This document shows, piece by piece, positions 1-64,000 of a stretch of DNA of 64,000 bases. The stretch covers positions 124,001 to 188,000 of the forward strand of contig NZ_CP032744.1 of the NCBI RefSeq assembly GCF_003641145.1. Direction: 5' to 3'. Positions within the stretch are counted from its first letter, which is position 1. Each line of letters begins with the position of its first letter. The stretch is from Lactiplantibacillus paraplantarum. GTDB lineage: Bacteria; Bacillota; Bacilli; Lactobacillales; Lactobacillaceae. Both the position numbers and the translations under genes were made by a program. A model generated the notes under the pieces. That model made no database searches and was not told the DNA's origin. It was given only the letters and a program-made list of their open reading frames with translations.

Positions 1-2
1 GA

Positions 3-34
3 CCACTTGAATTTAATGAGTGGCCCGTTTTTTT
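3..34 (+). terminator. Terminator of a gene lying upstream of the window
   Basis: A short inverted repeat, CCACT...AGTGG (3-7 and 19-23), is followed by a run of T. It fits a Rho-independent terminator for a plus-strand gene ending before base 1. The stem is only 5 bp. Confidence 0.5.
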
Positions 35-218
35 GTGCGACGAAAAGAAGAATAACTGTTACCCAGTGGCCAGCTATTTTAAAAATTGTAATATTTCTTA
101 AAAACAATGTATTTAATTGGAGAAAAGTCAGCAAAAGGTGTTACGCTATGGGCAGAAATTGGTTGACTAGCACAAATATTAAGAAAGCACCAAACCGTAA
201 AAAAAGTTTGGTTCAAAC

Positions 219-246
219 TGGACAATCACTATCCAAGTTGTATAAT
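219..246 (+). promoter_or_regulatory. Promoter of the oleate hydratase gene
   Basis: A -35 box TGGACA (219-224) and a perfect -10 TATAAT (241-246) are separated by 16 bp. They lie about 50 bp before the ATG at 297. A 7-bp inverted repeat ACCAAAC/GTTTGGT lies just upstream (about 189-214) and could bind a regulator; that part is a guess. Confidence 0.7.
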
Positions 247-296
247 GTACCTGTAAGCGTTATCAGAATCTAATTCCTATTTTGGGGGCGTTATTT

Positions 297-1991
297 ATGG
301 TTAAAAGTAAAGCAATTATGATTGGTGCCGGGCTATCGAACATGGCTGCGGCGGTCTATTTGATTCAAGATGGTCATTGGGACGGTAAGGACATCACGTT
401 CTACGGTGTGGATATGCACGGCGCGAACGATGGTGGTGCCACGACTGATTTTACCAATGAGTATTGGAATAAGAATCATCCGATGGCCAACACGACTGGG
501 TATGTTGCCCGGGGTGGTCGGATGCTGAATTACCGGACGTACGTTGACTTAATGGATTTATTGGACCGGATTCCATCGGTAACTGAACCGGGGATGACGG
601 CGGCCGAAGATACGCGTGATTTTGATGCGAAACATCGGACGTATGATATTGCCCGCTTGATGCAGGGTGGTAAAGGCATCATTAATGCTGGTAAGTTAGG
701 ATTCAACAATAAGGATCGGACCTTACTGACTAAGTTGATTATGATGCCAGATAAAGAAGAAACGAAGCTCGACAACGTTTCGATTGCAGAATACTTCAAA
801 GATGATCCACATATGTTCCAGACGAATTTCTGGTATATGTGGGAAACGACCTTTGCTTTTAGAACCCAAAGTTCGGCGCAAGAACTACGGCGTTACATGC
901 ATCAAATGATTTATGAATTTACACAAATTGAACACTTAGTTGGTGTCAACCGGACGCGTTACAACCAATTCGAAAGCATGATTTTGCCATTGATCAAGTA
1001 CTTGCAAGGGCAAGGTGTGACCTTCATTGATAATAAGATCGTTAAGGATTGGCAATTTAAAGACACGCCAATGCAAGACGAAATTACGGTGACGGGCTTA
1101 GTCATTGAGGATGCGCAGACTGGCGAAACGGAAGAAGTCGAAGTTGATGAGGACACTGCGGTGATCTTCACTAACGGTTCGATTACCGATTCTGCAACGA
1201 TGGGTGATTACAACACACCTGCTCCCGAAAATATGGGTTATGGTGTCAGTGCTAGCCTGTGGAAGAAAGCGACTGAACGGTTCTATAACTTAGGGACGCC
1301 AGACAAGTTCTTCAACGATCGGAATGCTAGTGAATGGGTTAGCTTCACGTTGACGACTAAGAACCACTTATTCTTAAATGAAATCGTTCGGATTACCACT
1401 CAGGAACCCGGAAATGCGTTGAACTCCTTCTTATCAACCACGCCAATTACGCCGTTGAATCAAAAGGATGTGAACATGTCGATCGTGGTGCACCACCAAC
1501 CACACTTTACGACACAGCAACCAAACGAAACCGTTCTGTGGGGCTACTTCTTGTATCCACGGCGCCAAGGTGAGTTCGTTAACAAGCCGTATATTAAGAT
1601 GACGGGTAAGGAAATGGCTCAAGAATTAATTGGTCAACTTTCCAAAGTTGATCCGGGTCCGGGTAATATTAAGGATAAAGAAAAGGAAATCTTGGACAGT
1701 ATCGTGAACAATATTCCGGTATACATGCCATATGCTTCGGCGCTCTTCAATAACCGGGCGAAGTCTGACCGGCCAGAAGTCTTACCAAAGCACTCAACGA
1801 ACTTAGCCTTTACGGGTGAATTTGCGGAACAACCATACCAGATGATCTTCACGGAACAGAGTGCGGTTCGTTCTGGTGAGATTGCTGCTTATCACTTTGC
1901 GGGCGTTCCAATGGATAACTTGGTTAAGACACCACGGTACGATAAGGATCCAAAGACCTTGCTCAAGGCAACTAAAAAGATGTTTGATTAA
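297..1991 (+). CDS. ohyA: Oleate hydratase (myosin-cross-reactive antigen family)
   Basis: FAD-dependent fatty acid hydratase of 564 residues, the usual length for the family. It hydrates the cis-9 double bond of oleic or linoleic acid to 10-hydroxy acids, the first step of fatty acid saturation in L. plantarum (CLA-HY), and helps detoxify free fatty acids. The FAD motif GAGLSN is at residues 10-15 near the N terminus, and RGGRM follows at 72-76. I chose ATG 297 because GGGGGCG sits 7 bases upstream; a TTG at 282 is in frame but overlaps that RBS. The gene is monocistronic, with its own promoter and a strong terminator at 2037-2083. The CLA-specific role is family knowledge. Confidence 0.95.
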   Translation: MVKSKAIMIGAGLSNMAAAVYLIQDGHWDGKDITFYGVDMHGANDGGATTDFTNEYWNKNHPMANTTGYVARGGRMLNYRTYVDLMDLLDRIPSVTEPGMTAAEDTRDFDAKHRTYDIARLMQGGKGIINAGKLGFNNKDRTLLTKLIMMPDKEETKLDNVSIAEYFKDDPHMFQTNFWYMWETTFAFRTQSSAQELRRYMHQMIYEFTQIEHLVGVNRTRYNQFESMILPLIKYLQGQGVTFIDNKIVKDWQFKDTPMQDEITVTGLVIEDAQTGETEEVEVDEDTAVIFTNGSITDSATMGDYNTPAPENMGYGVSASLWKKATERFYNLGTPDKFFNDRNASEWVSFTLTTKNHLFLNEIVRITTQEPGNALNSFLSTTPITPLNQKDVNMSIVVHHQPHFTTQQPNETVLWGYFLYPRRQGEFVNKPYIKMTGKEMAQELIGQLSKVDPGPGNIKDKEKEILDSIVNNIPVYMPYASALFNNRAKSDRPEVLPKHSTNLAFTGEFAEQPYQMIFTEQSAVRSGEIAAYHFAGVPMDNLVKTPRYDKDPKTLLKATKKMFD

Positions 1992-2036
1992 TTAAATGCT
2001 AGCTTGTCAGTGGTTAATGCTGATGGTGGCATGACT

Positions 2037-2083
2037 TAAAAACGCTCCCCATGAAAGGTGACTTTCATAGGGAGCGTTTTAGT
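2037..2083. terminator. Bidirectional terminator between ohyA and the Lys-rich protein gene
   Basis: A long hairpin with arms AACGCTCCC/GGGAGCGTT plus an ATGAAA/TTTCAT extension has A runs on the left and T runs on the right. It can end transcription of both convergent genes. Confidence 0.9.
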
Positions 2084-2180
2084 GTGCATCACAATCATAA
2101 CGGTTCGTCGAGACGCCGTGGCTAATCGGATCAGGCTGCTAAGCGGTCTAGTAATATTTGTCCACGCAGCTGATCAAATT

Positions 2181-2984
2181 TTAAGCTACTTTAGCTGCTA
2201 TTTTAGATGGCGCATGTTTAGTAGTGGCTTTGACCGTGCGATGCTTTTTAGCCGCAATTTTGGCCGTTTTTTTAGCAGCTTGCTTGGCGGCTTTTTTGAT
2301 TAATTTTGGCGCCACTTTTGTAGTTTTCGTTGGTTGGGCTAACGTTTTTTTAGTGGCGGGAGTCGTTACCTTTTTAGTTGGTTTGATACTTGCCTTAGGA
2401 TGCTTGATCGTTAGCTTCGTTGCTTTTGCCTTGGTGGTCGTCTGCTTTGTCAATTTGATTGTCTTTTTAGGGGCTTTGATCTTAGGCGTTGTTTTCTTAG
2501 TGCTGGTGGCTTTAGGTCCAGCCTGCTTGGTGGTCTTCTTAGCAATTGTCAACTTAGTCTTCGGGGTTTTCTTGGTCGCTTTTAATTTAGCGGCCGGGGT
2601 GCTCCCTTTAATTATCGTGGTGGCTTTGGCCCAGCCGAGGGCCTTACCGTGTTCGCTGATGAGGTAATAAGTGGTCGACGCATGTTTGCCGGTTACTAAA
2701 GCAATCGCCTTAGTTGCCGTGTAAGTCTTTTTAGTACTGAGTTTCGCTTTGACCGGACTAACAAAGGCGATTGCCCGATCGGCGGCAAAGTGAATTGTAT
2801 TCAAAGTCGTGGTGGTCTTCGCATGCAACGTGATGGCGGGGAAGTGAGTCGCTTTAGTGAGTGCATGGGTAGTGGCTTTTGGGGTTACCGTGGCGGCATT
2901 AGCCGTGGTGGTCATGGCAAATGGGCTGGCAGCCAATGGTAATGCCAAAGCAAGTGTTGCAACGACTGATGTTAATTTTTTCAT
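2181..2984 (-). CDS. Secreted Lys/Thr/Ala-rich (histone H1-like) protein
   Basis: 267 residues. The start MKKLTSVVATLALALP and a following ANA motif form a clear Sec signal peptide, cleaved near residue 30. Residues about 60-130 hold an SH3/GW-like segment (motifs TYTATKAIALVTGK and ISEHGKALGWAK), a fold often used for cell-wall binding. The C-terminal half is low complexity, made of Lys, Thr, Ala and Pro in histone-H1-like arrangements (KKT, KAT, KPTKK). The strong positive charge suggests binding to teichoic acid or DNA at the cell surface; this is inference. The RBS AAGGGGG precedes ATG 2984. I do not recognise a named family for the tail. The plus-strand ORF over the same bases is a shadow. 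Confidence 0.8.
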   Translation of the reverse strand: MKKLTSVVATLALALPLAASPFAMTTTANAATVTPKATTHALTKATHFPAITLHAKTTTTLNTIHFAADRAIAFVSPVKAKLSTKKTYTATKAIALVTGKHASTTYYLISEHGKALGWAKATTIIKGSTPAAKLKATKKTPKTKLTIAKKTTKQAGPKATSTKKTTPKIKAPKKTIKLTKQTTTKAKATKLTIKHPKASIKPTKKVTTPATKKTLAQPTKTTKVAPKLIKKAAKQAAKKTAKIAAKKHRTVKATTKHAPSKIAAKVA

Positions 2985-3026
2985 TTCAAAATCCCCCTTA
3001 AAGTGAATCTTTTTTGATTCGCAGAT

Positions 3027-3055
3027 AGTTTAGCACCTGGGCTGTTTGACAACAA
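3027..3055 (-). promoter_or_regulatory. Promoter of the secreted Lys-rich protein gene
   Basis: Read on the minus strand: -35 TTGTTG (3050-3055), a 17-bp spacer, and -10 TAAACT (3027-3032), 43 bp upstream of the ATG. Confidence 0.5.
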
Positions 3056-3208
3056 TCGTAATATCAATAAAATTATCAAAAAGTGCCGAGATTTAATCGT
3101 AATAATTAAAGGCCTGATAACAAACGAACTGTGATGCAAGATAACTGTAAGACTACTAAAAATTGTCGTTAATTAAAGAACTAACGTTCGCATCTGGTGG
3201 GGAAGTTA

Positions 3209-3217
3209 TGGTATGCT
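3209..3217 (+). promoter_or_regulatory. Extended -10 promoter of the CxxC protein gene
   Basis: TGGTATGCT matches the extended -10 form TGnTATnnT. It lies 34 bp before the TTG start at 3252. No good -35 is visible. Confidence 0.45.
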
Positions 3218-3251
3218 AGAACGGTATTTTTACTGAAAGGGGTGGACGGCA

Positions 3252-4770
3252 TTGCCAGCAGCAACAACTTTAATAACCCCCGCTGAAAATCGTTTCTTTC
3301 TGTTAAGTGAACGAGCTCGCCGGCGGACCACGCTCCAACAAATTAGTGCGTTATTACGCGCACACGTAACGGTAAAGGCTGACAGTGATTTCTTGAAACC
3401 GACTGTGCGTAATTTGATCTTACAAGATCATGGCCAATGGCTGACTGACTGTAGTCATGAGTGGCAACTTTTGGCAAGCCTGCCGTACGTTGTCAATCCG
3501 AGTGAAAGTCGACAAGCCTGGCATCATTGTGAGTTGTGTCATAAACCGGTTCGTTATGAGTACCATGTCCAAAATAAGCAGAATCATCGTGAGTTGATTG
3601 TCGGTTCTGAATGTGTGAAAAAGTTCATGAACGCCGAAACGCGTTACTTGATGGTGATTACGACAGAAGATAACTTTTATGCGGTGGCCCAGTATCAGAC
3701 GCTGACTACCGCTGTACCAACAGTGCCAACAATCATGTTTGCCCAGCCATGGCTACCGCAATTACCAGCTGAGCGAGTCCCCCCAAGCGCGCAAGTTGCG
3801 ACAGACAACGACCCAAACCGTCACGACGTACCTAAAACGTCGCACCAAGCAACTACCATTGCAGGAACTAAAGCCCGCTGAACAAACCTATCAGCGGTTA
3901 GTCCATGATGAACAAGCTGTGATCGAAGCAGCTGAGCAGGCGGCACGTCAAGCAATTGTGACCAATCAACAACAACGCCAGGCACAAGCACAGCAAAGTG
4001 CTGTGAAGGCCGAGCAAACCTTGCGCCAGAGTCACGCCTATCAACGTTATTTACAGCAGCTGGCGGCCATTATCGTGATGCGTCCGGAGCGACCAATGGC
4101 GAAGCAACAGTTTGAAAAAGTTACGCCACCAGCGACCGAACGCCCTTTGGTGAACTCTTATCAATTCGGGCAAATGGTGACTGAATATCGACAGACTGGA
4201 AAGATTCAAGTTCGGCGCCTAGCCATGCTTGATCATCAGTTCGTTGCCGCACTTAATCAGGTGACTCAACAGTTAGATGAACAACAAACGACGCGTTTTT
4301 ATGACGATGTCTTCAATAGTTGTTGGGGCTGGCAGTATCATCAGCAGGCGACCCAACGTGCGGATTGGGAGCACTTATTGACGACCCGGTGGGGCCAATC
4401 ATTGTCGCTGGCTTGGTTTGAACAATTAGCCACGCAAACGACGAGGTTACAAACTCAACAGTGGCTTGCGGACAATGCTGATGCCGGTATGCAAACAGCA
4501 CTACAGCAACGTTTAGCTGCGCATGAAGACCGCCAACCGATTGCCCGTGATCGGATGACTAGACCGGAACTGCGTCAGTTTTGTTTGCGTGAACAACCCG
4601 CTGCGCCGACATTAGAAGCATTTGAACAGGTCTTTGACCAACAGTATCAATTGCCCGTCGACCGGCAAGCAACAGCCCACGAAACGTTGGCCTATTACTA
4701 TATTGCGCGTCAATATCAAGGTGACCATCAGCGTGCATTACAACAACTGAATTGGTTATTGAAAGCCTAA
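3252..4770 (+). pseudogene. CxxC-motif protein gene broken by a frameshift
   Basis: Two overlapping ORFs (3252-3881 and 3739-4770) look like one gene of about 505 codons; the 1519-bp span is not a multiple of three. Protein-like sequence runs in the first frame to about 3778 and continues in the +1 frame (PQARKLRQTTTQTVTTYLKR). The switch falls in a C6 run at 3779-3784; five Cs would restore one frame. The N-terminal part has CELC at residues 95-98 and GSEC about 26 residues later, a likely zinc knuckle. The C-terminal part is Gln/Ala-rich and helical. The start is TTG 3252, with AAAGGGG nine bases upstream. I do not recognise the family. It may be a true mutation, a base-call error, or a +1 frameshift on CCC-C. 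Confidence 0.7.
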
Positions 4771-4771
4771 A

Positions 4772-4787
4772 TGTTTCACGTGAAACA
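4772..4787. other. parS: parS-like centromere site (ParB/Spo0J binding)
   Basis: TGTTTCACGTGAAACA is a perfect 16-bp palindrome. It matches the bacterial parS consensus known from B. subtilis (TGTTnCACGTGAAACA). It starts one base after the TAA of the upstream gene. Loci of this kind cluster around the replication origin, so the window probably lies in the origin-proximal part of the chromosome. Confidence 0.88.
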
Positions 4788-4826
4788 AAAACGGCCACTG
4801 ATTTTAATTTTCAGTGGGCGTTTTGA
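4787..4826. terminator. Bidirectional terminator between convergent genes
   Basis: Hairpin CGGCCACTGA...TCAGTGGGCG, flanked by AAAA on the left and TTTT on the right. It serves the CxxC gene (+) and the Old Yellow Enzyme gene (-), and abuts the parS-like site. Confidence 0.85.
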
Positions 4827-4844
4827 ATTCAGTCGATGATGTTA

Positions 4845-5954
4845 TTAACTATTAATGACGCTGTGGTAGCGAGCGGCTGCAAATTCATACAGCGGCCGGT
4901 TGAGTGGTGTGACCTCAACGGCTTCTTCAAATGGTGCCGTAACCATGGTGTCGTCAGCGTTCTTAGCGAGTTTGACGGCCCAAGTTGGATCATAAAGTAA
5001 TTGTTGGCCCACTGCGACAAGTTCGGCAGTTTGTAACACAGTTTTGACATCGTCGCGGGTCCGGACGCCGCCAACACCAACTAGCGGCAATTTACCTTGT
5101 AACGCTTCGTGCACATAGGTCATGATGGATTTATCTTGATACTGCGAGTCTCGTGAAACACGATCATAGTTGTTGAGTGAGACATGAACGTAATCTAACC
5201 GACTTTCCCGTAGTTGTGAGAGTAGCCAAAGGGTATCTTCAAACCGGATACCTGGTTCTTCGAATTCTTCTGGTGAGAAGCGATAGCCAACGATGAAGGG
5301 CCGGTCAGCATATTGATCTACGGCTGCAAAGACGGCTTTTAATAATTCGTCAATAAAACGGAACCGTGCTTGTGGTGTGTGACCACCGTATTCATCGGTG
5401 CGGCGATTACTATGTGGTGAGAAGAACTGTTGGATCAAATAGGTATTGGCACCGTGTAATTCAATCCCATCAAAGCCGGCTTGAATCGCACGACGAGTTG
5501 CTTCGCCGAACGCTGCAATCGTTGCGTGAATCTCGTCAATCGACATTGCGCGTGGCGTTTCCGCATCGTCACGCAGGGCCGCAACGGCACTAGCAGAGAC
5601 AATCTGTTCGCCATTTAGGACGTCTCGGTGCGTCATCCGACCGGCGTGAAAAATCTGAACGATGGCCTTGGCGCCTTGACTTTGAATACCATGAGCAAGT
5701 CCACTTAGACCGGGTAGCATACTGTCATGGGCGATGCTAAGTTCGCCATGCCACCCCTTACCAAGGTCTTCAACGTTGGCCGCCCCCGTAATCACGGCAC
5801 CTAAGCCAGCGGCCCTTTGTGTGTAGTAGTCGATTTCGTCATGGGTGATACTACCGTTGTAAAAGCTTTGAGTGGTCGTCATCGGCGACATCATTAGGCG
5901 GTTGCGTAAAGTGACACCAGATTTGAATTTGAGTGGTTCGTTAAAACTAGTCAC
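4845..5954 (-). CDS. NADH:flavin oxidoreductase, Old Yellow Enzyme family
   Basis: FMN-dependent ene-reductase of 369 residues with a single TIM barrel. It probably reduces activated C=C bonds of enones or other electrophiles using NAD(P)H in the cytosol. Evidence: the start LKFKSGVTLRNRLMMSPM, the substrate-anion-binding pair in HGAN (167-170), and the family motif SNRRTDEYGG (182-191). No C-terminal Fe-S domain is present, so it belongs to the short class (YqjM/NADH oxidase-like). The start is GTG 5954, with AAAGGATG upstream. It is monocistronic. A 15-bp palindrome at 5983-5997 near its -10 suggests control by a HxlR- or MarR-type electrophile sensor. The true substrate is unknown. Confidence 0.92.
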   Translation of the reverse strand: MTSFNEPLKFKSGVTLRNRLMMSPMTTTQSFYNGSITHDEIDYYTQRAAGLGAVITGAANVEDLGKGWHGELSIAHDSMLPGLSGLAHGIQSQGAKAIVQIFHAGRMTHRDVLNGEQIVSASAVAALRDDAETPRAMSIDEIHATIAAFGEATRRAIQAGFDGIELHGANTYLIQQFFSPHSNRRTDEYGGHTPQARFRFIDELLKAVFAAVDQYADRPFIVGYRFSPEEFEEPGIRFEDTLWLLSQLRESRLDYVHVSLNNYDRVSRDSQYQDKSIMTYVHEALQGKLPLVGVGGVRTRDDVKTVLQTAELVAVGQQLLYDPTWAVKLAKNADDTMVTAPFEEAVEVTPLNRPLYEFAAARYHSVINS

Positions 5955-5982
5955 AATAAAACATCCTTTCGAGTCAGTTATA

Positions 5983-5997
5983 CTTACTTTTTGTAAG
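5983..5997. promoter_or_regulatory. Palindromic operator candidate upstream of the OYE gene
   Basis: CTTACTTTTTGTAAG has perfect 5-bp arms around T5. It sits next to the minus-strand -10 TATAAC at 5977-5982. The form TTAC-N5-GTAA resembles HxlR-type redox-sensor operators. Regulator identity is inference. Confidence 0.45.
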
Positions 5998-6130
5998 GCT
6001 TGACTTCAGTTTAGCCGTTGAGATTGGGTTTATCAATTTTAAAGTCGCCGTTTTAAGTCGGTTTTGGCATAATGGTGTGAGCCGAATAGAATAATGGTCT
6101 CGTGACCATGAAAGATAAGGTTAGAGACAA

Positions 6131-6178
6131 ATAAAATACCTTTGTCGACGTTAAACTGGTCGGCAAAGGTATTTCGAA
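6131..6178 (-). terminator. Terminator downstream of the ECF transporter operon
   Basis: Arms AAATACCTTTG(T)CGAC and GTCGGCAAAGGTATTT form a stable hairpin about 55 bp after the ecfT stop. Minus-strand transcripts end in TTTTATTTG after the stem. Confidence 0.75.
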
Positions 6179-6230
6179 ATGTTATTCAAGGGTAGTACGA
6201 AAGACTAGTCATAACTTATCGTGGCAACAT

Positions 6231-7070
6231 TTAAGCTTTAAACGGATTCCAGAAACGCCCACCGTTGACCTTAAAGAGGGTGATGCCGAGGATGATCAGC
6301 AGAGCAACTAATGTTAACGCGAGATAGTCATTACGTTTGAAACGTTGGGCCATGTACCAGCTGCGCCGTTTACCCTTGCCAAAACGCCGCAATTCCATTG
6401 CCTGACTGATGGTCTCGATTCGATCTAAACTTGAAAAAATCAGGGGAAGTAGAATCTGAATACCACCGCGAATGCGGGTCATAAAATGCGCCTTTTTCGA
6501 CATTTCAAAGCCCCGAGCCTGCTGTGCCAGGCTGATAGTGCGGTAATCAGCTTGAACGTCTGGAATGTAACGCAACGCGATCGCTACCGAATAGCTGATG
6601 CGATAAGAAATGCCAATCTTATTGAGACTCGCAGCAAATTCGCTAGGATTAGTCGTCATGAGAAAAATCAAGGCGAGTGGCACGGCAAACTTGTACTTTA
6701 ATAACAAATTAAATTCGTAAAAAAGTTGTTCGGCTGTCAAGTTAAAATAGTGATCAGCAGATCCCAGTAGTAAGTGTTCGGTGCCATAAATCGAGACGCC
6801 ATAATGAGGCGCAAAGACGTACACCATCACTAAGTTTAAAACGGAAAAACCAATAATGACGTTAAGCACGAACGCAATGTCGCGATAGTGAATTTTTGAA
6901 AAGCGGAACAGAATCAGTGAAAAAAGCATCACACCGATTAAGTAACGCGTATCGTAAGTCATCATCCCGATAACTGATAAGCCAACAAAGCAGAGCAGTT
7001 TCGTACTGCCACTGAGTCGGTTTAAAAAGGTATGGCGGTCGTTGTACCCAATCAATAATTCATGTTGCAT
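6231..7070 (-). CDS. ecfT: ECF transporter transmembrane component EcfT
   Basis: 279-residue integral membrane protein that couples the S component to the ATPases of an energy-coupling factor vitamin/cofactor importer. Several hydrophobic segments lie in residues 25-140. The C-terminal coupling helices carry the conserved ARG motif at 185-187 (QQARGFEM) and a second, degenerate copy AMELRRFG at 224-231. Its ATG directly follows the TAG of the ATPase gene (no gap), so it is the third gene of a tightly coupled operon. Because this operon carries its own S component and ATPases, it is probably a dedicated (group I) ECF system and not the shared housekeeping EcfAA'T. Confidence 0.9.
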   Translation of the reverse strand: MQHELLIGYNDRHTFLNRLSGSTKLLCFVGLSVIGMMTYDTRYLIGVMLFSLILFRFSKIHYRDIAFVLNVIIGFSVLNLVMVYVFAPHYGVSIYGTEHLLLGSADHYFNLTAEQLFYEFNLLLKYKFAVPLALIFLMTTNPSEFAASLNKIGISYRISYSVAIALRYIPDVQADYRTISLAQQARGFEMSKKAHFMTRIRGGIQILLPLIFSSLDRIETISQAMELRRFGKGKRRSWYMAQRFKRNDYLALTLVALLIILGITLFKVNGGRFWNPFKA

Positions 7071-8771
7071 CTAACGCGCCTCCCGTTCAGCTTGGACGAA
7101 TTTGGCGACGAATTCCGTCGGGTCCAATTGGTGTTCTTCCGCCAGGGTGTATAAACTTGTCTTGGCTAAGGAAGCTTGCTGAATAATGGATGCGTTGGTC
7201 AACACATCGGCTGGGCGAGCATCCATCAAAATGTTGCCGTGGCCCAACACAATCGTGCGATCCGTGTATTCTAACATTAGGTGCATATCATGCGTGATCA
7301 ACATAATCGTCATGTTTTGTTCCTGATTGATCTTAGTTAAGAAGGTCATCATTTCAGTATAGTGCTGCAGGTCTTGGCCCGCGGTTGGTTCATCCAGAAT
7401 CAGCATGGCCGGTTCTAAGACGAGAATAGCCGCAATCGTGACCCGCTTCTTCTGACCAAAGCTCAGTGCAGAAATGGGCCAATGCCGAAACTCATAGAGA
7501 CCACAGACCTTCAGAACGGCTAGTACCCGTTGTTTCACTTCATCGTCAGTGACACCGCGGAGTATTAAGCCCGCCGCTACTTCGTCATAAATCATCGTTT
7601 TCGAAATCATCTGATTGGGATCTTGAAGAATGTAGCCAATCTGGTCAGCCCGTTCTTTGACTGATTGGTCAGCTAGAGAACGGCCGTTAAACCGCATTTC
7701 TCCGGATTGTGGCGTCAAAAAGCCAGTGATCAGGTTACTCAATGTTGACTTACCAGTTCCGTTTTGACCAACGAGGCTGATCATCTCACCTTGATAGAGT
7801 GTAAGGGTAACATCGTTAATAATCGGGCTAGTAGGCTCATAACCAAATGTCAGGTTTTTAATTGCAAGTAACGGTTGATCATGAACGACGGGTGTTTGTA
7901 ATTGAACCCCTGCCGTCCAGTTTTGCAACGTCGCAGTGAGGTCGGGCACTTGTAAGGCTTGGAGGTTATCCAAGTGTTGGCAAGTCGCTAGATCAACACC
8001 GGCTAGTTTGAGTGCGGAAAGATATAGCGGTTCCCGTAGTCCTAATTGCGTCATGAGTGATTGCCGTAAAATCGTTTCTGGGCGGTCATTCGCCACAATC
8101 GTGCCATCTTGCATGACAATCAGACGGTCAATTGGTTGTTGTAAGACATCCTCGATACGGTGCTCAATAATGACGACGGTCAGTTCCTGCGAGTGCGTAA
8201 GCTGATCAATGAGTGCCATTGAAGCTTTGCCCGATGCGGGATCAAGGCTCGCTAACGGTTCATCAAATAGTAGAATTTTACTGTTGTCAATCAGGACACC
8301 GGCCATGGCGACCCGCTGCTTTTGACCACCCGATAATTCTTGCGGCCGATGGGTCAACAAATTTTGGAGATCGAGGGTTTGAGCCCACCGTTCAGTTGCT
8401 TGTCGCATGGCCGATTGCGATTGCTGATCATTTTCCAGTGAGAAAGCCATATCTTCAACTACGGTTAGCCCCACGAATTGGCTATCGGGATCTTGAAGCA
8501 CGGTACCAACGTCTTGGGATAACGCAAAAATTGAACTTTCAGTAACCTTTTGCCCAGCTACGGTTGCCTGGCCCGTCACTGTTCCCGGATAGGATTGTGG
8601 AATTAGGCCATTCAGACAGCGCCCTAATGTAGATTTGCCGGAGCCAGAAGGTCCAGCAATCAATACTTTTTCGCCAGGATAAATCTCTAGATTAATATCG
8701 TGTAAAGTTGGTTCCGTTTGGCTGTTGTATTGAAATGAAAAATCTTTAAAGCTAATAATGGGTGCGCTCAT
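7071..8771 (-). CDS. ecfA: ECF transporter ATPase, two ABC domains fused
   Basis: 566 residues with two ABC cassettes in one chain. Domain 1: Walker A GPSGSGKST (40-48), signature LSGGQKQR (146-153), Walker B LLFDEP (D170/E171). Domain 2: Walker A GQNGTGKST (335-343), signature LSFGQKKR (436-443, Gly to Phe), Walker B LILDEP (D460/E461). It drives substrate import with EcfT and the S component, as in YkoD-like fused ATPases. The changed second signature may give asymmetric ATP sites. ATG 8771 lies 4 bases after the S-component stop, and its RBS AAAGGAA lies within the end of that gene, so the two are probably translationally coupled. Confidence 0.93.
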   Translation of the reverse strand: MSAPIISFKDFSFQYNSQTEPTLHDINLEIYPGEKVLIAGPSGSGKSTLGRCLNGLIPQSYPGTVTGQATVAGQKVTESSIFALSQDVGTVLQDPDSQFVGLTVVEDMAFSLENDQQSQSAMRQATERWAQTLDLQNLLTHRPQELSGGQKQRVAMAGVLIDNSKILLFDEPLASLDPASGKASMALIDQLTHSQELTVVIIEHRIEDVLQQPIDRLIVMQDGTIVANDRPETILRQSLMTQLGLREPLYLSALKLAGVDLATCQHLDNLQALQVPDLTATLQNWTAGVQLQTPVVHDQPLLAIKNLTFGYEPTSPIINDVTLTLYQGEMISLVGQNGTGKSTLSNLITGFLTPQSGEMRFNGRSLADQSVKERADQIGYILQDPNQMISKTMIYDEVAAGLILRGVTDDEVKQRVLAVLKVCGLYEFRHWPISALSFGQKKRVTIAAILVLEPAMLILDEPTAGQDLQHYTEMMTFLTKINQEQNMTIMLITHDMHLMLEYTDRTIVLGHGNILMDARPADVLTNASIIQQASLAKTSLYTLAEEHQLDPTEFVAKFVQAEREAR

Positions 8772-8775
8772 GTTA

Positions 8776-9336
8776 TTAACGTTCCTTTTTTAAGCTCCCA
8801 CGTTGGGTCCGCGTCCGGGCATACAGGACTAGCAGAATGGTCCCAATGATGGCAACTGAGATGGAATCGGCGATCCAAGTAATGACGCCTTGAAGATAGA
8901 CTTTGTTAGCCGGTTCATGGTAAATAATAATATCACCAGTTGGCGCTAAAAGCACCCAACCAATAAAGTTGACGATGATTTGGTAAATATTAAACCAGAC
9001 TAATTTGGCCGTTCCTAATACACCATTTTCAATTTTGAGCCGATTCTTGGCTAGTCCGAAGGCAACCCCGATTAGACCGTCAACGATGACCCAAGTCCAC
9101 CAAGGTGAGCCGTAAGTCACAAAGTCGTTCAAAGCATGACCGATAAAGACGGCCAAACCGGCTGCGACGGGTCCGAAAATAGCGCCTAATAAAGCCAAGA
9201 AGCCCATGGCAACGTTAACTTGGGTATTCGGGACACCTGTTGGGATAGCAACGAACTTCATGAGAACGAAGATTACGGCGGCACCGATCCCGGTAGCCAC
9301 GACAGTACGGATTGAATTAGATTGCTTATTTTGCAT
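8776..9336 (-). CDS. ECF transporter S component, UPF0397 family
   Basis: 186-residue membrane protein with about 5-6 hydrophobic helices. The N-terminal TVVATGIGAAVIFVLMKF and the GFLALLGAIFGP and GHALNDFVTYGSPWW regions fit UPF0397/ECF-riboflavin-type substrate-binding subunits. It captures the substrate and defines specificity for the EcfA/EcfT partners downstream. The RBS AAGGAG precedes ATG 9336. It is the first gene of the operon and sits behind a T-box leader whose specifier reads ATG (Met). The likely cargo is therefore methionine or a precursor or salvage compound. Mts-type YkoEDC-like systems with Met T-boxes have been predicted in Lactobacillales. The exact substrate is inference. 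Confidence 0.85.
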   Translation of the reverse strand: MQNKQSNSIRTVVATGIGAAVIFVLMKFVAIPTGVPNTQVNVAMGFLALLGAIFGPVAAGLAVFIGHALNDFVTYGSPWWTWVIVDGLIGVAFGLAKNRLKIENGVLGTAKLVWFNIYQIIVNFIGWVLLAPTGDIIIYHEPANKVYLQGVITWIADSISVAIIGTILLVLYARTRTQRGSLKKER

Positions 9337-9424
9337 GGTGTAACACTCCTTAAATATTGAGAATGAATAAGTTCTAATAACTGTTGATAAAAAAGCAAAT
9401 TTGTTAATTCAGATTAATAAGGAA

Positions 9425-9645
9425 CCAAAAAACGCGCCTAAAAGCGAATGCTTTCTAGGACGCGTTTGCGTGTTACCACCGAGATTTTCCCACAGGGACT
9501 TATCATGATCGTAACGGATCGCTCCGACTGAGATGGCCCCAGTAGCTTCTTCAAGACCATCTTCAACTAACCACGTCATCGTTTTGCACCAAGGAACACG
9601 ACTCTCTAAGCACGTTAGCTAGACTACTCATCTTGTCACAGCTTT
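9425..9645 (-). ncRNA. T-box leader, predicted Met-specific
   Basis: On the minus strand the leader shows an AGTA loop-E motif (in GATGAGTAG), stem I with CAAGA pairing TCTTG and CTAAC pairing GTTAG, then GAA-G-ATG-G with the specifier ATG at 9558-9560. The T-box motif GGTGGTAACACG has its TGGT at 9475-9478. A terminator hairpin at 9427-9467 ends in TTTTTT. TGGT pairs with ACCA, that is discriminator A, which fits tRNA-Met and not tRNA-Asp or tRNA-Trp (usual discriminator G), the other frames of the loop. Uncharged tRNA-Met would allow readthrough into the ECF operon. Confidence 0.88.
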
Positions 9646-9669
9646 TTCTAATCTGAATTTAACTATTAA

Positions 9670-9698
9670 AGCATACGCCAAAGTTGATAGTGGTGCAA
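9670..9698 (-). promoter_or_regulatory. Promoter of the T-box/ECF operon
   Basis: Minus strand: -35 TTGCAC (9693-9698), a 17-bp spacer, and -10 TATGCT (9670-9675), about 25 bp before the first leader helix. Confidence 0.65.
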
Positions 9699-9860
9699 GT
9701 AAAACCGAACAGTTGAAGCCGGTTACATCTTAAACAAACGGAAAATCACGATAATAATAGTAAAATTCTGGTCGTGGCACCTTGGTTATTCGGGTCTTTA
9801 AGCTAAAATAAGCACGAATCATCGGTCAGAATGGTTGTTAATTAAACAAAGCCAATAAAA

Positions 9861-9868
9861 GTATATAC
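9861..9868. promoter_or_regulatory. Small palindrome GTATATAC upstream of the GntR gene
   Basis: A perfect 8-bp palindrome 38 bp before the gntR start, in an AT-rich stretch. It could be an autoregulatory GntR/HutC half-site pair. It is too short to be sure. Confidence 0.25.
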
Positions 9869-9905
9869 AAATGATTTCATTTAGCTACTAAAAGGGGTAA
9901 ACTAG

Positions 9906-10658
9906 TTGACAAGACCAAATGATAAAAGGGATGTGAGAAATTTGGCTTACAAATATGAAACGATTGCAGATAGTCTGCGTCAAGATATTAAGTCTGGTAA
10001 ATATACGCCGGGCGAACTGATGCCTGATCAGAATAAATTGGCTGAAACTTTTGATACGACAAGAATTACGATCCATAAAGCCATTCAATTACTAATTATC
10101 GAAGGGATGGTTTACTCTAAGCGTGGTGCTGGGACCTTTGTTCGTAAAGACTTTGGTTTAACTGAACGGCGCCAAGAAACGTTAGTAGATCGGCCACTTG
10201 GGACGACACAAACTAATGCGGGTAAAAAAGTAACGAGTAAGGTACTTGAATTACAGGCCCGCTTGCCAACTAAGCGAGAAGCTGAACAATTATTAATTGA
10301 TGAAATGGATCCAGTTTATGTCATTCGTCGGACGCGATACGTTGAGGGTAAAGTTTGGGCTTATGAACATACGATTATGCCAACTAGTATTGTGACACTG
10401 ACGAAACAAGTTTTAGAGGGGTCCGTCTATGGCTACTTAGAAAAAAATAGTGGTAAGAAAATTGCGGGCTCACATCGGATTATTTCGGCATCGCGAGTCA
10501 CAGCTGATGATGTAGCCGCAATGGGTGCGACTTTAAACGATCCCGTGTTAGTTATCAATCAAATTAGTTATATGGATGATGGTCAGCCCTTTGAAGTCTC
10601 TGAATCACATTTTCCGTATGAGACAAGTACGGTCGTGGCAGATGTTCAAATACATTAA
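9906..10658 (+). CDS. GntR family transcriptional regulator (HutC/UTRA type)
   Basis: 250 residues. The N-terminal winged helix covers residues about 15-85 (KYETIADSLRQDIKSGKY... and KLAETFDTTRITIHKAIQLL). The C-terminal UTRA ligand domain covers about 100-245 (VYVIRRTRYVEGKVWAYEHTIMP). UTRA regulators sense small sugars or amino-sugar or amino-acid derivatives; the ligand is unknown here. The TTG start at 9906 has AAAGGGG upstream. A second in-frame TTG at 9942, preceded by AAAGGGATGTGAG, would remove 12 residues and still leave the whole HTH. It is flanked by its own terminator and has no obvious metabolic partner, so it may control a distant gene or the neighbouring ECF operon. Confidence 0.88.
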   Translation: MTRPNDKRDVRNLAYKYETIADSLRQDIKSGKYTPGELMPDQNKLAETFDTTRITIHKAIQLLIIEGMVYSKRGAGTFVRKDFGLTERRQETLVDRPLGTTQTNAGKKVTSKVLELQARLPTKREAEQLLIDEMDPVYVIRRTRYVEGKVWAYEHTIMPTSIVTLTKQVLEGSVYGYLEKNSGKKIAGSHRIISASRVTADDVAAMGATLNDPVLVINQISYMDDGQPFEVSESHFPYETSTVVADVQIH

Positions 10659-10660
10659 AG

Positions 10661-10702
10661 TAATCGGTAACCGCAGCGATGAGTGGCTACCGATTTTTTA
10701 GT
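10661..10702 (+). terminator. Terminator of the GntR gene
   Basis: AATCGGTA...TACCGATT stem followed by TTTTTT. Confidence 0.85.
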
Positions 10703-10810
10703 GGAAATTGGCTAATGGAGTTGCATTCAAGAAAACGGTGGACCATAATTAAATTGATATAAAAAGAAAGCGCTTTTATAAATTGATGATTTTTTTGGGG
10801 GGATAAGATT

Positions 10811-11140
10811 ATGCCAGCTAATTTTTATCAACGATTAATTGATAAGTATGAACCAATGACGGAAGCGGCTTTTTTGGTCTTAGTCAGCGTTCGCCAGCCG
10901 ATTACCAGTGAAGCTATTCCGCAAAAAATTGCCGAAATGACGAATAATCAGCTACAGTTGGGCTTAGGAACCTTGTTTACGAATTTGCATGCTATGACGA
11001 AAGATTACTTGATGACAGAGCGGGTCGACGAAAATGATGTCCATACTTACGAAATTACGGGGAGTGGCGAATCAGTGTTAGCAGCCGAGCGAAAACGACT
11101 GCAATTATTGAATCAAATTTGTGAGCAGGCGGGATTATAA
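10811..11140 (+). CDS. PadR-like winged-helix regulator
   Basis: 109 residues, the size of small PadR-s1 proteins with one winged helix and a short dimerising helix. The start YQRLIDKYEPMTEAAFLVLV, the middle PQKIAEMTNNQLQLGLGTLFTNLHAM and the wing VHTYEITGSGESVLAAER follow the PadR pattern. It heads an apparent operon with two DUF2812 membrane proteins, and PadR/DUF2812 pairing is common in Firmicutes. It probably represses this operon in response to membrane or antimicrobial stress (inference). The RBS is very strong (GGGGGGATAAGATT before ATG). A cre-like GAAAGCGCTTTT at 10766-10777 lies in its promoter region; its ends do not match cre well. Confidence 0.82.
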   Translation: MPANFYQRLIDKYEPMTEAAFLVLVSVRQPITSEAIPQKIAEMTNNQLQLGLGTLFTNLHAMTKDYLMTERVDENDVHTYEITGSGESVLAAERKRLQLLNQICEQAGL

Positions 11141-11175
11141 CGGATTGCGGGTTAATCTAACGGGGAAGTGAGTAT

Positions 11176-11961
11176 ATGTGGCGATATCAAATGGCGGTTA
11201 AGGGCTCAGAGCAGGAATTGCGGTGGCTCAATCATCAGGCACAACGCGGGCAATTACTGCGGCATATCAGGGGGAACTGGTATCAATTTCAAAAAACGAC
11301 GACGCAATATCAAGTCTTTAGTGAATATGTGAGTGGCGCCGTTGCAACTGAAATTGACGACCAGCACACACCGTTCAAATTATTAGCACAGTTACAATTG
11401 ACGAAGCCAGCCGTACAGGTGATTTATACGGGCACGGCTCAGGCTGGTTTGCAGGGGACACGAGTGGATCACCAAGACGCGCCGTTGCAGCTGAAAATTG
11501 CACTGGCACAACGAGGACATTTGTTAAATGTCATGAATATCAGGCTAGTGGTTGGTCTGATACTGGCCGTGATTGTGATTGGCCTGAACGTGAGTGATAA
11601 CGTGGCCAGTTGGGGAATGTTTGTATGGCTGATCTTTACCTTCTATCCTGCGTGGCAAGCGAGTCGGATTCATAAGCAGGCGAACGCGCTACGAGTCATT
11701 ACGCAACAGTATGATGATGCTTGGCGGCCAACAATGCATGTTTTCTTGAAAAATATGCCCGCCGAGCTGGATACAGAAAAAGTAACTAGTCTGGGGGCGT
11801 GGGTTTACGTAGGTCAAGATCATCACGGAATGTACTGGTATGACTTGAAGACGCTGGCAAGTGCAATGGAAATCAAGCAATCGCTACAACCTGTCGTGGG
11901 AGATAGCGTTTCTATATCGATTGTTAGCTGGCTTGGATTAGCACCGATTGGTTTTATTTAA
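11176..11961 (+). CDS. DUF2812 membrane protein, copy 1
   Basis: 261 residues. The N-terminal DUF2812 region (about 1-110) starts MWRYQMAVKGSEQELRWLN and contains GNWYQFQK. Two hydrophobic helices lie at about 125-160 (LVVGLILAVIVIGLNV and MFVWLIFTFYPAW). The C-terminal part (about 180-261) is soluble and ends SWLGLAPIGFI. Function is unknown. The family is usually next to PadR genes, as here, where padR lies 35 bp upstream. ATG 11176 has GGGGAAGTGAG upstream. It is clearly paralogous to the next gene, sharing all landmark motifs (HIRGNWYQF versus AIRGNWYQF, FLKNMPAELDTE versus FVKGLSAELDTE). Confidence 0.75.
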   Translation: MWRYQMAVKGSEQELRWLNHQAQRGQLLRHIRGNWYQFQKTTTQYQVFSEYVSGAVATEIDDQHTPFKLLAQLQLTKPAVQVIYTGTAQAGLQGTRVDHQDAPLQLKIALAQRGHLLNVMNIRLVVGLILAVIVIGLNVSDNVASWGMFVWLIFTFYPAWQASRIHKQANALRVITQQYDDAWRPTMHVFLKNMPAELDTEKVTSLGAWVYVGQDHHGMYWYDLKTLASAMEIKQSLQPVVGDSVSISIVSWLGLAPIGFI

Positions 11962-11983
11962 TTTAAAAATGGAAGTGGTTGGT

Positions 11984-12796
11984 ATGTGGCGGCATCGGTT
12001 TTTAATAAAGGGTTCCGAACAGGAATTAGCGTGGTTAAATGCACAGGCTAATCGTCGGTATTTATTAACGGCCATTCGGGGTAATTGGTATCAATTCAAA
12101 AAAGTTGCAACGCGCTATCGCATTTTTAGTGAGTACGTACCACAAGCCGTTGTGGCGGATCTGAATAAACACAATAGTGCGTTTAAAGTATTAGCCAAAG
12201 TGCAAGTACAAGAGCCAGATATCCAGATTGTGTATACTGGTAGTGACCAACCAGCGCTACAACAAACGACCGTAACGTCCGGTAATCCCAAGGTGCGGTT
12301 ACAAGTTGCATTACACCTACGTGATCAAGCAATGAACACAATTAACGTGAGTCTTTATGCGGGGGTCTTCGTGTGGGGACTGTTCTTGATTTTAATACTT
12401 CGGCAAGGTAATACTGATTTAATGGGCGTATGGATGTTATTCTTACTTATCGGTATCTTGGCGGTACTAGGGTTGTATCGGACGGCTAATAATTTACAGA
12501 AACAGATTAGTCAATTACGGCGAGACACAGAACAGTATGATGGTGCCTGGTTGCCAACAATGCACGTCTTTGTGAAGGGGCTGTCTGCGGAACTCGATAC
12601 TGAAGTGCCAACGTTAAAATCATTAGGTCGCTGGACGCTGGTTGGCCATAGTAAGCAAGGGTTATATTGGTATGATTTACAGACACTGGCTACGACATCA
12701 GAAATTAAACAAGCCCTACAACCATTTGTTTCGACCGATACTAGTGTTGATGTGCTTAGTTGGCTAGGACTTGCACCGGTGGGCTGGTTTGTTTAA
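11984..12796 (+). CDS. DUF2812 membrane protein, copy 2
   Basis: 270 residues, a tandem paralogue of the preceding gene with the same plan: an N-terminal DUF2812 region (MWRHRFLIKGSEQELAWLN), two membrane helices at about 115-165, and a soluble C terminus ending SWLGLAPVGWFV. The gap to copy 1 is 22 bp. I chose ATG 11984 because it aligns with the start of copy 1 and has GGAAGTGG upstream. An in-frame start at 11948 would overlap copy 1 and lacks a good RBS. Retention of two diverged copies suggests a hetero-oligomer or two specialised proteins; this is inference. Confidence 0.75.
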   Translation: MWRHRFLIKGSEQELAWLNAQANRRYLLTAIRGNWYQFKKVATRYRIFSEYVPQAVVADLNKHNSAFKVLAKVQVQEPDIQIVYTGSDQPALQQTTVTSGNPKVRLQVALHLRDQAMNTINVSLYAGVFVWGLFLILILRQGNTDLMGVWMLFLLIGILAVLGLYRTANNLQKQISQLRRDTEQYDGAWLPTMHVFVKGLSAELDTEVPTLKSLGRWTLVGHSKQGLYWYDLQTLATTSEIKQALQPFVSTDTSVDVLSWLGLAPVGWFV

Positions 12797-13127
12797 CTGT
12801 TTAAAATCGTTTGTAAAATTAACGTATAAAGCGTTAGACTGTATAAAGGCTAACGCTATTTTGCGTCGACATGACCAACGATAATATAAATGATAAAAAG
12901 TGACATATAATCATAATAGTAGTATTCTAAATAAAAGACAAAGCTGGAATGGGTGGAGTACACGCAAATCATTTATTTAATATGGTTTTAATGCGCAGAT
13001 TTTACTATAAAAAATTTTTTATTTGTCACAAATATTTCATATAATCGGGTTAAATTGTATAGTATAAGCTCGGTTGTGCTGAAAATAATCGGACTGATTA
13101 CGCAGAAAGCTTAGTGAGGTGATTTTG
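12797..13127. other. Intergenic region with a weak terminator, otherwise AT-rich
   Basis: A hairpin at 12828-12861 (AGCGTTAG/CTAACGCT, then ATTTTG) probably ends the padR-DUF2812 operon. The remaining ~260 bp is very AT-rich. It holds a TATAAT (13040-13045) that could serve the AP2 gene, with no convincing -35. No small ORF with a good RBS was found. Confidence 0.5.
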
Positions 13128-13619
13128 ATGCGACTTAAGGATTTAACAGGTGCGACTTTCAGCCGCTTGACCGTCATTGAACGGGCGGAGAGTGCACCTA
13201 ATGGTAATGCACGTTGGTTGTGTCAGTGTTCATGTGGACGACAAGTAGTAGTCGATAGCTATCGACTACGGAAAGGGATTACTAAGAGTTGCGGCTGTTT
13301 ACGAGCAGACGTTAGCCGAAAAAACATCTTTGAAAACCCAAAAACTCGTAAGAACATGGGACGTAGTGATAATTTGCCACTTTACCAAGGAACTTCGGTT
13401 GACCGCTTAAAACCGAATAGTCGCAATCGGAGTGGGGTCATTGGGGTTTCTTTTGATCGTTGCTCACAGAAATGGGTCGCTCGGCTAATGTATCGCGGTC
13501 GATTAGTCTTAAATCAACAATTTGCTGACATGGATGACGCCATCATGGCTCGCAAACAGGCAGAACAGCGCTATGTGATGCCCGTATTAGAGGAATATGC
13601 TAAATCAAGCGCGGATTAA
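13128..13619 (+). CDS. AP2-domain DNA-binding protein with a zinc-knuckle-like N terminus
   Basis: 163 residues. The N-terminal part GATFSRLTVIERAE, WLCQCSCG and KSCGC is a Cys motif (CxCxCG...SCGC) typical of phage-associated AP2/HNH proteins. The C-terminal AP2-like fold runs over about 100-150 (GVIGVSFDRCSQKWVARLMY, then ADMDDAIMARKQAEQRY). No HNH nuclease residues are visible, so it should bind DNA without cutting. Such proteins are usually found in phages and mobile elements; here it stands alone with its own terminator and may be a domesticated phage gene. ATG 13128 follows GAGGTGA; a GTG at 13119 overlaps the RBS and is less likely. Confidence 0.78.
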   Translation: MRLKDLTGATFSRLTVIERAESAPNGNARWLCQCSCGRQVVVDSYRLRKGITKSCGCLRADVSRKNIFENPKTRKNMGRSDNLPLYQGTSVDRLKPNSRNRSGVIGVSFDRCSQKWVARLMYRGRLVLNQQFADMDDAIMARKQAEQRYVMPVLEEYAKSSAD

Positions 13620-13635
13620 GTCGCGTACATAATAA

Positions 13636-13668
13636 AGTCCGCCGAAAAAACTGGCGGGCTTTTTTGTT
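13636..13668 (+). terminator. Terminator of the AP2 gene
   Basis: GTCCGCC...GGCGGGC stem followed by T6. Confidence 0.9.
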
Positions 13669-13719
13669 TATTACCCGGGAAATAATTAAAGCATTATGGG
13701 TAAAGTGAAGATTAATCAG

Positions 13720-13748
13720 TTGTGTTTGTTAAGCAAACTAGTTAGACT
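13720..13748 (+). promoter_or_regulatory. Promoter of the SDR gene
   Basis: -35 TTGTGT (13720-13725), 17-bp spacer, -10 TAGACT (13743-13748). The spacer holds TTGTTAAGCAAAC, an imperfect inverted repeat that may bind a regulator. Confidence 0.5.
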
Positions 13749-13786
13749 AAACAAGCAATTTAAATCAGAACGGAGGATTTTGAATC

Positions 13787-14581
13787 ATGGAAATGGGTTT
13801 AGCAGGAAAAACGGTGTTAGTCACTGGCTCAACGAAGGGGATTGGTCGCGCCATTGCCGTGGCTTTTGCTAAGGAAGGCGCCGACGTAATCATCAATGGC
13901 CGACGTGCGGATACTGTGCAAGCCGTTGTCAATGAGTTAGCTACGGCTTATCCGGCAACAAATCCGATGGCCGCACCGTATGATATTAGTGATCCGCAGC
14001 AAGCCGATGAAATGTTTCAACAAATTCCAACGGTTGACGTTCTTGTCAATAATATGGGAATTTTTGGCCCCATGGCTTACGATGAGATCGATGATGCAAC
14101 CTGGGAACGATTCTTTAAAGTGAATGTGTTATCTGGCAATCGGTTGGCGAAACATTATTTACCAGCCATGTTGGCCCAAGATTTTGGTCGGATTATCTTT
14201 ATTGCGAGTGAAGAAGCAGTTATGCCATCGGGAGAGATGCCACAGTATTCGATGACTAAATCGATGAACCTTTCTTTGGCAAAGAGTCTGTCGAAACTAA
14301 CAGTCGGTAGCCATGTAACTGTTAATACGGTCATGCCGGGGTCAACATTGACTGAAGGTGTTCAGTCAATGTTGGACGAGATGTATGCTGATTCGGATTT
14401 ACCAAGGGATCAGTGGGAACATGATTTCATGGTCAACCACCGGCCGTTATCACAAATCCAACGTTTAATTCGTCCGGAAGAAATCGGCCGCTTAGCTGTG
14501 TTTGTTGCTAGTCCGTTTGCCAGCAGCTTTTCTGGTGAAGCGTTACGTGCGGATGGTGGCTTAGTGCCAACTATATTCTAG
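13787..14581 (+). CDS. Short-chain dehydrogenase/reductase
   Basis: 264-residue classical SDR, an NAD(P)-dependent oxidoreductase of unknown substrate acting in the cytosol. The cofactor motif TGSTKGIG is at 13-20, followed by RR at 39-40, which favours NADP(H). NNMG is at 88-91, and the catalytic set is Ser141, Tyr154 and Lys158 (YSMTK). The C terminus GEALRADGGLVPTIF is typical of FabG-like SDRs. ATG 13787 has CGGAGG 11 bases upstream. It is a single-gene unit with its own promoter and a long hairpin downstream. Confidence 0.92.
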   Translation: MEMGLAGKTVLVTGSTKGIGRAIAVAFAKEGADVIINGRRADTVQAVVNELATAYPATNPMAAPYDISDPQQADEMFQQIPTVDVLVNNMGIFGPMAYDEIDDATWERFFKVNVLSGNRLAKHYLPAMLAQDFGRIIFIASEEAVMPSGEMPQYSMTKSMNLSLAKSLSKLTVGSHVTVNTVMPGSTLTEGVQSMLDEMYADSDLPRDQWEHDFMVNHRPLSQIQRLIRPEEIGRLAVFVASPFASSFSGEALRADGGLVPTIF

Positions 14582-14654
14582 TAAATAATTATGACCAAGC
14601 ACGACTTGAACTTAGCTTTGGTAGGGTGCGAGTCATACTAAAAAAACGTGGGAC

Positions 14655-14720
14655 AAAACTAATTGTGCGCCGTTTCTTGAGAAGAAGTCTTTTTTTAAGA
14701 AACGGCGCACAATTTTTCTG
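14655..14720 (+). terminator. Long-stem terminator after the SDR gene
   Basis: Perfect 18-bp arms (14661-14678 and 14697-14714) enclose an 18-nt loop, then TTTTTC. The stem is much longer than a minimal terminator. Confidence 0.8.
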
Positions 14721-14923
14721 TCAATATTGTCGAAATAGGCGCAAAAAGGTTGCTGCTTCCGCGCTCGTTTTTTAGTCTATCGTGAGGGTGCCTGAAAATT
14801 AGCAACTTTTAAAGCGGTAATTGGATATTAAATGTAAGTGGGTAGCGATTCTTAGGTGACACAACTAGCACGAGAGATTGATGATGAAGGGTTAAGTGAG
14901 CCCTTTAAAAAAAATATTTTTTA
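14721..14923. other. Intergenic region without a supported gene
   Basis: About 200 bp between the SDR terminator and the TetR operator. No ORF with a credible start is seen. AGGGTT/AGCCCT at 14888-14903, followed by an A-rich run, looks incidental. Confidence 0.5.
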
Positions 14924-14954
14924 TTGACCAGCTAGTCATTGACTTGCTGGTCAA
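14924..14954. promoter_or_regulatory. 31-bp TetR-type operator of the ABC exporter operon
   Basis: A palindrome with outer arms TTGACCAGC and GCTGGTCAA and inner arms AGTCA/TGACT around a central T; 14 of 15 arm positions pair. It overlaps the -35 box at 14939-14944. The TetR gene at the end of this operon is the obvious candidate to bind it. Confidence 0.82.
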
Positions 14955-14967
14955 TAGCGTCTATGAT
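14939..14967 (+). promoter_or_regulatory. Promoter of the ABC exporter-tetR operon
   Basis: -35 TTGACT (14939-14944), 17-bp spacer, -10 TATGAT (14962-14967). The -35 lies inside the operator palindrome, so binding should block RNA polymerase. Confidence 0.8.
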
Positions 14968-15030
14968 AGCGACATCAATAAAAAGGACGTCCTAAGTTGG
15001 TAGCTATTGTTAAGAATGGGAGTGTGTTAT

Positions 15031-15948
15031 ATGAATAACGAGCCATTATTAAAAATTACACATTTACAGAAAAAATTTGGAAAGTTTCAAGCACTCAAAG
15101 ATATTGACTTTGAGATTAATGCTGGGGAGGTATTTGGATTTATTGGACCAAATGGTGCTGGTAAATCAACGACGATTCGAATATTACTTGGAATTTTAAA
15201 GGCCAGCGCTGGTCAAGCAACAATCTTTGGACAAGATGTCTGGCAGGATAGTGTGGCGATTCATAAACGGATTGCTTACGTGCCAGGGGATGTCTACCTA
15301 TGGCCGAATTTAAGTGGGGGTGAGATCATTGATTTATTCTTGAAATTAAATGGTGGTCAGCACACTGCTAAGACGGATGCTCTGATTAAGCGCTTTGAAT
15401 TAGATCCGCGTAAAAAGGCCCGTACTTATTCTAAAGGAAATCGACAAAAAGTTGCGTTGATTGCGGCGTTTTCAACGGATGCCGACTTTTATATCTTTGA
15501 TGAACCGACATCAGGCTTGGACCCGTTAAATGAGCAGACTTTTCAAACCGAAGTTCTAGCCTTAAAGCAACAGGGGAAGAGTGTTTTGCTATCCAGTCAC
15601 ATTCTCTCAGAAGTAGAAAAAATGTGTGATCGTATTGGAATTATTCGAGAAGGTCAAATTGTTGAGACGGGGACCCTGGCTGAGATGCGACACTTGACCC
15701 GAACCACTGTTGATGTGCAAACCCGACAACCATTGACGGATCTAGCAGCATTAGCGGGTGTCCACGGTGTTACTGAACGCCATGGTGAAAATCATGTCAG
15801 CTTAGCAGTTGATGCTGACCAGTTAACGACGGTGGTGCAATATTTAGCTAGTCGCCAACTCTTAACATTAACGACGACGCCACCAACACTGGAAGACTTG
15901 TTTATGCGTTATTATACGACGGATAAACGGACGGTTGAGGGGAAGTGA
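15031..15948 (+). CDS. ABC-2 type exporter, ATP-binding protein
   Basis: 305 residues with one ABC cassette: Walker A GPNGAGKST (39-47), signature YSKGNRQKV (133-141), Walker B FYIFDEPTSGLD (D157/E158), and switch His in SSHILSEVEKMCDR. The SKGNRQ form of the signature is typical of BcrA/DrrA-like drug and antibiotic exporters. The C-terminal ~75 residues form the extra domain of this group. It powers the permease encoded next. ATG 15031 has GGGAGTG upstream; an in-frame TTG at 15007 lacks an RBS. The gene overlaps or abuts the permease gene, which shows translational coupling. Confidence 0.92.
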   Translation: MNNEPLLKITHLQKKFGKFQALKDIDFEINAGEVFGFIGPNGAGKSTTIRILLGILKASAGQATIFGQDVWQDSVAIHKRIAYVPGDVYLWPNLSGGEIIDLFLKLNGGQHTAKTDALIKRFELDPRKKARTYSKGNRQKVALIAAFSTDADFYIFDEPTSGLDPLNEQTFQTEVLALKQQGKSVLLSSHILSEVEKMCDRIGIIREGQIVETGTLAEMRHLTRTTVDVQTRQPLTDLAALAGVHGVTERHGENHVSLAVDADQLTTVVQYLASRQLLTLTTTPPTLEDLFMRYYTTDKRTVEGK

Positions 15949-15953
15949 AACGG

Positions 15954-17570
15954 ATGGCAACGCGATTATTTGCTCGAACTGGATTACTGATTCAGTTTAA
16001 TCTAAGACGTGATTGGAAAAAATTGCTTATCTGGGTTGCTGTATTAACAGGGCTATTCACGGCGATTGCGGCAAAATTTGATGGTATTTATGGGACTCAA
16101 ACAGCATTAAATGAAATTGTCAAGACACTCAAAATGCCAGCGATGATTTCCCTATTTGGAGCGTTTACGGCCAAGTCGCCCTATACGACTGCCAAAGTGT
16201 TTGCAACCGAAATGGTAGTTTTTATTGCCATATTTATGATTATTATGAATATTATGGTGGCTGTTGCCACGTCGCGGGGTGATGAAGATGACGGCTTGTT
16301 GGAGTTAGTCCGGGCTCACGCTGTTGGTCGGTTGGCTCCGCTATTGGCTGGCGTAGTCGAGCTGACCGCGCTGAACGGCCTAGTGGGGATTCTTTTTGGA
16401 TTAGGGCTGACGGTTGCAAAACTTCCTGGGGCGACGATCCAAGGTAACTGGTTGATTGGCCTAGGATTAGGTGCACTAGGTTGGGCTTTTGGAATGTTGA
16501 CACTATTACTTGCCCAGGTCATGAATAGCGCTAGTGGAACGACGATGTTGAGCTATGTGGTGCTGGGAATTATGTATGTCGCACGAATGGGCACGGATGT
16601 CAGTCACCCACGATTGACATGGTGGATTCCCTTTGGTTGGATTGAAAAACTAGATGCTTATCAGGCAAATCAATGGCTACCAGTTAGCCTGTACTTGCTG
16701 TTAGGAATCGGTTGTTTGAGTGTTGCGGCCCTTTTAAATGTTCAACGTGATTTGGGTGCAGGCTTGATCGAGCAACGACGTGGTCGACGCCAAGCTAGCT
16801 TGTTATTGCGTGGCCCGGCAACCTTATTGTGGCGTCAATCGCATGGCGTAATTATCGCATGGCTATTAGGTAACTTTATTCTAGGCGCATCGTATGCCTC
16901 TGTATTCAATACAATCGGTGATTTGGCTAAGAGTAACCCGATGATTAAACAATTATTAGGTGCATCGGCCTTAGCAGCAGCTAACCGGATGATTGTCAAA
17001 AATTTTATTGCGATTTTAGCCATTGTAATGGTGATTGTTGCCCTGATTCCAGCGGTTCAGTTAATGTTGAAACTAGTTAATGATGAGCAGAAGGGGTATC
17101 TTCATCAAGTCTATGCAACGGCAACGTCGCGGTGGCATGTGTGGGCTAGTTACACTGGGTGGTCACTCATAACTGGCATGGCCGTTTTATTAGCTGGCCT
17201 CAGCGGCATGTATTTGATGGGCTTAGTTAGCATGAAAGATCCAATCAATTGGATAACGTACTGGCACGTCTTTTGTGCTTATGGGCCAGCGATGTTAGTG
17301 ATGGTAGCGGTGGCGAGTGTTTTAACTGGTTGGCTGCCTAAATGGCGCTATGCTGCTTGGGCATGGGTATTTTATGCCTTTTTCTCATTATATCTTGGTA
17401 ACTTGATAGATTTGCCGAAGTGGGCCCGTCATTTGACGCCACTTGGTTTTGTTAATAAGGTTCCAATCAAGGCTTTGGATTGGGCCACTGGTGGCTGGTG
17501 TCTAGCATTAACTGTGCTACTATTAGTAGTAGCGGCATTGGGCTATCGGCGGCGTGATTTAGCTCAGTAA
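15954..17570 (+). CDS. ABC-2 type exporter, large permease (TetR-linked drug export)
   Basis: 538-541 residues with about 12 hydrophobic segments in two similar halves (first half about 30-260, second about 290-535). This plan fits COG3559-type exporter permeases that act with a single ATPase. It probably exports a toxic hydrophobic compound or antibiotic across the membrane. A GTG at 15945 overlaps the ATPase TGA but is only a few bases from GAGGGGA; ATG 15954 has better spacing and is used here. The stop TAA at 17568-17570 is followed at once by the RBS of tetR. Substrate unknown. Confidence 0.88.
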   Translation: MATRLFARTGLLIQFNLRRDWKKLLIWVAVLTGLFTAIAAKFDGIYGTQTALNEIVKTLKMPAMISLFGAFTAKSPYTTAKVFATEMVVFIAIFMIIMNIMVAVATSRGDEDDGLLELVRAHAVGRLAPLLAGVVELTALNGLVGILFGLGLTVAKLPGATIQGNWLIGLGLGALGWAFGMLTLLLAQVMNSASGTTMLSYVVLGIMYVARMGTDVSHPRLTWWIPFGWIEKLDAYQANQWLPVSLYLLLGIGCLSVAALLNVQRDLGAGLIEQRRGRRQASLLLRGPATLLWRQSHGVIIAWLLGNFILGASYASVFNTIGDLAKSNPMIKQLLGASALAAANRMIVKNFIAILAIVMVIVALIPAVQLMLKLVNDEQKGYLHQVYATATSRWHVWASYTGWSLITGMAVLLAGLSGMYLMGLVSMKDPINWITYWHVFCAYGPAMLVMVAVASVLTGWLPKWRYAAWAWVFYAFFSLYLGNLIDLPKWARHLTPLGFVNKVPIKALDWATGGWCLALTVLLLVVAALGYRRRDLAQ

Positions 17571-17588
17571 ATGAAAGGAGTGCGTCAC

Positions 17589-18248
17589 ATGGTGGTAACA
17601 CGATCAGTCCCTAAAGATCCTGCCAAAGTCGAACGTATTATGCAGGCAGCCATGCACGCATTTGCGGCGCATGGGTATCGCGATGCTAAGACGGATGCGA
17701 TTGCATCTGTGGCAGCGGTATCAAAGGGACTAATATTTCATTATTACGGTAGTAAGCAGGGGCTGTACATGGCCACCGTTCAAACGGCAACGGATACGAT
17801 TATTACCACAATTAATCAGCAGATTTTTGATGTGCCGGATGATTTAGTAACCTTAATGGTTCGAAGCGCCCAGTATAAGGCAGCGTTTGGTAAAGACCAT
17901 CCGGATGAAATGAAAGTTATGATTGAAGCTTATGGTGCTTTGGAGCGATTGCCAGCAAAAATACAAGCGCAAATAAAAGTTTTGTATGCAAAAGCAATGG
18001 CTATTTCCCGGGAAATGATTGGCCGGGTACTTGATAAAATGCCGCTCCGCAAGGATATTGATCGTGAGGCAACAATTGCCTTGATCATGGGAGTCTATAA
18101 TCAGATTTTTATGGAATTTCAGGCATACATGCGGGAGAACAATGACGTTCAATCGATGGATGATGTCGAATGGATGGTCAGTCGCGCAAAGGCTTATATG
18201 GGGATTTTAGAACATGGCTTTGTTGCGTCTAATTTAAAATCTGAGTAG
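17589..18248 (+). CDS. TetR family regulator of the ABC exporter
   Basis: 219 residues. The N-terminal HTH runs over about 10-60 (RIMQAAMHAFAAHGYRDAKTDAIASVAAVSKGLIFHYYGSKQGLY region; the recognition helix includes AAVSKGLIFHYY). The rest is an all-helical ligand domain. It probably represses its own operon at the 31-bp palindrome 14924-14954 until a drug-like ligand binds. ATG 17589 follows AAAGGAG by 8 bases; the ATG at 17571 lies within that RBS and was rejected. It is the last gene of a three-gene operon, ended by a hairpin at 18257-18303. Confidence 0.92.
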   Translation: MVVTRSVPKDPAKVERIMQAAMHAFAAHGYRDAKTDAIASVAAVSKGLIFHYYGSKQGLYMATVQTATDTIITTINQQIFDVPDDLVTLMVRSAQYKAAFGKDHPDEMKVMIEAYGALERLPAKIQAQIKVLYAKAMAISREMIGRVLDKMPLRKDIDREATIALIMGVYNQIFMEFQAYMRENNDVQSMDDVEWMVSRAKAYMGILEHGFVASNLKSE

Positions 18249-18256
18249 TAATAATT

Positions 18257-18306
18257 GAAATAGAGCAGTGGTCTAATGTAAGTTTGGACTATTGCTCTAT
18301 TTCGAT
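18257..18306 (+). terminator. Hairpin terminator after tetR
   Basis: Arms GAAATAGAGCA (18257-18267) and TGCTCTATTTC (18293-18303) with an inner TGGTC/GGACTA extension. The T-run is poor, so termination may be partial. Confidence 0.65.
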
Positions 18307-18410
18307 CTGACAGTGGCTATTGATGATCATGGTTATTCGCTTTTTTCGTTTGAAGACTAAAAATGTGGTAAGTTAGACTTATTAGATGACGGATGAAGTG
18401 AGGGATCAGA

Positions 18411-19952
18411 ATGGAATTACATTTAACGGCACGACAAACAAGATTGTGGCAGCGGCTATTGGCACTGACGCGTGACCAGCTAATGGGACTCTCAATGCAA
18501 ATTGAATCGACTGGTCACGTTGATTCAGAGATGCTTACAACACTTGCTCAACAGTTTGGCTTAGATGAACCGTTGCCGAATGATCGACTGAGCCAACGTG
18601 TTTTATGTACGTTGGCCCTGGCACAGAGCTCGGCTGGACTAGCGCAGATTTTTGCAAGTAACTGGCAGGTCGAAGATATCGTGTTGACATTTGGAACGCC
18701 GCAACAGCGCCAACGGTATTTCACACAACAACGGATTTTTGGATTGGCGACATTACCATCACAAGTTACAACTAGTAGCACAGTTACGGCGACACCTGTC
18801 ACGGCTGGCTGGCGATTATCTGGTACGGTTAAAGCGGTATTGAATGTTGCACAGGCGACCGATTATTTAATCCTAGCACAAACACCTTCGGATGCGATGG
18901 GGACTTTTATGGTTGCTGCTGATCAGCCAGGCGTCACTGTCGGTAGCCAAGTGATACCGTTGGGTTTGCATGGATTAGCGATGGCTGACATTCAACTTAC
19001 TAGTGTACCAGTCACGGCAGCTGAGCAACTTGGTCAGTTGGGCCGAGGGCAACAAGTGATGCAGCGTGCGCAAAGTCTGGGGCAGCTATTTGCCGGTGCG
19101 ATCACAGCGGGAATCTGGCAACATGCAACGGACCAGACGCGTCAATTGACATTGACAGAACAACCACCATTAGCAGACTTGTCACCAGTATTAGCACTTA
19201 CAGCGGCCTTGCAGACGAGTGTTTTTAATGCGGCTCAGCAAGCGGATGATGAGCGTTCATTTACGAATGCTGCGCAATTGGCAGCTTTGTTTGCTAGCCA
19301 GAATGCGCTGACACCATTTGAAAAGCTGATGCCGCTGATGGGTGAGTTGGCGTATACGCAGCACTCGCCATTAGTTGCGTTGCGAAATGATGTAGCGACG
19401 CTACCGCTGATTGTTGGGACAACTGCCCAACTAGCACTGACATTTGCTGCGACGAGTTTGAATGATGAAGATGCTGACGTACCAACAACTGGGGGACGAG
19501 CGGTACCGGAACATTTGGTTGTGGCCGACTTGCATCGTGTGGTGAAACGTTTGAACTTGACCAAGGATGTGCCAGTCAATGTTGGGAGTATTGCAACGGC
19601 TAAGCGAATTGTGGCCCTGGGTCGAGGCGCCATGGAGCCAGCTGTGTTGCTACAAGCACAACAATTGGCCAAATGGATTGGAGCGGCAATTGCCGTTACT
19701 CAGCCGTTGACAGCAATGGAACAATTTAGTGTTGAACAACAGATTGGCGCAATGGCAGTGACTGTTGCACCCGAAGTATTGATTAATATTGGGGTAGCTG
19801 GTGATGATGATTATTTGGCGGGGATGGCAGGTGCTCAGCACGTCCTTTCCGTTAATGTGGATGAGCAAGCGCCGATTTTTAACCATTCCCAACAAATTTT
19901 TGTGGGTGCAGCGGCGGAGTTCTTGGCCGGGATGGTCGCGGCATTAAATTAA
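18411..19952 (+). CDS. Acyl-CoA dehydrogenase-like protein fused to an EtfA-like C-terminal domain
   Basis: 513 residues. The N-terminal ~340 residues look like a divergent acyl-CoA dehydrogenase: an alpha region, a beta region about 110-200 (IFGLATLPSQ, GWRLSGTVKAVLNV) and a helical region about 205-340. Residues ~385-513 resemble the C-terminal FAD domain of electron transfer flavoprotein alpha (AKRIVALGRGAMEPA, then YLAGMAGAQHVLSVNVDEQ, APIFNHSQQIFVGAAAEFL). The usual EtfA FAD signatures are changed: SR to TQ, GQTG to GAMA, and SGAIQH to AGDDDY. The partner EtfB is not in the window. Function is unknown; it could be a flavoprotein with internal electron transfer or a remodelled non-redox protein. 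ATG 18411 has GTGAGGGATC upstream. Single gene. Confidence 0.75.
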   Translation: MELHLTARQTRLWQRLLALTRDQLMGLSMQIESTGHVDSEMLTTLAQQFGLDEPLPNDRLSQRVLCTLALAQSSAGLAQIFASNWQVEDIVLTFGTPQQRQRYFTQQRIFGLATLPSQVTTSSTVTATPVTAGWRLSGTVKAVLNVAQATDYLILAQTPSDAMGTFMVAADQPGVTVGSQVIPLGLHGLAMADIQLTSVPVTAAEQLGQLGRGQQVMQRAQSLGQLFAGAITAGIWQHATDQTRQLTLTEQPPLADLSPVLALTAALQTSVFNAAQQADDERSFTNAAQLAALFASQNALTPFEKLMPLMGELAYTQHSPLVALRNDVATLPLIVGTTAQLALTFAATSLNDEDADVPTTGGRAVPEHLVVADLHRVVKRLNLTKDVPVNVGSIATAKRIVALGRGAMEPAVLLQAQQLAKWIGAAIAVTQPLTAMEQFSVEQQIGAMAVTVAPEVLINIGVAGDDDYLAGMAGAQHVLSVNVDEQAPIFNHSQQIFVGAAAEFLAGMVAALN

Positions 19953-19998
19953 TAGAAATTTCATAATAGGGCACCTGTAGGTTCGGGGGGGTGGCCTC

Positions 19999-20062
19999 CA
20001 AATAAAACACGAAAAAATATGGGTTGTGAGAACACGTCGCATATTTTTTCGTGTTTTATTTG
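19999..20062. terminator. Very long perfect hairpin, bidirectional terminator
   Basis: Perfect 23-bp arms (19999-20021 and 20040-20062) with an 18-nt loop. The stem includes A6 and T6 tracts. It separates the convergent fusion gene (+) and folT-like gene (-). Confidence 0.8.
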
Positions 20063-20108
20063 AATTGAATACTAGTAGTCATCACTTAATCAGTGAAATA
20101 ATTAGTGA

Positions 20109-20628
20109 CTACTGTAATTTAAAACGAGTCGTTAATTTATCTAGAATTGGAATTTTAAATAAGGCAATCAAAATAATTGAGTAACAAATATAGGTGACAA
20201 TTTCTTGAATAATACGAGTTGTCAGTAAAACTGACCATGGTGTTAAATACATGATGTGTAGCCATAAGCTATTCAAAAATAGATTAAGGATAAAGGCCAC
20301 GATGAAGTTAGCGACCAGAACGCGTACTAAGGAAGTTTGCTGGTGAAAGGCCAGTCCAAAGATTAGCCCGGTCAAAAATGCGGTTAAGAGAAAACCAGGG
20401 GAAAAAAGTGAACTTAGGAAATAGTAACATCCCCAAGAGATTGGCGAGTGCGGCACTGCCCGCAGTAACCCAAGGTGAAAACAAACGTGCTGTTAAGGCG
20501 ATGATAATGAAAGCAAAGGAAATCTTAGTTAACAATAATTGGATTGAAAGTAAGCTGCCTAAGATAATCTGCATCGCAATTAGCGCGCCAAGTAACGGAA
20601 TCCGTTTAACTGTGAGTGATGATGTCAT
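20109..20628 (-). pseudogene. folT: Frameshifted ECF S component, FolT-like (folate)
   Basis: Two overlapping ORFs (20308-20628 and 20109-20456) form one FolT-like membrane protein of about 172 residues when one base is removed; the 520-bp span is 3x173+1. Reading across the break gives GMLLFPKFTF-FPGFLLTAFLTG, a FolT hallmark. The break is at the homopolymer pair G4A6 on the plus strand (20398-20407). In FolT the protein binds folate and works with the shared EcfAA'T module, whose genes are not adjacent. If the shift is real, the second half, with most helices, is lost. The start is ATG 20628, with GGGGGGC about 12 bases upstream. Confidence 0.8.
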
Positions 20629-20727
20629 AATAGTTAATGCCCCCCTGAGTGTGTTGAATGTATTTTAGTGTAAATGATGGTGAAATGCTAGACCTGGTTT
20701 TATTAGTTATAGTTAGTATAAAAAATA

Positions 20728-20773
20728 TCATCACATTAAACGCTATAACTTGTCATAGCGTTTAATGTGATGA
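20728..20773 (-). promoter_or_regulatory. Hairpin with T-run in the leader of the folT-like gene
   Basis: Perfect 19-bp arms (20728-20746 and 20755-20773) with an 8-nt loop. On the minus strand the stem is followed by TATTTTTTAT, like a terminator. It lies about 100 bases upstream of the folT-like start and may be an attenuator, or it may end antisense transcripts from dhaS. No THF riboswitch motif was recognised. Confidence 0.5.
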
Positions 20774-20794
20774 CTAATTCATTCATCTATATGG

Positions 20795-20811
20795 CTCCTG
20801 TTGGACAGGAG
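20795..20811. promoter_or_regulatory. Palindromic operator over the dhaS -35 region
   Basis: CTCCTGTTGGACAGGAG has perfect 7-bp arms. It overlaps the -35 TTGGAC at 20801-20806. It may be an autoregulatory site; it does not match the DhaS operator at 22439. Confidence 0.5.
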
Positions 20812-20830
20812 TCATAGTTATCGATACAAT
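20801..20830 (+). promoter_or_regulatory. Promoter of dhaS
   Basis: -35 TTGGAC (20801-20806), 18-bp spacer, -10 TACAAT (20825-20830), 30 bp before the ATG. Confidence 0.6.
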
Positions 20831-20860
20831 GTGGATAAAACTTAGCATGGAGGCGTCTAG

Positions 20861-21379
20861 ATGGCATATATCACGAAGAAAAAGATTGCGAAAGCATTTC
20901 ATGATGTTGTCTTGACGAAGGGCTTTAGTCGGACGTCCGTAACGGCAATTATGGATACTGCCGATTTTAGGCGACAAACATTTTATGATTATTTTCAAGA
21001 TAAATATGAATTATTAACCTGGTTTATTGATGATACATTGGCGGAAACGGTTGAACGTAATCTGAATTATTTGCCCTGGATTGATATTATTAAGCTGGTT
21101 TGTTACGAACTAGATGCTAATCGACGGTTCTACGCGGAATGTATTAATTCCCAACATGAAATTGATGTGACCGCGTTAGTTGGTAATCACTTGGCAGCAT
21201 TGTTAACTGAATTGACACAAACGCATACAGCTGAAACCGCAGCCTTGATTTGGCTACTGTGTTTAGGGATTGCACAATCATTAACACATAATATAGTTGC
21301 TAACCATCCTGAAGATTATGAAACATTGTCACAGGATGCAATTGCTGCAATCGAAATGACGCTCAAAATTTTGCGCTAG
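20861..21379 (+). CDS. dhaS: DhaS-type TetR activator of the dihydroxyacetone kinase operon
   Basis: 172-residue TetR protein. The HTH is in residues 5-50 (KKKIAKAFHDVVLTKGF, then MDTADFRRQTFYDYFQDKYEL). In Lactococcus lactis DhaS binds operators of the dhaKLM promoter and activates them when complexed with DhaQ carrying dihydroxyacetone. Here dhaQ is encoded head-to-tail convergent, with a 4-bp stop overlap (CTAG, 21376-21379), and dhaKLM-glpF follows, so the role is well supported by context. ATG 20861 follows GGAGGCGTCTAG. The operator I assign to it is at 22439-22460. Confidence 0.9.
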   Translation: MAYITKKKIAKAFHDVVLTKGFSRTSVTAIMDTADFRRQTFYDYFQDKYELLTWFIDDTLAETVERNLNYLPWIDIIKLVCYELDANRRFYAECINSQHEIDVTALVGNHLAALLTELTQTHTAETAALIWLLCLGIAQSLTHNIVANHPEDYETLSQDAIAAIEMTLKILR

Positions 21380-22365
21380 TTAGGCCAGGCAGCCGTTGTA
21401 ACTGGCTGATTTAAGGCAGTTAACCAAGCAGGATCAGCTAATTTCAATAGGGTTAGGGACAGGCCATGCATGCCGTTAGAAGTTAAAAAGGTCCCCACCT
21501 TATTAAAGTCAATTTCCAATGCAGCTAAAGTGAGTAACTCATGAACATCATTATTGAACACCATGAGCTCCATTGGTGTTGTACCACCGAGTGAATTAAC
21601 GAAAACCGCGTAATGATCACCGGCGTGCCATTGAAAATTAAGATGGAGTTTACTGATTAATTCTTGTGCCAGCAGTTCCGATGACTGGAAGGGTTCACGT
21701 CGATAACCAGGTTCACCATGAATACCAATGCCATAGTAGATTTCTCCCGGATTTAATGTGAACGATACCGTTGCTTGTCCTGGAATATGCGCGCCACTTG
21801 CCGCGACACCGATGGTATGAATGTTTGCCACTAGTGTGGATGCAAGTTGATTAAGTTCATTGATGGAAGCACCTTGAACAGCAGCGGCTCCGAGAATTTT
21901 ATGAACTAAAATGGTGCCAGCAACGCCCCGACGTCGTTGTTTGAGGGAAGCGTTATCAACTGAAATGTCGTCTGCGACAATACATAGTCCGGTTTGCCAG
22001 TGTTCTGCTTGTAGTTGCTGTTGAGCAGCAGTGAATGCCGCAACGTCTGCTGGAAAATTCTTAACAATAAAAAAGGCCCGGCGTTGTTGTGTCACTTGCT
22101 TAGTAACTTTAATAATTTCTTGTGGTGTGGGTGGTTGAAAGACTTGCCCCATAATGGCGGCTGTCAGCATACCAGTTCCAACGTAGCCCCAGTGCGCTGG
22201 GTCATGTCCGCTACCCCCACCAGCAATTAATGGAACCTGATCATCTTGAAAGTTACGGTCATAGCATCCCAATGTATGAGGAACCCATGTTAAATTTGGA
22301 TAGGCCCATTGAATACCCTGAATAGCTTGATTTAGGGCGTTTTGGGGTTCATTAATGATTTGCAT
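21376..22365 (-). CDS. dhaQ: DhaQ, DhaK-like dihydroxyacetone sensor and coactivator
   Basis: 329 residues, a full-length DhaK paralogue. It keeps the substrate-pocket motif GGGSGHDP (49-56) and the His that forms the hemiaminal with dihydroxyacetone (GIHGEPG, His216). It is divergent from dhaK and convergent with dhaS, the arrangement expected for the DhaS/DhaQ switch: DhaQ binds Dha covalently and then converts DhaS into an activator. The RBS AAGAAGGTG precedes ATG 22365. It could instead be a second functional DhaK subunit, since the active site looks intact; context favours the regulatory role. Confidence 0.85.
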   Translation of the reverse strand: MQIINEPQNALNQAIQGIQWAYPNLTWVPHTLGCYDRNFQDDQVPLIAGGGSGHDPAHWGYVGTGMLTAAIMGQVFQPPTPQEIIKVTKQVTQQRRAFFIVKNFPADVAAFTAAQQQLQAEHWQTGLCIVADDISVDNASLKQRRRGVAGTILVHKILGAAAVQGASINELNQLASTLVANIHTIGVAASGAHIPGQATVSFTLNPGEIYYGIGIHGEPGYRREPFQSSELLAQELISKLHLNFQWHAGDHYAVFVNSLGGTTPMELMVFNNDVHELLTLAALEIDFNKVGTFLTSNGMHGLSLTLLKLADPAWLTALNQPVTTAAWPN

Positions 22366-22397
22366 TGAGACACCTTCTTAACTGTTAATTTAACTTT

Positions 22398-22403
22398 ATT
22401 ATA
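22398..22403 (-). promoter_or_regulatory. Probable -10 element of dhaQ
   Basis: TATAAT on the minus strand, 33 bases before ATG 22365. A weak -35 TTAGTC lies at the right distance. Confidence 0.45.
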
Positions 22404-22438
22404 ACGCATCCGAATTAATGGACTAATCGTAAAGTGGC

Positions 22439-22460
22439 GGACAAAATGAGGAAAGTGTCC
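22439..22460 (+). promoter_or_regulatory. DhaS operator upstream of dhaK
   Basis: GGACAAAA-N6-AAGTGTCC fits the published L. lactis DhaS consensus GGACACAT-N6-ATTTGTCC in length, spacing and outer GGACA/TGTCC arms. It ends directly at the -35 position of the dhaK promoter (-10 TATAAA at 22483-22488), with a poor -35. This placement suits an activator. Confidence 0.8.
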
Positions 22461-22524
22461 ATTATTTTTGAAAGCGGATTCATATAAAATGAACTTGTTA
22501 ATTCGAGAAGGGAAGGACAGCAAT

Positions 22525-23523
22525 ATGAAAAAGATTATTAATGATCCTAAAAATGTCGTTGACGAGATGGTAGACGGATTGGTACGTTCCTATCCACAAT
22601 ACTTAACTAAATTATCGGATACAGAAGCGATGGTTCGAAGTGATCAAGCGTCAATGCAAGGTAAGGTTGGCATTGTTAGCGGTGGTGGCAGTGGTCATGA
22701 ACCTGCCCATGCCGGTTTTGTTGGGCCAGGAATGCTTAGTGCAGCCGTAGCAGGGCAAGTTTTTACATCACCAACGCCAGATCAGATTTATGCTGCTATT
22801 AAAGCTGTTGATCAGGGCAAGGGTGTTTTCTTGGTCGTGAAGAACTATTCTGGTGATGTCATGAACTTTGATATGGCTAAGGATATGGCTGAATTAGATG
22901 ATATTCAAGTTAAATCGATAGTGGTTGATGATGATATTGCTGTTAAGGACAGTCTGTATACTCAGGGTCGGCGGGGAGTTGCGGGAACCGTTTTTATGCA
23001 CAAGATTCTCGGGGCAGCGGCTGATCAAGGAGCTAGTCTGGATGATTTGGCAAGCTTAGCAAAGCGCGTTTTACCAAAGATTAAAACCATTGCGGTTGCA
23101 TTATCCGCAGCCACAGTGCCGGAGGTTGGCAAACCAGGTTTTGAGTTGGCAGATGATGAAATTGAGTTTGGCGTTGGTATTCATAGCGAACCAGGCTATC
23201 GGCGTGAAAAAATCAAGCCGTCGAAACAGCTTGTCCAAGAATTGTTAGGTAAATTGGATGATGAGGGAAAACTTCAGTCAGATCACCAATACGCGGTTTT
23301 AGTGAATGGTATGGGGGCAACCCCCTTGATGGATCAATATGTTTTTTGCCATGACCTATTAGATGAGTTGGCATTGCGTCAAATTAAACCAGCTTTTATG
23401 AAGGTTGGTAATTATATGACTTCTATTGATATGGCTGGCATCTCATTGACGATGTTTGAGGTGACTGATCCACAATGGTTAGATTACTTACTGTACCCGG
23501 TTAAAACGATTGCGTGGTCATAA
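22525..23523 (+). CDS. dhaK: PTS-dependent dihydroxyacetone kinase subunit DhaK
   Basis: 332 residues. It binds dihydroxyacetone covalently through His220 (GIHSEPGY), with the pocket motif GGGSGHEP at 53-60. The phosphoryl group comes from PEP via EI, HPr, DhaM and the ADP cofactor on DhaL, giving dihydroxyacetone phosphate for glycolysis. ATG 22525 follows GGGAAGGAC; an in-frame ATG further upstream (22468) has no RBS and overlaps the promoter. It leads the dhaK-dhaL-dhaM-glpF operon (gaps 13, -4 and 14 bp) and is activated by DhaS-DhaQ. Confidence 0.95.
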   Translation: MKKIINDPKNVVDEMVDGLVRSYPQYLTKLSDTEAMVRSDQASMQGKVGIVSGGGSGHEPAHAGFVGPGMLSAAVAGQVFTSPTPDQIYAAIKAVDQGKGVFLVVKNYSGDVMNFDMAKDMAELDDIQVKSIVVDDDIAVKDSLYTQGRRGVAGTVFMHKILGAAADQGASLDDLASLAKRVLPKIKTIAVALSAATVPEVGKPGFELADDEIEFGVGIHSEPGYRREKIKPSKQLVQELLGKLDDEGKLQSDHQYAVLVNGMGATPLMDQYVFCHDLLDELALRQIKPAFMKVGNYMTSIDMAGISLTMFEVTDPQWLDYLLYPVKTIAWS

Positions 23524-23536
23524 GGAGGAACTGAAA

Positions 23537-24118
23537 ATGTTAACAGTTGAAAACACAACGACATGGTTGAACAAATTTGCAGAACAGATTGAACAACACC
23601 AAAGCTATTTAAGCGAATTAGATACACCGATTGGTGACGGCGATCATGGTGGTAACATGGCTCGTGGCCTAGCAGCGGTTAAGACAGCACTAGCGACTCA
23701 ACCAGATGATTTAACTAAACTTTTTCAAGTAACGGCGATGGCATTAATTAGCAAGGTAGGTGGTGCCTCGGGGCCATTATATGGGACGGCGTTCTTAGAA
23801 ATGGCCAAGCAAAGTAAGACTGATACAGACTTAGACGTCTTGTTAGCAGCTGCGTTAGCTGGAATTGAAAAACGAGGTGGGGCTACAACGGGCGACAAGA
23901 CGCTAATTGACGTGTGGGCGCCAGTTGTTCAGGCGGTTCAGGCCGGCAAGTTAACACAGACCGTTATTGATGACGCAGTTGCGAGCACCAAGCCGATGGT
24001 GGCTAAAAAGGGGCGAGCTTCATATCTAGGTGAGCGTTCCGTGGGTCATCTTGATCCAGGCGCCGTTTCAAGTGGTTATTTATTCACAACGTTATTAGCA
24101 ACGGAGGGGATCTTATGA
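23537..24118 (+). CDS. dhaL: Dihydroxyacetone kinase, ADP-binding subunit DhaL
   Basis: 193-residue all-helical subunit. The Asp-rich Mg-ADP site is seen as TPIGDGDHGGN (30-40), with SGPLYGTAFLEMA and GDKTLIDVWAP further on. It carries tightly bound ADP that is rephosphorylated by DhaM and passes the phosphate to Dha bound in DhaK. ATG 23537 follows TAAGGAGGAACTGAAA, an ideal RBS; the earlier in-frame start at 23510 overlaps dhaK and has no RBS. Its TGA overlaps the ATG of dhaM by four bases. Confidence 0.95.
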   Translation: MLTVENTTTWLNKFAEQIEQHQSYLSELDTPIGDGDHGGNMARGLAAVKTALATQPDDLTKLFQVTAMALISKVGGASGPLYGTAFLEMAKQSKTDTDLDVLLAAALAGIEKRGGATTGDKTLIDVWAPVVQAVQAGKLTQTVIDDAVASTKPMVAKKGRASYLGERSVGHLDPGAVSSGYLFTTLLATEGIL

Positions 24119-24483
24119 GTTTAGGAATTGTGGTTGTCTCACACGTTCCAGAAATTGCTGCCGGTGTCCAACGTCTATTAGCACAAGTTGCTAAGGATGT
24201 TTCGATAACGATTGCTGGGGGAACCGATGATCATCAAGTTGGTACCAGCATGGTTAAGATTACACAAGCATTTGAAGCCAATACGGCGGACGAATTATTA
24301 GCTTTTTATGATCTCGGTAGTGCCAAAATGAATTTAGAAATGGCCATTGAAATGAGTGACAAAACTGTTCATTTGTATGATACGGCTTTGGTTGAAAGCG
24401 CTTATACGGCAGCCTCGTTGTTGCAAGCGGATGTTTCACTTACGGATGTTGAAGCTCAATTAACGCCATTAAAAATAAAGTAG
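24115..24483 (+). CDS. dhaM: PTS phosphotransfer subunit DhaM (EIIA-Dha)
   Basis: 122 residues, a single mannose-type EIIA-like domain. The phosphorylation site is His10 in GIVVVSHVPE. The short length shows the Gram-positive form without fused HPr and EI domains, so it takes phosphate from the general HPr. It starts in an ATGA overlap with dhaL. Confidence 0.93.
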   Translation: MSLGIVVVSHVPEIAAGVQRLLAQVAKDVSITIAGGTDDHQVGTSMVKITQAFEANTADELLAFYDLGSAKMNLEMAIEMSDKTVHLYDTALVESAYTAASLLQADVSLTDVEAQLTPLKIK

Positions 24484-24497
24484 GACGGTGATTAAGC

Positions 24498-25205
24498 ATG
24501 CACGGCTTTTTAGGTGAGTTTTTAGGCACCATGGTTTTAATTGTGTTTGGTGTTGGTAGTGGTGCCGCCATGAATTTGAAAGGTAATTATGCACGGCATC
24601 AAAATTGGACGTTTATCTGTTTGGCGTGGGGACTAGCGGTCACATTTGGTGTGTATGTTGCTGGCCAATTTGGTTCAGATGGTCATTTGAATCCAGCGGT
24701 AACAGTTGGTTTCGCGCTATTTGGTTATTTACCAGTGACCAACGTTGTACCGTATTTATTGGGACAATTCTTTGGTGCTTTCGTCGGTGCCATTATCATT
24801 ATTATTCAGTATTATCCACACTTTCAAGCAGCCAAAACATCAGCAGATGGCAATCAAGTCGGTATTTTTGCGACTGGGCCGGCCATTAGTAATCCTGTAT
24901 TTAACTTTCTGAGTGAAACGATTGCGACCTTCTTCTTTATCTTTGTGTTGTTGAATTTAGGTAATTTTACTCAAGGATTAAAACCCTTGATGGTGGGGCT
25001 GCTCATTGTAGTTGTAGGACAAACTTTGGGTGGAACGACTGGTTTTGCGATCAATCCAGCACGAGATTGGGCCCCACGGTTAGCCTATACGATACTCCCA
25101 GTTCCCAATAAAGGTACTGCTAATTGGAGTTATGCTTGGGTGCCGATGTTTGGACCATTACTAGGCGGGATTTTAGCGGCCGGATTGGAAACGATAATTG
25201 GATAG
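24498..25205 (+). CDS. glpF: Glycerol/dihydroxyacetone facilitator, MIP family
   Basis: 235-residue channel with six membrane helices and two half-helices bearing NPA (65-67) and NPARD (186-190). The Asp after NPAR is typical of aquaglyceroporins rather than water-only aquaporins. As the last gene of the dha operon it should admit dihydroxyacetone or glycerol for DhaKLM. ATG 24498 follows GGACGGTGA by 6 bases. A terminator follows at 25211-25247. Confidence 0.93.
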   Translation: MHGFLGEFLGTMVLIVFGVGSGAAMNLKGNYARHQNWTFICLAWGLAVTFGVYVAGQFGSDGHLNPAVTVGFALFGYLPVTNVVPYLLGQFFGAFVGAIIIIIQYYPHFQAAKTSADGNQVGIFATGPAISNPVFNFLSETIATFFFIFVLLNLGNFTQGLKPLMVGLLIVVVGQTLGGTTGFAINPARDWAPRLAYTILPVPNKGTANWSYAWVPMFGPLLGGILAAGLETIIG

Positions 25206-25210
25206 TTTTT

Positions 25211-25247
25211 TAACAGCTGTGGTTATTTTATTAGCCACAGTTGTTTT
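25211..25247 (+). terminator. Terminator of the dhaKLM-glpF operon
   Basis: CAGCTGTGG/CCACAGTTG-type stem, then GTTTTG. Confidence 0.8.
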
Positions 25248-25283
25248 GTCATAGGGTATAATTAATAAAATAATGCAAATTTA

Positions 25284-25321
25284 TGCAATCGCTTGCAATG
25301 AAGATGAAAACGTTTTATATT
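25284..25321 (+). promoter_or_regulatory. Promoter of the lacI-lacI-GH13 operon with operators
   Basis: -35 TTGCAA (25293-25298), 17-bp spacer, -10 TATATT (25316-25321). TGCAATCGCTTGCA (25284-25297) is a LacI-type palindrome over the -35. ATGAAAACGTTTTAT (25304-25318) in the spacer is cre-like, with one end mismatched. Both MalR-type and CcpA control are plausible. Confidence 0.65.
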
Positions 25322-25357
25322 TAGTAGGATAGATTCAAATAGATCGGGGGGATCATG

Positions 25358-26377
25358 ATGGCAACTATCAAGGATGTTGCCCAGCGTGCGGGTGTTTCAC
25401 CTTCTACAGCATCACGTGCAATGCATGGTAGTAAGATTATTAGTAAACCAACACGTGATAAGGTCATTAAAGCGGCGCGAGAATTAAACTATGCGCCAGA
25501 CTTTAATGCGCAGAACCTAGCAACTAAGGCTAGCAATACAATCGGGGTGGTACTACCTGTGGATCATCACGAGATCTTTTCTAACCCATTTTTCTTAGAG
25601 ATGATCCGGGGTATCAATGAAGTATGCAGTAAAAATGGGTCAATGACGACATTAGCCACGGGTATTTCAAGTGACGAGCTGGTGCATAATATTGATGTCA
25701 TGATTGCACAGGGACATATTAGAACTTTCATTTTACTGTATTCTGAAAAGGATGATCCGGTAGTTGAACGGTTGAAACAATTTGACGTTCAATACGTTGT
25801 GATTGGTAAGCCTTATCAAGAAGTCAATAAAACATCGTATGTTGATAATGATAATATTCAAGCTGGTACGGATGCGGCCCAATATTTAATTGACCATGGT
25901 CATCGCCGGATTGGTTTTTTATATTCTGATTTGTCACGGATGGTTCAAAGTGACCGGATGCTTGGTTATCAACGTGTGATGATGCAAAATCACTTACCAA
26001 ATATTATGCTGGAAGAACGGTTTGAAACTCATGCAGCGGGTGTAAAAACACTACATAAGTTTTTTGAGCAGTATCCCGATGTTACTGGATTCGTGGCCGT
26101 CGACGATATGCTGGCACTGAAACTGCAACAGGTTCTTCATAATGATCCGGACTGGAAAGTAAAACAATTCTCACTAATTGGTTTTAATAATTCGATTTTT
26201 TCTGATTTGGCGCATCCCATGTTGACATCGATTGCAGTCTTTCCACAACGTTTGGGTGAAGAAGCTGCCAAGATTGCGATGGCTGATCATCCAGCTGATG
26301 AGCTATCGACAGCTGTGATTGTGCCGCATCAAATTGTTAAACGTCACTCAGTTCACCAAATTAAATCTTTACAGTAG
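25358..26377 (+). CDS. malR: LacI family regulator, probably MalR (maltose)
   Basis: 339 residues. The HTH is ATIKDVAQRAGVSPSTASRA (2-21), followed by the hinge helix (NAQNLATK) and a periplasmic-binding-protein-like domain. It heads an operon with a second LacI gene and a GH13 alpha-glucosidase, upstream of malEFGA, so maltose or maltodextrin is the likely inducer. ATG 25358 is preferred over ATG 25355 because of the spacing to GGGGGGAT. Which of the two LacI proteins is the true MalR cannot be decided from sequence alone. Confidence 0.82.
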   Translation: MATIKDVAQRAGVSPSTASRAMHGSKIISKPTRDKVIKAARELNYAPDFNAQNLATKASNTIGVVLPVDHHEIFSNPFFLEMIRGINEVCSKNGSMTTLATGISSDELVHNIDVMIAQGHIRTFILLYSEKDDPVVERLKQFDVQYVVIGKPYQEVNKTSYVDNDNIQAGTDAAQYLIDHGHRRIGFLYSDLSRMVQSDRMLGYQRVMMQNHLPNIMLEERFETHAAGVKTLHKFFEQYPDVTGFVAVDDMLALKLQQVLHNDPDWKVKQFSLIGFNNSIFSDLAHPMLTSIAVFPQRLGEEAAKIAMADHPADELSTAVIVPHQIVKRHSVHQIKSLQ

Positions 26378-26414
26378 TCAGTATATTACTGCTTAATAGG
26401 GGGCACTTTTGAGT

Positions 26415-27377
26415 ATGGTAACGCTAAACGATGTCGCAAAAAAAGCCAATGTGTCAAAAATGACTGTTTCACGGGTCATTAATCATCCAGAGCAGGTGCG
26501 CCCTGAGTTACGAGAGATGATTTTAAACGTCATGACACAATTGAATTATCATCCTAATGCGGCGGCGCGGGCGCTAGTAGGACGCCGAACCCGGGTTGTC
26601 AAACTAACGATTTTTGAAGATATGGACACTACGGAACCTTATTACATGATGCTACTTGCAGGCATTGCGAATGAATTAAATCAGCATCAATACGCCTTAC
26701 AAATTGCCACTCGAAATAGCTATGAGGTTGGTGAATGTGATGGGTACATTTTAACTGGCATTCGTCAGACTGACTATGCGTGGGTTGAGCGCTTAAATCA
26801 GCCGGTGGTCTTTGTTGGTAGTAATCGTCAGGGCTACGACTATGTCGATACGAATAATTATCAGGCGATTCATGAAAGTACGCACTATGCAGCAGAATTG
26901 GGATATACGCACCTGGTTTTTATTGGAATTGCAGTTGCGGAGCCCTTTGAGTTGGATCGTGAGCGGGGTTTTCGAGAATATGTTACGGCGCACCATATTA
27001 GTGCTCAAATTATTCGTTTAGCCAATCATTCGCACGTTGCAACGGCATACGTGAAGGCTCATTGGTCTGGGTTTCCACGGAATACGGCGTTTATTTGCGC
27101 GAGTGATCGGCTGGCAATTGGTGTTGAGACAGCAATTATCAATCAAGGCCGTCAAGTTCCTACAGAATATGGCGTTATTGGTTTTGATGGGGTGTTATTA
27201 AATCAGATTGCGGCCAAACGTTTGACGACTATGAAGCAACCGCTTGAAGCGATGGGGCGTGCTGCTGCACGGTTATTGTTAGCCAACATCACTAATTCTA
27301 GTAGTCTTTTAAAACCACATGATCAAGCAAAAATAATCATTAATTCACGGTTGTCGGTTGCCGAATCGACCCGTTAA
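26415..27377 (+). CDS. Second LacI family regulator
   Basis: 320 residues. HTH VTLNDVAKKANVSKMTVSRV (2-21), linker NAAARALVGRRT, then the sugar-binding domain. It lies 37 bp after malR and 15 bp before the GH13 gene in the same operon. It is shorter and diverged from malR, so it probably senses another glucoside or acts on a subset of operators. ATG 26415 is used; a TTG at 26409 is also in frame and closer to GGGGG. Confidence 0.85.
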   Translation: MVTLNDVAKKANVSKMTVSRVINHPEQVRPELREMILNVMTQLNYHPNAAARALVGRRTRVVKLTIFEDMDTTEPYYMMLLAGIANELNQHQYALQIATRNSYEVGECDGYILTGIRQTDYAWVERLNQPVVFVGSNRQGYDYVDTNNYQAIHESTHYAAELGYTHLVFIGIAVAEPFELDRERGFREYVTAHHISAQIIRLANHSHVATAYVKAHWSGFPRNTAFICASDRLAIGVETAIINQGRQVPTEYGVIGFDGVLLNQIAAKRLTTMKQPLEAMGRAAARLLLANITNSSSLLKPHDQAKIIINSRLSVAESTR

Positions 27378-27392
27378 GAGGAGTTTAAACAG

Positions 27393-29066
27393 ATGAGCAA
27401 GCATTGGTATGATCAGCAAACAATTTATCAAATTTATCCTAAAAGCTTTAATGATAGTAATCATGATGGTATCGGGGATATTCCGGGTATTACGGCAAAG
27501 GTCCCTTATTTGAAACAACTAGGTATTACAACGTTATGGCTAAATCCGATTTATCGGTCCCCCCAGGTTGATAATGGGTACGATGTTTCTGATTATTATC
27601 AGGTTGATCCTAGTCTAGGAACCATGGCAGATGTTGAAGCGCTGATTGAGACGGTTCATGAGCATGGCATGTATCTTATTTTTGATTTTGTGTTAAACCA
27701 TACCTCAGACCAGCATCCGTGGTTTAAGCAAGCAGTAGCCGATCCGCAGAGCAAGTATCGAGACTACTATTTATGGCAAGATCCCGCAGCTGATGGTGGG
27801 CGACCCAATAATTGGGGGTCGTTTTTTGGTGGTAGCGTCTGGACGAAAGATCCAGCGGGTGGGCCACAATACTATTTTCATTTGTTTGATAAACGTATGC
27901 CGGACCTTAATTGGAAAAATCCAGCGGTTCAACAAGCGATGCGTGATGTCGCTGAGTTTTGGGTTGAAAAAGGGATTGACGGTCTTCGTTTGGATGCCTT
28001 TATTCATCTTGCTAAGGCCGATTTTCGCCAAACCTATCCAAGCAAGGGTGGTGAGGCGACCCCGATTATTAGCGATATGTTTTATGCGCATTTGCCAAAA
28101 GTTCATCAGTACTTGCATGATTTTGTGGCTGCCATTAAGGCCAAACATCCCGAGACTTATGTGGTTGGCGAAGCATCATCCGCGGATCCACATTTGATGG
28201 TTGATTATACGAAGCCAGGAACGGATGAGTGTGATCAGGTGATTACGTTCAGGACTTTTGCGGATGATAATACTCAGGATGACCCAAGCTTTTCTGATAT
28301 GTTTCAGCCCCGGCCGATGGATGTGACGGTTTATAAGCAAAACACGGTCGGTATTCAAGCGGCACTAGCAGACACCAGCCTCCCCACGCTTTATTGGAAT
28401 AATCATGATATGGCGCGGGTAGCGACTCGTTATGGCGATCCTGACTATCCACAAGAAAGCGCTAAAGCACTGGCGACAGCCTTGTATTTGCAACGTGGAA
28501 TTCCAATTATTTATTATGGTGAAGAACTAGGATTAACGAATATTCGTTACCAAAATGTTGATGATTTTGAAGATCAGACGGTACCGACCTTTGTTACCAG
28601 CGCAAAAGCTGCTGGCAAATCGATGGCTGAAATCATGATGATGTTGAATCGGACACATAAAATGGCAGGACGGGGACCAATGCAGTGGGATAATACGGCT
28701 TATCATGGTTTTTCTGATCACTTACCATGGAAGCATGGTGAGACCGATGGCATGAACGCTCAAGCAGAAATAGCTGATCCCGATAGCATCTATCACTATT
28801 ATCAGCAACTATTAAGGTTAAAACAGCGTGGACTCTTCACTAACGGACAGTTTATTATGTTGGGAAGTACTGAACAGTTGTTTACTTACCTCATTGATGA
28901 TGGTAACGAGCGGGCTGCGGTTGTCTGCAATTTAAGCGCACAGACACAAACTTATCCGTTACCATTTGTAGGTGGTGAAGTGTTGCTCACACAGGGACGT
29001 GCAATGTGTGAGCAGCGACTAGTTACTTTGCCAGCTTGGGGCAGTATAGTGGTTAAATCGGCATAA
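27393..29066 (+). CDS. malL: GH13 alpha-glucosidase, likely alpha-1,4 acting
   Basis: 557 residues, cytosolic (no signal peptide), GH13 oligo-1,6-glucosidase/alpha-glucosidase group. Region I DFVLNHTS (98-105); nucleophile Asp201 in GLRLDAF; acid/base Glu260 in VVGEAS; transition-state Asp339 in NNHD. The residue after the nucleophile is Ala, which in this group correlates with alpha-1,4 (maltose-type) activity, whereas the two other copies in this window have Val. It would hydrolyse maltose and short maltodextrins imported by the ABC system encoded next. The RBS AGAGGAG precedes ATG 27393. Last gene of the lacI-lacI-GH13 operon. Exact substrate preference is inference. Confidence 0.9.
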   Translation: MSKHWYDQQTIYQIYPKSFNDSNHDGIGDIPGITAKVPYLKQLGITTLWLNPIYRSPQVDNGYDVSDYYQVDPSLGTMADVEALIETVHEHGMYLIFDFVLNHTSDQHPWFKQAVADPQSKYRDYYLWQDPAADGGRPNNWGSFFGGSVWTKDPAGGPQYYFHLFDKRMPDLNWKNPAVQQAMRDVAEFWVEKGIDGLRLDAFIHLAKADFRQTYPSKGGEATPIISDMFYAHLPKVHQYLHDFVAAIKAKHPETYVVGEASSADPHLMVDYTKPGTDECDQVITFRTFADDNTQDDPSFSDMFQPRPMDVTVYKQNTVGIQAALADTSLPTLYWNNHDMARVATRYGDPDYPQESAKALATALYLQRGIPIIYYGEELGLTNIRYQNVDDFEDQTVPTFVTSAKAAGKSMAEIMMMLNRTHKMAGRGPMQWDNTAYHGFSDHLPWKHGETDGMNAQAEIADPDSIYHYYQQLLRLKQRGLFTNGQFIMLGSTEQLFTYLIDDGNERAAVVCNLSAQTQTYPLPFVGGEVLLTQGRAMCEQRLVTLPAWGSIVVKSA

Positions 29067-29175
29067 TCAATGCTAGTGCAAATTTATCCTAAAATTGGTA
29101 TGCATAAAAAATGTGATGTAATTTAATTAACTTATCAATCTTTATATTAATTGGTATAAAGGCCGATATACGAAT

Positions 29176-29213
29176 AAATCCTAACGTTTGAAAACGTTAG
29201 GATTTATTTTTAG
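29176..29213 (+). terminator. Terminator of the lacI-lacI-GH13 operon
   Basis: AAATCCTAACGTTT/AAACGTTAGGATTT stem (one-base overlap in the loop) followed by ATTTTTA. Confidence 0.85.
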
Positions 29214-29222
29214 CATTATTCT

Positions 29223-29276
29223 GTTAACGTTAACATTACGAAAACGCTTGCGAAAGCGTTTGCATAGTTGCATAAT
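29223..29276 (+). promoter_or_regulatory. malE promoter with stacked LacI/cre-type operators
   Basis: -35 TTGCGA (29248-29253), 17-bp spacer, -10 CATAAT (29271-29276). GTTAACGTTAAC (29223-29234) is a perfect palindrome. CGAAAACGCTTGCG (29239-29252) and GCGAAAGCGTTTGC (29250-29263) are overlapping cre/MalR-like sites across the -35. This is dense control by MalR-type repressors and CcpA. Confidence 0.75.
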
Positions 29277-29321
29277 AAATTATGGTAAATGAATTAAGAT
29301 ACTTCGCAAGGAGGAAGCACT

Positions 29322-30575
29322 ATGAGTACTTGGAAAAAGTTGGGGATGGGTGTCCTAGCCACTGGTTTAGCACTCACGCTCGTAGGTTGTGGTAATAGTA
29401 AATCTTCATCTAGTAGTTCAAAGATGGATAAGACGTTAAAGGTTTCGGCGGATCCTTCATATAAGTCGTATATGAAGTCGGTGATTCCAAAGTTTGAAAA
29501 GAAGTACAACGTCAAAGTTAAGGTTTCATACAAGGCAATGCTTGATGAAGACGATGCTTTGAAGTTAGATGGCCCTTCAGGCAAAGGTCCTGATGTCTTA
29601 ATGGCACCATACGACCGGGTGGGTCAAATGGCCTCACAGGGACAATTATCAACGGTTAAGTTGACAAGTGGTCGTTACAACGCAACGGGGAAGAAATCTG
29701 TTACTTACAAGAACAAGATTTATGCTGCACCTGTAACGATTGAATCTGATGTTTTGTACTACAACAAGAAGTTGATTAAGACTGCACCTAAGAACTTCAA
29801 AGAACTCGAAAAGTTAGCTTCTGACAAGAAGTATGCTTATGCTAATGACAAGACGAAGTCAGTTGCTTTCTTGACACAATGGACTAACTTCTACAACTCC
29901 TTTGGGGTTATCAAAGGCTATGGTGGTTATGTCTTTGCTGATGATAACACAAATGCTAAGAAGATGGGCTTGAATAATTCCGGTGCCGTCGAAGGTTTAA
30001 CTTACATGACCAAGTGGTTTACGAAGTACTGGCCAAGTGGGATGCAAAATGTAACGTCAAACGAAAACTTTGTAACGTCACAATTTACGTCTAACAAGAC
30101 GGCTGCTGTTATCGATGGTCCTTGGATGGCGGCTACTTATAAAAAATCTAACATCGATTATGGTGTTGCTGTCTTACCTAAGTTAAACAACGGTAAGGAT
30201 TATCAAGCATTTGCCGGTGGTAAAGCTTGGGCAATCTCAAACTACTCTAAGCACAAGACGGCTGCACAAGCTTGGTTAGACTTCATCTCAAACAAGACTA
30301 ACCAAAACAAGTTGTACAAGTCTGCTAGCGAAATCCCAGCAAATACGGCTGCTCGTAAGGAAGCTGTAAGTACTGGTGATGACATGGCTACGGCCGTTTC
30401 AAAGCAATACGATAAGGATGTTCCTTTGATTAACTTACCACAGATGTCAGAAGTTTGGACACCAGCACAAACAATGGTTACCAACGCTGCTAGTGGCAAG
30501 ATGACACCAAAGCAAGCTGCTAATAAAGCACAAAAGACGATCTTAACTAATATCTCACAAAAGTATGATAAGTAA
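29322..30575 (+). CDS. malE: Maltodextrin ABC transporter substrate-binding lipoprotein
   Basis: 417 residues. The lipobox LTLVGC (Cys23) shows a lipoprotein tethered outside the membrane. After a Ser-rich linker (SSSSSS) come residues of a MalE-type two-lobed binding protein (GKGPDVLMAPYDRVGQMA, then AVIDGPWMAATY and GGKAWAISNYS). Frequent AAG, AAC and TTC codons suggest high expression. The RBS AAGGAGG precedes ATG 29322. It is followed by a terminator-like hairpin before malF, so binding protein should be made in excess over the permeases. It binds maltose/maltodextrin by context. Confidence 0.92.
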   Translation: MSTWKKLGMGVLATGLALTLVGCGNSKSSSSSSKMDKTLKVSADPSYKSYMKSVIPKFEKKYNVKVKVSYKAMLDEDDALKLDGPSGKGPDVLMAPYDRVGQMASQGQLSTVKLTSGRYNATGKKSVTYKNKIYAAPVTIESDVLYYNKKLIKTAPKNFKELEKLASDKKYAYANDKTKSVAFLTQWTNFYNSFGVIKGYGGYVFADDNTNAKKMGLNNSGAVEGLTYMTKWFTKYWPSGMQNVTSNENFVTSQFTSNKTAAVIDGPWMAATYKKSNIDYGVAVLPKLNNGKDYQAFAGGKAWAISNYSKHKTAAQAWLDFISNKTNQNKLYKSASEIPANTAARKEAVSTGDDMATAVSKQYDKDVPLINLPQMSEVWTPAQTMVTNAASGKMTPKQAANKAQKTILTNISQKYDK

Positions 30576-30595
30576 TTAAAATTGTAATTTAAGGG

Positions 30596-30632
30596 GGCTG
30601 AAACAAAATTCGTTTTGTCTCAGCCTTTTTAA
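30596..30632 (+). terminator. Internal (partial) terminator between malE and malF
   Basis: GGCTGAAACAAAA/TTTTGTCTCAGCC stem followed by T5. No new promoter is obvious before malF, so partial readthrough is likely. Confidence 0.75.
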
Positions 30633-30684
30633 AAGAAAAAATGGACTAAATTCAGAATTTATTTAGGAAAGGGGTGCGGGCGAC

Positions 30685-31974
30685 ATGCAAGAAAAAGATG
30701 CAAAAAAAGCGCAACGCCTGTCAATTATTCCCGGGCTAGGTCAGCTGTATAATGGTCAGACCATTAAAGGTGTCGGCTTCATCGTTATTCTATTAGCGTT
30801 TGTTGCTGAATTCATTTTTGGTGGTTTCAGTGCATTTGCTAACTTAGTCACATTGGGTTCTGTCTCAATGGAAGACAACTCTTTGTTCATGATGATTTAT
30901 GGGACATTGCAGATTCTATTGACGATCGTTTTCATCGTGTTTTATATTGCGAACCTTTACGATGCTAAACACGTTGCACAATTAATTAATAATGGTAAAA
31001 AGGTTTCCCATACGTTTAAAGAATTGGGAGCTAGTCTAGTGGATGGTGGTTTTGCTTATTTATTAACCACACCGGCCTATATCTTAATGATTTTTACGAT
31101 TGTATTCCCGGTACTAGTTACATTACTGATGGCCTTTACCAACTATGATTTTGCCCATATTCCACCGGCTATGTTACTGGACTGGATTGGGTTCAAGAAC
31201 TTTACGTCAATGTTCTTCCTGAGTAGTTATCGGGCAACCTTTAACGCTGTCTTTGGTTGGACCGTTATTTGGACGGTATGTGCGACCACGTTACAGATTA
31301 TTATTGGGATTGCCACAGCCGTGATTGCCAACCAAAACTTTATCAAAGGTAAACGTTTCTTTGGGGTGATTTTCCTACTCCCTTGGGCAATTCCAGCGTT
31401 TGTTTCCATTATGAGCTTTTCAAATATTTTTAACGATTCTGCTGGTGCGATTAACGTGCAAGTGATCGGTCTATGGAATACTTTAGTCCCATTTGCCCAC
31501 ATTGCGCCAATCCACTGGATGACAGATACGTTCTGGACCAAAGTTGCTATTATTATGATTCAAGGCTGGTTAGGGTTCCCATATATCTACGTTATGATTA
31601 CTGGGATTCTACAAGCCATTCCAGAAGATTTATACGAAGCTGCCACGCTAGATGGTGCGACAGTGATGCAAAAGTTCAACAAGATTACGTTGCCAACGAT
31701 TTTTGCTATCGCAGCGCCAATCTTTGTGACGCAGTATACGTTTAACTTCAATAACTTCTCGATGATCTATCTGTTTAACCAAGGTGGCCCTGGTGATGTC
31801 GGTGCTAACGCCGGTGGGACGGATATCCTGATCTCATGGATCTACAAGTTAACAACGGGGACGTCACCACAGTATTCATTGGCCGCGGCCGTTACGTTGA
31901 TTATTTCCGTCTTAGTTATTGGGATCTCATTGATTGTCTTCAAGAAGACCCACGCGTTTGAAATGGGGGACTAG
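30685..31974 (+). CDS. malF: Maltodextrin ABC transporter permease MalF
   Basis: 429 residues with about 8 membrane helices. The extra N-terminal part contains a Gly-rich GLGQLYNGQ segment and two early helices typical of Gram-positive MalF. The cytoplasmic EAA loop for ATPase docking is [20 protein letters not shown] in the second half. It forms the channel with MalG. The RBS GGAAAGGGG precedes ATG 30685. The MalG start is 4 bp after its stop. Confidence 0.92.
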
Positions 31975-31978
31975 TGTT

Positions 31979-32863
31979 ATGGATAATGCACAAGCAGTGG
32001 CACCTAAGAATGCCAATTCAAAGCAAAATAGCGCGCGTCGGCACCGTTTCTGGAAAGAATTCTTTACGTATCTGTATATGGTCATTCTCGGCATTATTAT
32101 TATTTATCCCGTTTTGATCACATTCATCACGGCGTTTAAGGATGCTAACGTGCAAGCCTTCGTCCTTGATTTTGGTGGCAAGTGGACGTTGGTTAACTTT
32201 AAGAATTTATTTACGCAAACTCTTTATGGTAGCTGGTATCTGAATACCATGATTATTTCCGTTTCATGTATGGTGATTCAAGTGATTGTTGTCACGCTAG
32301 CCGGTTATGTCTATAGTCGTTACCGCTTTGCAGGGAAGAAATTCAGTCTGACGTTTTTCATTGTCATTCAAATGGTTCCAACCATGGCTGCTTTGACTGC
32401 TTACTATGTCTTAGCTAACATGTTGAATGCTTTGGACCATTACTGGTTCTTGACGGCAATTTACATTGGTGGTGGGATTCCACAAAACACTTGGCTGATG
32501 AAAGGATACTTTGATAACGTTCCATATGATTTGGATGAATCAGCTAAGTTAGATGGTGCTGGTAACTTTAAGATTTTCTGGTCAATTGTGTTACCACTAG
32601 TTAAACCAATGATTGCGGTTCAAGCATTGTGGGCCTTCATGTCACCGGTTCAAGATTACCTGATGGCGAAGTTCTTATTGACGTCTGAATCACATTACAC
32701 GGTTGCCGTGGGACTACAAACATTTATTAATAACGCGCAAAATCAACAAGTGGTGCTCTTCTCAGCTGGGGCGATTTTAGTGGCGTTACCAATTGCAGCC
32801 TTGTTCTTCTATCTCCAACGGTTCTTCGTTTCAGGATTACTTGCTGGTGGGAGCAAGGGCTAA
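31979..32863 (+). CDS. malG: Maltodextrin ABC transporter permease MalG
   Basis: 294 residues with six membrane helices. The EAA loop is [21 protein letters not shown]. It pairs with MalF. ATG 31979 has AAATGGGGGAC upstream; the longer in-frame ORF from 31934 overlaps malF by 41 bp and has no RBS. Confidence 0.92.
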
Positions 32864-32890
32864 AACAAATTTTAGTAGGGGTGAAATTAG

Positions 32891-33721
32891 ATGCAGCGTA
32901 CGAAAAACAAAACAACCGCCTTTCCGGTCCGGTTTTTTGGTAGCCTCTTCTCACCTCGAAGAATGTTTGCCAACCGAGACCAGTTCAACTGGTTGCAAAT
33001 TATCGTGATATTTATCTTTTTGACGGCGGTCATGGTGATGCCAATTCCGTTTTATTATAATCATCAAACGAATTTTAACTTATCACCATTCTTACCACAT
33101 ATTGATAAGATGATGGCTAGCAATCAGATGCAAACGGCTATGAAAGCCGCGAATTATCATGATCAGCAGTTCAAGGATGTTAAACATCAAGTCATTATTA
33201 AAACCAAAGAGAATGTCGCTGGTTTTGACCTCACAGCTGAAGATATGGCAGGACGGCAAAACGTCATTAACTTGCATACAAGTACGTTTCAGGTGAAATC
33301 AGTCGGTAGTGAATTTAAGGCAAAATACGTTCCAGGACATGATTTGAAGACGGATGCCCACGCTTTTCTTGTTAACTCCTGGTACCAGAGTAATAAAGTG
33401 ATGATCGGGTTATTTATGCTCATGGCACTTGGATTGATTATTGTTGGGGTCAACCTAATTCTTGTGAATGGCGCGGCCTTCTTCTTATTCTTGTCACGGC
33501 ATAATAAGATTACACATATCCGTAATTTCCGCGAAGGGGTTAACTTAACATTAATGATGATGGGCATTGGTAGTCTGTTGGCGATGGTGATTGGCTTAAT
33601 TCACTTTGATGTCACCATTGAGCTGACGGTGCAGTCATTAAGCTTGGCATTCGTTGTGTTATGGGTATATCTGAAAACAAAATTCAAGGATCCAGAAGTT
33701 GATCAAACCATGTTGCTCTAG
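32891..33721 (+). CDS. malA: MalA, DUF1189 membrane protein of maltodextrin operons
   Basis: 276 residues. One helix lies near residues 36-56, followed by an extracytoplasmic region (~57-165) and four C-terminal helices. This plan matches DUF1189/MalA proteins found in maltose operons of streptococci and lactobacilli. The molecular function is not established. The RBS TAGGGGTGA precedes ATG 32891; it lies 27 bp after malG in the operon. Confidence 0.82.
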   Translation: MQRTKNKTTAFPVRFFGSLFSPRRMFANRDQFNWLQIIVIFIFLTAVMVMPIPFYYNHQTNFNLSPFLPHIDKMMASNQMQTAMKAANYHDQQFKDVKHQVIIKTKENVAGFDLTAEDMAGRQNVINLHTSTFQVKSVGSEFKAKYVPGHDLKTDAHAFLVNSWYQSNKVMIGLFMLMALGLIIVGVNLILVNGAAFFLFLSRHNKITHIRNFREGVNLTLMMMGIGSLLAMVIGLIHFDVTIELTVQSLSLAFVVLWVYLKTKFKDPEVDQTMLL

Positions 33722-33754
33722 ATCAATTAGTAAGCATAGAAATGAGGAAGATTA

Positions 33755-35077
33755 ATGGCACGCGATACGCAAACGCAATTACGTAACAAAATGATTTACT
33801 CAGTCTTTGTTCGGAATTACTCTGAGGCTGGTAATTTTGCTGGCGTAACTGCTGACTTACAACGAATTAAGAATTTAGGGACCGATATTTTGTGGTTACT
33901 GCCGATCAATCCGATTGGTGAAGTTAATCGTAAGGGAGTACTTGGTTCGCCATATGCAATCAAGGACTACCGGGGGATTAACCCGGAATATGGGACACTA
34001 GCCGATTTTAAAGCATTAACGAATAAAGCACATGAATTGGGTATGAAAGTAATGTTAGATATTGTCTACAATCATACTTCACCCGATTCAGTTCTAGCAA
34101 CTGAGCATCCAGAGTGGTTTTATCATGATGCGGATGGTCAGCTGATGAATAAAGTTGGTAACTGGAGCGATGTCAAAGATTTAGACTACGGGCACCATGA
34201 ATTGTGGCAGTATCAGATTGACACGTTGTTATATTGGAGCCAATTCGTTGATGGTTATCGTTGTGACGTTGCGCCATTAGTTCCACTAGATTTCTGGTTG
34301 GAAGCACGGCAACAAGTTAATGCGAAGTATCCTGGAACGTTATGGCTAGCAGAGTCGGCTGGAAGTGGCTTTATTCAAGAACTCCGGTCACAGGGTTATA
34401 CGGGACTATCGGATAGTGAACTTTATCAAGCATTTGATATGACATATGATTACGATGTTTTTGGTGATTTCAAGGATTACTGGCAAGGTCGAAGTACGGT
34501 TGACCGTTATGTTGACTTGTTGCAACGGCAAGATGCCACTTTCCCTGGAAATTACGTGAAGATGCGTTTTTTGGAAAATCATGATAATGCGCGAATGATG
34601 AGCTTAATGCATAGCGAAGCGGAAGCCGTTAATAATTTAACCTGGATCTTCATGCAACGTGGTATTCCATTGATTTATAACGGCCAAGAATTTCTGGCAA
34701 CACACCAACCATCCTTATTCGATCGGGACACCATGATTCATGATCGTCATGGTGATGTCACGTCATTAATTCAGAAGTTAGTGGTAATTAAACAGCAAAC
34801 AATTATGCGGGCTGCTGATTATCAAGTGACCGTCGTTGAGGATGGCATTATTAAAGTAACCTACCGTGCTGATGGTCAAGCTCTAACTGCTTGGATCCCG
34901 TTAAAGGGCCAGGTTGCAACGGTAACGACGCAGTTAGGCGATAGCAGTTATCAGAACATGCTAAATGACGCAGTTGTTACAGTGAAAGACAATAAAATAA
35001 CTGTTAATGGCCAACCAATTATCGTCAAGTACGTTACGGATACGGCATTAACCTCAATTGCTGACCAATCTAACTGA
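33755..35077 (+). CDS. Intracellular GH13 alpha-amylase-type enzyme (maltodextrin hydrolysis)
   Basis: 440 residues, no signal peptide, shorter than the alpha-glucosidases in the window. Region I LDIVYNHTS (101-109), nucleophile Asp171 (DGYRCDVAP), acid/base Glu200 (LWLAESAGS), Asp277 (FLENHDNAR). Its position between malA and msmK suggests it shortens imported maltodextrins in the cytosol. Bond specificity (alpha-amylase, cyclomaltodextrinase or neopullulanase-like) cannot be fixed from sequence alone. The RBS ATGAGGAAG precedes ATG 33755. Confidence 0.85.
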   Translation: MARDTQTQLRNKMIYSVFVRNYSEAGNFAGVTADLQRIKNLGTDILWLLPINPIGEVNRKGVLGSPYAIKDYRGINPEYGTLADFKALTNKAHELGMKVMLDIVYNHTSPDSVLATEHPEWFYHDADGQLMNKVGNWSDVKDLDYGHHELWQYQIDTLLYWSQFVDGYRCDVAPLVPLDFWLEARQQVNAKYPGTLWLAESAGSGFIQELRSQGYTGLSDSELYQAFDMTYDYDVFGDFKDYWQGRSTVDRYVDLLQRQDATFPGNYVKMRFLENHDNARMMSLMHSEAEAVNNLTWIFMQRGIPLIYNGQEFLATHQPSLFDRDTMIHDRHGDVTSLIQKLVVIKQQTIMRAADYQVTVVEDGIIKVTYRADGQALTAWIPLKGQVATVTTQLGDSSYQNMLNDAVVTVKDNKITVNGQPIIVKYVTDTALTSIADQSN

Positions 35078-35109
35078 TTGATTGGTAGCTTAGACTAATC
35101 GATAAAAAA

Positions 35110-35131
35110 GCAACCGTTTGCGGGCGGTTGC
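35110..35131 (+). other. Intercistronic hairpin between the GH13 gene and msmK
   Basis: GCAACCG...CGGTTGC stem without a T-run. It is more likely an mRNA-stability or processing element than a terminator. Confidence 0.5.
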
Positions 35132-35175
35132 ACGCGTAGTAGCTTAGAAGTGAGAAAACAAGGGAGTGGATTTCG

Positions 35176-36282
35176 ATGGTTGAAATGAATCTCGATCACA
35201 TTTATAAAAAATATGAAGGTAACGATAAATATTCTGTTACTGATATGAATCTTGATATTAAAGATGGTGAGTTCATCTTCTTCATTGGCCCATCTGGCTG
35301 TGGTAAATCAACAACATTACGAATGATTGCTGGCTTGGAGGACATCACTGAAGGTGACTTCAAGATGAATGGACAGGTCATGAATGACGTAGAACCAAAG
35401 AATCGTGATATTGCCATGGTTTTCCAAACTTATGCACTATATCCTAACATGTCAGTCTTTGACAACATGGCCTTTGGATTAAAGATACGGAAAACTTACA
35501 GTAACACTGAAATCAAGAAGCGTGTTGATAATGCCGCTGAACAGTTAGGGTTAACGGATTATCTGCAACGGAAACCAGCCAATTTATCTGGTGGTCAACG
35601 GCAACGGGTAGCCCTAGGCCGGGCAATTGTTCGGGATGCGGGGACGTTCTTATTGGATGAACCATTGTCTAACTTGGATGCTAAATTGCGTGTTGATATG
35701 CGAACGACAATTGCCCAGATGCATCAACGTTTGAAGACCAATATGATTTATGTTACCCATGATCAAATTGAAGCGATGACGATGGCTGACCGGATCGTGA
35801 TTATGAATGATGGTAAGATTATGCAAGTTGGGACACCACACGAATTGTATAACGAACCAGTCAATCAATTTGTTGCTGGTTTCATGGGATCACCATCAAT
35901 GAACTTCTTTAATGCGACTTTGCATGATGGTCGTGTAACGGACGGTGAAGGTCTAGATGTTGCGGTTCCAGAAGGCCAATTAAAGGCTTTGAAAGCGCAA
36001 GGCTATGATCAGCAAAAGATGATTGTCGGGATTCGGCCAGAAGATATTCACGCTGAACAAATTGCACTCGAAGCTATGCCAGATTCAATCGTCAAGACCA
36101 AGGTCATGGTATCTGAATTCTTAGGTGCTGAAAGCATGCTTTACTGCACGGCTGGTAAGTCCAAGTTTACGGCGCAAGTTGATGCACGTGATTATCATAA
36201 TCCGGGCGAAAACGTAGAAGTTGCTTTTGAAATGACGAAAGCGCACTTCTTTGACCCTGAAACTAAGGATGTTATTCGGTAA
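35176..36282 (+). CDS. msmK: Multiple-sugar ABC transporter ATPase MsmK/MalK
   Basis: 368 residues. Walker [10 protein letters not shown] (38-46), signature [14 protein letters not shown] (137-150), Walker [12 protein letters not shown] (D161/E162), switch [10 protein letters not shown]. The C-terminal ~130 residues form the OB-fold (TOBE) regulatory domain (VGIRPEDIH). It energises MalFG and may serve other sugar importers. ATG 35176 follows GGGAGTGG. It is 26 bp upstream of the maltose phosphorylase gene. Confidence 0.95.
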
Positions 36283-36308
36283 TTTCGAACTACGGAGGAG
36301 CAACAACC

Positions 36309-38579
36309 ATGAAACGTATTTTTGAAGTAGATCCGTGGCACGTCATTAGTCATGAACTCGTACCAACGGATAAGCGATTACAAGAAAGTATGACCAGCAT
36401 CGGTAACGGTTATATGGGCATGCGTGGGATGTTTGAAGAACACTATTCTAACGACACACTGAAAGGAATTTACATTGGTGGCGTTTGGTATCCCGATAAG
36501 ACCCGAGTTGGCTGGTGGAAGAATGGTTACCCAGATTATTTTGGTAAAGTGATCAATTCAGTTAACTTCATCAAAGTCAATATGACGATTGATGGTGATC
36601 AGGTTGACTTGGCTAAGGATACGGTCAGTGACTTTACATTGGATCTTGATATGCATACGGGGATCTTACGGCGTTCATTTGTTATTACTAAGGGTGAAAA
36701 GCGCGTTCGGTTTATGATTGATCGGTTTGTCAGTGTGGCACAAAAAGAATTATTTGATGTTCACTACAGTGTGCATAACTTGAGTGCGGACCCGGTCCAA
36801 ATTAGTTTTATTTCTCAAATTGATGCGGACGTCTTCAATGAAGATGCAAACTACGATGAACAATTCTGGCAAGTGCTAGACAAGAGCCATGCGATTACTG
36901 GTGGCAGTATGTTTGCAGAGACCAAGCCCAATGATTTCGGAACCCCACGCTTTACACTGGGCATGCAAATGCTACATGCAACGGCTTTTCGGGGCGTTAA
37001 TGCACCGGAAACTGAAAAGGCGGTCACGAATATCTTCCGGGGAACGTTAGCACCGGACGAGACTAAAAACTTTGAAAAGCGGGTTCTCGTGGTGACTTCA
37101 CGGGATTATACGGACATGGCGGCCATGCGGGCTGGTTTGGCTGAACTGAGTGAGAAGGTCAGTGCGCAGTCATATGAAGACTTGCGGCAGGCTCATATTG
37201 ATGGCTGGGCCCAACGGTGGCAGTTATCGGATGTCTTAATTGATGGTGACGATGCGGCACAACAAGGCATTCGCTTCAACTTATTTCAGCTATTCTCAAC
37301 CTACTATGGTGAAGACAAGCGCTTGAATCTGGGGCCAAAAGGCTTTACTGGTGAAAAGTATGGTGGTGCAACGTATTGGGATACCGAAGCGTTCGGGGTA
37401 CCATTCTATCTCTCATTGGCGAAACCAGAAGTAACGGAGAATTTACTGGAATACCGTTATAATCAGCTTGCTGGGGCCTTCCATAATGCTAAAATGCAAG
37501 GCTTAGCCGGCGCCTTATACCCAATGGTGACCTTCAACGGGATCGAATGCCATAACGAATGGGAAATTACATTCGAAGAGATTCATCGGAACGGGTCAAT
37601 TGCGTATGCCATCTTTAATTACACGCGTTATACCGGCGATGAGACCTACTTGAAGACTAAAGGGATCGATGTTTTGACGGGGATTTCACGTTTCTGGGCT
37701 GATCGGGTTCACTTCTCAGAACGGAATCAGCAGTACATGATTCACGGTGTCACCGGTCCTAACGAGTATGAAAACAACGTGAATAACAATTGGTACACGA
37801 ATTTTATGGCGCGCTGGACGTTAGAATACACGTTGGCTAGCTTGAAAAAAGTTGATGCCACTAAACGCGCGGACCTTCAGATTACAGATAACGAGCTTGC
37901 TAAGTGGCAAGATATTGTTGATCGGATGTACTTCCCACATGATGATCAGCTAGGAATCTTCGTGCAACAAGATGGTTTCCTGGATAAGGATGTTCAGCCG
38001 GTTACAAGCATTCCTGCCGATCAACGGCCGATTAATCAACACTGGTCATGGGATCATATTCTACGGTCACCATATATTAAGCAGGCGGATGTCTTACAAG
38101 GAATTTATTACTTCATGGATAAATTTACGGCGGAACAGAAGAAACGTAATTTTGACTTCTATGAACCGTTGACCGTCCATGAATCCAGTCTTTCACCAGC
38201 CGTCCATGCCATTCTAGCAGCGGACTTACATTATGAGGACAAGGCCGTGGAAATGTATGAACGCACGGCCCGGCTTGACCTTGATAATTATAATAATGAT
38301 ACGGTCGATGGCCTACACATCACGTCGATGACGGGGTCGTGGCTTGCAATCGTTCAAGGCTTTGCCGGCATGCGGGTGAAGGATGATACCTTAGCCTTTG
38401 CGCCATTTGTGCCTAAGGCCTGGTCACACTATCAATTCCACGTTAACTTCCGTGGTCGATTGATTAAAGTAGATGTTGATCAGCAAGGAACGACCGTTGA
38501 ACTGGTTAGTGGGGACCCACTGACTATCGAACTCAATGGTCAAGCTGTTAAGGTTGCCAACACGGTCACAACTAAATAA
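36309..38579 (+). CDS. malP: Maltose phosphorylase, GH65
   Basis: 756 residues, the normal GH65 length. It phosphorolyses maltose to glucose and beta-glucose-1-phosphate in the cytosol, saving ATP. The catalytic acid is Glu486 in GPNEYENN, aligned by motif with Glu487 of the L. brevis enzyme. [10 protein letters not shown] (415-424) and the phosphate-binding HESSLSP and HITSMTGSW motifs are also present. ACGGAGGAG precedes ATG 36309. No beta-phosphoglucomutase gene is found next to it, although it is needed downstream. Last gene of the mal operon. Trehalose or kojibiose phosphorylases are related, but context favours maltose. Confidence 0.93.
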
Positions 38580-38674
38580 CTGAGAAGACTTGATTGCGGT
38601 CTGACCGTAACTGAGCGCAGTCAAGTATCCACCCTAGAATGATCTCAGAATCATTCCAACCTAACTTCTAAATG

Positions 38675-38705
38675 GACCCGTATCAGTTGATACGGGTCTT
38701 TTGGT
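38675..38705 (+). terminator. Terminator of the mal operon
   Basis: GACCCGTATCA-GT-TGATACGGGTC stem followed by TTTTGG. Confidence 0.88.
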
Positions 38706-38746
38706 TTGTGCGTGTGAATAGGAAGCGGTTGACCACAATACAAAGA

Positions 38747-38778
38747 CAATTCGCTATGAGCTCAGTTATAGCGAATTG
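38747..38778. repeat. Unexplained inverted repeat upstream of the SemiSWEET gene
   Basis: Perfect 11-bp arms CAATTCGCTAT/ATAGCGAATTG around a 10-nt loop, without T-runs on either side. It lies 25 bp upstream of the SemiSWEET -35 box and could be an operator. Confidence 0.55.
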
Positions 38779-38802
38779 ATAGCAGGCGACATATGACTAT
38801 CC

Positions 38803-38830
38803 TTGAATTATTTAGTTAGTGTCGTATAAT
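38803..38830 (+). promoter_or_regulatory. Promoter of the SemiSWEET gene
   Basis: -35 TTGAAT (38803-38808), 16-bp spacer, -10 TATAAT (38825-38830). The expected start of transcription (~38837) is at the edge of the RBS, so the mRNA leader is very short. Confidence 0.75.
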
Positions 38831-38854
38831 TTGTCTTTAGGAGGGTGATTATTT

Positions 38855-39175
38855 ATTAAGTACAAAGTTGATAATGGTGCATACCCTAGTGGTAAGGATG
38901 CTATTGATCCCAAGCGAGTTAAATATCTGAAACTGATTAGTAAGTTAGCGACGTTTACGTGTATTGCGATGTACGTGTCGTATATTCCGCAAATCATTTC
39001 GAATTTCTCAGGTGATCCAGTATCGCCGCTACAGCCACTTGTGGCAATGATTAACGGGATATTATGGACGGGCTATGGCTGGTTCAAGACCTATAAAGAT
39101 TGGCCCGTTATTATTTCAAATGTTCCCGGGGTGATTTTTGGCTTTATCACTGTTTTAACCGTATATATTCATTAA
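38855..39175 (+). CDS. SemiSWEET-like sugar transporter with an ATT start codon
   Basis: 106 residues, the usual size of a bacterial SemiSWEET with three helices (a half-SWEET working as a dimer). The PQ motif YIPQI in helix 1 (KLATFTCIAMYVSYIPQII), the PLQPLVAMINGILWTGYGW segment in helix 2 and VPGVIFGFITVLTVYI in helix 3 are clear. The first ATG in frame (38969) would cut helix 1 in half. The frame is open only back to 38849, and AGGAGGGTGA (38839-38848) is perfectly spaced from ATT 38855; no ATG, GTG or TTG exists between. I therefore call ATT as the start. Its place between the mal and sac regulons suggests passive transport of a mono- or disaccharide. Confidence 0.8.
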   Translation: MKYKVDNGAYPSGKDAIDPKRVKYLKLISKLATFTCIAMYVSYIPQIISNFSGDPVSPLQPLVAMINGILWTGYGWFKTYKDWPVIISNVPGVIFGFITVLTVYIH

Positions 39176-39201
39176 CCGAATGACGAACTGACTATAAACT
39201 A

Positions 39202-39246
39202 AAAGTCCGCTGATACGTTTAAACGCGTATCGACGGACTTTTTTGC
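39202..39246. terminator. Bidirectional terminator between SemiSWEET and sacK
   Basis: AAAGTCCG...CGGACTTTTTT stem with an inner ATACG/CGTAT helix, serving both convergent genes. Confidence 0.88.
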
Positions 39247-39252
39247 AAGGTA

Positions 39253-40119
39253 TTAAGCGTTCTTTAAAGCAGCCTGAGCTAGCAACAGACCACCGGCAAT
39301 TCCAGAATTGTTACCTAATCCAGCGGGAACGATGTAATCATTCAGTGGTGGGACTTCTTCGTAGCCGTTGAGATAGGCCGCAAATTTTTCGCGAATTATC
39401 GGGAAGAGCTGTCGTTGATTCATGACGCCACCATTAAGAATGATTTTATCCGGTGCGAAGGCGACGGTTAGATTGACACACGCTTGCGCGATGTAGTCGG
39501 CAATGATTGGCCAGACCGGATCGTCAACGGGAATGTCTTTGCCAGACTTGCCGGTCCGTTTACCAACTGCTGGTCCGGCAGCTAAGCCTTCTAAGCAGAT
39601 ATCATGGTAGGGACAGCTAGATTTGAAATCATCCCCAGGTAACCGATTGAGTCGCATGTGGCCAAGTTCAGTATGAGTTCGACCATTAAAAATCTGATTG
39701 TGGCTAATAACACCAGCACCGACACCGGTCCCAATTGTCATATAAATGCTGTTAGGAACGTCTTTGGCGATACCGATCATTGATTCGCCATAAGCAGCTT
39801 CGTTAACGTCGGTTGTCCAGTAGAATGGAATATCAAAGCGACTTTTAAGATGACCTAGAAAGTCAAAGTCGCCCCAACCAGGTTTGGGAGTAGTAGTAAT
39901 GTAACCATATTTAGGATCATCGGGGTTAACACCGATGGGACCAAATGATCCGATTCCAATCGCGTCAACGGGATGAGTCGTAAAATAGTCGTCAACTGCC
40001 GCCATGGTTTCAGCGGGAGTTGTCGTGGGGATCGAAATCCGGTCGCTAACTTGTCCGTTCTCAGTGCCCGTGGCACAAACAAATTTTGTGCCACCAGCTT
40101 CAATTGCACCTAAAAGCAT
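39253..40119 (-). CDS. sacK: Fructokinase, ROK family
   Basis: 288 residues. It phosphorylates the fructose released by SacA to fructose-6-phosphate. ATP-binding loop EAGGTKFVCATG near the N terminus, IGTGVGAGVI, and the ROK zinc site HTELGHMRLN...CPYHDICLEGLAAG. ATG 40119 follows AGGAGG; seven residues of the longer ORF were dropped because they precede the RBS. It is the last gene of the pts1BCA-GH36-sacK group but also has its own promoter at 40164-40192. Confidence 0.93.
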   Translation of the reverse strand: MLLGAIEAGGTKFVCATGTENGQVSDRISIPTTTPAETMAAVDDYFTTHPVDAIGIGSFGPIGVNPDDPKYGYITTTPKPGWGDFDFLGHLKSRFDIPFYWTTDVNEAAYGESMIGIAKDVPNSIYMTIGTGVGAGVISHNQIFNGRTHTELGHMRLNRLPGDDFKSSCPYHDICLEGLAAGPAVGKRTGKSGKDIPVDDPVWPIIADYIAQACVNLTVAFAPDKIILNGGVMNQRQLFPIIREKFAAYLNGYEEVPPLNDYIVPAGLGNNSGIAGGLLLAQAALKNA

Positions 40120-40163
40120 AGTGTGCCTCCTAATAATCAAAAATGTAGTCTTATTTATTAAAT

Positions 40164-40192
40164 AGTATACGCTTAATTAAAAACTTTGTTAA
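40164..40192 (-). promoter_or_regulatory. Separate promoter of sacK
   Basis: Minus strand: -35 TTAACA (40187-40192), 17-bp spacer, -10 TATACT (40164-40169), 45 bp before the ATG. It allows fructokinase expression without the sucrose operon. Confidence 0.7.
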
Positions 40193-40200
40193 CGATTACA

Positions 40201-42360
40201 TTAACTTTGATGTAAATAAATTAATTGGCTAGTGAAATCAGCGTTGTTGGGTTTGAGTAGAAGCCCAATCGTATTTAACTGGTGACCTGTATAACGATTG
40301 CCTGATGAATCAGTATAGGTTAATTCAGCATCGAGATAGTGTAATGGTAATGGGTGCTGAGTTTTGACAGCAGAATTAAGCCCATTTAAGTAACAACAGA
40401 TTGCTTGCGTTTTATCTGTCGTTACTAGCAACCACGCAACAACGTGTCTTTTTGTCGGTAGACGATAAAAATGGGCCTTGATAAAAGTAGACTTCAGTTG
40501 CTGATATTTAATCAAGGCTCCTTGAAGAAGTTGCTGTTCACTAGGGATAAGTTGTTTAGGATTAAGTTCCAATCCTAGTTGCCCGATACAGGCCAATTGT
40601 AATCGAGTTTCAAATGGTGTTATTCGGCCATTTTGCGCATTGGGTGATGCGGTTATATGGTTGCTAAATATCCGTGGTGGAAATAGATAACTAAATCCGT
40701 TCTCAATCGTTGCTCGGTCGACTGGATCAGTCAAATCGCTTATCCACGTCTGATTGATGTATGGTAGCATACCAAAATCAAACCGGCCGCCACCAGCTGA
40801 ACAGTTTTCGATAATAAGCTTGGGACAGGCGCGCTTCACGCGTGCGAGAATATCATAAAGTCCACAGACGTAGCGGTAATACAGTTCTCCTTGTTGTGCA
40901 GCCGGTAAGTGTGTGCTGCCAACCTGTGTAAGATGGCGATTCATATCCCATTTAAAATAATCGAGTTGGTTATTTTGAACCAAGTTCGTCAGAGTAGTGA
41001 CTAAGTGGTCACGGACAGCAGCTTGCGAAAGATCTAAGACTAGCTGGTGGCGAGCTGTGATGGGTGTCCGATCAACATATTGTAATACCCAGGCAGGATG
41101 TTGTTGGTAGAGCTGACTGTTAGTGGTGATCATCTCTGGTTCCACCCAGAGACCGAAGCCCATTCGATGATGATGGGCTTGTTGGGCAAGGGGTTTCAGA
41201 CCATTAGGAAATTTAATGGGGTCAACAAACCAGTCCCCCAATTGCCCATTTTCACCGTTACGGTTGACAAACCAGCCGTCGTCTAAGACAAGCATTTGTA
41301 AGCCTAACTGGTGGGCGTGTTCGATTAAGTGTTGAACTTTAGACTCCGAAACGGCAAATGTCAGTGTTTCCCAAGTGTTAAGCACACTTGGAATGTTGGT
41401 CTGGGAGGGCATCAGCTGATAACTAAAAGCGTGAAATACTTGCGACATGCCGTTAAAACCAGTATTTGTCCAAGTTAACACGGCTTCAGGAGTCTGGAAA
41501 CTGCTATTTGGTTTTAGCTGCCATTCGAATGTAGTAGGTTCAAGACCAATTGTTAGGCGGCTGTGTTGATATTGATCAAGTTCGACAGTACTGTCGAAGT
41601 TACCACTCCATGCTAGTGCACAACCAATAACAGTCCCCGCTAATTCTGTCGTGTTAGGTTCCGCTAGAGCCATGAACGGTTGGTGTTGTGGGCCACTAGT
41701 GCCGCGCAGACTTCGAACCGTTTGTAACCCTGGGTGTAAACGGTTAAACGATGGATTAGCTTCATGTGCATGGGTACCGCTTAATGTCAGCGCAATATAT
41801 TGGTCAGTTGGTAGATCTAGTTGAGCGCTGGATAGAGCTGTTAGTTGCAAATTATTAGTACCGTGATGGTGCAGAGTTGTGCTTCGCAAGATAATCGGCT
41901 GATTTTCAAAAATAGTGTAGTTAAGATCCATCTGTAACTTAGTCACTGAATCGGCCAAATGAATGACTAGGGTTGTTACAGGCGTGTGTTTGCTAACGGT
42001 TGGTGGCAATTGGCGCGAGTTGATTGGCTGATCATTCACAGAAAAACCAGTATATTCTAAAACTGGCAGTAATTGGTTGTTAGCATCTTTAATAACGTAA
42101 GCTGGCTGGCGATAGTCACCACTGCCGATAGTGGAATATTCGAGTGGCAGTGAAGTCACGGAATATGGAAAGCGTTCTGTTGGGTCATTAGCAAAAGCAT
42201 GGCTACCGGATGGCATCGGCTCAAAGTACGGTTGTTTTGAAAAGTAACGTCCAAAATATCGATGCACTGGGTAACGATGAACTAAAATTTGAATAACATA
42301 GCTAATTTGGTCATTATGAAGATTGATTAAGCCGGTTTTGGGGTCATATTCAACAGGCAT
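40201..42360 (-). CDS. GH36 alpha-galactosidase
   Basis: 719 residues, the typical bacterial GH36 length: an N-terminal beta domain (1-~330), a TIM barrel (~330-640) and a C-terminal beta domain. Nucleophile Asp472 (FKWDMNRHL), substrate motif CSAGGGRFD (520-528), acid/base Asp542 (WISDLTDP), plus LDDGWF (359-364) and FGLWVEPEM (402-410). It removes terminal alpha-galactose from raffinose, melibiose or stachyose in the cytosol. It lies 19 bp after pts1BCA and upstream of sacK, so sucrose left from raffinose can feed the same pathway. It could have been inserted into a simpler sac operon. Regulation by SacR follows from its place in the operon. Confidence 0.9.
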   Translation of the reverse strand: MPVEYDPKTGLINLHNDQISYVIQILVHRYPVHRYFGRYFSKQPYFEPMPSGSHAFANDPTERFPYSVTSLPLEYSTIGSGDYRQPAYVIKDANNQLLPVLEYTGFSVNDQPINSRQLPPTVSKHTPVTTLVIHLADSVTKLQMDLNYTIFENQPIILRSTTLHHHGTNNLQLTALSSAQLDLPTDQYIALTLSGTHAHEANPSFNRLHPGLQTVRSLRGTSGPQHQPFMALAEPNTTELAGTVIGCALAWSGNFDSTVELDQYQHSRLTIGLEPTTFEWQLKPNSSFQTPEAVLTWTNTGFNGMSQVFHAFSYQLMPSQTNIPSVLNTWETLTFAVSESKVQHLIEHAHQLGLQMLVLDDGWFVNRNGENGQLGDWFVDPIKFPNGLKPLAQQAHHHRMGFGLWVEPEMITTNSQLYQQHPAWVLQYVDRTPITARHQLVLDLSQAAVRDHLVTTLTNLVQNNQLDYFKWDMNRHLTQVGSTHLPAAQQGELYYRYVCGLYDILARVKRACPKLIIENCSAGGGRFDFGMLPYINQTWISDLTDPVDRATIENGFSYLFPPRIFSNHITASPNAQNGRITPFETRLQLACIGQLGLELNPKQLIPSEQQLLQGALIKYQQLKSTFIKAHFYRLPTKRHVVAWLLVTTDKTQAICCYLNGLNSAVKTQHPLPLHYLDAELTYTDSSGNRYTGHQLNTIGLLLKPNNADFTSQLIYLHQS

Positions 42361-42379
42361 GACGTCCTCCTAATAAAGT

Positions 42380-44335
42380 TTAGACAGTTGTAGCAGCAAC
42401 TGAGCTAGCTGCCGGTTCAGTCAGCGCAACGAGCTGTTCACCAGCTTGGACATTCGTGACTTTGAGTCGTTCAACATTAGCGTAATTGGCCGTATTTGTG
42501 ACGACTAGCATGACGGTTGGATCATAGTTAGCGGCTTTTAAGGCAGCGACGTCAAACGTTCCGAGTAGATCACCTTGATGAACGGTATCGCCCTTCTGGA
42601 CGTTAGTAGTGAAGTGTTCGCCATTTAAATTGACCGTATCTAATCCTAAGTGAATCAGAATTTCGGCACCGGCAGTTGTTTTGATGCCATAAGCATGGTG
42701 GCTATCATAAGTGACGGTGATGATACCGTCAGCTGGTGCGACGACCTGATCAGCGCTTGGCACGATTGCGGCGCCTTTACCCATGATTTCAGCCGAGAAA
42801 ACTTGGTCGTTAACTTGTTTGAGACTTTCGCTAGTCCCCGTTACGGGTGCACTGATAATCTCATCATTAACATTGATGACGGTACTAGTTGGTGCTGGTG
42901 ATTTTACTTGATCACGATCATCACCGAGTGTTCGTTTGGCATAGATAAAGGTTGGAATAAATGCGACGACAAACGAGATGACACCACCGAGTGCGAACGC
43001 TGGAATCGACTTTGCAGCAATCGAAATGAACCCGATAACTGATGCGGGACCCATCGCCACGGACAGAACGTGGAATAGCCCTAAGAAAGCTGAAGCAATT
43101 CCTGAGGCAATCGCTGCAAAGACAAATGGGAATTTCATCTTGAGGTTGACCCCGAAAATAGCAGGTTCCGTAATTCCGAGTAACGCTGAGATCCCGGCAG
43201 AAGAAGTCAGGGCTTTTTGCTTTTGGCTCTTAGTGGCAAAGAAAATAGCTAAAGTGGCAGCACCTTGCCCAATGTTGGCCATTGAGGCGACTGGGAAGAT
43301 AAAGGAACCACCAGTTTTGGCAACATTGGCCAACAACTGGGTTTCGATTGCTGGGAAAGTTTGATGGAGACCAGTAATAACAATTGCAGAATATAATAAA
43401 CCAAAGATTCCCATACCAATCCAGCCGGTGCTGTTATATAAGCCTACTAAACCGTTAGTTAATACATCGCTCACCGTTCGTAAGACGGGGCCGACGATTG
43501 TAAAAGTTAGGAAACCAGTAATCACAATGGCGAACATCGGGGTAAACGTGAAGTCAAATGCCCCTTTAATGTGTTTATGGAAGAATTTTTCAAGGGTAGC
43601 TAGAATGAAGGCGACGCCTAAGACTGGGAGTACTTGGCCTTGATAGCCTGCTTGGGCAACGTGTAAACCAAAGACGTTCCAGTAAACCATCTTACCGGCG
43701 GCCATGGTCGTTGCAACGCTATAGCCGTTAACTAGTGATGGTAAGACCATGATCATGCCCATCGTAGCACCCAGATAGGGGTTGCCGCCGAAGCGCTTCG
43801 TTGCTGAAAATCCTAAGAGGATGGGCAAGAAAGTAAACGGCGCACTAGCCATCGCGTTAATCATTTCGGCGATACCTTTGAGACCGGGGTAAACTTCAAC
43901 AACTGACTTGGCCATAAAAAGATGCTCGGCAGTCAAAACGTTGTTTAGTGCCATTAATAGACCCCCAGCAACTAGTGCAGGGACGATTGGAATAAAAATA
44001 TCAGATAAGACTTTAAGGAAGTCCATTAATGGATTTTTCTTTTGACCCGCAGCGGCAACTGCCTTGATATCATCGGGGGTCGCTTCTTTAAGACCAGTTT
44101 TGGCGATTAAGGCGTCATAGACTTTATCGACATCGCCAGGGCCAATAATGATTTGGTATTGGCCGTTAGTTTCGAAGGTCCCCTTAACGTCTGCGTCGTC
44201 ATCTAAGGCTTGTTGATCGATCTTGGATTCGTCCTTGATGACCAAACGGAGGCGCGTCGCACAGTGGGCGGCGGCTTGAATGTTGTTTTTACCAATTGCA
44301 TTAAGTACACGGTCAGCAACTTCTTGATGATTCAT
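42380..44335 (-). CDS. pts1BCA: Sucrose PTS enzyme IIBCA
   Basis: 651 residues in one chain. EIIB (1-~85) with phospho-Cys25 ([11 protein letters not shown]); EIIC (~105-~450) with multiple helices (glucose-superfamily sucrose class); EIIA (~500-640) with phospho-His562 ([11 protein letters not shown]). It imports sucrose as sucrose-6-phosphate. ATG 44335 follows CAGGGAGTG. The fused IIA means no separate EIIA is needed. The divergent promoter carries a SacR operator. Trehalose and beta-glucoside PTS are relatives; the sacA/sacR neighbours point to sucrose and short fructo-oligosaccharides. Confidence 0.93.
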
Positions 44336-44399
44336 AATAATTCACTCCCTGAGTCTAAAATTGTTTTTAGTTTAATAATGCAAGCGCTTTACAGACCCA

Positions 44400-44438
44400 A
44401 TGATAACAAGTTTGAAAAATATGTCAAGCGTTTGATAT
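44400..44438 (-). promoter_or_regulatory. pts1BCA promoter with SacR operator
   Basis: Minus strand: -35 TTGACA (44422-44427), 16-bp spacer, -10 TATCAT (44400-44405). The 18-bp operator ATGTCAAGCGTTTGATAT (44421-44438) covers the -35. A cre-like TGCAAGCGCTTTACA (44381-44395) lies just downstream of the start. Confidence 0.82.
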
Positions 44439-44509
44439 AAAATTGAATTGCGTGATAATCTTGTTAAAAAGCCGTATTTGGAATGCTGACATGAAAATAT
44501 AATATAAAA

Positions 44510-44550
44510 ATGTCAAACGATTGACATATCGGTGTAAGCGGTTTTATAAT
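44510..44550 (+). promoter_or_regulatory. sacA promoter with SacR operator
   Basis: -35 TTGACA (44521-44526), 18-bp spacer, -10 TATAAT (44545-44550). The palindromic operator ATGTCAAACGATTGACAT (44510-44527) covers the -35. A cre-like TGTAAGCGGTTTTA (44533-44546) fills the spacer. Operator centres on the two divergent promoters are 89 bp apart. Confidence 0.85.
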
Positions 44551-44590
44551 GGTGACAATTAAGTCGAACGTTGAAAAGGAGCTCATCGTC

Positions 44591-46096
44591 ATGATATGGA
44601 ATCGTAAAACCCGTTATACCCCTTATGAACAGTGGCCAGCAACTAAGCTACCACAGCTCGTTGCCCAGGCGCGCCAGTCTAAGTGGCGGATGCAACATCA
44701 TATTCAGCCCGCATCAGGTTTGTTAAATGACCCCAATGGCTTTTCATACTTTGATGGTCAGTGGCACCTGTTCTACCAAGTTTTTCCGTTCGGTCCGGTA
44801 CACGGACTGAAGTCATGGCAACACGTGACCTCTAAGAACTTGGTGGATTGGCATGATGAGGGCTTAGCGATTCGACCAGATACGCCGTACGACTCACATG
44901 GCGCGTACACGGGTACGGCACTACCAATTGATGATCAGTTATTTATTATGTATACGGGTAATGTCCGTACTGCCGACTGGCAACGTGAATCGTATCAATT
45001 AGGCGCCTGGATGGACACGGATAATCACATTAAAAAGCTGTCCCGGCCACTAATTGCGCATGCTCCGGCTGGGTACACGAGTTCGTTTCGTGATCCGGAC
45101 TTGATCCGGACTGACCACGGCTACTACGTGTTGATCGGTGCGCAGACGACTGCTGAAATCGGTGCTATCTTGGTTTATTTCTCAAAGGATCTGACCACCT
45201 GGACGTGTCAAGGCGAGTTGAACGTTCCCGCAGATGCACGGGGTTATATGATTGAGTGTCCGAATCTGGTCTGGATCGATCAACAGCCCGTCTTATTGTT
45301 CTGTCCCCAAGGGTTATCACAAGCAACGACCCCGTATCAGAATATTTATCCAAACATGTACCTAGTTGCCGATCAATTGGATCTGGCTCAGGCACAATTA
45401 ACTGAACCCCACGCCCTAACGCAATTGGATGACGGCTTTGACGTGTACGCCACGCAGGCGATCAATGCGCCGGATGGCCGCGCGTTAGCCGTCAGCTGGA
45501 TTGGGTTACCTGAAATTGCCTATCCAACTGATCGTGAAAATTGGGCCCATTGTTTGAGTTTAGTTAAGGAACTAACGCTTAAAGATGGGCACCTCTATCA
45601 AAATCCAGTGGCAGCGGTGGATGATTTACGGACGACGGCGCATGACCTAGTCTTTGAGCAACAACGGGCGACGGTGGCCGCATTGAATGGCAGCTTTGAA
45701 CTCTTACTGACGGTTCCCGCTGATAAAACGGTTACGGTTAACATCGCTGATCAGCAGGAAAGTGGCCAGTTGCAGGTGACCGTTGATGCCAACCACGGTC
45801 AGGTCATGATTGATCGGCGGCATACGGGAAATTCGTTTGCCGAAGATTATGGTCAGACTCGTCAAGTTGAGTTAACGGCCCATCAGACAATAAAAATCCG
45901 GCTAATCATAGATGTGTCAGTCTTTGAATGCTATATTGATAATGGCTATTCCGTGATGACCGGTCGGTTCTTCCTAAACGATGTTCCGAGCCGACTTAAG
46001 GTTCAAGGTGATTCTAAAACAGTTACCGGTAAAGTCTGGGAATGGCGCCAATCAGAGCATACTGGAGTCGATAACAATGAAACCAAAATTAAATGA
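44591..46096 (+). CDS. sacA: Sucrose-6-phosphate hydrolase/beta-fructofuranosidase, GH32
   Basis: 501 residues, cytosolic. GH32 signatures: nucleophile Asp47 in LLNDPNG (44-50), FRDPDL for the stabilising Asp, and the acid/base Glu in MIECPNLV. A C-terminal beta-sandwich follows (SVFECYIDNGYSVMTGRFF). It splits sucrose-6-phosphate to glucose-6-phosphate and fructose and can act on short fructo-oligosaccharides. ATG 44591 follows AAGGAGCTC; an in-frame start at 44549 lies inside the promoter and was rejected. Its 3' end overlaps sacR by 20 bp. Confidence 0.95.
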   Translation: MIWNRKTRYTPYEQWPATKLPQLVAQARQSKWRMQHHIQPASGLLNDPNGFSYFDGQWHLFYQVFPFGPVHGLKSWQHVTSKNLVDWHDEGLAIRPDTPYDSHGAYTGTALPIDDQLFIMYTGNVRTADWQRESYQLGAWMDTDNHIKKLSRPLIAHAPAGYTSSFRDPDLIRTDHGYYVLIGAQTTAEIGAILVYFSKDLTTWTCQGELNVPADARGYMIECPNLVWIDQQPVLLFCPQGLSQATTPYQNIYPNMYLVADQLDLAQAQLTEPHALTQLDDGFDVYATQAINAPDGRALAVSWIGLPEIAYPTDRENWAHCLSLVKELTLKDGHLYQNPVAAVDDLRTTAHDLVFEQQRATVAALNGSFELLLTVPADKTVTVNIADQQESGQLQVTVDANHGQVMIDRRHTGNSFAEDYGQTRQVELTAHQTIKIRLIIDVSVFECYIDNGYSVMTGRFFLNDVPSRLKVQGDSKTVTGKVWEWRQSEHTGVDNNETKIK

Positions 46097-47057
46097 TGTT
46101 GCCAAGCTAGCGGGGGTCTCAGCGACTACGGTTTCCCGGGTCATTAATAACCATGGCTACCTGAGTAGTCAGACTAAAGAAAAAGTTTTCGCGGCGATGC
46201 GAGAACTGCATTATCAGCCGAATAATATGGCACGCTCACTGCAAGGAAAGAATACGCGCTTAATTGGCGTCATCTTTTCAGATATTAGTAATCCGTTCTT
46301 TGGTGAACTGGTGTCCCGGATTGAAAAAATCTTATTTGCTAAAAATTATAAGGTGATTTTATGTAATAGTGCGGATGATCCGCAAAAAGAACGCGACTAC
46401 TTACAAATGTTAATGGCTAATCAGGTTGATGGGATTATTGCTGGTGCCCACAACTTAGGCATTGAAGAATATCAACAATACGGCCTTCCGATTATTTCAT
46501 TTGACCGGTACTTATCCGACAATATTCCCATCGTTAGTTCGGATAATTACCAGGGGGGCTGGCTAGCAACCCAGACATTGCATCAGGCGGGGGCGACTAA
46601 CGTGGCTATTTTTACAGGTAAGTCACACGCGGGTTCGCCAACGAATGGTCGCCGTGAAGGCTATGAAGCCTACTTAGCGGCCCAACAGCTAACACCCCAT
46701 GTCCATGAATTACCGTTTGAATTGACCCCCGCGCTGAAGATGATGGAAATTAAGACGATTATGACACAACATCAGTATGATGGTATTTTTTGTAGTGATG
46801 ATTTGACCGCTTTACTAGTGCTCAACGTCGCGCGACAACTGTCATTAACGGTTCCTGAGCAATTACGCGTTGTTGGTTATGATGGCACGGCGCTCATGCG
46901 TGATTATCATTCTGAATTAACAACAGTAGAACAGCCGTTAGCGGATATTAGCACGTTACTGGTTTCTCTACTATTGCAGCGGATTGAGGATGCGAATTGT
47001 ACACTGGAATCAAAATATACATTACCAGTTAAGCTCATCAAGGGCATTACCGCGTAA
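46077..47057 (+). CDS. sacR: Sucrose operon repressor SacR, LacI family
   Basis: 326 residues. HTH KLNDVAKLAGVSATTVSRVI (4-23), hinge NNMARSLQGKNT, sugar-binding domain. It overlaps the 3' end of sacA and so is co-translated. It is the clear candidate for the two matched 18-bp operators at 44421-44438 and 44510-44527. ATG 46077 starts the canonical LacI N terminus; the longer ORF from 45981 lies inside sacA. Confidence 0.93.
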   Translation: MKPKLNDVAKLAGVSATTVSRVINNHGYLSSQTKEKVFAAMRELHYQPNNMARSLQGKNTRLIGVIFSDISNPFFGELVSRIEKILFAKNYKVILCNSADDPQKERDYLQMLMANQVDGIIAGAHNLGIEEYQQYGLPIISFDRYLSDNIPIVSSDNYQGGWLATQTLHQAGATNVAIFTGKSHAGSPTNGRREGYEAYLAAQQLTPHVHELPFELTPALKMMEIKTIMTQHQYDGIFCSDDLTALLVLNVARQLSLTVPEQLRVVGYDGTALMRDYHSELTTVEQPLADISTLLVSLLLQRIEDANCTLESKYTLPVKLIKGITA

Positions 47058-47074
47058 CTAAGGAGTTAATCGTA

Positions 47075-48754
47075 ATGATGGCAGCAACAATCAAGTGGTG
47101 GCAACAAGCCGTTGTCTATCAGGTCTATCCGCGGAGTTTTCAAGATACCAATCATGATGGTATTGGTGACTTAAAGGGGATCACGGCTCACCTAGACTAC
47201 TTAAAGCAATTAGGAATCGACGTCATTTGGCTCAATCCCATTTATCGCTCACCCAACGATGATAATGGTTATGATATTAGTGATTATCAACAAATTGCGG
47301 CCGACTTTGGCACTATGACTGATTTTGATGAACTATTGCAGGCCGCCCATGACCGGGGCTTAAAGATCATCATGGACTTGGTTGTTAACCATACCTCTGA
47401 TGAGCATCCGTGGTTCCAACACAGTTGCCAGGACCGCACCAATCAGTATCGTGATTTCTACTTTTGGCGCTCAGGGAATGGCAAAAAAGCGCCCAATAAT
47501 TGGGATGCGGCTTTTGGTGGCTCAGCATGGCAATATGATGAGCAGACCCAGCAGTATTACTTACACACGTTTTCAACAAAACAACCTGATTTAAACTGGG
47601 AGAATCCGACCTTACGAGAGGCAGTTTATACGATGATGACCTGGTGGCTGAACAAGGGGGTTGACGGTTTTCGAATGGACGTCATTAACCAGATTTCTAA
47701 GTTGCCGGGGTTACCAGATGGCCCGCTGAAACCGCACAGTCAGTTTGGCGATGCTCGGGTAACGAACGGACCGCGAGTACATGAATTCTTACAAGAAATG
47801 AATCAGCGCGTGTTGTCGCAATTCGATATTATGACGGTCGGTGAGACCCACGGGGTGACACCAGCGGATGCGCTGAAGTATGCGGGCGCTGATCGGCACG
47901 AATTAGATATGGTCTTTGAATTTCAACATCTGCGACTTGATAATAGTCAGCATGGTCTTGGTAAGTGGAGTACGCGTAAGACGCCGTTAGTGGCACTAAA
48001 GAAAGTCATTAGTGACTGGCAAGTCGGACTTGAAGGGCGGGCTTGGAACAGCCTGTTTTGGAACAATCATGATACGCCACGGGCGGTCTCACGTTTTGGT
48101 GATGACCGACCAGCATATCGGGTACGTTCGGCTAAAATGCTCGCAACGTGTTTGCACCTCTTGCAGGGAACTCCGTATATTTATCAAGGTGAGGAACTGG
48201 GGATGACTGACGCTCATTTTACTGAACTAGCCAGTTATCGAGATATTGAATCGCTCAATGCCTATCGTGATTTAGTGACTGAGCGCCAGCTGCTATCACC
48301 GGCAGACATGATGGCTCGATTAGCGGCGCGTTCTCGGGACAACTCGCGAACGCCGATGCAATGGGACACGGAGGTTAATGCGGGTTTTAGTGACGCAACA
48401 CCATGGCTTACGGTCAATCCCAACTATCATCAAATCAATGCCGCCGCGGCTTTAGCTGATTCGGATTCAGTGTGGTATTATTACCGACACTTGATTCAAT
48501 TGCGACATCAATATCTCTTAGTGACGTTAGGCTCGTTTAAGCTTTTGTGGGCCGATGATCCGCAAGTGTTCTTATATGAACGGCAATGGGAGGGTCAGAC
48601 CTGGCTAGTTTGTTGCAATTTCACAGCCGATACCCTGTCCCGACCACTGGATCAATATCTGACGCCCACGGCAAAATGCTTGATCAGTAATTATGGCGAG
48701 CAGCAGCCAAACAAATTGCGGCCATATGAGGCTTGGGTCTACCAGCTCGCATAG
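47075..48754 (+). CDS. agl2: GH13 oligo-1,6-glucosidase (Agl2-type)
   Basis: 559 residues, cytosolic. Region I DLVVNHTS (101-108), nucleophile Asp202 followed by Val (GFRMDVINQ), acid/base Glu257 (TVGETHG), Asp333 (NNHD). Val after the nucleophile marks oligo-1,6-glucosidase/isomaltase-type enzymes in this family. It may act on isomaltose, isomaltulose or the glucosyl part of sucrose analogues. It is 17 bp after sacR in the sac operon, and the RBS AAGGAG precedes ATG 47075 (ATG 47078 is also possible). A close paralogue lies at 51998. Confidence 0.92.
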   Translation: MMAATIKWWQQAVVYQVYPRSFQDTNHDGIGDLKGITAHLDYLKQLGIDVIWLNPIYRSPNDDNGYDISDYQQIAADFGTMTDFDELLQAAHDRGLKIIMDLVVNHTSDEHPWFQHSCQDRTNQYRDFYFWRSGNGKKAPNNWDAAFGGSAWQYDEQTQQYYLHTFSTKQPDLNWENPTLREAVYTMMTWWLNKGVDGFRMDVINQISKLPGLPDGPLKPHSQFGDARVTNGPRVHEFLQEMNQRVLSQFDIMTVGETHGVTPADALKYAGADRHELDMVFEFQHLRLDNSQHGLGKWSTRKTPLVALKKVISDWQVGLEGRAWNSLFWNNHDTPRAVSRFGDDRPAYRVRSAKMLATCLHLLQGTPYIYQGEELGMTDAHFTELASYRDIESLNAYRDLVTERQLLSPADMMARLAARSRDNSRTPMQWDTEVNAGFSDATPWLTVNPNYHQINAAAALADSDSVWYYYRHLIQLRHQYLLVTLGSFKLLWADDPQVFLYERQWEGQTWLVCCNFTADTLSRPLDQYLTPTAKCLISNYGEQQPNKLRPYEAWVYQLA

Positions 48755-48888
48755 GTGTCCGGGGCTTGGCTAATTGAGGCGGCCTTTGAAATGTATCCAA
48801 TCGTTACGATTAGCTTTAATCCGCTGAAAGCAGCGTGAATTGGTTTACTCAAAATTTTGCGATGGCCTTAATAAGCGACCACCTGACT

Positions 48889-48935
48889 AAAAAAACTGCT
48901 TTCAAAAGAATAACTTTTGAAAGCAGTTTTTTTAG
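48889..48935. terminator. Bidirectional terminator between agl2 and the MDR gene
   Basis: Perfect 15-bp arms AACTGCTTTCAAAAG/CTTTTGAAAGCAGTT with A7 before and T7 after. Confidence 0.92.
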
Positions 48936-49846
48936 CGCGCAACGACCACTTGACCCACGTGGGGCTCATCTAGTCGTTGGTGACCTTGAATGAAGCCCGT
49001 GAGGTTAAACGGTAGTTGTTCATCGATCGTCGTGGTCAATTGACCAGTATCTAGCAACTTGAATAGTAATTGTAAGGCAGCTTGATCAGAAATCACCTCG
49101 GTCGGTTGGATCGCTTGGAAACGAATTGATTTGCTGGTAGCTGGCAAGTGATGGGCAAATGAAGCGATGGTTGCATCAAATTTGGCCATGGCTAAATCAT
49201 CCTTACCGCCAACCCCATCGATGGCAACGTTAATCACGACATCGCCACGATCGGCTAACACGTGAACTGGATTTTGATGTTGGTAGTCGACGAATTGATC
49301 AACACCGAGCGTCGCAATCAGACTGGCATAACGTTCGCTAGCGACCGCTATGACGTGCGCGCCTAAACGTTTGGCTAATTGAATAATCAGCAGACCTACT
49401 GGACTACCGGCGCCCTTAACAATGACGGTCTGATCAGCTTGAACGTCCGCAAAGTAGCGGACTACCTTGTAGGCGATGATGCCAGGTGTGACTAGACTGA
49501 CAGCTGTAACCGGATCGAGGTCAGTTGGAACAGTCACCGCAAGATCATTATCCAGACAAATCTGTTCCGCGTAGGTATGATTAGTGCGCGCCGCCACGAT
49601 GGTTCCAACGTCAAAGTCGGTAACAGCGGTGCCGACTTTGACGATACGTCCAATGACATCGTGTCCCGGAATGTGTGGTAATGTGATGCTTTGGATAGTT
49701 CCTAGTCGTTCTAAACGGTCTTCCTCCGTTAAGTTAACAGCTAAGGTGTTGATCAATAACTGATTGGCTGCTGGTAATGGTTGTGATTGTGCAAGTTCTT
49801 CAAATACGGTGGGTCCCCCAAATTTTTGATAGCCGTATGCAAGCAT
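48932..49846 (-). CDS. Zinc-independent MDR oxidoreductase (quinone reductase-like)
   Basis: 304 residues. The N-terminal GroES-like part includes HIPGHDVIGRIVKVG, and the Rossmann domain has GAGSPVGLLIIQLAKRLGAHV. Catalytic Zn ligands of alcohol dehydrogenases are missing, so it is a NADPH:quinone or enoyl reductase-type MDR. The RBS AGGAGGGGG is very strong before ATG 49846. It is a single gene convergent with the sac operon. Substrate unknown. Confidence 0.88.
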   Translation of the reverse strand: MLAYGYQKFGGPTVFEELAQSQPLPAANQLLINTLAVNLTEEDRLERLGTIQSITLPHIPGHDVIGRIVKVGTAVTDFDVGTIVAARTNHTYAEQICLDNDLAVTVPTDLDPVTAVSLVTPGIIAYKVVRYFADVQADQTVIVKGAGSPVGLLIIQLAKRLGAHVIAVASERYASLIATLGVDQFVDYQHQNPVHVLADRGDVVINVAIDGVGGKDDLAMAKFDATIASFAHHLPATSKSIRFQAIQPTEVISDQAALQLLFKLLDTGQLTTTIDEQLPFNLTGFIQGHQRLDEPHVGQVVVAR

Positions 49847-50049
49847 TGTAATCCCCCTCCTAGCGCGTCTAAGTTCGTTAGTTGAGACGGTGTATGATGT
49901 GATTCATTAGAAAATAAATCATACAAGCATCAATTAATTAGTTGTTAGACTGATCTAAAAACATGCTTTTGCCTAATTGTAGCGAGCAGCGGAAGAAAAT
50001 CACAAGTAGGAACCATTATATTTCGGGCTTGGTTCGGTTACCGATTAAA

Positions 50050-51450
50050 TTAAACGGATTGTTTTGTAGATTGACGTTTTAGACCCCACCCAGTGAAGCC
50101 ACTAATAATTGAAAATACTGGTGATAGTAAACTAAAGAAACAAAATGGTAGGTAAGCTAAGGTTGAAACCCCCAGCGTATTGGCGGCAAAAGCACCGGCA
50201 ACGCCCCATGGAATCAAGTAGTTGATGACGGTCCCACCGTCTTCAAGGACACGGCTGAGAGCTAAGTTAGCCAGACCACGTTGGTTAAAGGTTGGCTTAA
50301 ATGCCTTACCGGGCAAGATAACGGAAAGGTACTGCTCACCAACAAAGATGTTGACACCGATGCCGGCTAAAATGGCGGCCGTGATAGTGGCACCGGTCCC
50401 CTTTAGTCGCTTGGTTAAGGGGACCATCGCTGTTTGAATCAGGTTAAATTTCATGAGTAACCCACCTAAGGAGAGGGTTAATAAAATCAAGGATACCGTG
50501 CTCATCATGGCACTGATACCACCACGTGAGAGTAAGGCATCAACACTAGTATTGCCAGTTTTGGCAACGAAGCCGGTCTCGATCATTGTTGCAATTTTAG
50601 CCAACGCAATGTGCGGTTGTTCGACGAAAATCATGACGATGGCAAGTCCGATATTCATTAATAAGGTTGCAATGGCTGGAATCTTTAACAAGGCACAGGC
50701 AAACATGACAGCGAGTGGCAGTGCTGCCCACCAACTGATGGTGAAGTTATTGTTGAGAACTGTCAAAGTCGTCTGAATCTTATCTAAATGACTCTCTGTC
50801 GCAGCACCTGCACCTAAAACGGCGTATAGCGCTAGCGACACAATGAAGGCCGGGATCGTAGACCACATTAAGTTACGAATATGATCGAATAAATCAGCTT
50901 CGGCGATGGCAGCGGCAAGATTAGTTGAGTCTGATAGTGGGGAAGTCTTATCCCCAAAAATGGCACCTGAGATGATAGCGCCGGCAATCAAAGCTGGGTT
51001 GATGCCCATTGTAGTGCCAATCCCGAAGAGGGCAATTCCAATGGTTGAAATGATCGTAAAGGCACTCCCAATTGAAGTCCCAATAATCGCACAAACGAGA
51101 AAAACAGACGGCACGAACCACTGTGCGGAAATTAGGTGAAAACCAAAGACCATCATTGAGGGTATGATGCCGGCTGCAATCCAAACACTAATAAGGGCAC
51201 CGATGAGTAGAAAAATAAAGATTGGGATGATGCCAGTCTTGATGCCATCAATAATGCCACCGTGAATATCGTCCCAATGAGCACCACGAATCCGTGCCCA
51301 CAAAATGATGAGGGCAATCACTAAAATAACGGGAGTCTGTGGTGATAGGCCGAATTTGATCACACCAAGTCCCATAATTGCTAACATGAATAATAAAACG
51401 AGTAAGGCTTCTGGCAACTGAACTGAGCGCCATTTTTTTGAATTAGGCAT
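50050..51450 (-). CDS. NhaC-family transporter, predicted tyrosine transporter
   Basis: 466 residues with about 11-12 membrane helices (NhaC/ion transporter superfamily; motifs GDKTSPLSDSTNLAAA and EDGGTVINYLIPWGVAGAF). The longer ORF from 51636 starts inside the T-box leader; ATG 51450 with AAAGGAG is correct. The T-box reads TAC (Tyr), so expression should rise when tyrosine is short. That argues for tyrosine uptake and not Na+/H+ antiport, as predicted before for T-box-linked NhaC proteins in lactobacilli. No clear terminator is seen downstream. Confidence 0.88.
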   Translation of the reverse strand: MPNSKKWRSVQLPEALLVLLFMLAIMGLGVIKFGLSPQTPVILVIALIILWARIRGAHWDDIHGGIIDGIKTGIIPIFIFLLIGALISVWIAAGIIPSMMVFGFHLISAQWFVPSVFLVCAIIGTSIGSAFTIISTIGIALFGIGTTMGINPALIAGAIISGAIFGDKTSPLSDSTNLAAAIAEADLFDHIRNLMWSTIPAFIVSLALYAVLGAGAATESHLDKIQTTLTVLNNNFTISWWAALPLAVMFACALLKIPAIATLLMNIGLAIVMIFVEQPHIALAKIATMIETGFVAKTGNTSVDALLSRGGISAMMSTVSLILLTLSLGGLLMKFNLIQTAMVPLTKRLKGTGATITAAILAGIGVNIFVGEQYLSVILPGKAFKPTFNQRGLANLALSRVLEDGGTVINYLIPWGVAGAFAANTLGVSTLAYLPFCFFSLLSPVFSIISGFTGWGLKRQSTKQSV

Positions 51451-51549
51451 AATAAATAACTCCTTTGAGGTCGCTAAACTATCATTAGGTAGGCCAATCA
51501 CTGGCCGCTTTAATGGCAGTTGAACGCCGATAATAGTATTATGAATGCA

Positions 51550-51785
51550 AAAAATCGTCCCCGTTGCATAATAATGCAACAGGGACGATTGATTAGACCG
51601 TGGTACCACCCAGCTTGAGTCACAATATGACTCCACTCACTAGCAGTTAACGGCTCTAGTTGTTATCCGCCGGGCGTACCTGGACCTCTCCTACCGTATT
51701 TCATCGAGATTAACCTGATCGGTTCGCAGCACCCACCGACTTCCTGACGCACAGTTAATTCGCTACTTGAAAGTAAGATTATCGT
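51550..51785 (-). ncRNA. T-box leader, predicted Tyr-specific
   Basis: On the minus strand: AGTA loop-E motif (CAAGTAGCG), helix TTAAC/GTTAA, then GAA-A-TAC-G with the specifier TAC at 51696-51698. T-box GGGTGGTACCACGG (TGGTACCA within 51601-51610) and a terminator hairpin at 51550-51590 (AATCGTCCC/GGGACGATT) with T6. TGGT implies discriminator A, correct for tRNA-Tyr. GAA plus one base plus codon plus purine is the same layout as in the Met leader at 9425-9645. Confidence 0.92.
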
Positions 51786-51805
51786 TCGTTATTTGAATAT
51801 AAGCG

Positions 51806-51834
51806 ATAATAGCATGGTGTTTTTGATTCGTCAA
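51806..51834 (-). promoter_or_regulatory. Promoter of the Tyr T-box transporter gene
   Basis: Minus strand: -35 TTGACG (51829-51834), 17-bp spacer, -10 TATTAT (51806-51811). Confidence 0.8.
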
Positions 51835-51997
51835 CTAAGATATGGCTAGAATCATGTGAGGCCAACAAATAAATGACCATTAGTGGGTACGCTCCAATGA
51901 CCGACAATGGTAGAATAGGTAGTGTTGTAAGCGGTACCTTTACGGGCCAATCGTGACAAGTTTTTAAAACAAAAACTTTTTTAGGAGGATATCATAT

Positions 51998-53671
51998 ATG
52001 GCTAATCAATGGTGGCAGTCAGCAGTCGTTTATCAAGTTTATCCACGATCGTTTCAAGATTCAAATGGCGATGGAATTGGGGATTTACCTGGTATTACAC
52101 AACGTCTAGATTATATCAAGCAGCTAGGTGCGGATGTCATCTGGCTTAATCCAATTTACCGTTCTCCCGGCGTCGACAACGGGTATGATATTAGTGATTA
52201 CTATGATATTAATCCAGAGTTTGGAACGATGGCTGATTTTGACCAATTGCTGGCCACGGCCCATGCGAAAGGATTAAAAATTATGATGGACATTGTTGTC
52301 AACCATTCGTCTAATCAAAATAAGTGGTTTACGGCAAGTGCAAAGAGTAAGGATAATCCATATGCGGACTACTATATTTGGCGCGATCCCGTGGATGGTC
52401 ATGCGCCCAATAATTGGGGCGGCTTTTTCGGTGGTTCAGTCTGGAAATACGTCGCTAGTCGTGATCAGTACTATCTACATTCGTTCGCAGTCGAACAGCC
52501 AGATCTGAATTGGGATAATCCACAATTGCGACAAGCAGTCTATGACATGATGAATTTCTGGGTTAATAAGGGTGTGGACGGTTTCCGGTTGGATGTCATT
52601 AACTTGATTTCCAAACCCGCTAGTTTTGCTGATGGGCAACCAGAAGCTGGTGAGCCGTACGCGGCAATTGGTGGAATTATTGCTAACGGTCCACACTTGC
52701 ATGATTACTTACAGGAAATGAACCAACAAGTATTTGCAGGGCATCAATTGATGACGGTCGGTGAAACTCCTGGAGCTACGGTCGCCGACGCAAGGCAGTT
52801 AGCAAGCCTACAAGGGCAGGAGCTAAATATGGTGTTTGAATTCGAGCACATGGGTTTGGATGGTAATCCGGATCCAGCCTTGGGTAAATGGAATGACCAA
52901 CCGGTTCGTCTAGTTGATTTAAAGCAGAGTCTATCTAAGTGGCAAACTGGCTTACAAGGCGCTGCTTGGAATAGCCTCTACTGGAATAATCATGACCAAC
53001 CGCGAATCGTATCGCGGTTCGGTGATGAGCGACCAGTATACCGGGAACGCTCAGCGAAAATGTTGGCAACCCTGTTGCATTTTCTACAAGGAACGCCCTA
53101 TATTTATGAAGGTGAAGAGCTCGGCATGACAAATGCCCACTTTAGCCAGTTAGCTGATTATCAGGATTTGGAATCGCTCAATGCCTACCACCACTTTGTT
53201 GATGACGAGCAGGTGGTGCAATCGGACCAGATGTTAGGGTACTTAGCCCATATGTCACGGGATAATGCACGTACCCCGATGCAGTGGGATGACAGCCAGA
53301 ACGCTGGGTTTTCAACAGCAACACCGTGGCTAGCAGTTAATGCCAATTACCCTCGAATTAATACCCAGTTGGCGCAACGAACGCCCGGTTCAATTCTGAG
53401 TTATTATCAGCGACTGATCAAACTTCGTCATCAATTACCAATTATGACGACGGGAGATTATCGTTTGTTGCTGCCTGAGGACGCGTCAGTATATGCGTAC
53501 ATGCGGCATGCTGGAAGCCAGCATCTCTTGGTGATTTGTAATTTTACAGCGGCAACTCAGACACGACACTTTGCGGTGCTACCTGCAGATGCGCACCTAT
53601 TGATCAGTAATTACGATGGGGATCATCGAGACGTATTACGGGCGTACGAGGCGAAAGTTTATCAGTTTTAA
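51998..53671 (+). CDS. agl3: GH13 oligo-1,6-glucosidase (Agl3-type)
   Basis: 557 residues, cytosolic. Region I DIVVNHSS (98-105), nucleophile Asp199 followed by Val200 (GFRLDVIN), acid/base Glu256 (TVGETPG), Asp333 (NNHD). Val200 is the isomaltase-type residue known from the Bacillus oligo-1,6-glucosidase. It is clearly similar along its whole length to agl2, so the two arose by duplication. AGGAGGATATC precedes ATG 51998. A cre-like half (TGTAAGCGGTACCT, 51925-51938) is upstream. Standalone gene, ended by the hairpin at 53786-53839. Confidence 0.92.
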   Translation: MANQWWQSAVVYQVYPRSFQDSNGDGIGDLPGITQRLDYIKQLGADVIWLNPIYRSPGVDNGYDISDYYDINPEFGTMADFDQLLATAHAKGLKIMMDIVVNHSSNQNKWFTASAKSKDNPYADYYIWRDPVDGHAPNNWGGFFGGSVWKYVASRDQYYLHSFAVEQPDLNWDNPQLRQAVYDMMNFWVNKGVDGFRLDVINLISKPASFADGQPEAGEPYAAIGGIIANGPHLHDYLQEMNQQVFAGHQLMTVGETPGATVADARQLASLQGQELNMVFEFEHMGLDGNPDPALGKWNDQPVRLVDLKQSLSKWQTGLQGAAWNSLYWNNHDQPRIVSRFGDERPVYRERSAKMLATLLHFLQGTPYIYEGEELGMTNAHFSQLADYQDLESLNAYHHFVDDEQVVQSDQMLGYLAHMSRDNARTPMQWDDSQNAGFSTATPWLAVNANYPRINTQLAQRTPGSILSYYQRLIKLRHQLPIMTTGDYRLLLPEDASVYAYMRHAGSQHLLVICNFTAATQTRHFAVLPADAHLLISNYDGDHRDVLRAYEAKVYQF

Positions 53672-53785
53672 GTCGTCATTGGTTCGTAGCAGGGGTCGTG
53701 AATGCGATTTTTAACGGCAGTGATGTGATTACAAGTGCGAGTCGATCATGAGAATTCAAGAGTGGTTATTTAGTCAAAAATGTGC

Positions 53786-53839
53786 CCTAATAAGAACGCC
53801 CGACCTATTATTATGGATAGGCCGGGCGTTCTTATTAGG
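53786..53839. terminator. Long bidirectional hairpin between agl3 and lysR
   Basis: 23-bp arms (53786-53808 and 53817-53839) with one mismatch and an 8-nt loop. It separates convergent genes. T-runs are weak. Confidence 0.75.
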
Positions 53840-53868
53840 TACATGTATGGGTGTCATCAAGTTAGTGG

Positions 53869-54783
53869 TTAAGATTTTTGTTCGGCATTGTCAGCCGCAA
53901 ACGTTTTTTCAATAATATCGATAACCTGTTTAACCAGGCCAATCGGAAATTGATGTGCGCGACGAATCAAATTGATGTGTACGCTAGGAACCTGAACGTC
54001 GTCGAAAGGAATCTCAACGAGATCATCGTCTTTATCGTCGCTGGGGGCCGTGATGTCGGAAATGAAGCCTAGCGCCAGGTTCTCCTTAACCAAGCCCTTG
54101 ATCAAGGTGCTGCTATCAGATTCGAAGAGAACTTGGGGTTCGATCGAAAGCTGTTCAGCGAGTTGCCGGAAGACCAGTTTATTTAAGTAAGTTGCATTAA
54201 GCAGTACAAAAGGAGACTTTAGTGCTTCTGCAAAAGTCGGGTGTTCAGACTTTGCTAGGGGATGCTCAGGATTAGCGAGAATACGGAATTTAAAAGGCCG
54301 TAATGGCGTTACTGCTAGCCGTTCATCCAATGTTTGATCCAAGTTACCACTGATGGCTAAGTCCAGTTGGCCGGCTAAGACTTGTTTGACAAGCTGGTTA
54401 GCGCCCATCTCAACGGTGTGAACGCTATTGAGCAGGTCCTGTTCAATAATTGGTTTTGTCAGCGCTGGCAAGTAATGTTCACTGACAGATGGTTCGATAC
54501 CAAACCGCAGCGTGTGTTGACGTAAGTGACTGATTGATTCGTTGACGTGTTGCCAGTTATTGATAATGTCGTTGGCTGCGAGCAATAGTTGCTGACCACT
54601 AGGCGTTAACACTAAGGCTTTGGTCTTTGCTTGGCGAAAGAACAGTGTCACTTGAAAATGACGTTCAAGTCGTTTAATTGCTTGGGAGATTGTGGGTTGG
54701 CTAACGTGAAAATCAGCAGCTGTTTGCGTATAGCTCTGGGTGCTGATTAAGCGTTGGAAGTAATACAAGTCTTTAATGTTCAT
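53869..54783 (-). CDS. LysR family transcriptional regulator
   Basis: 304 residues. The N-terminal HTH is in residues 3-60 (LYYFQRLISTQSYTQTAADF and HVSQPTISQAIKRLERHF); the substrate-binding domain covers ~90-295. ATG 54783 is used because GGAGG lies 11 bases upstream; the ATG at 54801 is part of ATGGAGG. It is divergent from the surface-protein gene across a 970-bp gap, so its target is unclear. Similar proteins regulate malolactic, oxidative stress or metabolic genes. Confidence 0.92.
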   Translation of the reverse strand: MNIKDLYYFQRLISTQSYTQTAADFHVSQPTISQAIKRLERHFQVTLFFRQAKTKALVLTPSGQQLLLAANDIINNWQHVNESISHLRQHTLRFGIEPSVSEHYLPALTKPIIEQDLLNSVHTVEMGANQLVKQVLAGQLDLAISGNLDQTLDERLAVTPLRPFKFRILANPEHPLAKSEHPTFAEALKSPFVLLNATYLNKLVFRQLAEQLSIEPQVLFESDSSTLIKGLVKENLALGFISDITAPSDDKDDDLVEIPFDDVQVPSVHINLIRRAHQFPIGLVKQVIDIIEKTFAADNAEQKS

Positions 54784-55752
54784 GAAAAATGTAGCCTCCA
54801 TAAAATATTAATGTTGGTTGCGCAATTAATAGTCGCAGGTAAGCAGGCTCCGACTGATTGATTAAAGCTGGTTATTATATGTCATGTTAATCATACCATT
54901 GTTATAACGAATAGTGTCAGGATAATTCGCGAAAATTAATTTGCAAAATAGTTAACGCACTTAAACTATAATGATTATTAATAAGGCTCATGGTGGTAAT
55001 TGGTACATATGCAGTGTTGCCGGTAAATTAGGTTTCGAGGCATTATATAATTTTATCAGTTAAAGGGCTGCCACATTGCTTTAATTATTATTACGCGTCG
55101 GTCGTTCTGAATAACCGCCAGAAAAAAGTCATACTACTTAGTTGGCAATCAGTTGAGAATAAAGGTTAAAGGGCTAAAGCGATAAGTAAATATTATGCAG
55201 TTTGAGAAGCCTGTAAGTTAACGTAAACTATTATTAATAGGGGTATAAAAAATACTTATCAGTTAAGGTGCTGTTATATATCGACTGATAAATAAAAAAT
55301 TGGTCTATGTGTCTTCGGTAGCGTTAATATACCCCGTTTTCTGCGATAATTAGTTGACAAGCAACTAAAGCAGTTAATGGGTTTAAATTATAAATGAAAC
55401 GAATGTCATTATTTCGACTGATCACAATTAGTTAGATCTGTATTAATTAGCTAACGGCTATCTGGAACTCACCAGAGTTAACGAAAAACAACTTTTATAT
55501 AAAATATTATAATACTAATTGCCATACGTGTCTTTTAAATGCCGATATGTCAGTAAATTAATTAAGTGTACATAAATAAAAGTTATATAGATGTAATCAT
55601 TTTTTTGAGATAAATATTACTAGTGCGCAACTGCCACCAGTGGGCGATAATTTTTGTGAAAAAGGGTATTCAAATTTGAAAAATGTGGTTTATAATTAAG
55701 GTGTATAATCGGTTTAAAAGTTTCAACTTATATAAGGAAGGGGGGGAATATA
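54784..55752. other. Long AT-rich intergenic region
   Basis: About 970 bp without a supported gene. It is strongly AT-rich. It holds a degenerate direct repeat, TATCAGTTAAAGGGCTG (55054-55070) and TATCAGTTAAGGTGCTG (55257-55273), and the promoter of the surface-protein gene near its right end. ORFs here have no RBS. It may be decayed coding sequence or a large control region. Confidence 0.6.
55669..55696 (+). promoter_or_regulatory. Promoter of the surface-protein gene
   Basis: -35 TTCAAA (55669-55674), 16-bp spacer, -10 TATAAT (55691-55696). A second TATAAT at 55704-55709 has no -35. Confidence 0.5.
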
Positions 55753-58700
55753 ATGCGATTAATCGATTTCAAGACTTGGATAATGGGGACGGCCGCCATG
55801 TTGACGTTGGTTGTGACAAACCAAACGGCGAATGCGGCGGATACGGCCACCGCAACCACTACTGAAACAACTCAAACTTCTGGTTCGAGTACCCTTGCCA
55901 ATCACGTGGTGTTGCAACAAACTACGAGCAGTAGCAGTAGCAGTAGCAGTAGCAGTAGCAGTAGCAGTAGCAGTAGCAGTAGCAGTAGCAGTAGCAGTAG
56001 CAGTACGAAAAAAACAGCAACTGGTGCTGTTACGGAAACGGCGACTAGCAAAGCGGTCACAGCGTCTGAGTCATCAGCCCAATCATCGACCACAACGGAC
56101 ACTAGTCAAACGACTTCGGTTGCGGCAGTTACCCAAACAACGGACAGTACTGATACGACAGCGACGTCCCGGGCAACAGCTACTAACCAAGTAGCCCAAC
56201 AAGCGGCTGGTGTGAAGGCAAGTAACGAACAAGCAGCGACACAGAATCAGCAACAAACGACCAATATGTACAGTGGTGTTGTGACCAGTCAAAAAGATTC
56301 GGCCTCAACGTCTACTATTACGAATCAGTCAACTGCGTCTGCGGCGATGCTATCCAAGTTGAGTCGGACTAGTCTTCGCAGTTTAGCACAACGAGCAACG
56401 GTCGCTATTAAGGGGCTTGATGCCACCGACGCAACGGTGACTGACGACAATGGTGTCACGTATAGTGCTACGGACGTATTGAGCTTGTATGCAAACTATA
56501 TTGCGAAGTACCATTGGTCGATAGCCGATGGTGTTGAGGTGACTGCTGGCAGTACAGCAACAGTGACTTTGCCTGAGAATGTTGTCTTTACCAATGGTAC
56601 TCAGCATATTGATGTCAAAAAATCAGATGGAACAGTTGTCGGAACTTTTACGGCTGAAACTGGTAGTCAAACCGGGACACTGACTTTTAATGATTATTTT
56701 GCAACTAGTGATGGCTACAATCGTCAAGGAAACTTAACGTTTTATGTCACTGGGACTAGCGCGACAACTGGAAGCAATACGGTTGGTATTAATAAGGTTG
56801 GTTGGGCAGATAGTAATAGTTTAGATGCCGATGGTAATCCTACCAAAATGATCTGGCAAGTTGTCGCAAACATTAACAGTGCGAAGTGGCAGCAAGTTGC
56901 GATTGTCGACCAGCTGGGGCTTTATCAAACGCACGAAGGTACCATGACGTTGGAAACTGGTCATTATACTGACGGCGCCTTTGTTAAAGACGCGGCATTG
57001 GGAACTTATGATTTTGCGACTCAGCAGTTTACTTACGCTGATGGGGTATCAACACCACAAGTAAGCGTGACGGTAGTGGGACAGCAAATGACAATTAATA
57101 TTGACCAATTAGATACAGCGGTCAATATATTTTATGAAGTTGGCCTGATCGCGGGACACACGTACACCAATAATGCGGGTGTAACGTATGCACCTGTCAC
57201 TGGAGATGCGACTGATCCCAATGAAGGCAGTTCGACAGGCGAACCAAAGAGCGAACAGTCGAACGCGGCCGTTAGATTTGGTGGTTCTGGAACTGCCAGT
57301 GATGACATTCAAAGTTATAGTTTGGTTATCACTAAAACTGATGGTGATGGCCAGTCAGTTGCTGGTGCCACTTATCAACTAGAGGATAGCACGGGTACGG
57401 TACTTCGGACTGATTTGGTGACCGATTCAGCTGGACAGCTACGTATCGGCAACTTGTCGGCGGGGACGTATATGTTAGTTGAGACGGCGGCTCCGAGTGG
57501 CTACCAGATCGACATGGGCAAACATGTCTTCACGGTATCTGCAGCACAAGCAACGGCCAACGTGGTCACAGGACGTGTGGTTGACCAACGGATTGCCAAG
57601 ACAACACTTACTGTTAACAAGGTTTGGGCTGACGTGCCAGTCGGTGTGCAAACACCGACCGTCGAAGTGACGTTACAACGCAATGGTCAAGCCTATCAGA
57701 CCTTGCAATTGACGTCAGCAAATGGCTATACGGGCACCTTCAGTGATTTAGATGTGACGGATGTTAATGGCAACACGTACACTTATACGGTGACCGAAAC
57801 CGCTATTACCGGCTATATCAGTAGTCAAACAACTAGTGATGAGACGGTGACGCTAACGAATACGTATCAAACCGGAAAATTAACGGTGGTCAAGACGGAT
57901 TCGAGTGGTGCTAATCGGTTAGCCGGAGCGGTTTTTGCGGTGAAAAATGCTGCTGGAACGCTGGTTGCACAATTGACGACGGATGCGACTGGTCAGGCAC
58001 AGCTCACAGGTCTCGTACAAGGAACCTATACGGTCAGCGAAATTCAAGCGCCGGATGGTTACTTGATCAATACGCAAGCGCAAGTGGTCGTGTTGGATGA
58101 ACAGAGCACGTATCAAGGTCAGTTAGTTTTTACTGACGAGGTCGAGCCGAGTGAACCGAGCGAACCAAGCGAGCCGAGCGAGCCGAGCGAACCGAGCGAA
58201 CCAAGTGAACCAAGCGAGCCAAGTGAACCAAGTGAACCAAGTGAGCCAAGTGAACCGAGTGAACCAAGTGAGCCGAGTGAGCCAAGTGAACCAAGCGAGC
58301 CGAGTGAACCGAGCGAACCGAGTGAACCAAGCGAGCCGAGTGAACCAAGTGAACCGAGCGAACCAAGTGAGCCGAGTGAGCCAAGTGAACCAAGCGAGCC
58401 GAGTGAACCGAGCGAACCGAGTGAACCAAGCGAGCCGAGTGAACCAAGTGAACCGAGCGAACCAAACGAACCAAGTGAACCGGTGTTGCCGGGCCACACT
58501 GATAAGGAAACAAATTTAAATCAGATTGTTACAACGAAGATTGAGGCGGCTAAGTTAGCTAAGCAATCTAATTTAGTTGCCATGACTCAACTAACGAAAA
58601 CGTTAGGACGGCCAACGCAACTAGTAGCAACTTCTAAATCAGTGGCTAAAGCAACTAATCGAAAGTCGGCGCAACAATTGCCACAGACTAGTGAACAATC

Positions 58701-58776
58701 GATGGATTGGCTTATGATTTTAGGCTGGCTATTGCTAGGACTAACAGTTGTTATTCGTCAACGACGTTTTAATTAA
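55753..58776 (+). CDS. LPXTG-anchored adhesin with Ser tract, CnaB domains and Glu-Pro-Ser repeats
   Basis: 1007 residues. Signal peptide 1-~28 (ends TANA-AD). Ser/Thr-rich region with 26 consecutive Ser at 59-84. An adhesin-like beta region ~205-510 (TLPENVVFTNGTQHIDV) resembles Cna/Sdr-type collagen or fibrinogen-binding modules. Three CnaB/SpaA-like modules lie at ~520-615, ~620-707 and ~709-790, with Lys (ITKTD, VNKVW, VVKTD) and Glu (VETAAPSGY, VTETA, VSEIQAPDGY) fit for isopeptide bonds. A stalk of 37 Glu-Pro-Ser/Asn repeats covers 798-908. The sortase signal LPQTSE (976-981), a hydrophobic helix and RQRRFN end it. ATG 55753 follows GGAAGGGGGGG. It probably mediates adhesion to host or plant surfaces; ligand unknown. 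Confidence 0.9.
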   Translation: MRLIDFKTWIMGTAAMLTLVVTNQTANAADTATATTTETTQTSGSSTLANHVVLQQTTSSSSSSSSSSSSSSSSSSSSSSSSSSTKKTATGAVTETATSKAVTASESSAQSSTTTDTSQTTSVAAVTQTTDSTDTTATSRATATNQVAQQAAGVKASNEQAATQNQQQTTNMYSGVVTSQKDSASTSTITNQSTASAAMLSKLSRTSLRSLAQRATVAIKGLDATDATVTDDNGVTYSATDVLSLYANYIAKYHWSIADGVEVTAGSTATVTLPENVVFTNGTQHIDVKKSDGTVVGTFTAETGSQTGTLTFNDYFATSDGYNRQGNLTFYVTGTSATTGSNTVGINKVGWADSNSLDADGNPTKMIWQVVANINSAKWQQVAIVDQLGLYQTHEGTMTLETGHYTDGAFVKDAALGTYDFATQQFTYADGVSTPQVSVTVVGQQMTINIDQLDTAVNIFYEVGLIAGHTYTNNAGVTYAPVTGDATDPNEGSSTGEPKSEQSNAAVRFGGSGTASDDIQSYSLVITKTDGDGQSVAGATYQLEDSTGTVLRTDLVTDSAGQLRIGNLSAGTYMLVETAAPSGYQIDMGKHVFTVSAAQATANVVTGRVVDQRIAKTTLTVNKVWADVPVGVQTPTVEVTLQRNGQAYQTLQLTSANGYTGTFSDLDVTDVNGNTYTYTVTETAITGYISSQTTSDETVTLTNTYQTGKLTVVKTDSSGANRLAGAVFAVKNAAGTLVAQLTTDATGQAQLTGLVQGTYTVSEIQAPDGYLINTQAQVVVLDEQSTYQGQLVFTDEVEPSEPSEPSEPSEPSEPSEPSEPSEPSEPSEPSEPSEPSEPSEPSEPSEPSEPSEPSEPSEPSEPSEPSEPSEPSEPSEPSEPSEPSEPSEPSEPSEPSEPSEPSEPNEPSEPVLPGHTDKETNLNQIVTTKIEAAKLAKQSNLVAMTQLTKTLGRPTQLVATSKSVAKATNRKSAQQLPQTSEQSMDWLMILGWLLLGLTVVIRQRRFN
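55927..56004 (+). repeat. (AGCAGT)13 hexanucleotide tract encoding 26 Ser
   Basis: Thirteen perfect copies in 78 bp. Slippage would change length by two Ser at a time without a frameshift. Confidence 0.97.
58144..58476 (+). repeat. 37 x 9-bp repeat encoding Glu-Pro-Ser (one Glu-Pro-Asn)
   Basis: 333 bp of GAR-CCR-AGY units. It includes two exact tandem copies of a 99-bp block (58261-58359 and 58360-58458, 11 units each), the mark of a recent segmental duplication. Confidence 0.97.
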
Positions 58777-58779
58777 ACA

Positions 58780-58820
58780 AAAAGGCTACTGAAACTGTAT
58801 AGTTTCCAGTAGCCTTTATT
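58780..58820. terminator. Bidirectional terminator between the adhesin and the small ORF
   Basis: AAAGGCTACTGAAACT/AGTTTCCAGTAGCCTTT stem with A5 and T3 flanks. It ends both the adhesin transcript and the minus-strand small-ORF transcript. Confidence 0.88.
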
Positions 58821-58844
58821 TATACCATTGATAAACGGCGCACA

Positions 58845-58976
58845 TTACCGACGATTTTGAGATGTTCGTTGGTCATGCTTGATTCTGACTGGTTGAGCAG
58901 CGGGCACTCGGTTGCCAACAACAACTCCAGCAACCGCAGCTAATCCAGCTGCTGCTAATAAACCTGCTAATAACAT
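58845..58976 (-). CDS. Small 43-residue hydrophobic/cationic peptide ORF
   Basis: Translation on the minus strand starts at ATG 58976 behind GAGGAGG (8-base spacing) and stops at TAA 58845. The peptide begins MLLAGLLAAAGLAAVAG, which can form one membrane helix or a signal-like segment. It continues VVVGNRVPAAQP and ends in a basic, polar tail (about 14 residues with five Arg/Lys). It has its own promoter (59025-59053) and terminator (58780-58820). It lies 93 bp downstream of the rgg-like gene on the same strand. It could be a signal-peptide precursor, a small membrane protein, or a toxin-like peptide. I do not recognise the family. Confidence 0.65.
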   Translation of the reverse strand: MLLAGLLAAAGLAAVAGVVVGNRVPAAQPVRIKHDQRTSQNRR

Positions 58977-59024
58977 GGGCAAGACCTCCTCAATAGTTGT
59001 AAGCACTCGTCTTTGAATACTTGC

Positions 59025-59053
59025 AGTTTAGGCGACTTATTAACAAAATGCAA
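59025..59053 (-). promoter_or_regulatory. Promoter of the 43-residue ORF
   Basis: Minus strand: -35 TTGCAT (59048-59053), 17-bp spacer, -10 TAAACT (59025-59030), 49 bp before the ATG. The -35 lies just before the end of the upstream regulator gene. Confidence 0.5.
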
Positions 59054-59068
59054 TTATTTCACCGTAAA

Positions 59069-59911
59069 TTAGTGAGAATTTGAATAACTTGAAATATTCT
59101 TAAGCAATTGCCGGTTATTGTTCATTCTGGCAAGGGCAGCGGCATCATTTAAATACTCGTGAATTTTAGCGGGATCTTCGGTTAGCTGGGCTTGTAAGAA
59201 TTTAATGCGAGCCGCATAGTAAGTTACGTGGAAGCGAGCACAAATTTCAATCCCATAGTCAAGCAGTTGAAGACTGCGAGGCGTGTCACCAATATTGGCA
59301 TAAAAAGCGCCAGTGTAATAAGCCAGATTGATTACACGCCAGACACTGGCAGTCGTTTCTAGTGGTAAGTTTGGCAGGGCGTGCCGAACTTTTTCAAAGT
59401 AATATTGGGCCTTATCGTTATCTTTATTCTGTTGATAGGCAATCCCAATGCCACAATAGGCCAATTGTGTATAGATTGTAATGTGGCTTTCATCTAAATC
59501 GGTAATGATTTGGTCAAAATTAAAAATGACATCGCTAATTGGATGGTGATTAAGTGCCGCAACGTAACCTTTTAGGTAGCAGTATTGTAATTTTGTTTCA
59601 CGGTCGTGACGCGGCATATCCGCTACTTTTTCAAGCTGGACTTCAGCATCCTGATACTCTGTCGTAATCAGATCGAATTCAACTTGTTCCAAGACTTTTA
59701 AAACGGCGGCATCGGCCACACGTTCAGTTGGAAAGACATCTTCTAATTGCAGGTTTAGTCGCTGACAAAGCTGGGCAACGATTCGTATCGCGGGAGCCTT
59801 GCCGTTGTTTTCAAACTTGCTTAGTGTCGCCTGAGTACAAATGCCGTCTGCAAGGGCTTTTTGAGAAAGTCCGAGGGCTTTGCGACGGGCAATGAAAAGC
59901 TCAATATTCAT
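59069..59911 (-). CDS. Rgg/RRNPP-type regulator (HTH plus TPR)
   Basis: 280 residues. XRE-type HTH 1-60 (NIELFIARRKALGLSQKALADG, split here: ARRKALGLSQKALADGICTQ then ATLSKFENN). Residues ~65-275 are helical TPR-like repeats (TQLAYCGIGIAYQQNKDNDK, then AQYYFEKV and AYYTGAFYANIGDTPRSLQL). This is the plan of Rgg, PlcR and PrgX proteins that bind imported oligopeptides and then switch transcription. The RBS AAGGAAG precedes ATG 59911. A small peptide ORF lies directly downstream and two OppA genes directly upstream. The peptide ligand is unknown. Confidence 0.85.
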   Translation of the reverse strand: MNIELFIARRKALGLSQKALADGICTQATLSKFENNGKAPAIRIVAQLCQRLNLQLEDVFPTERVADAAVLKVLEQVEFDLITTEYQDAEVQLEKVADMPRHDRETKLQYCYLKGYVAALNHHPISDVIFNFDQIITDLDESHITIYTQLAYCGIGIAYQQNKDNDKAQYYFEKVRHALPNLPLETTASVWRVINLAYYTGAFYANIGDTPRSLQLLDYGIEICARFHVTYYAARIKFLQAQLTEDPAKIHEYLNDAAALARMNNNRQLLKNISSYSNSH

Positions 59912-59969
59912 GCCATCACGCTTCCTTTACATAGTTAAGTCATATTTGGAACTGCTTTCATTTAACTTA

Positions 59970-59998
59970 ATTAAAAACTTTTTATATAATTTTGTCAA
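59970..59998 (-). promoter_or_regulatory. Promoter of the Rgg-like gene
   Basis: Minus strand: -35 TTGACA (59993-59998), 17-bp spacer, -10 TTTAAT (59970-59975). Confidence 0.65.
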
Positions 59999-60045
59999 TA
60001 TTTAAACATAATTTTACATATTCTAAAAATATATGCTAGCCATAT

Positions 60046-60080
60046 AAAAAACGCTCGCTAGCAACGGCTAGTGAGCGTTT
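60046..60080 (-). terminator. Terminator of the first OppA gene
   Basis: ACGCTC(A/G)CTAG stem with T6 on the minus strand. Confidence 0.85.
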
Positions 60081-60098
60081 ATGAGTGATGATGATATC

Positions 60099-61760
60099 TT
60101 ATTTAGCCATGTAAGCATTTTTGAAATTGTAGTTTGTACCAGAAGTATTGTAAATCAGGCCTTTTAGCTTAGGATTGACCATTTGTGCAATTGTTGCTTG
60201 GGTTAATGGCGCGACACATTCATCAGTACCGATTATTTTTTCGGCTTTGCCTAATGCAGTCCAACGTACCGTTTGGTTAGTAGCTTGTTCAGCCTGCTTG
60301 ACGGCCGCATCATAGTCGGTGTTCTTCCACTTGCCAAAATTATAATCATTTGTTGAAGTGAGAATGCCGAGATCAGAAATAGGATCGGCAAAGTCAGCTT
60401 GCCAGCCAGAGATAGCTAGTTGAAAATCACCGGAAGTTTCACGAGCCAGCCGGTTTTTAAATGGCAAGGTCACATCAGTGATTTTTAAGCCAGGGAGTTC
60501 CTTTTCTAGCTGCCCTTGAACATATTCGGCAATTTCTTTAGTTTGATCAATATTATCATGTGTCAGTGTTAAGGTTAACGATTTTTTGCCAACTTCTTTT
60601 AGTCCTTCAGTCCATAATTGCTTGGCTTTAGCGTTATTCTGAGCAACTGCTTCAGTAACAGTGTTTTCAGTTGCAAAGTCCTCATTAGTAGCTGGATCAG
60701 TGGCGAGACCAGTAGTAACGAATCCCTTTGGTACTGCTGAACCATCGGCTAATACATTTGAAACGAGTTGGTGCCGATCAATAGTCAAGGACATGGCTTG
60801 CCGTAGCTTAGCATTGGCTAACGCGGGAACCTTCTTCTGATTAAATTCCAAATAATTTAGTCTGGATGTCTTGCGGAGCACTAACTTGGGGTTGTTCTTC
60901 TCGTTTTTAACTTGTTCACCACTTAACGTTGCCATATCGAGTTTATTGCTTTGGAACAAGTTGAAGCCAGTCGTAGTTGATTTAACGACTTGGTCATTGA
61001 TCTTTTCTAAGTAAACGTGTTGCTTGTCCCAATATTTAGGATTGCGGTTTAAAGTCCAGGTCGTATTTGTTCCTTTCCATCCCTGCATGGTGAAGGGACC
61101 GTCATAGACCATCTTGGTGGCAGTTGTGCCGTAGCCCTTGCCATATTTCTGAACAGCGTGTTGGTTTTGTGGGAAGAAGATCGCGAAGCCCATTAGCAGT
61201 TTGAAGTAGGCTAGTGGTTTATCAAGCGTCACGGTCAGCTTATATTTGCTATCGGCCTTGATACCTAAACTAGCCACTTTGGCTTTACCATTAGTGATTT
61301 GGTCAGCATTTTTGATACCGGAATAAAGATAGGCGTATTGGGACGCGGTTTTTGGATTGATGGTTCGCCGCCAGCTGTAGACAAAGTCTTGTGCAGTTAC
61401 GGGATCGCCATTACTCCACTTGGCGTTTTTTCGGAGTGTAAAGGTATAGGTTTTCTTATCCTTAGAAATGACCGTGTGTGTTGCAATTCCCGGTGTAATC
61501 TTATTATTGGCACCGATGCGGTATAGTCCTTCCATCGTGTTGTTGATCATATTGGCACTAATGGAATCGGTGACTAGTGATGTATCTAGAGTTGTTAACT
61601 CGGAACCATTTTCGGACCAATTCAAGACTTGTTTTTGTGCCATCCCCGTGTGTAAGTTGCCAGCATTATCTGTTTTAGTCTGACTTTGACTACAGGCCGC
61701 CAGTAAAAGCCCAGTTGTTGCTGCAGCAGTCGCAGTTGTCAATATTACTTTCCATTTCAT
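60099..61760 (-). CDS. oppA: Oligopeptide-binding lipoprotein OppA, copy 1
   Basis: 553 residues. The lipobox LLAAC is at ~25 after a signal peptide. SBP_bac_5 family features: GDPVTAQDFVYSWRRTINP, MVYDGPFTMQGWKGTNTTW, GWQADFADPISDLGILTS. It captures peptides for an Opp ABC importer whose permease and ATPase genes are not in the window. ATG 61760 follows GGGGGGAAG. It has its own promoter and terminator. It is a tandem paralogue of the next gene, with most motifs identical. Confidence 0.93.
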   Translation of the reverse strand: MKWKVILTTATAAATTGLLLAACSQSQTKTDNAGNLHTGMAQKQVLNWSENGSELTTLDTSLVTDSISANMINNTMEGLYRIGANNKITPGIATHTVISKDKKTYTFTLRKNAKWSNGDPVTAQDFVYSWRRTINPKTASQYAYLYSGIKNADQITNGKAKVASLGIKADSKYKLTVTLDKPLAYFKLLMGFAIFFPQNQHAVQKYGKGYGTTATKMVYDGPFTMQGWKGTNTTWTLNRNPKYWDKQHVYLEKINDQVVKSTTTGFNLFQSNKLDMATLSGEQVKNEKNNPKLVLRKTSRLNYLEFNQKKVPALANAKLRQAMSLTIDRHQLVSNVLADGSAVPKGFVTTGLATDPATNEDFATENTVTEAVAQNNAKAKQLWTEGLKEVGKKSLTLTLTHDNIDQTKEIAEYVQGQLEKELPGLKITDVTLPFKNRLARETSGDFQLAISGWQADFADPISDLGILTSTNDYNFGKWKNTDYDAAVKQAEQATNQTVRWTALGKAEKIIGTDECVAPLTQATIAQMVNPKLKGLIYNTSGTNYNFKNAYMAK

Positions 61761-61792
61761 ATTAAAACTTCCCCCCAACTTGAATGGTCACG

Positions 61793-61821
61793 AGGATACA
61801 TTAAAGTAAGATTAAAATCAA
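61793..61821 (-). promoter_or_regulatory. Promoter of OppA copy 1
   Basis: Minus strand: -35 TTGATT (61816-61821), 17-bp spacer, -10 TATCCT (61793-61798). The spacer end TTTAATGTAT is shared with the promoter of copy 2. Confidence 0.6.
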
Positions 61822-61876
61822 AGATTGAATTCTAATAATTAAGGTAATTAACAGCAACTAGTTTGGAAAATAGTCA

Positions 61877-61910
61877 AAAAAGTATCGTAACTATTGCTAC
61901 GATACCTTTA
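61877..61910 (-). terminator. Terminator of OppA copy 2
   Basis: GTATCGTA...TACGATAC stem; minus-strand T6 follows. It separates the two oppA transcripts. Confidence 0.85.
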
Positions 61911-61980
61911 CGTTGTTAAATTAATTTAATGATGTATTTGATTAACCGACATAATATGCAAGTTGCTTATACGATAGCAC

Positions 61981-63642
61981 TTATTTGGCCATGTAGGCAC
62001 TCTTAAAGTTATAGTTGATGCCGGCTGTGTTGTAAATAAGTCCTTTCAATTTGGGGTTAACCATCTGAGCAATGACATTTTGTGAAAGTGGTGCAACACC
62101 TTGGTCAGTCCCCAATGTTTCAGCGGCAGTGGCTAGTGCTTGCCAACGTTTGGTTGTGCTAGTCGTGCTATTGGCCGTATCAATTGCTTGATCATAAGTC
62201 TTATTGGTCCACTTGCCAAAGTTGTAGTCGTTAGTTGACGTCATGATACCGAGATCGGAAATTGGATCGGCAAAATCAGCTTGCCATGCGGAGATGACCA
62301 ATTGGAAGTTACCAGCAATTTCTCGAGAAATTCTTGTTTTGTATGGTACCGTGACACTTTGAACTTTCAGTCCGGGGAGCTCTTTTTCTAGTTGCCCCTG
62401 AACGTATTCGGCAAGAGCCTTCATCTGGTCAGTATCGTCATGCGTCAAGGTCAAAGTAACCGATTTTTTACCGGTTTCTTTCAAGCCTTGTTGCCAAAGC
62501 TTTTTAGCTTTAGCAGTATCTTGGGTCACCGAGGATTTGACCGTGTTTTCAGTTGCGAAATCTTTACCAGTAGTGGGATCAGTTGCTAGACCAGTGGTGA
62601 CAAAACCTTTAGGTGTAACTGAACCGTCACCTAGAACATCATTGACTAATTGTTTACGGTTGAGCGTCAACGACATTGCTTGACGAATCTTTTTATTAGC
62701 AAGTAACTTAACTTTCTTTTGATTGAATTCCAAATAATTCAAACGGGAAGATTTACGGATTACTAACTTAGAATTATTCTTTTCATTTTTAACTTGTTGT
62801 CCAGAGAGGGTTGCCATATCAAGTTTGTTGCTTTGGAAAAGATTGAAAGCAGTTGTAGTTGATTTGACAACTTGATCGTTAATTTTGGTTAAGTAAACGT
62901 GCTTTTTATCCCAATAATTAGTATTACGCTTAAGCGCCCAAGTTGAGTTGGTACCCTTCCAACCGGTCATCTTGAACGGACCATCGTAGACCATTTTGCT
63001 AGAACTAGTCCCGTAATCCTTCCCGTATTTTTCAACGGCATGTTGGTTTTGCGGGAAGAATACGACGAAGCCCATTAATAATTTAAAGTATTGCATTGGT
63101 TTATCAAGCGTTACGGTTAACTTATACTTACCATCGGCCTTGATACCTAACGTACTAGCCTTGGCCTTACCACTGACAATCTTATCAGCATTTTTAATGC
63201 CGGAATACAAGTAAGCGTACTGCGAGGCAGTTTTAGGATTGACAGTTCGCCGCCAACCATAGACGAAATCTTTAGCGGTCACTTGGTCGCCGTTACTCCA
63301 CTTAGCATTTTTGCGTAGCGTAAATGTGTAAGTTTTTTTATCACTAGAAACAGTGGTCTTGGTGGCAATTCCAGGTGTGACCTTACTATTCTTCCCTAAA
63401 CGGTATAACCCTTCTTGGGAGTTGCTGATCATGGTACCACTAATCACGTCGGTTGCCAGAGATGGGTCTAAGGTAGTTAAGTCCTGGCCGTTTTCTGACC
63501 AATTGAGAACTTGAGTCTTGGCCATCTCGGACGTAGTATTGCCGGCGTTACTCGTACTAGATGAAGATTGCCCGCAACCCACTAATAAGACCCCAGTGGT
63601 TGCGGTTACTGCTGCGATTGTTGCAAATGATTTCCATTGCAT
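61981..63642 (-). CDS. oppA: Oligopeptide-binding lipoprotein OppA, copy 2
   Basis: 553 residues. Lipobox LLVGC at ~20. SBP_bac_5 motifs: GDQVTAKDFVYGWRRTVNP, MVYDGPFKMTGWKGTNSTW, AWQADFADPISDLGIMTS. It is very similar to copy 1 over the full length; differences concentrate in the signal peptide and scattered surface positions. ATG 63642 follows TTAGGGGGTAC. It has a separate promoter (63686-63714) and terminator. Two close binding proteins may widen peptide range or feed a peptide-signalling regulator such as the Rgg-like protein nearby. Confidence 0.93.
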   Translation of the reverse strand: MQWKSFATIAAVTATTGVLLVGCGQSSSSTSNAGNTTSEMAKTQVLNWSENGQDLTTLDPSLATDVISGTMISNSQEGLYRLGKNSKVTPGIATKTTVSSDKKTYTFTLRKNAKWSNGDQVTAKDFVYGWRRTVNPKTASQYAYLYSGIKNADKIVSGKAKASTLGIKADGKYKLTVTLDKPMQYFKLLMGFVVFFPQNQHAVEKYGKDYGTSSSKMVYDGPFKMTGWKGTNSTWALKRNTNYWDKKHVYLTKINDQVVKSTTTAFNLFQSNKLDMATLSGQQVKNEKNNSKLVIRKSSRLNYLEFNQKKVKLLANKKIRQAMSLTLNRKQLVNDVLGDGSVTPKGFVTTGLATDPTTGKDFATENTVKSSVTQDTAKAKKLWQQGLKETGKKSVTLTLTHDDTDQMKALAEYVQGQLEKELPGLKVQSVTVPYKTRISREIAGNFQLVISAWQADFADPISDLGIMTSTNDYNFGKWTNKTYDQAIDTANSTTSTTKRWQALATAAETLGTDQGVAPLSQNVIAQMVNPKLKGLIYNTAGINYNFKSAYMAK

Positions 63643-63685
63643 ATAATATGTACCCCCTAATTCAAATGATTATGATATACAGATG

Positions 63686-63714
63686 AGAATACATTAAAAT
63701 TAGATTAAATACAA
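63686..63714 (-). promoter_or_regulatory. Promoter of OppA copy 2
   Basis: Minus strand: -35 TTGTAT (63709-63714), 17-bp spacer, -10 TATTCT (63686-63691). Confidence 0.6.
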
Positions 63715-63745
63715 TATTATTTTTTTAATCATTAAAATTATTAAG

Positions 63746-63788
63746 CAAAAAAAGCTATCACCACCTGTAGGGAGTTGTGATAGCTTAA
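63746..63788 (-). terminator. Terminator of the GNAT gene
   Basis: AAGCTATCAC...GTGATAGCTT stem, T7 on the minus strand. Confidence 0.88.
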
Positions 63789-63797
63789 TTAACCAAA

Positions 63798-64000
63798 CTA
63801 ACGTTGCCATTGCATAGTATATTCCGGCTGATTAGTGGCTTGGTCAATGGTCTGATTGAGAACGCGGAAGCCACTGTGGTGATAAAATGCGACGGCTTGG
63901 CGATTAGCAATGTAAACGTTCAGCCGCAAGCATTGATGGTTGTTTTTAACCAGTGTCAACAACGCCGTGCCAATGCCCTGATGCTGGGCATCTTTACGAA
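63798..64000 (-). CDS. GNAT family N-acetyltransferase, C-terminal part only
   Basis: The gene runs off the right edge; 67 codons plus a stop (TAG, 63798-63800) are visible. The acetyl-CoA loop HQGIGTALL and the segment NVYIANRQAVAFYHHSGF are diagnostic of GNAT enzymes. The substrate cannot be told. It has no start in the window. Confidence 0.88.
   Translation of the reverse strand, partial: RKDAQHQGIGTALLTLVKNNHQCLRLNVYIANRQAVAFYHHSGFRVLNQTIDQATNQPEYTMQWQR

Follow-up and report, generated by a model that had tools for sequence, protein, structure and literature searches.

A small protein predicted to span the membrane, encoded beside a PlcR-fold regulator across Lactiplantibacillus

Described systems and the layout of the locus

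The PlcR-PapR system of the Bacillus cereus group is the described system closest to the locus considered here by predicted regulator fold; the likeness is one of fold, as the two regulators are only 12-16% identical in sequence. The small protein encoded beside the regulator also differs from the PlcR-PapR arrangement, as it has no basic n-region, a helix as its conserved part, and a basic, hydrophilic end. The Rgg-SHP and ComR-ComS systems of streptococci share with this locus a Lactobacillales HTH-TPR regulator beside a very small hydrophobic peptide, however Pfam and NCBIfam give no Rgg match for the regulator here, and the basic N terminus of SHP precursors is missing from the small protein in 21 of 21 genomes. 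KdpF, CydX and AcrZ are small single-pass proteins with an N-out/C-in charge pattern, and resemble the small protein in their similar length, one helix, and little N-terminal charge; they are likened to it by description rather than by sequence. CylR1-CylR2 of Enterococcus pairs a cytoplasmic HTH regulator with a small membrane protein, however CylR2 has no TPR domain, CylR1 is larger than the small protein here, and the HTH match between CylR2 and the present regulator is at chance level (E 0.39). As far as the available text of a published survey goes, the pheromone gene lies immediately downstream of the receptor gene in AimR, PlcR, NprR and Rap systems, and there is no evidence of PlcR systems in Lactobacillales, where earlier studies had placed PlcR (PMC9765709).

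The locus lies on the minus strand of the window, a 64,000-nucleotide stretch of the Lactiplantibacillus paraplantarum contig NZ_CP032744.1. The small gene occupies positions 58845-58976, stop included, with its ATG at 58976; it encodes a 43 aa protein made up of a helix (residues 2-21), a conserved PAAQPVRI segment and a basic tail running to QNRR. It is preceded by the Shine-Dalgarno sequence GAGGAGG (58985-58991) and by a promoter-like site, TTGCAT-N17-TAAACT (59025-59053), and is followed by a terminator-like hairpin and T run (58781-58817). The gene lies directly behind that of the HTH-TPR transcription regulator, a 280 aa protein with a predicted PlcR-like fold (59069-59911); upstream on the same strand are two OppA-like solute-binding lipoproteins of 553 aa each, both matching SBP_bac_5 (60099-61760 and 61981-63642), which by gene order and position are presumably lp_0200 and lp_0201 of WCFS1. 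The original prediction had described this arrangement, from the 43-codon ORF with its ribosome-binding site to the regulator and the tandem oligopeptide-binding lipoproteins, and is borne out in each of these elements; it had also called the ORF unlisted, which does not hold everywhere as the annotations of several public genomes include it as 'hypothetical protein'.

The small gene and its neighbourhood across the genus

All 21 Lactiplantibacillus genomes examined carry an ortholog of the regulator; the count overstates independent events, as some of these genomes are near-identical pairs. With the window's regulator as the query, the other 20 orthologs are 77-96% identical to it. Behind each ortholog is an ORF of 39-43 residues that starts 78-95 nt past the regulator stop, and the small gene occurs as a single copy per genome, always at this place. 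Differences in the small gene at codon positions 1/2/3 number 1543/994/4588 across the 21 genomes, with a mean pS of 0.62, pN of 0.13 and pN/pS of 0.21; the ratio is 0.15 for alignment columns 2-21, 0.38 for columns 22-25, 0.15 for columns 26-35 and 0.35 for the tail, with pS of 0.55-0.74 across these ranges. The codon-position pattern and the low pN/pS therefore mark a protein-coding gene; judged by its substitutions, the small ORF is a real gene under purifying selection and its conservation is more than chance. Once near-identical rows are removed the alignments retain 16 of the 21 peptides (A1) and 17 of the 21 regulators (A2). Loss of the reading frame or ribosome-binding site across strains, which had been named as an outcome that would speak against the prediction, did not occur, both being kept throughout the genus (21/21).

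A profile of 16 peptides, made after setting aside five of the 21 as identical or near-identical, was searched against 397 Lactobacillaceae genomes and matched the 21 genus members and one other; the latter match (G246, E 0.006, inside a 438-aa frame) is marginal, probably spurious, and was dropped, and the profile search found the gene in none of the other 376 genomes apart from it. Neither Pfam nor NCBIfam has a family that matches the small protein. A protein database holds 19 clusters of relatives, named 'hypothetical protein' and sourced, where a source is named, from Lactiplantibacillus or 'unclassified Lactobacillus'; two of the representatives (P0015 and P0016) end in what we take to be sequencing adapter. 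Related regulators occur in 32 loci of other genera at 36-46% identity, with different neighbours where these were read; among the loci listed, which come from 18 of the 32, there is no equivalent small ORF. A leucine-rich, leader-like ORF at one locus (L072) was set aside because it precedes an apparent leucine-biosynthesis gene. Nor is there an equivalent ORF in the flanks of five of the nine paralogous regulators of the genus (L023, L025, L026, L028 and L031). The existence of orthologous regulators without the small ORF, another outcome named as adverse to the prediction, applies in part, to these more distant regulators of other genera with other neighbours.

The remaining neighbours are less constant. 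Within the flanks covered, OppA homologs lie upstream in 13 of 15 named loci, with two copies seen in five of these 13; L. herbarum has no OppA beside the pair within 7.9 kb, and the L. garii locus, counted among the 15, is not judgeable for OppA as it meets a contig end. A convergent gene for an LPXTG-type surface protein is found in 10 of the 15 loci. The regulator and the small gene are the constant core of the locus, and the OppA and surface-protein genes come and go; the grouping of OppA with the pair, as first proposed, describes the usual arrangement without being a fixed one. The genome of the window has six SBP_bac_5 matches, among them the two OppA proteins here; the WCFS1 paper counts seven OppA copies. 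A receptor gene adjoining a candidate propeptide gene, as asked of an RRNPP(A) system, is found in 21/21 genomes. The constant pairing could also reflect simple adjacency.

A promoter-like site of the form TTGNNN-N17-TA[ACG][AG]CT precedes the small ORF in 21/21 genomes; spacers of 16-18 were accepted and every one found is 17, and the -10 element ends 42-50 nt ahead of the ATG. An SD-like site is present in 21/21, as is a hairpin with a T run, which is weak in three (L019, L021 and L022); the promoter and hairpin counts were made without a shuffled control. The consensus scan lists neither the promoter of the small gene nor the 58781-58817 hairpin, the loop of which (9) exceeds the limit of the scan. 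The stop of the convergent surface-protein gene lies immediately before the hairpin, which is therefore probably a terminator-like element for both genes. A promoter of its own, as originally proposed for the small gene, agrees with these sites; the terminator is likewise present throughout but is probably shared, rather than the gene's own.

The fold of the regulator and the character of the small protein

The regulator matches HTH_3 above the Pfam cut-off and TPR_1 only below it. In structural searches with the predicted fold PlcR is the best match by both Foldseek and VIA; Rap, ComR and NprR score high as well, and Rgg2 is among the matches along with ComR. Confidence in the HTH part of the model is low. 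An RRNPP(A) receptor is expected to have an HTH followed by a TPR domain of the RRNPP fold in roughly 250-500 aa, and the 280 aa regulator is predicted to have this architecture. The likeness is not seen in sequence searches: the regulator alignment retrieved nothing from PDB chains at E <=0.01, and the single sequence gave chance-level matches at E <=10, with no PlcR among the 10 chains listed. No Rgg model is among the matches of the regulator at E <=1 in the Pfam and NCBIfam copies searched, which may or may not include one. The Rgg label given to the protein in the original prediction was rejected, there being no family match and the fold search favouring PlcR; the broader assignment to the RRNPP type is supported by its predicted fold, which is that of the peptide-binding receptors.

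Lys, Arg, Asp and Glu are absent from residues 1-21 in 21/21 peptides, and each peptide carries 5-7 K/R after residue 21; from this charge distribution alone, by the positive-inside rule, the small protein is predicted to have an N-out/C-in topology. A single-pass membrane protein is recognized by one helix and a charge bias that fixes its topology, and both are found here, the bias in 21/21 and the helix as predicted at residues 3-22 of an AlphaFold2 model (mean pLDDT 68). The helix is only moderately hydrophobic, with a sum of -1.00 on the Hessa scale, a composition that signal peptides share. The missing basic n-region (21/21) is, judged by sequence, unusual for a Sec signal peptide; the 12 OppA and 10 surface-protein precursors compared all begin with a K/R-bearing n-region.

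The conservation of the helix bears on the same question. Across 12 loci, comprising the window and 11 of the 13 named OppA loci (L059 and L067 were left out as near-duplicates), the mean pairwise identity of residues 2-21 is 87% and that of the remainder of the small protein is 71%; the regulator is at 82%, the mature part of the adjacent OppA at 84%, and the OppA signal peptide at 56%. A discarded leader would be expected to behave like the OppA signal peptide, so the helix appears to behave like a functional domain. Aligned across 10 loci, the surface-protein signal peptides also share a conserved block, so the small protein could likewise have a conserved leader. Variable positions of the helix are mainly 8, 15, 18, 19 and 21, with single changes at 2, 4, 10, 13, 14 and 20 among the 21 peptides; positions 8, 15 and 19 share one helix face, and G5, A9, G11, A16 and G17 are invariant. 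Such a pattern would be expected if the helix packed against another surface. Among the database representatives, P0007 carries an Arg at helix position 17. The hydrophobic N terminus had been thought to suit a secreted precursor, which the absent n-region and a conservation far better than that of OppA signal peptides speak against; a small membrane protein, offered at the time as the alternative, is the better fit.

A membrane partner, a secreted signal or a chance neighbour

The small gene is considered, at a probability of roughly 0.5, to encode a single-pass small membrane protein that belongs to the core of the genus and is coupled to the PlcR-fold regulator, rather than a classical secreted pheromone. 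The protein would be expressed from a promoter of its own, immediately behind the regulator gene, and would insert as one Ala/Gly/Leu-rich helix with the N terminus outside, leaving the basic tail (PAAQPVRI...QNRR) in the cytoplasm; the helix may pack through G5, A9, A13, G17 and G21 against itself or against another membrane protein. It would act in the circuit of the regulator, either as its target or as a membrane-side partner with a cytoplasmic tail that modulates the regulator. That the pair is kept in 21/21 genomes while other neighbours change (15 loci) is counted in favour of such a circuit.

A secreted signalling peptide is judged less likely than a small membrane protein on the sequence features described above, and the pheromone reading is unproven. 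It would require export of the precursor, either through Sec without a basic n-region or through a route like that of PptAB, then cleavage to a C-terminal fragment (...QNRR, for instance), re-import through Opp aided by the neighbouring OppA proteins, and binding to the regulator as in PlcR-PapR; this is possible but on the unlikely side. The predicted regulator fold is closest to that of PlcR-PapR, the gene order is that of the AimR, PlcR, NprR and Rap systems in the available text of PMC9765709, OppA is nearby in most loci, and the surface-protein leaders show that a leader can hold a conserved block; however, the first 21 residues lack the K/R seen in the OppA and surface-protein precursors compared, the would-be disposable leader helix is the best conserved part of the protein, and L. 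herbarum has no OppA beside the pair. The tail is similarly divided in what it suggests. The peptide ends in QNRR in 18/21, following a stretch that varies, and regulator TPR identity correlates more closely with the identity of the tail (r 0.57) than with that of the helix (r 0.29), both correlations ignoring shared ancestry; against this, L. plajomi has no QNRR tail (tail identity 0.11) despite a regulator TPR that is 85% identical to those of three QNRR-bearing genomes, and P0017, the representative and only member seen of a 5-member cluster named L. plantarum, has a changed, longer tail without QNRR.

Somewhat less probable still is a housekeeping membrane protein, such as a subunit of a membrane complex or a modulator of one, that neighbours the regulator by chance and has no functional link to it. 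The strongly constrained helix would suit such a protein, as would the separate promoter-like and terminator-like sites of the small gene. Conservation of the promoter region is limited to the -35 and -10 elements, a CGCC before and GCAAGTAT after the -10 at the transcript start; little is conserved upstream of -35, which argues against a PlcR-like activator site there, and a repressor site over the -10 is possible from the same pattern. An 18-mer of the promoter (CGCCTAAACTGCAAGTAT) has one perfect match in the genome, the small gene itself, and three further matches with 3 mismatches, compared to three in the reversed control; therefore no regulon motif was found in the genome of the window. 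No operator common to the regulator and small-gene promoters was seen by eye, and the oppA promoters were read by eye only. Against a chance neighbour is the position beside the regulator in 21/21 genomes while OppA and the surface protein vary across 15 loci, as well as the one copy per genome at that place; the absence from 376 other Lactobacillaceae genomes, one marginal match aside, would be surprising if the protein belonged to a widespread complex as a subunit.

A bolder form of the membrane reading, rather doubtful on present sequence features, is that the small protein is a tethered ligand: the helix would be anchored N-out/C-in, the TPR groove would bind its cytoplasmic tail directly, and the regulator would be held at the membrane or released depending on membrane state. 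A type I toxin-antitoxin membrane toxin with an antisense RNA as its antitoxin is very improbable: type I toxins resemble the protein in small size, a single hydrophobic helix and a basic C terminus, and a plus strand promoter-like site (58774-58803, 9 of 12) would drive transcription antisense to the ORF, however that site falls within the terminator hairpin in an AT-rich stretch where the consensus scan gives 20 promoter-like sites in 6.5 kb compared to 12 from shuffles, the gene is single-copy at one locus in 21/21 genomes, and the window has no Rfam match.

The small gene is, as far as the literature searched goes, undescribed; this covers titles, the beginnings of abstracts and the available text of PMC9765709, PMC11109227, PMC12837702, PMC10075063 and PMC12700828. 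It may sit in a supplementary 'loose' RRNPP_detector list. The locus adds an uncharacterised small protein family, present in all 21 genomes examined of Lactiplantibacillus, which is of central importance in food fermentation and probiotics, and provides the PlcR-fold regulator with a testable partner. If true, the tethered arrangement would let an RRNPP-like circuit work without export or re-import, and peptide quorum sensing in Lactobacillales could have arisen from it or given rise to it. At stake is whether Lactobacillales have a peptide-partnered circuit of the PlcR type, or signal from the membrane side in place of a pheromone.

Promoter regions of the small gene and the regulator

The −10 region of the small gene, a 43-codon ORF, is marked by a conserved stretch, CGCCTAAACTGCAAGTAT (window 59017−59034, minus strand), whose conservation in the promoter-region comparison reaches past the promoter hexamers. 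L006 and L007, the loci of two genomes, carry a perfect 10-bp palindrome, ACTTGCAAGT, in this region, and many other genomes carry the 9-bp ACTGCAAGT; judged from sequence, these conserved bases may constitute a repressor site. The region preceding the regulator gene (window 59912−60050, minus strand) shows a TTGAC-type promoter and an inverted, AT-rich element of the ATATT-N5-AATAT type that is degenerate in some genomes; both were recognized by eye in 15 of the 21 genomes, and in the remaining six (L012, L015−L018, and L020) they were unrecognizable by eye.

Variant small-protein clusters

The representative of P0007, a database cluster named for L. pentosus, has an arginine at position 17 of the predicted helix, a position invariant across the 21 genomes. 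Clusters P0015 and P0016 both end in DRKSVV, which resembles a translated sequencing adapter, and are probably artefacts in public protein sets.

Flanking genes

The convergent gene (window 55753−58776, plus strand), found at 10 of the 15 named loci, encodes a surface protein of 1007 aa that contains runs of serine and long SEP repeats and whose anchor motif reads LPQTSEQ rather than LPXTG. A promoter-like site within the terminator hairpin (window 58774−58803, plus strand) would direct transcription antisense across the small ORF. The OppA pair is preceded by an acetyltransferase-like gene (window 63790−64000, minus strand), which several relatives carry elsewhere, either in the interval separating the regulator from OppA or following serC/serA-like genes (names assigned by eye). 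This varying position indicates that the stretch has been rearranged around a fixed regulator/small-gene core.
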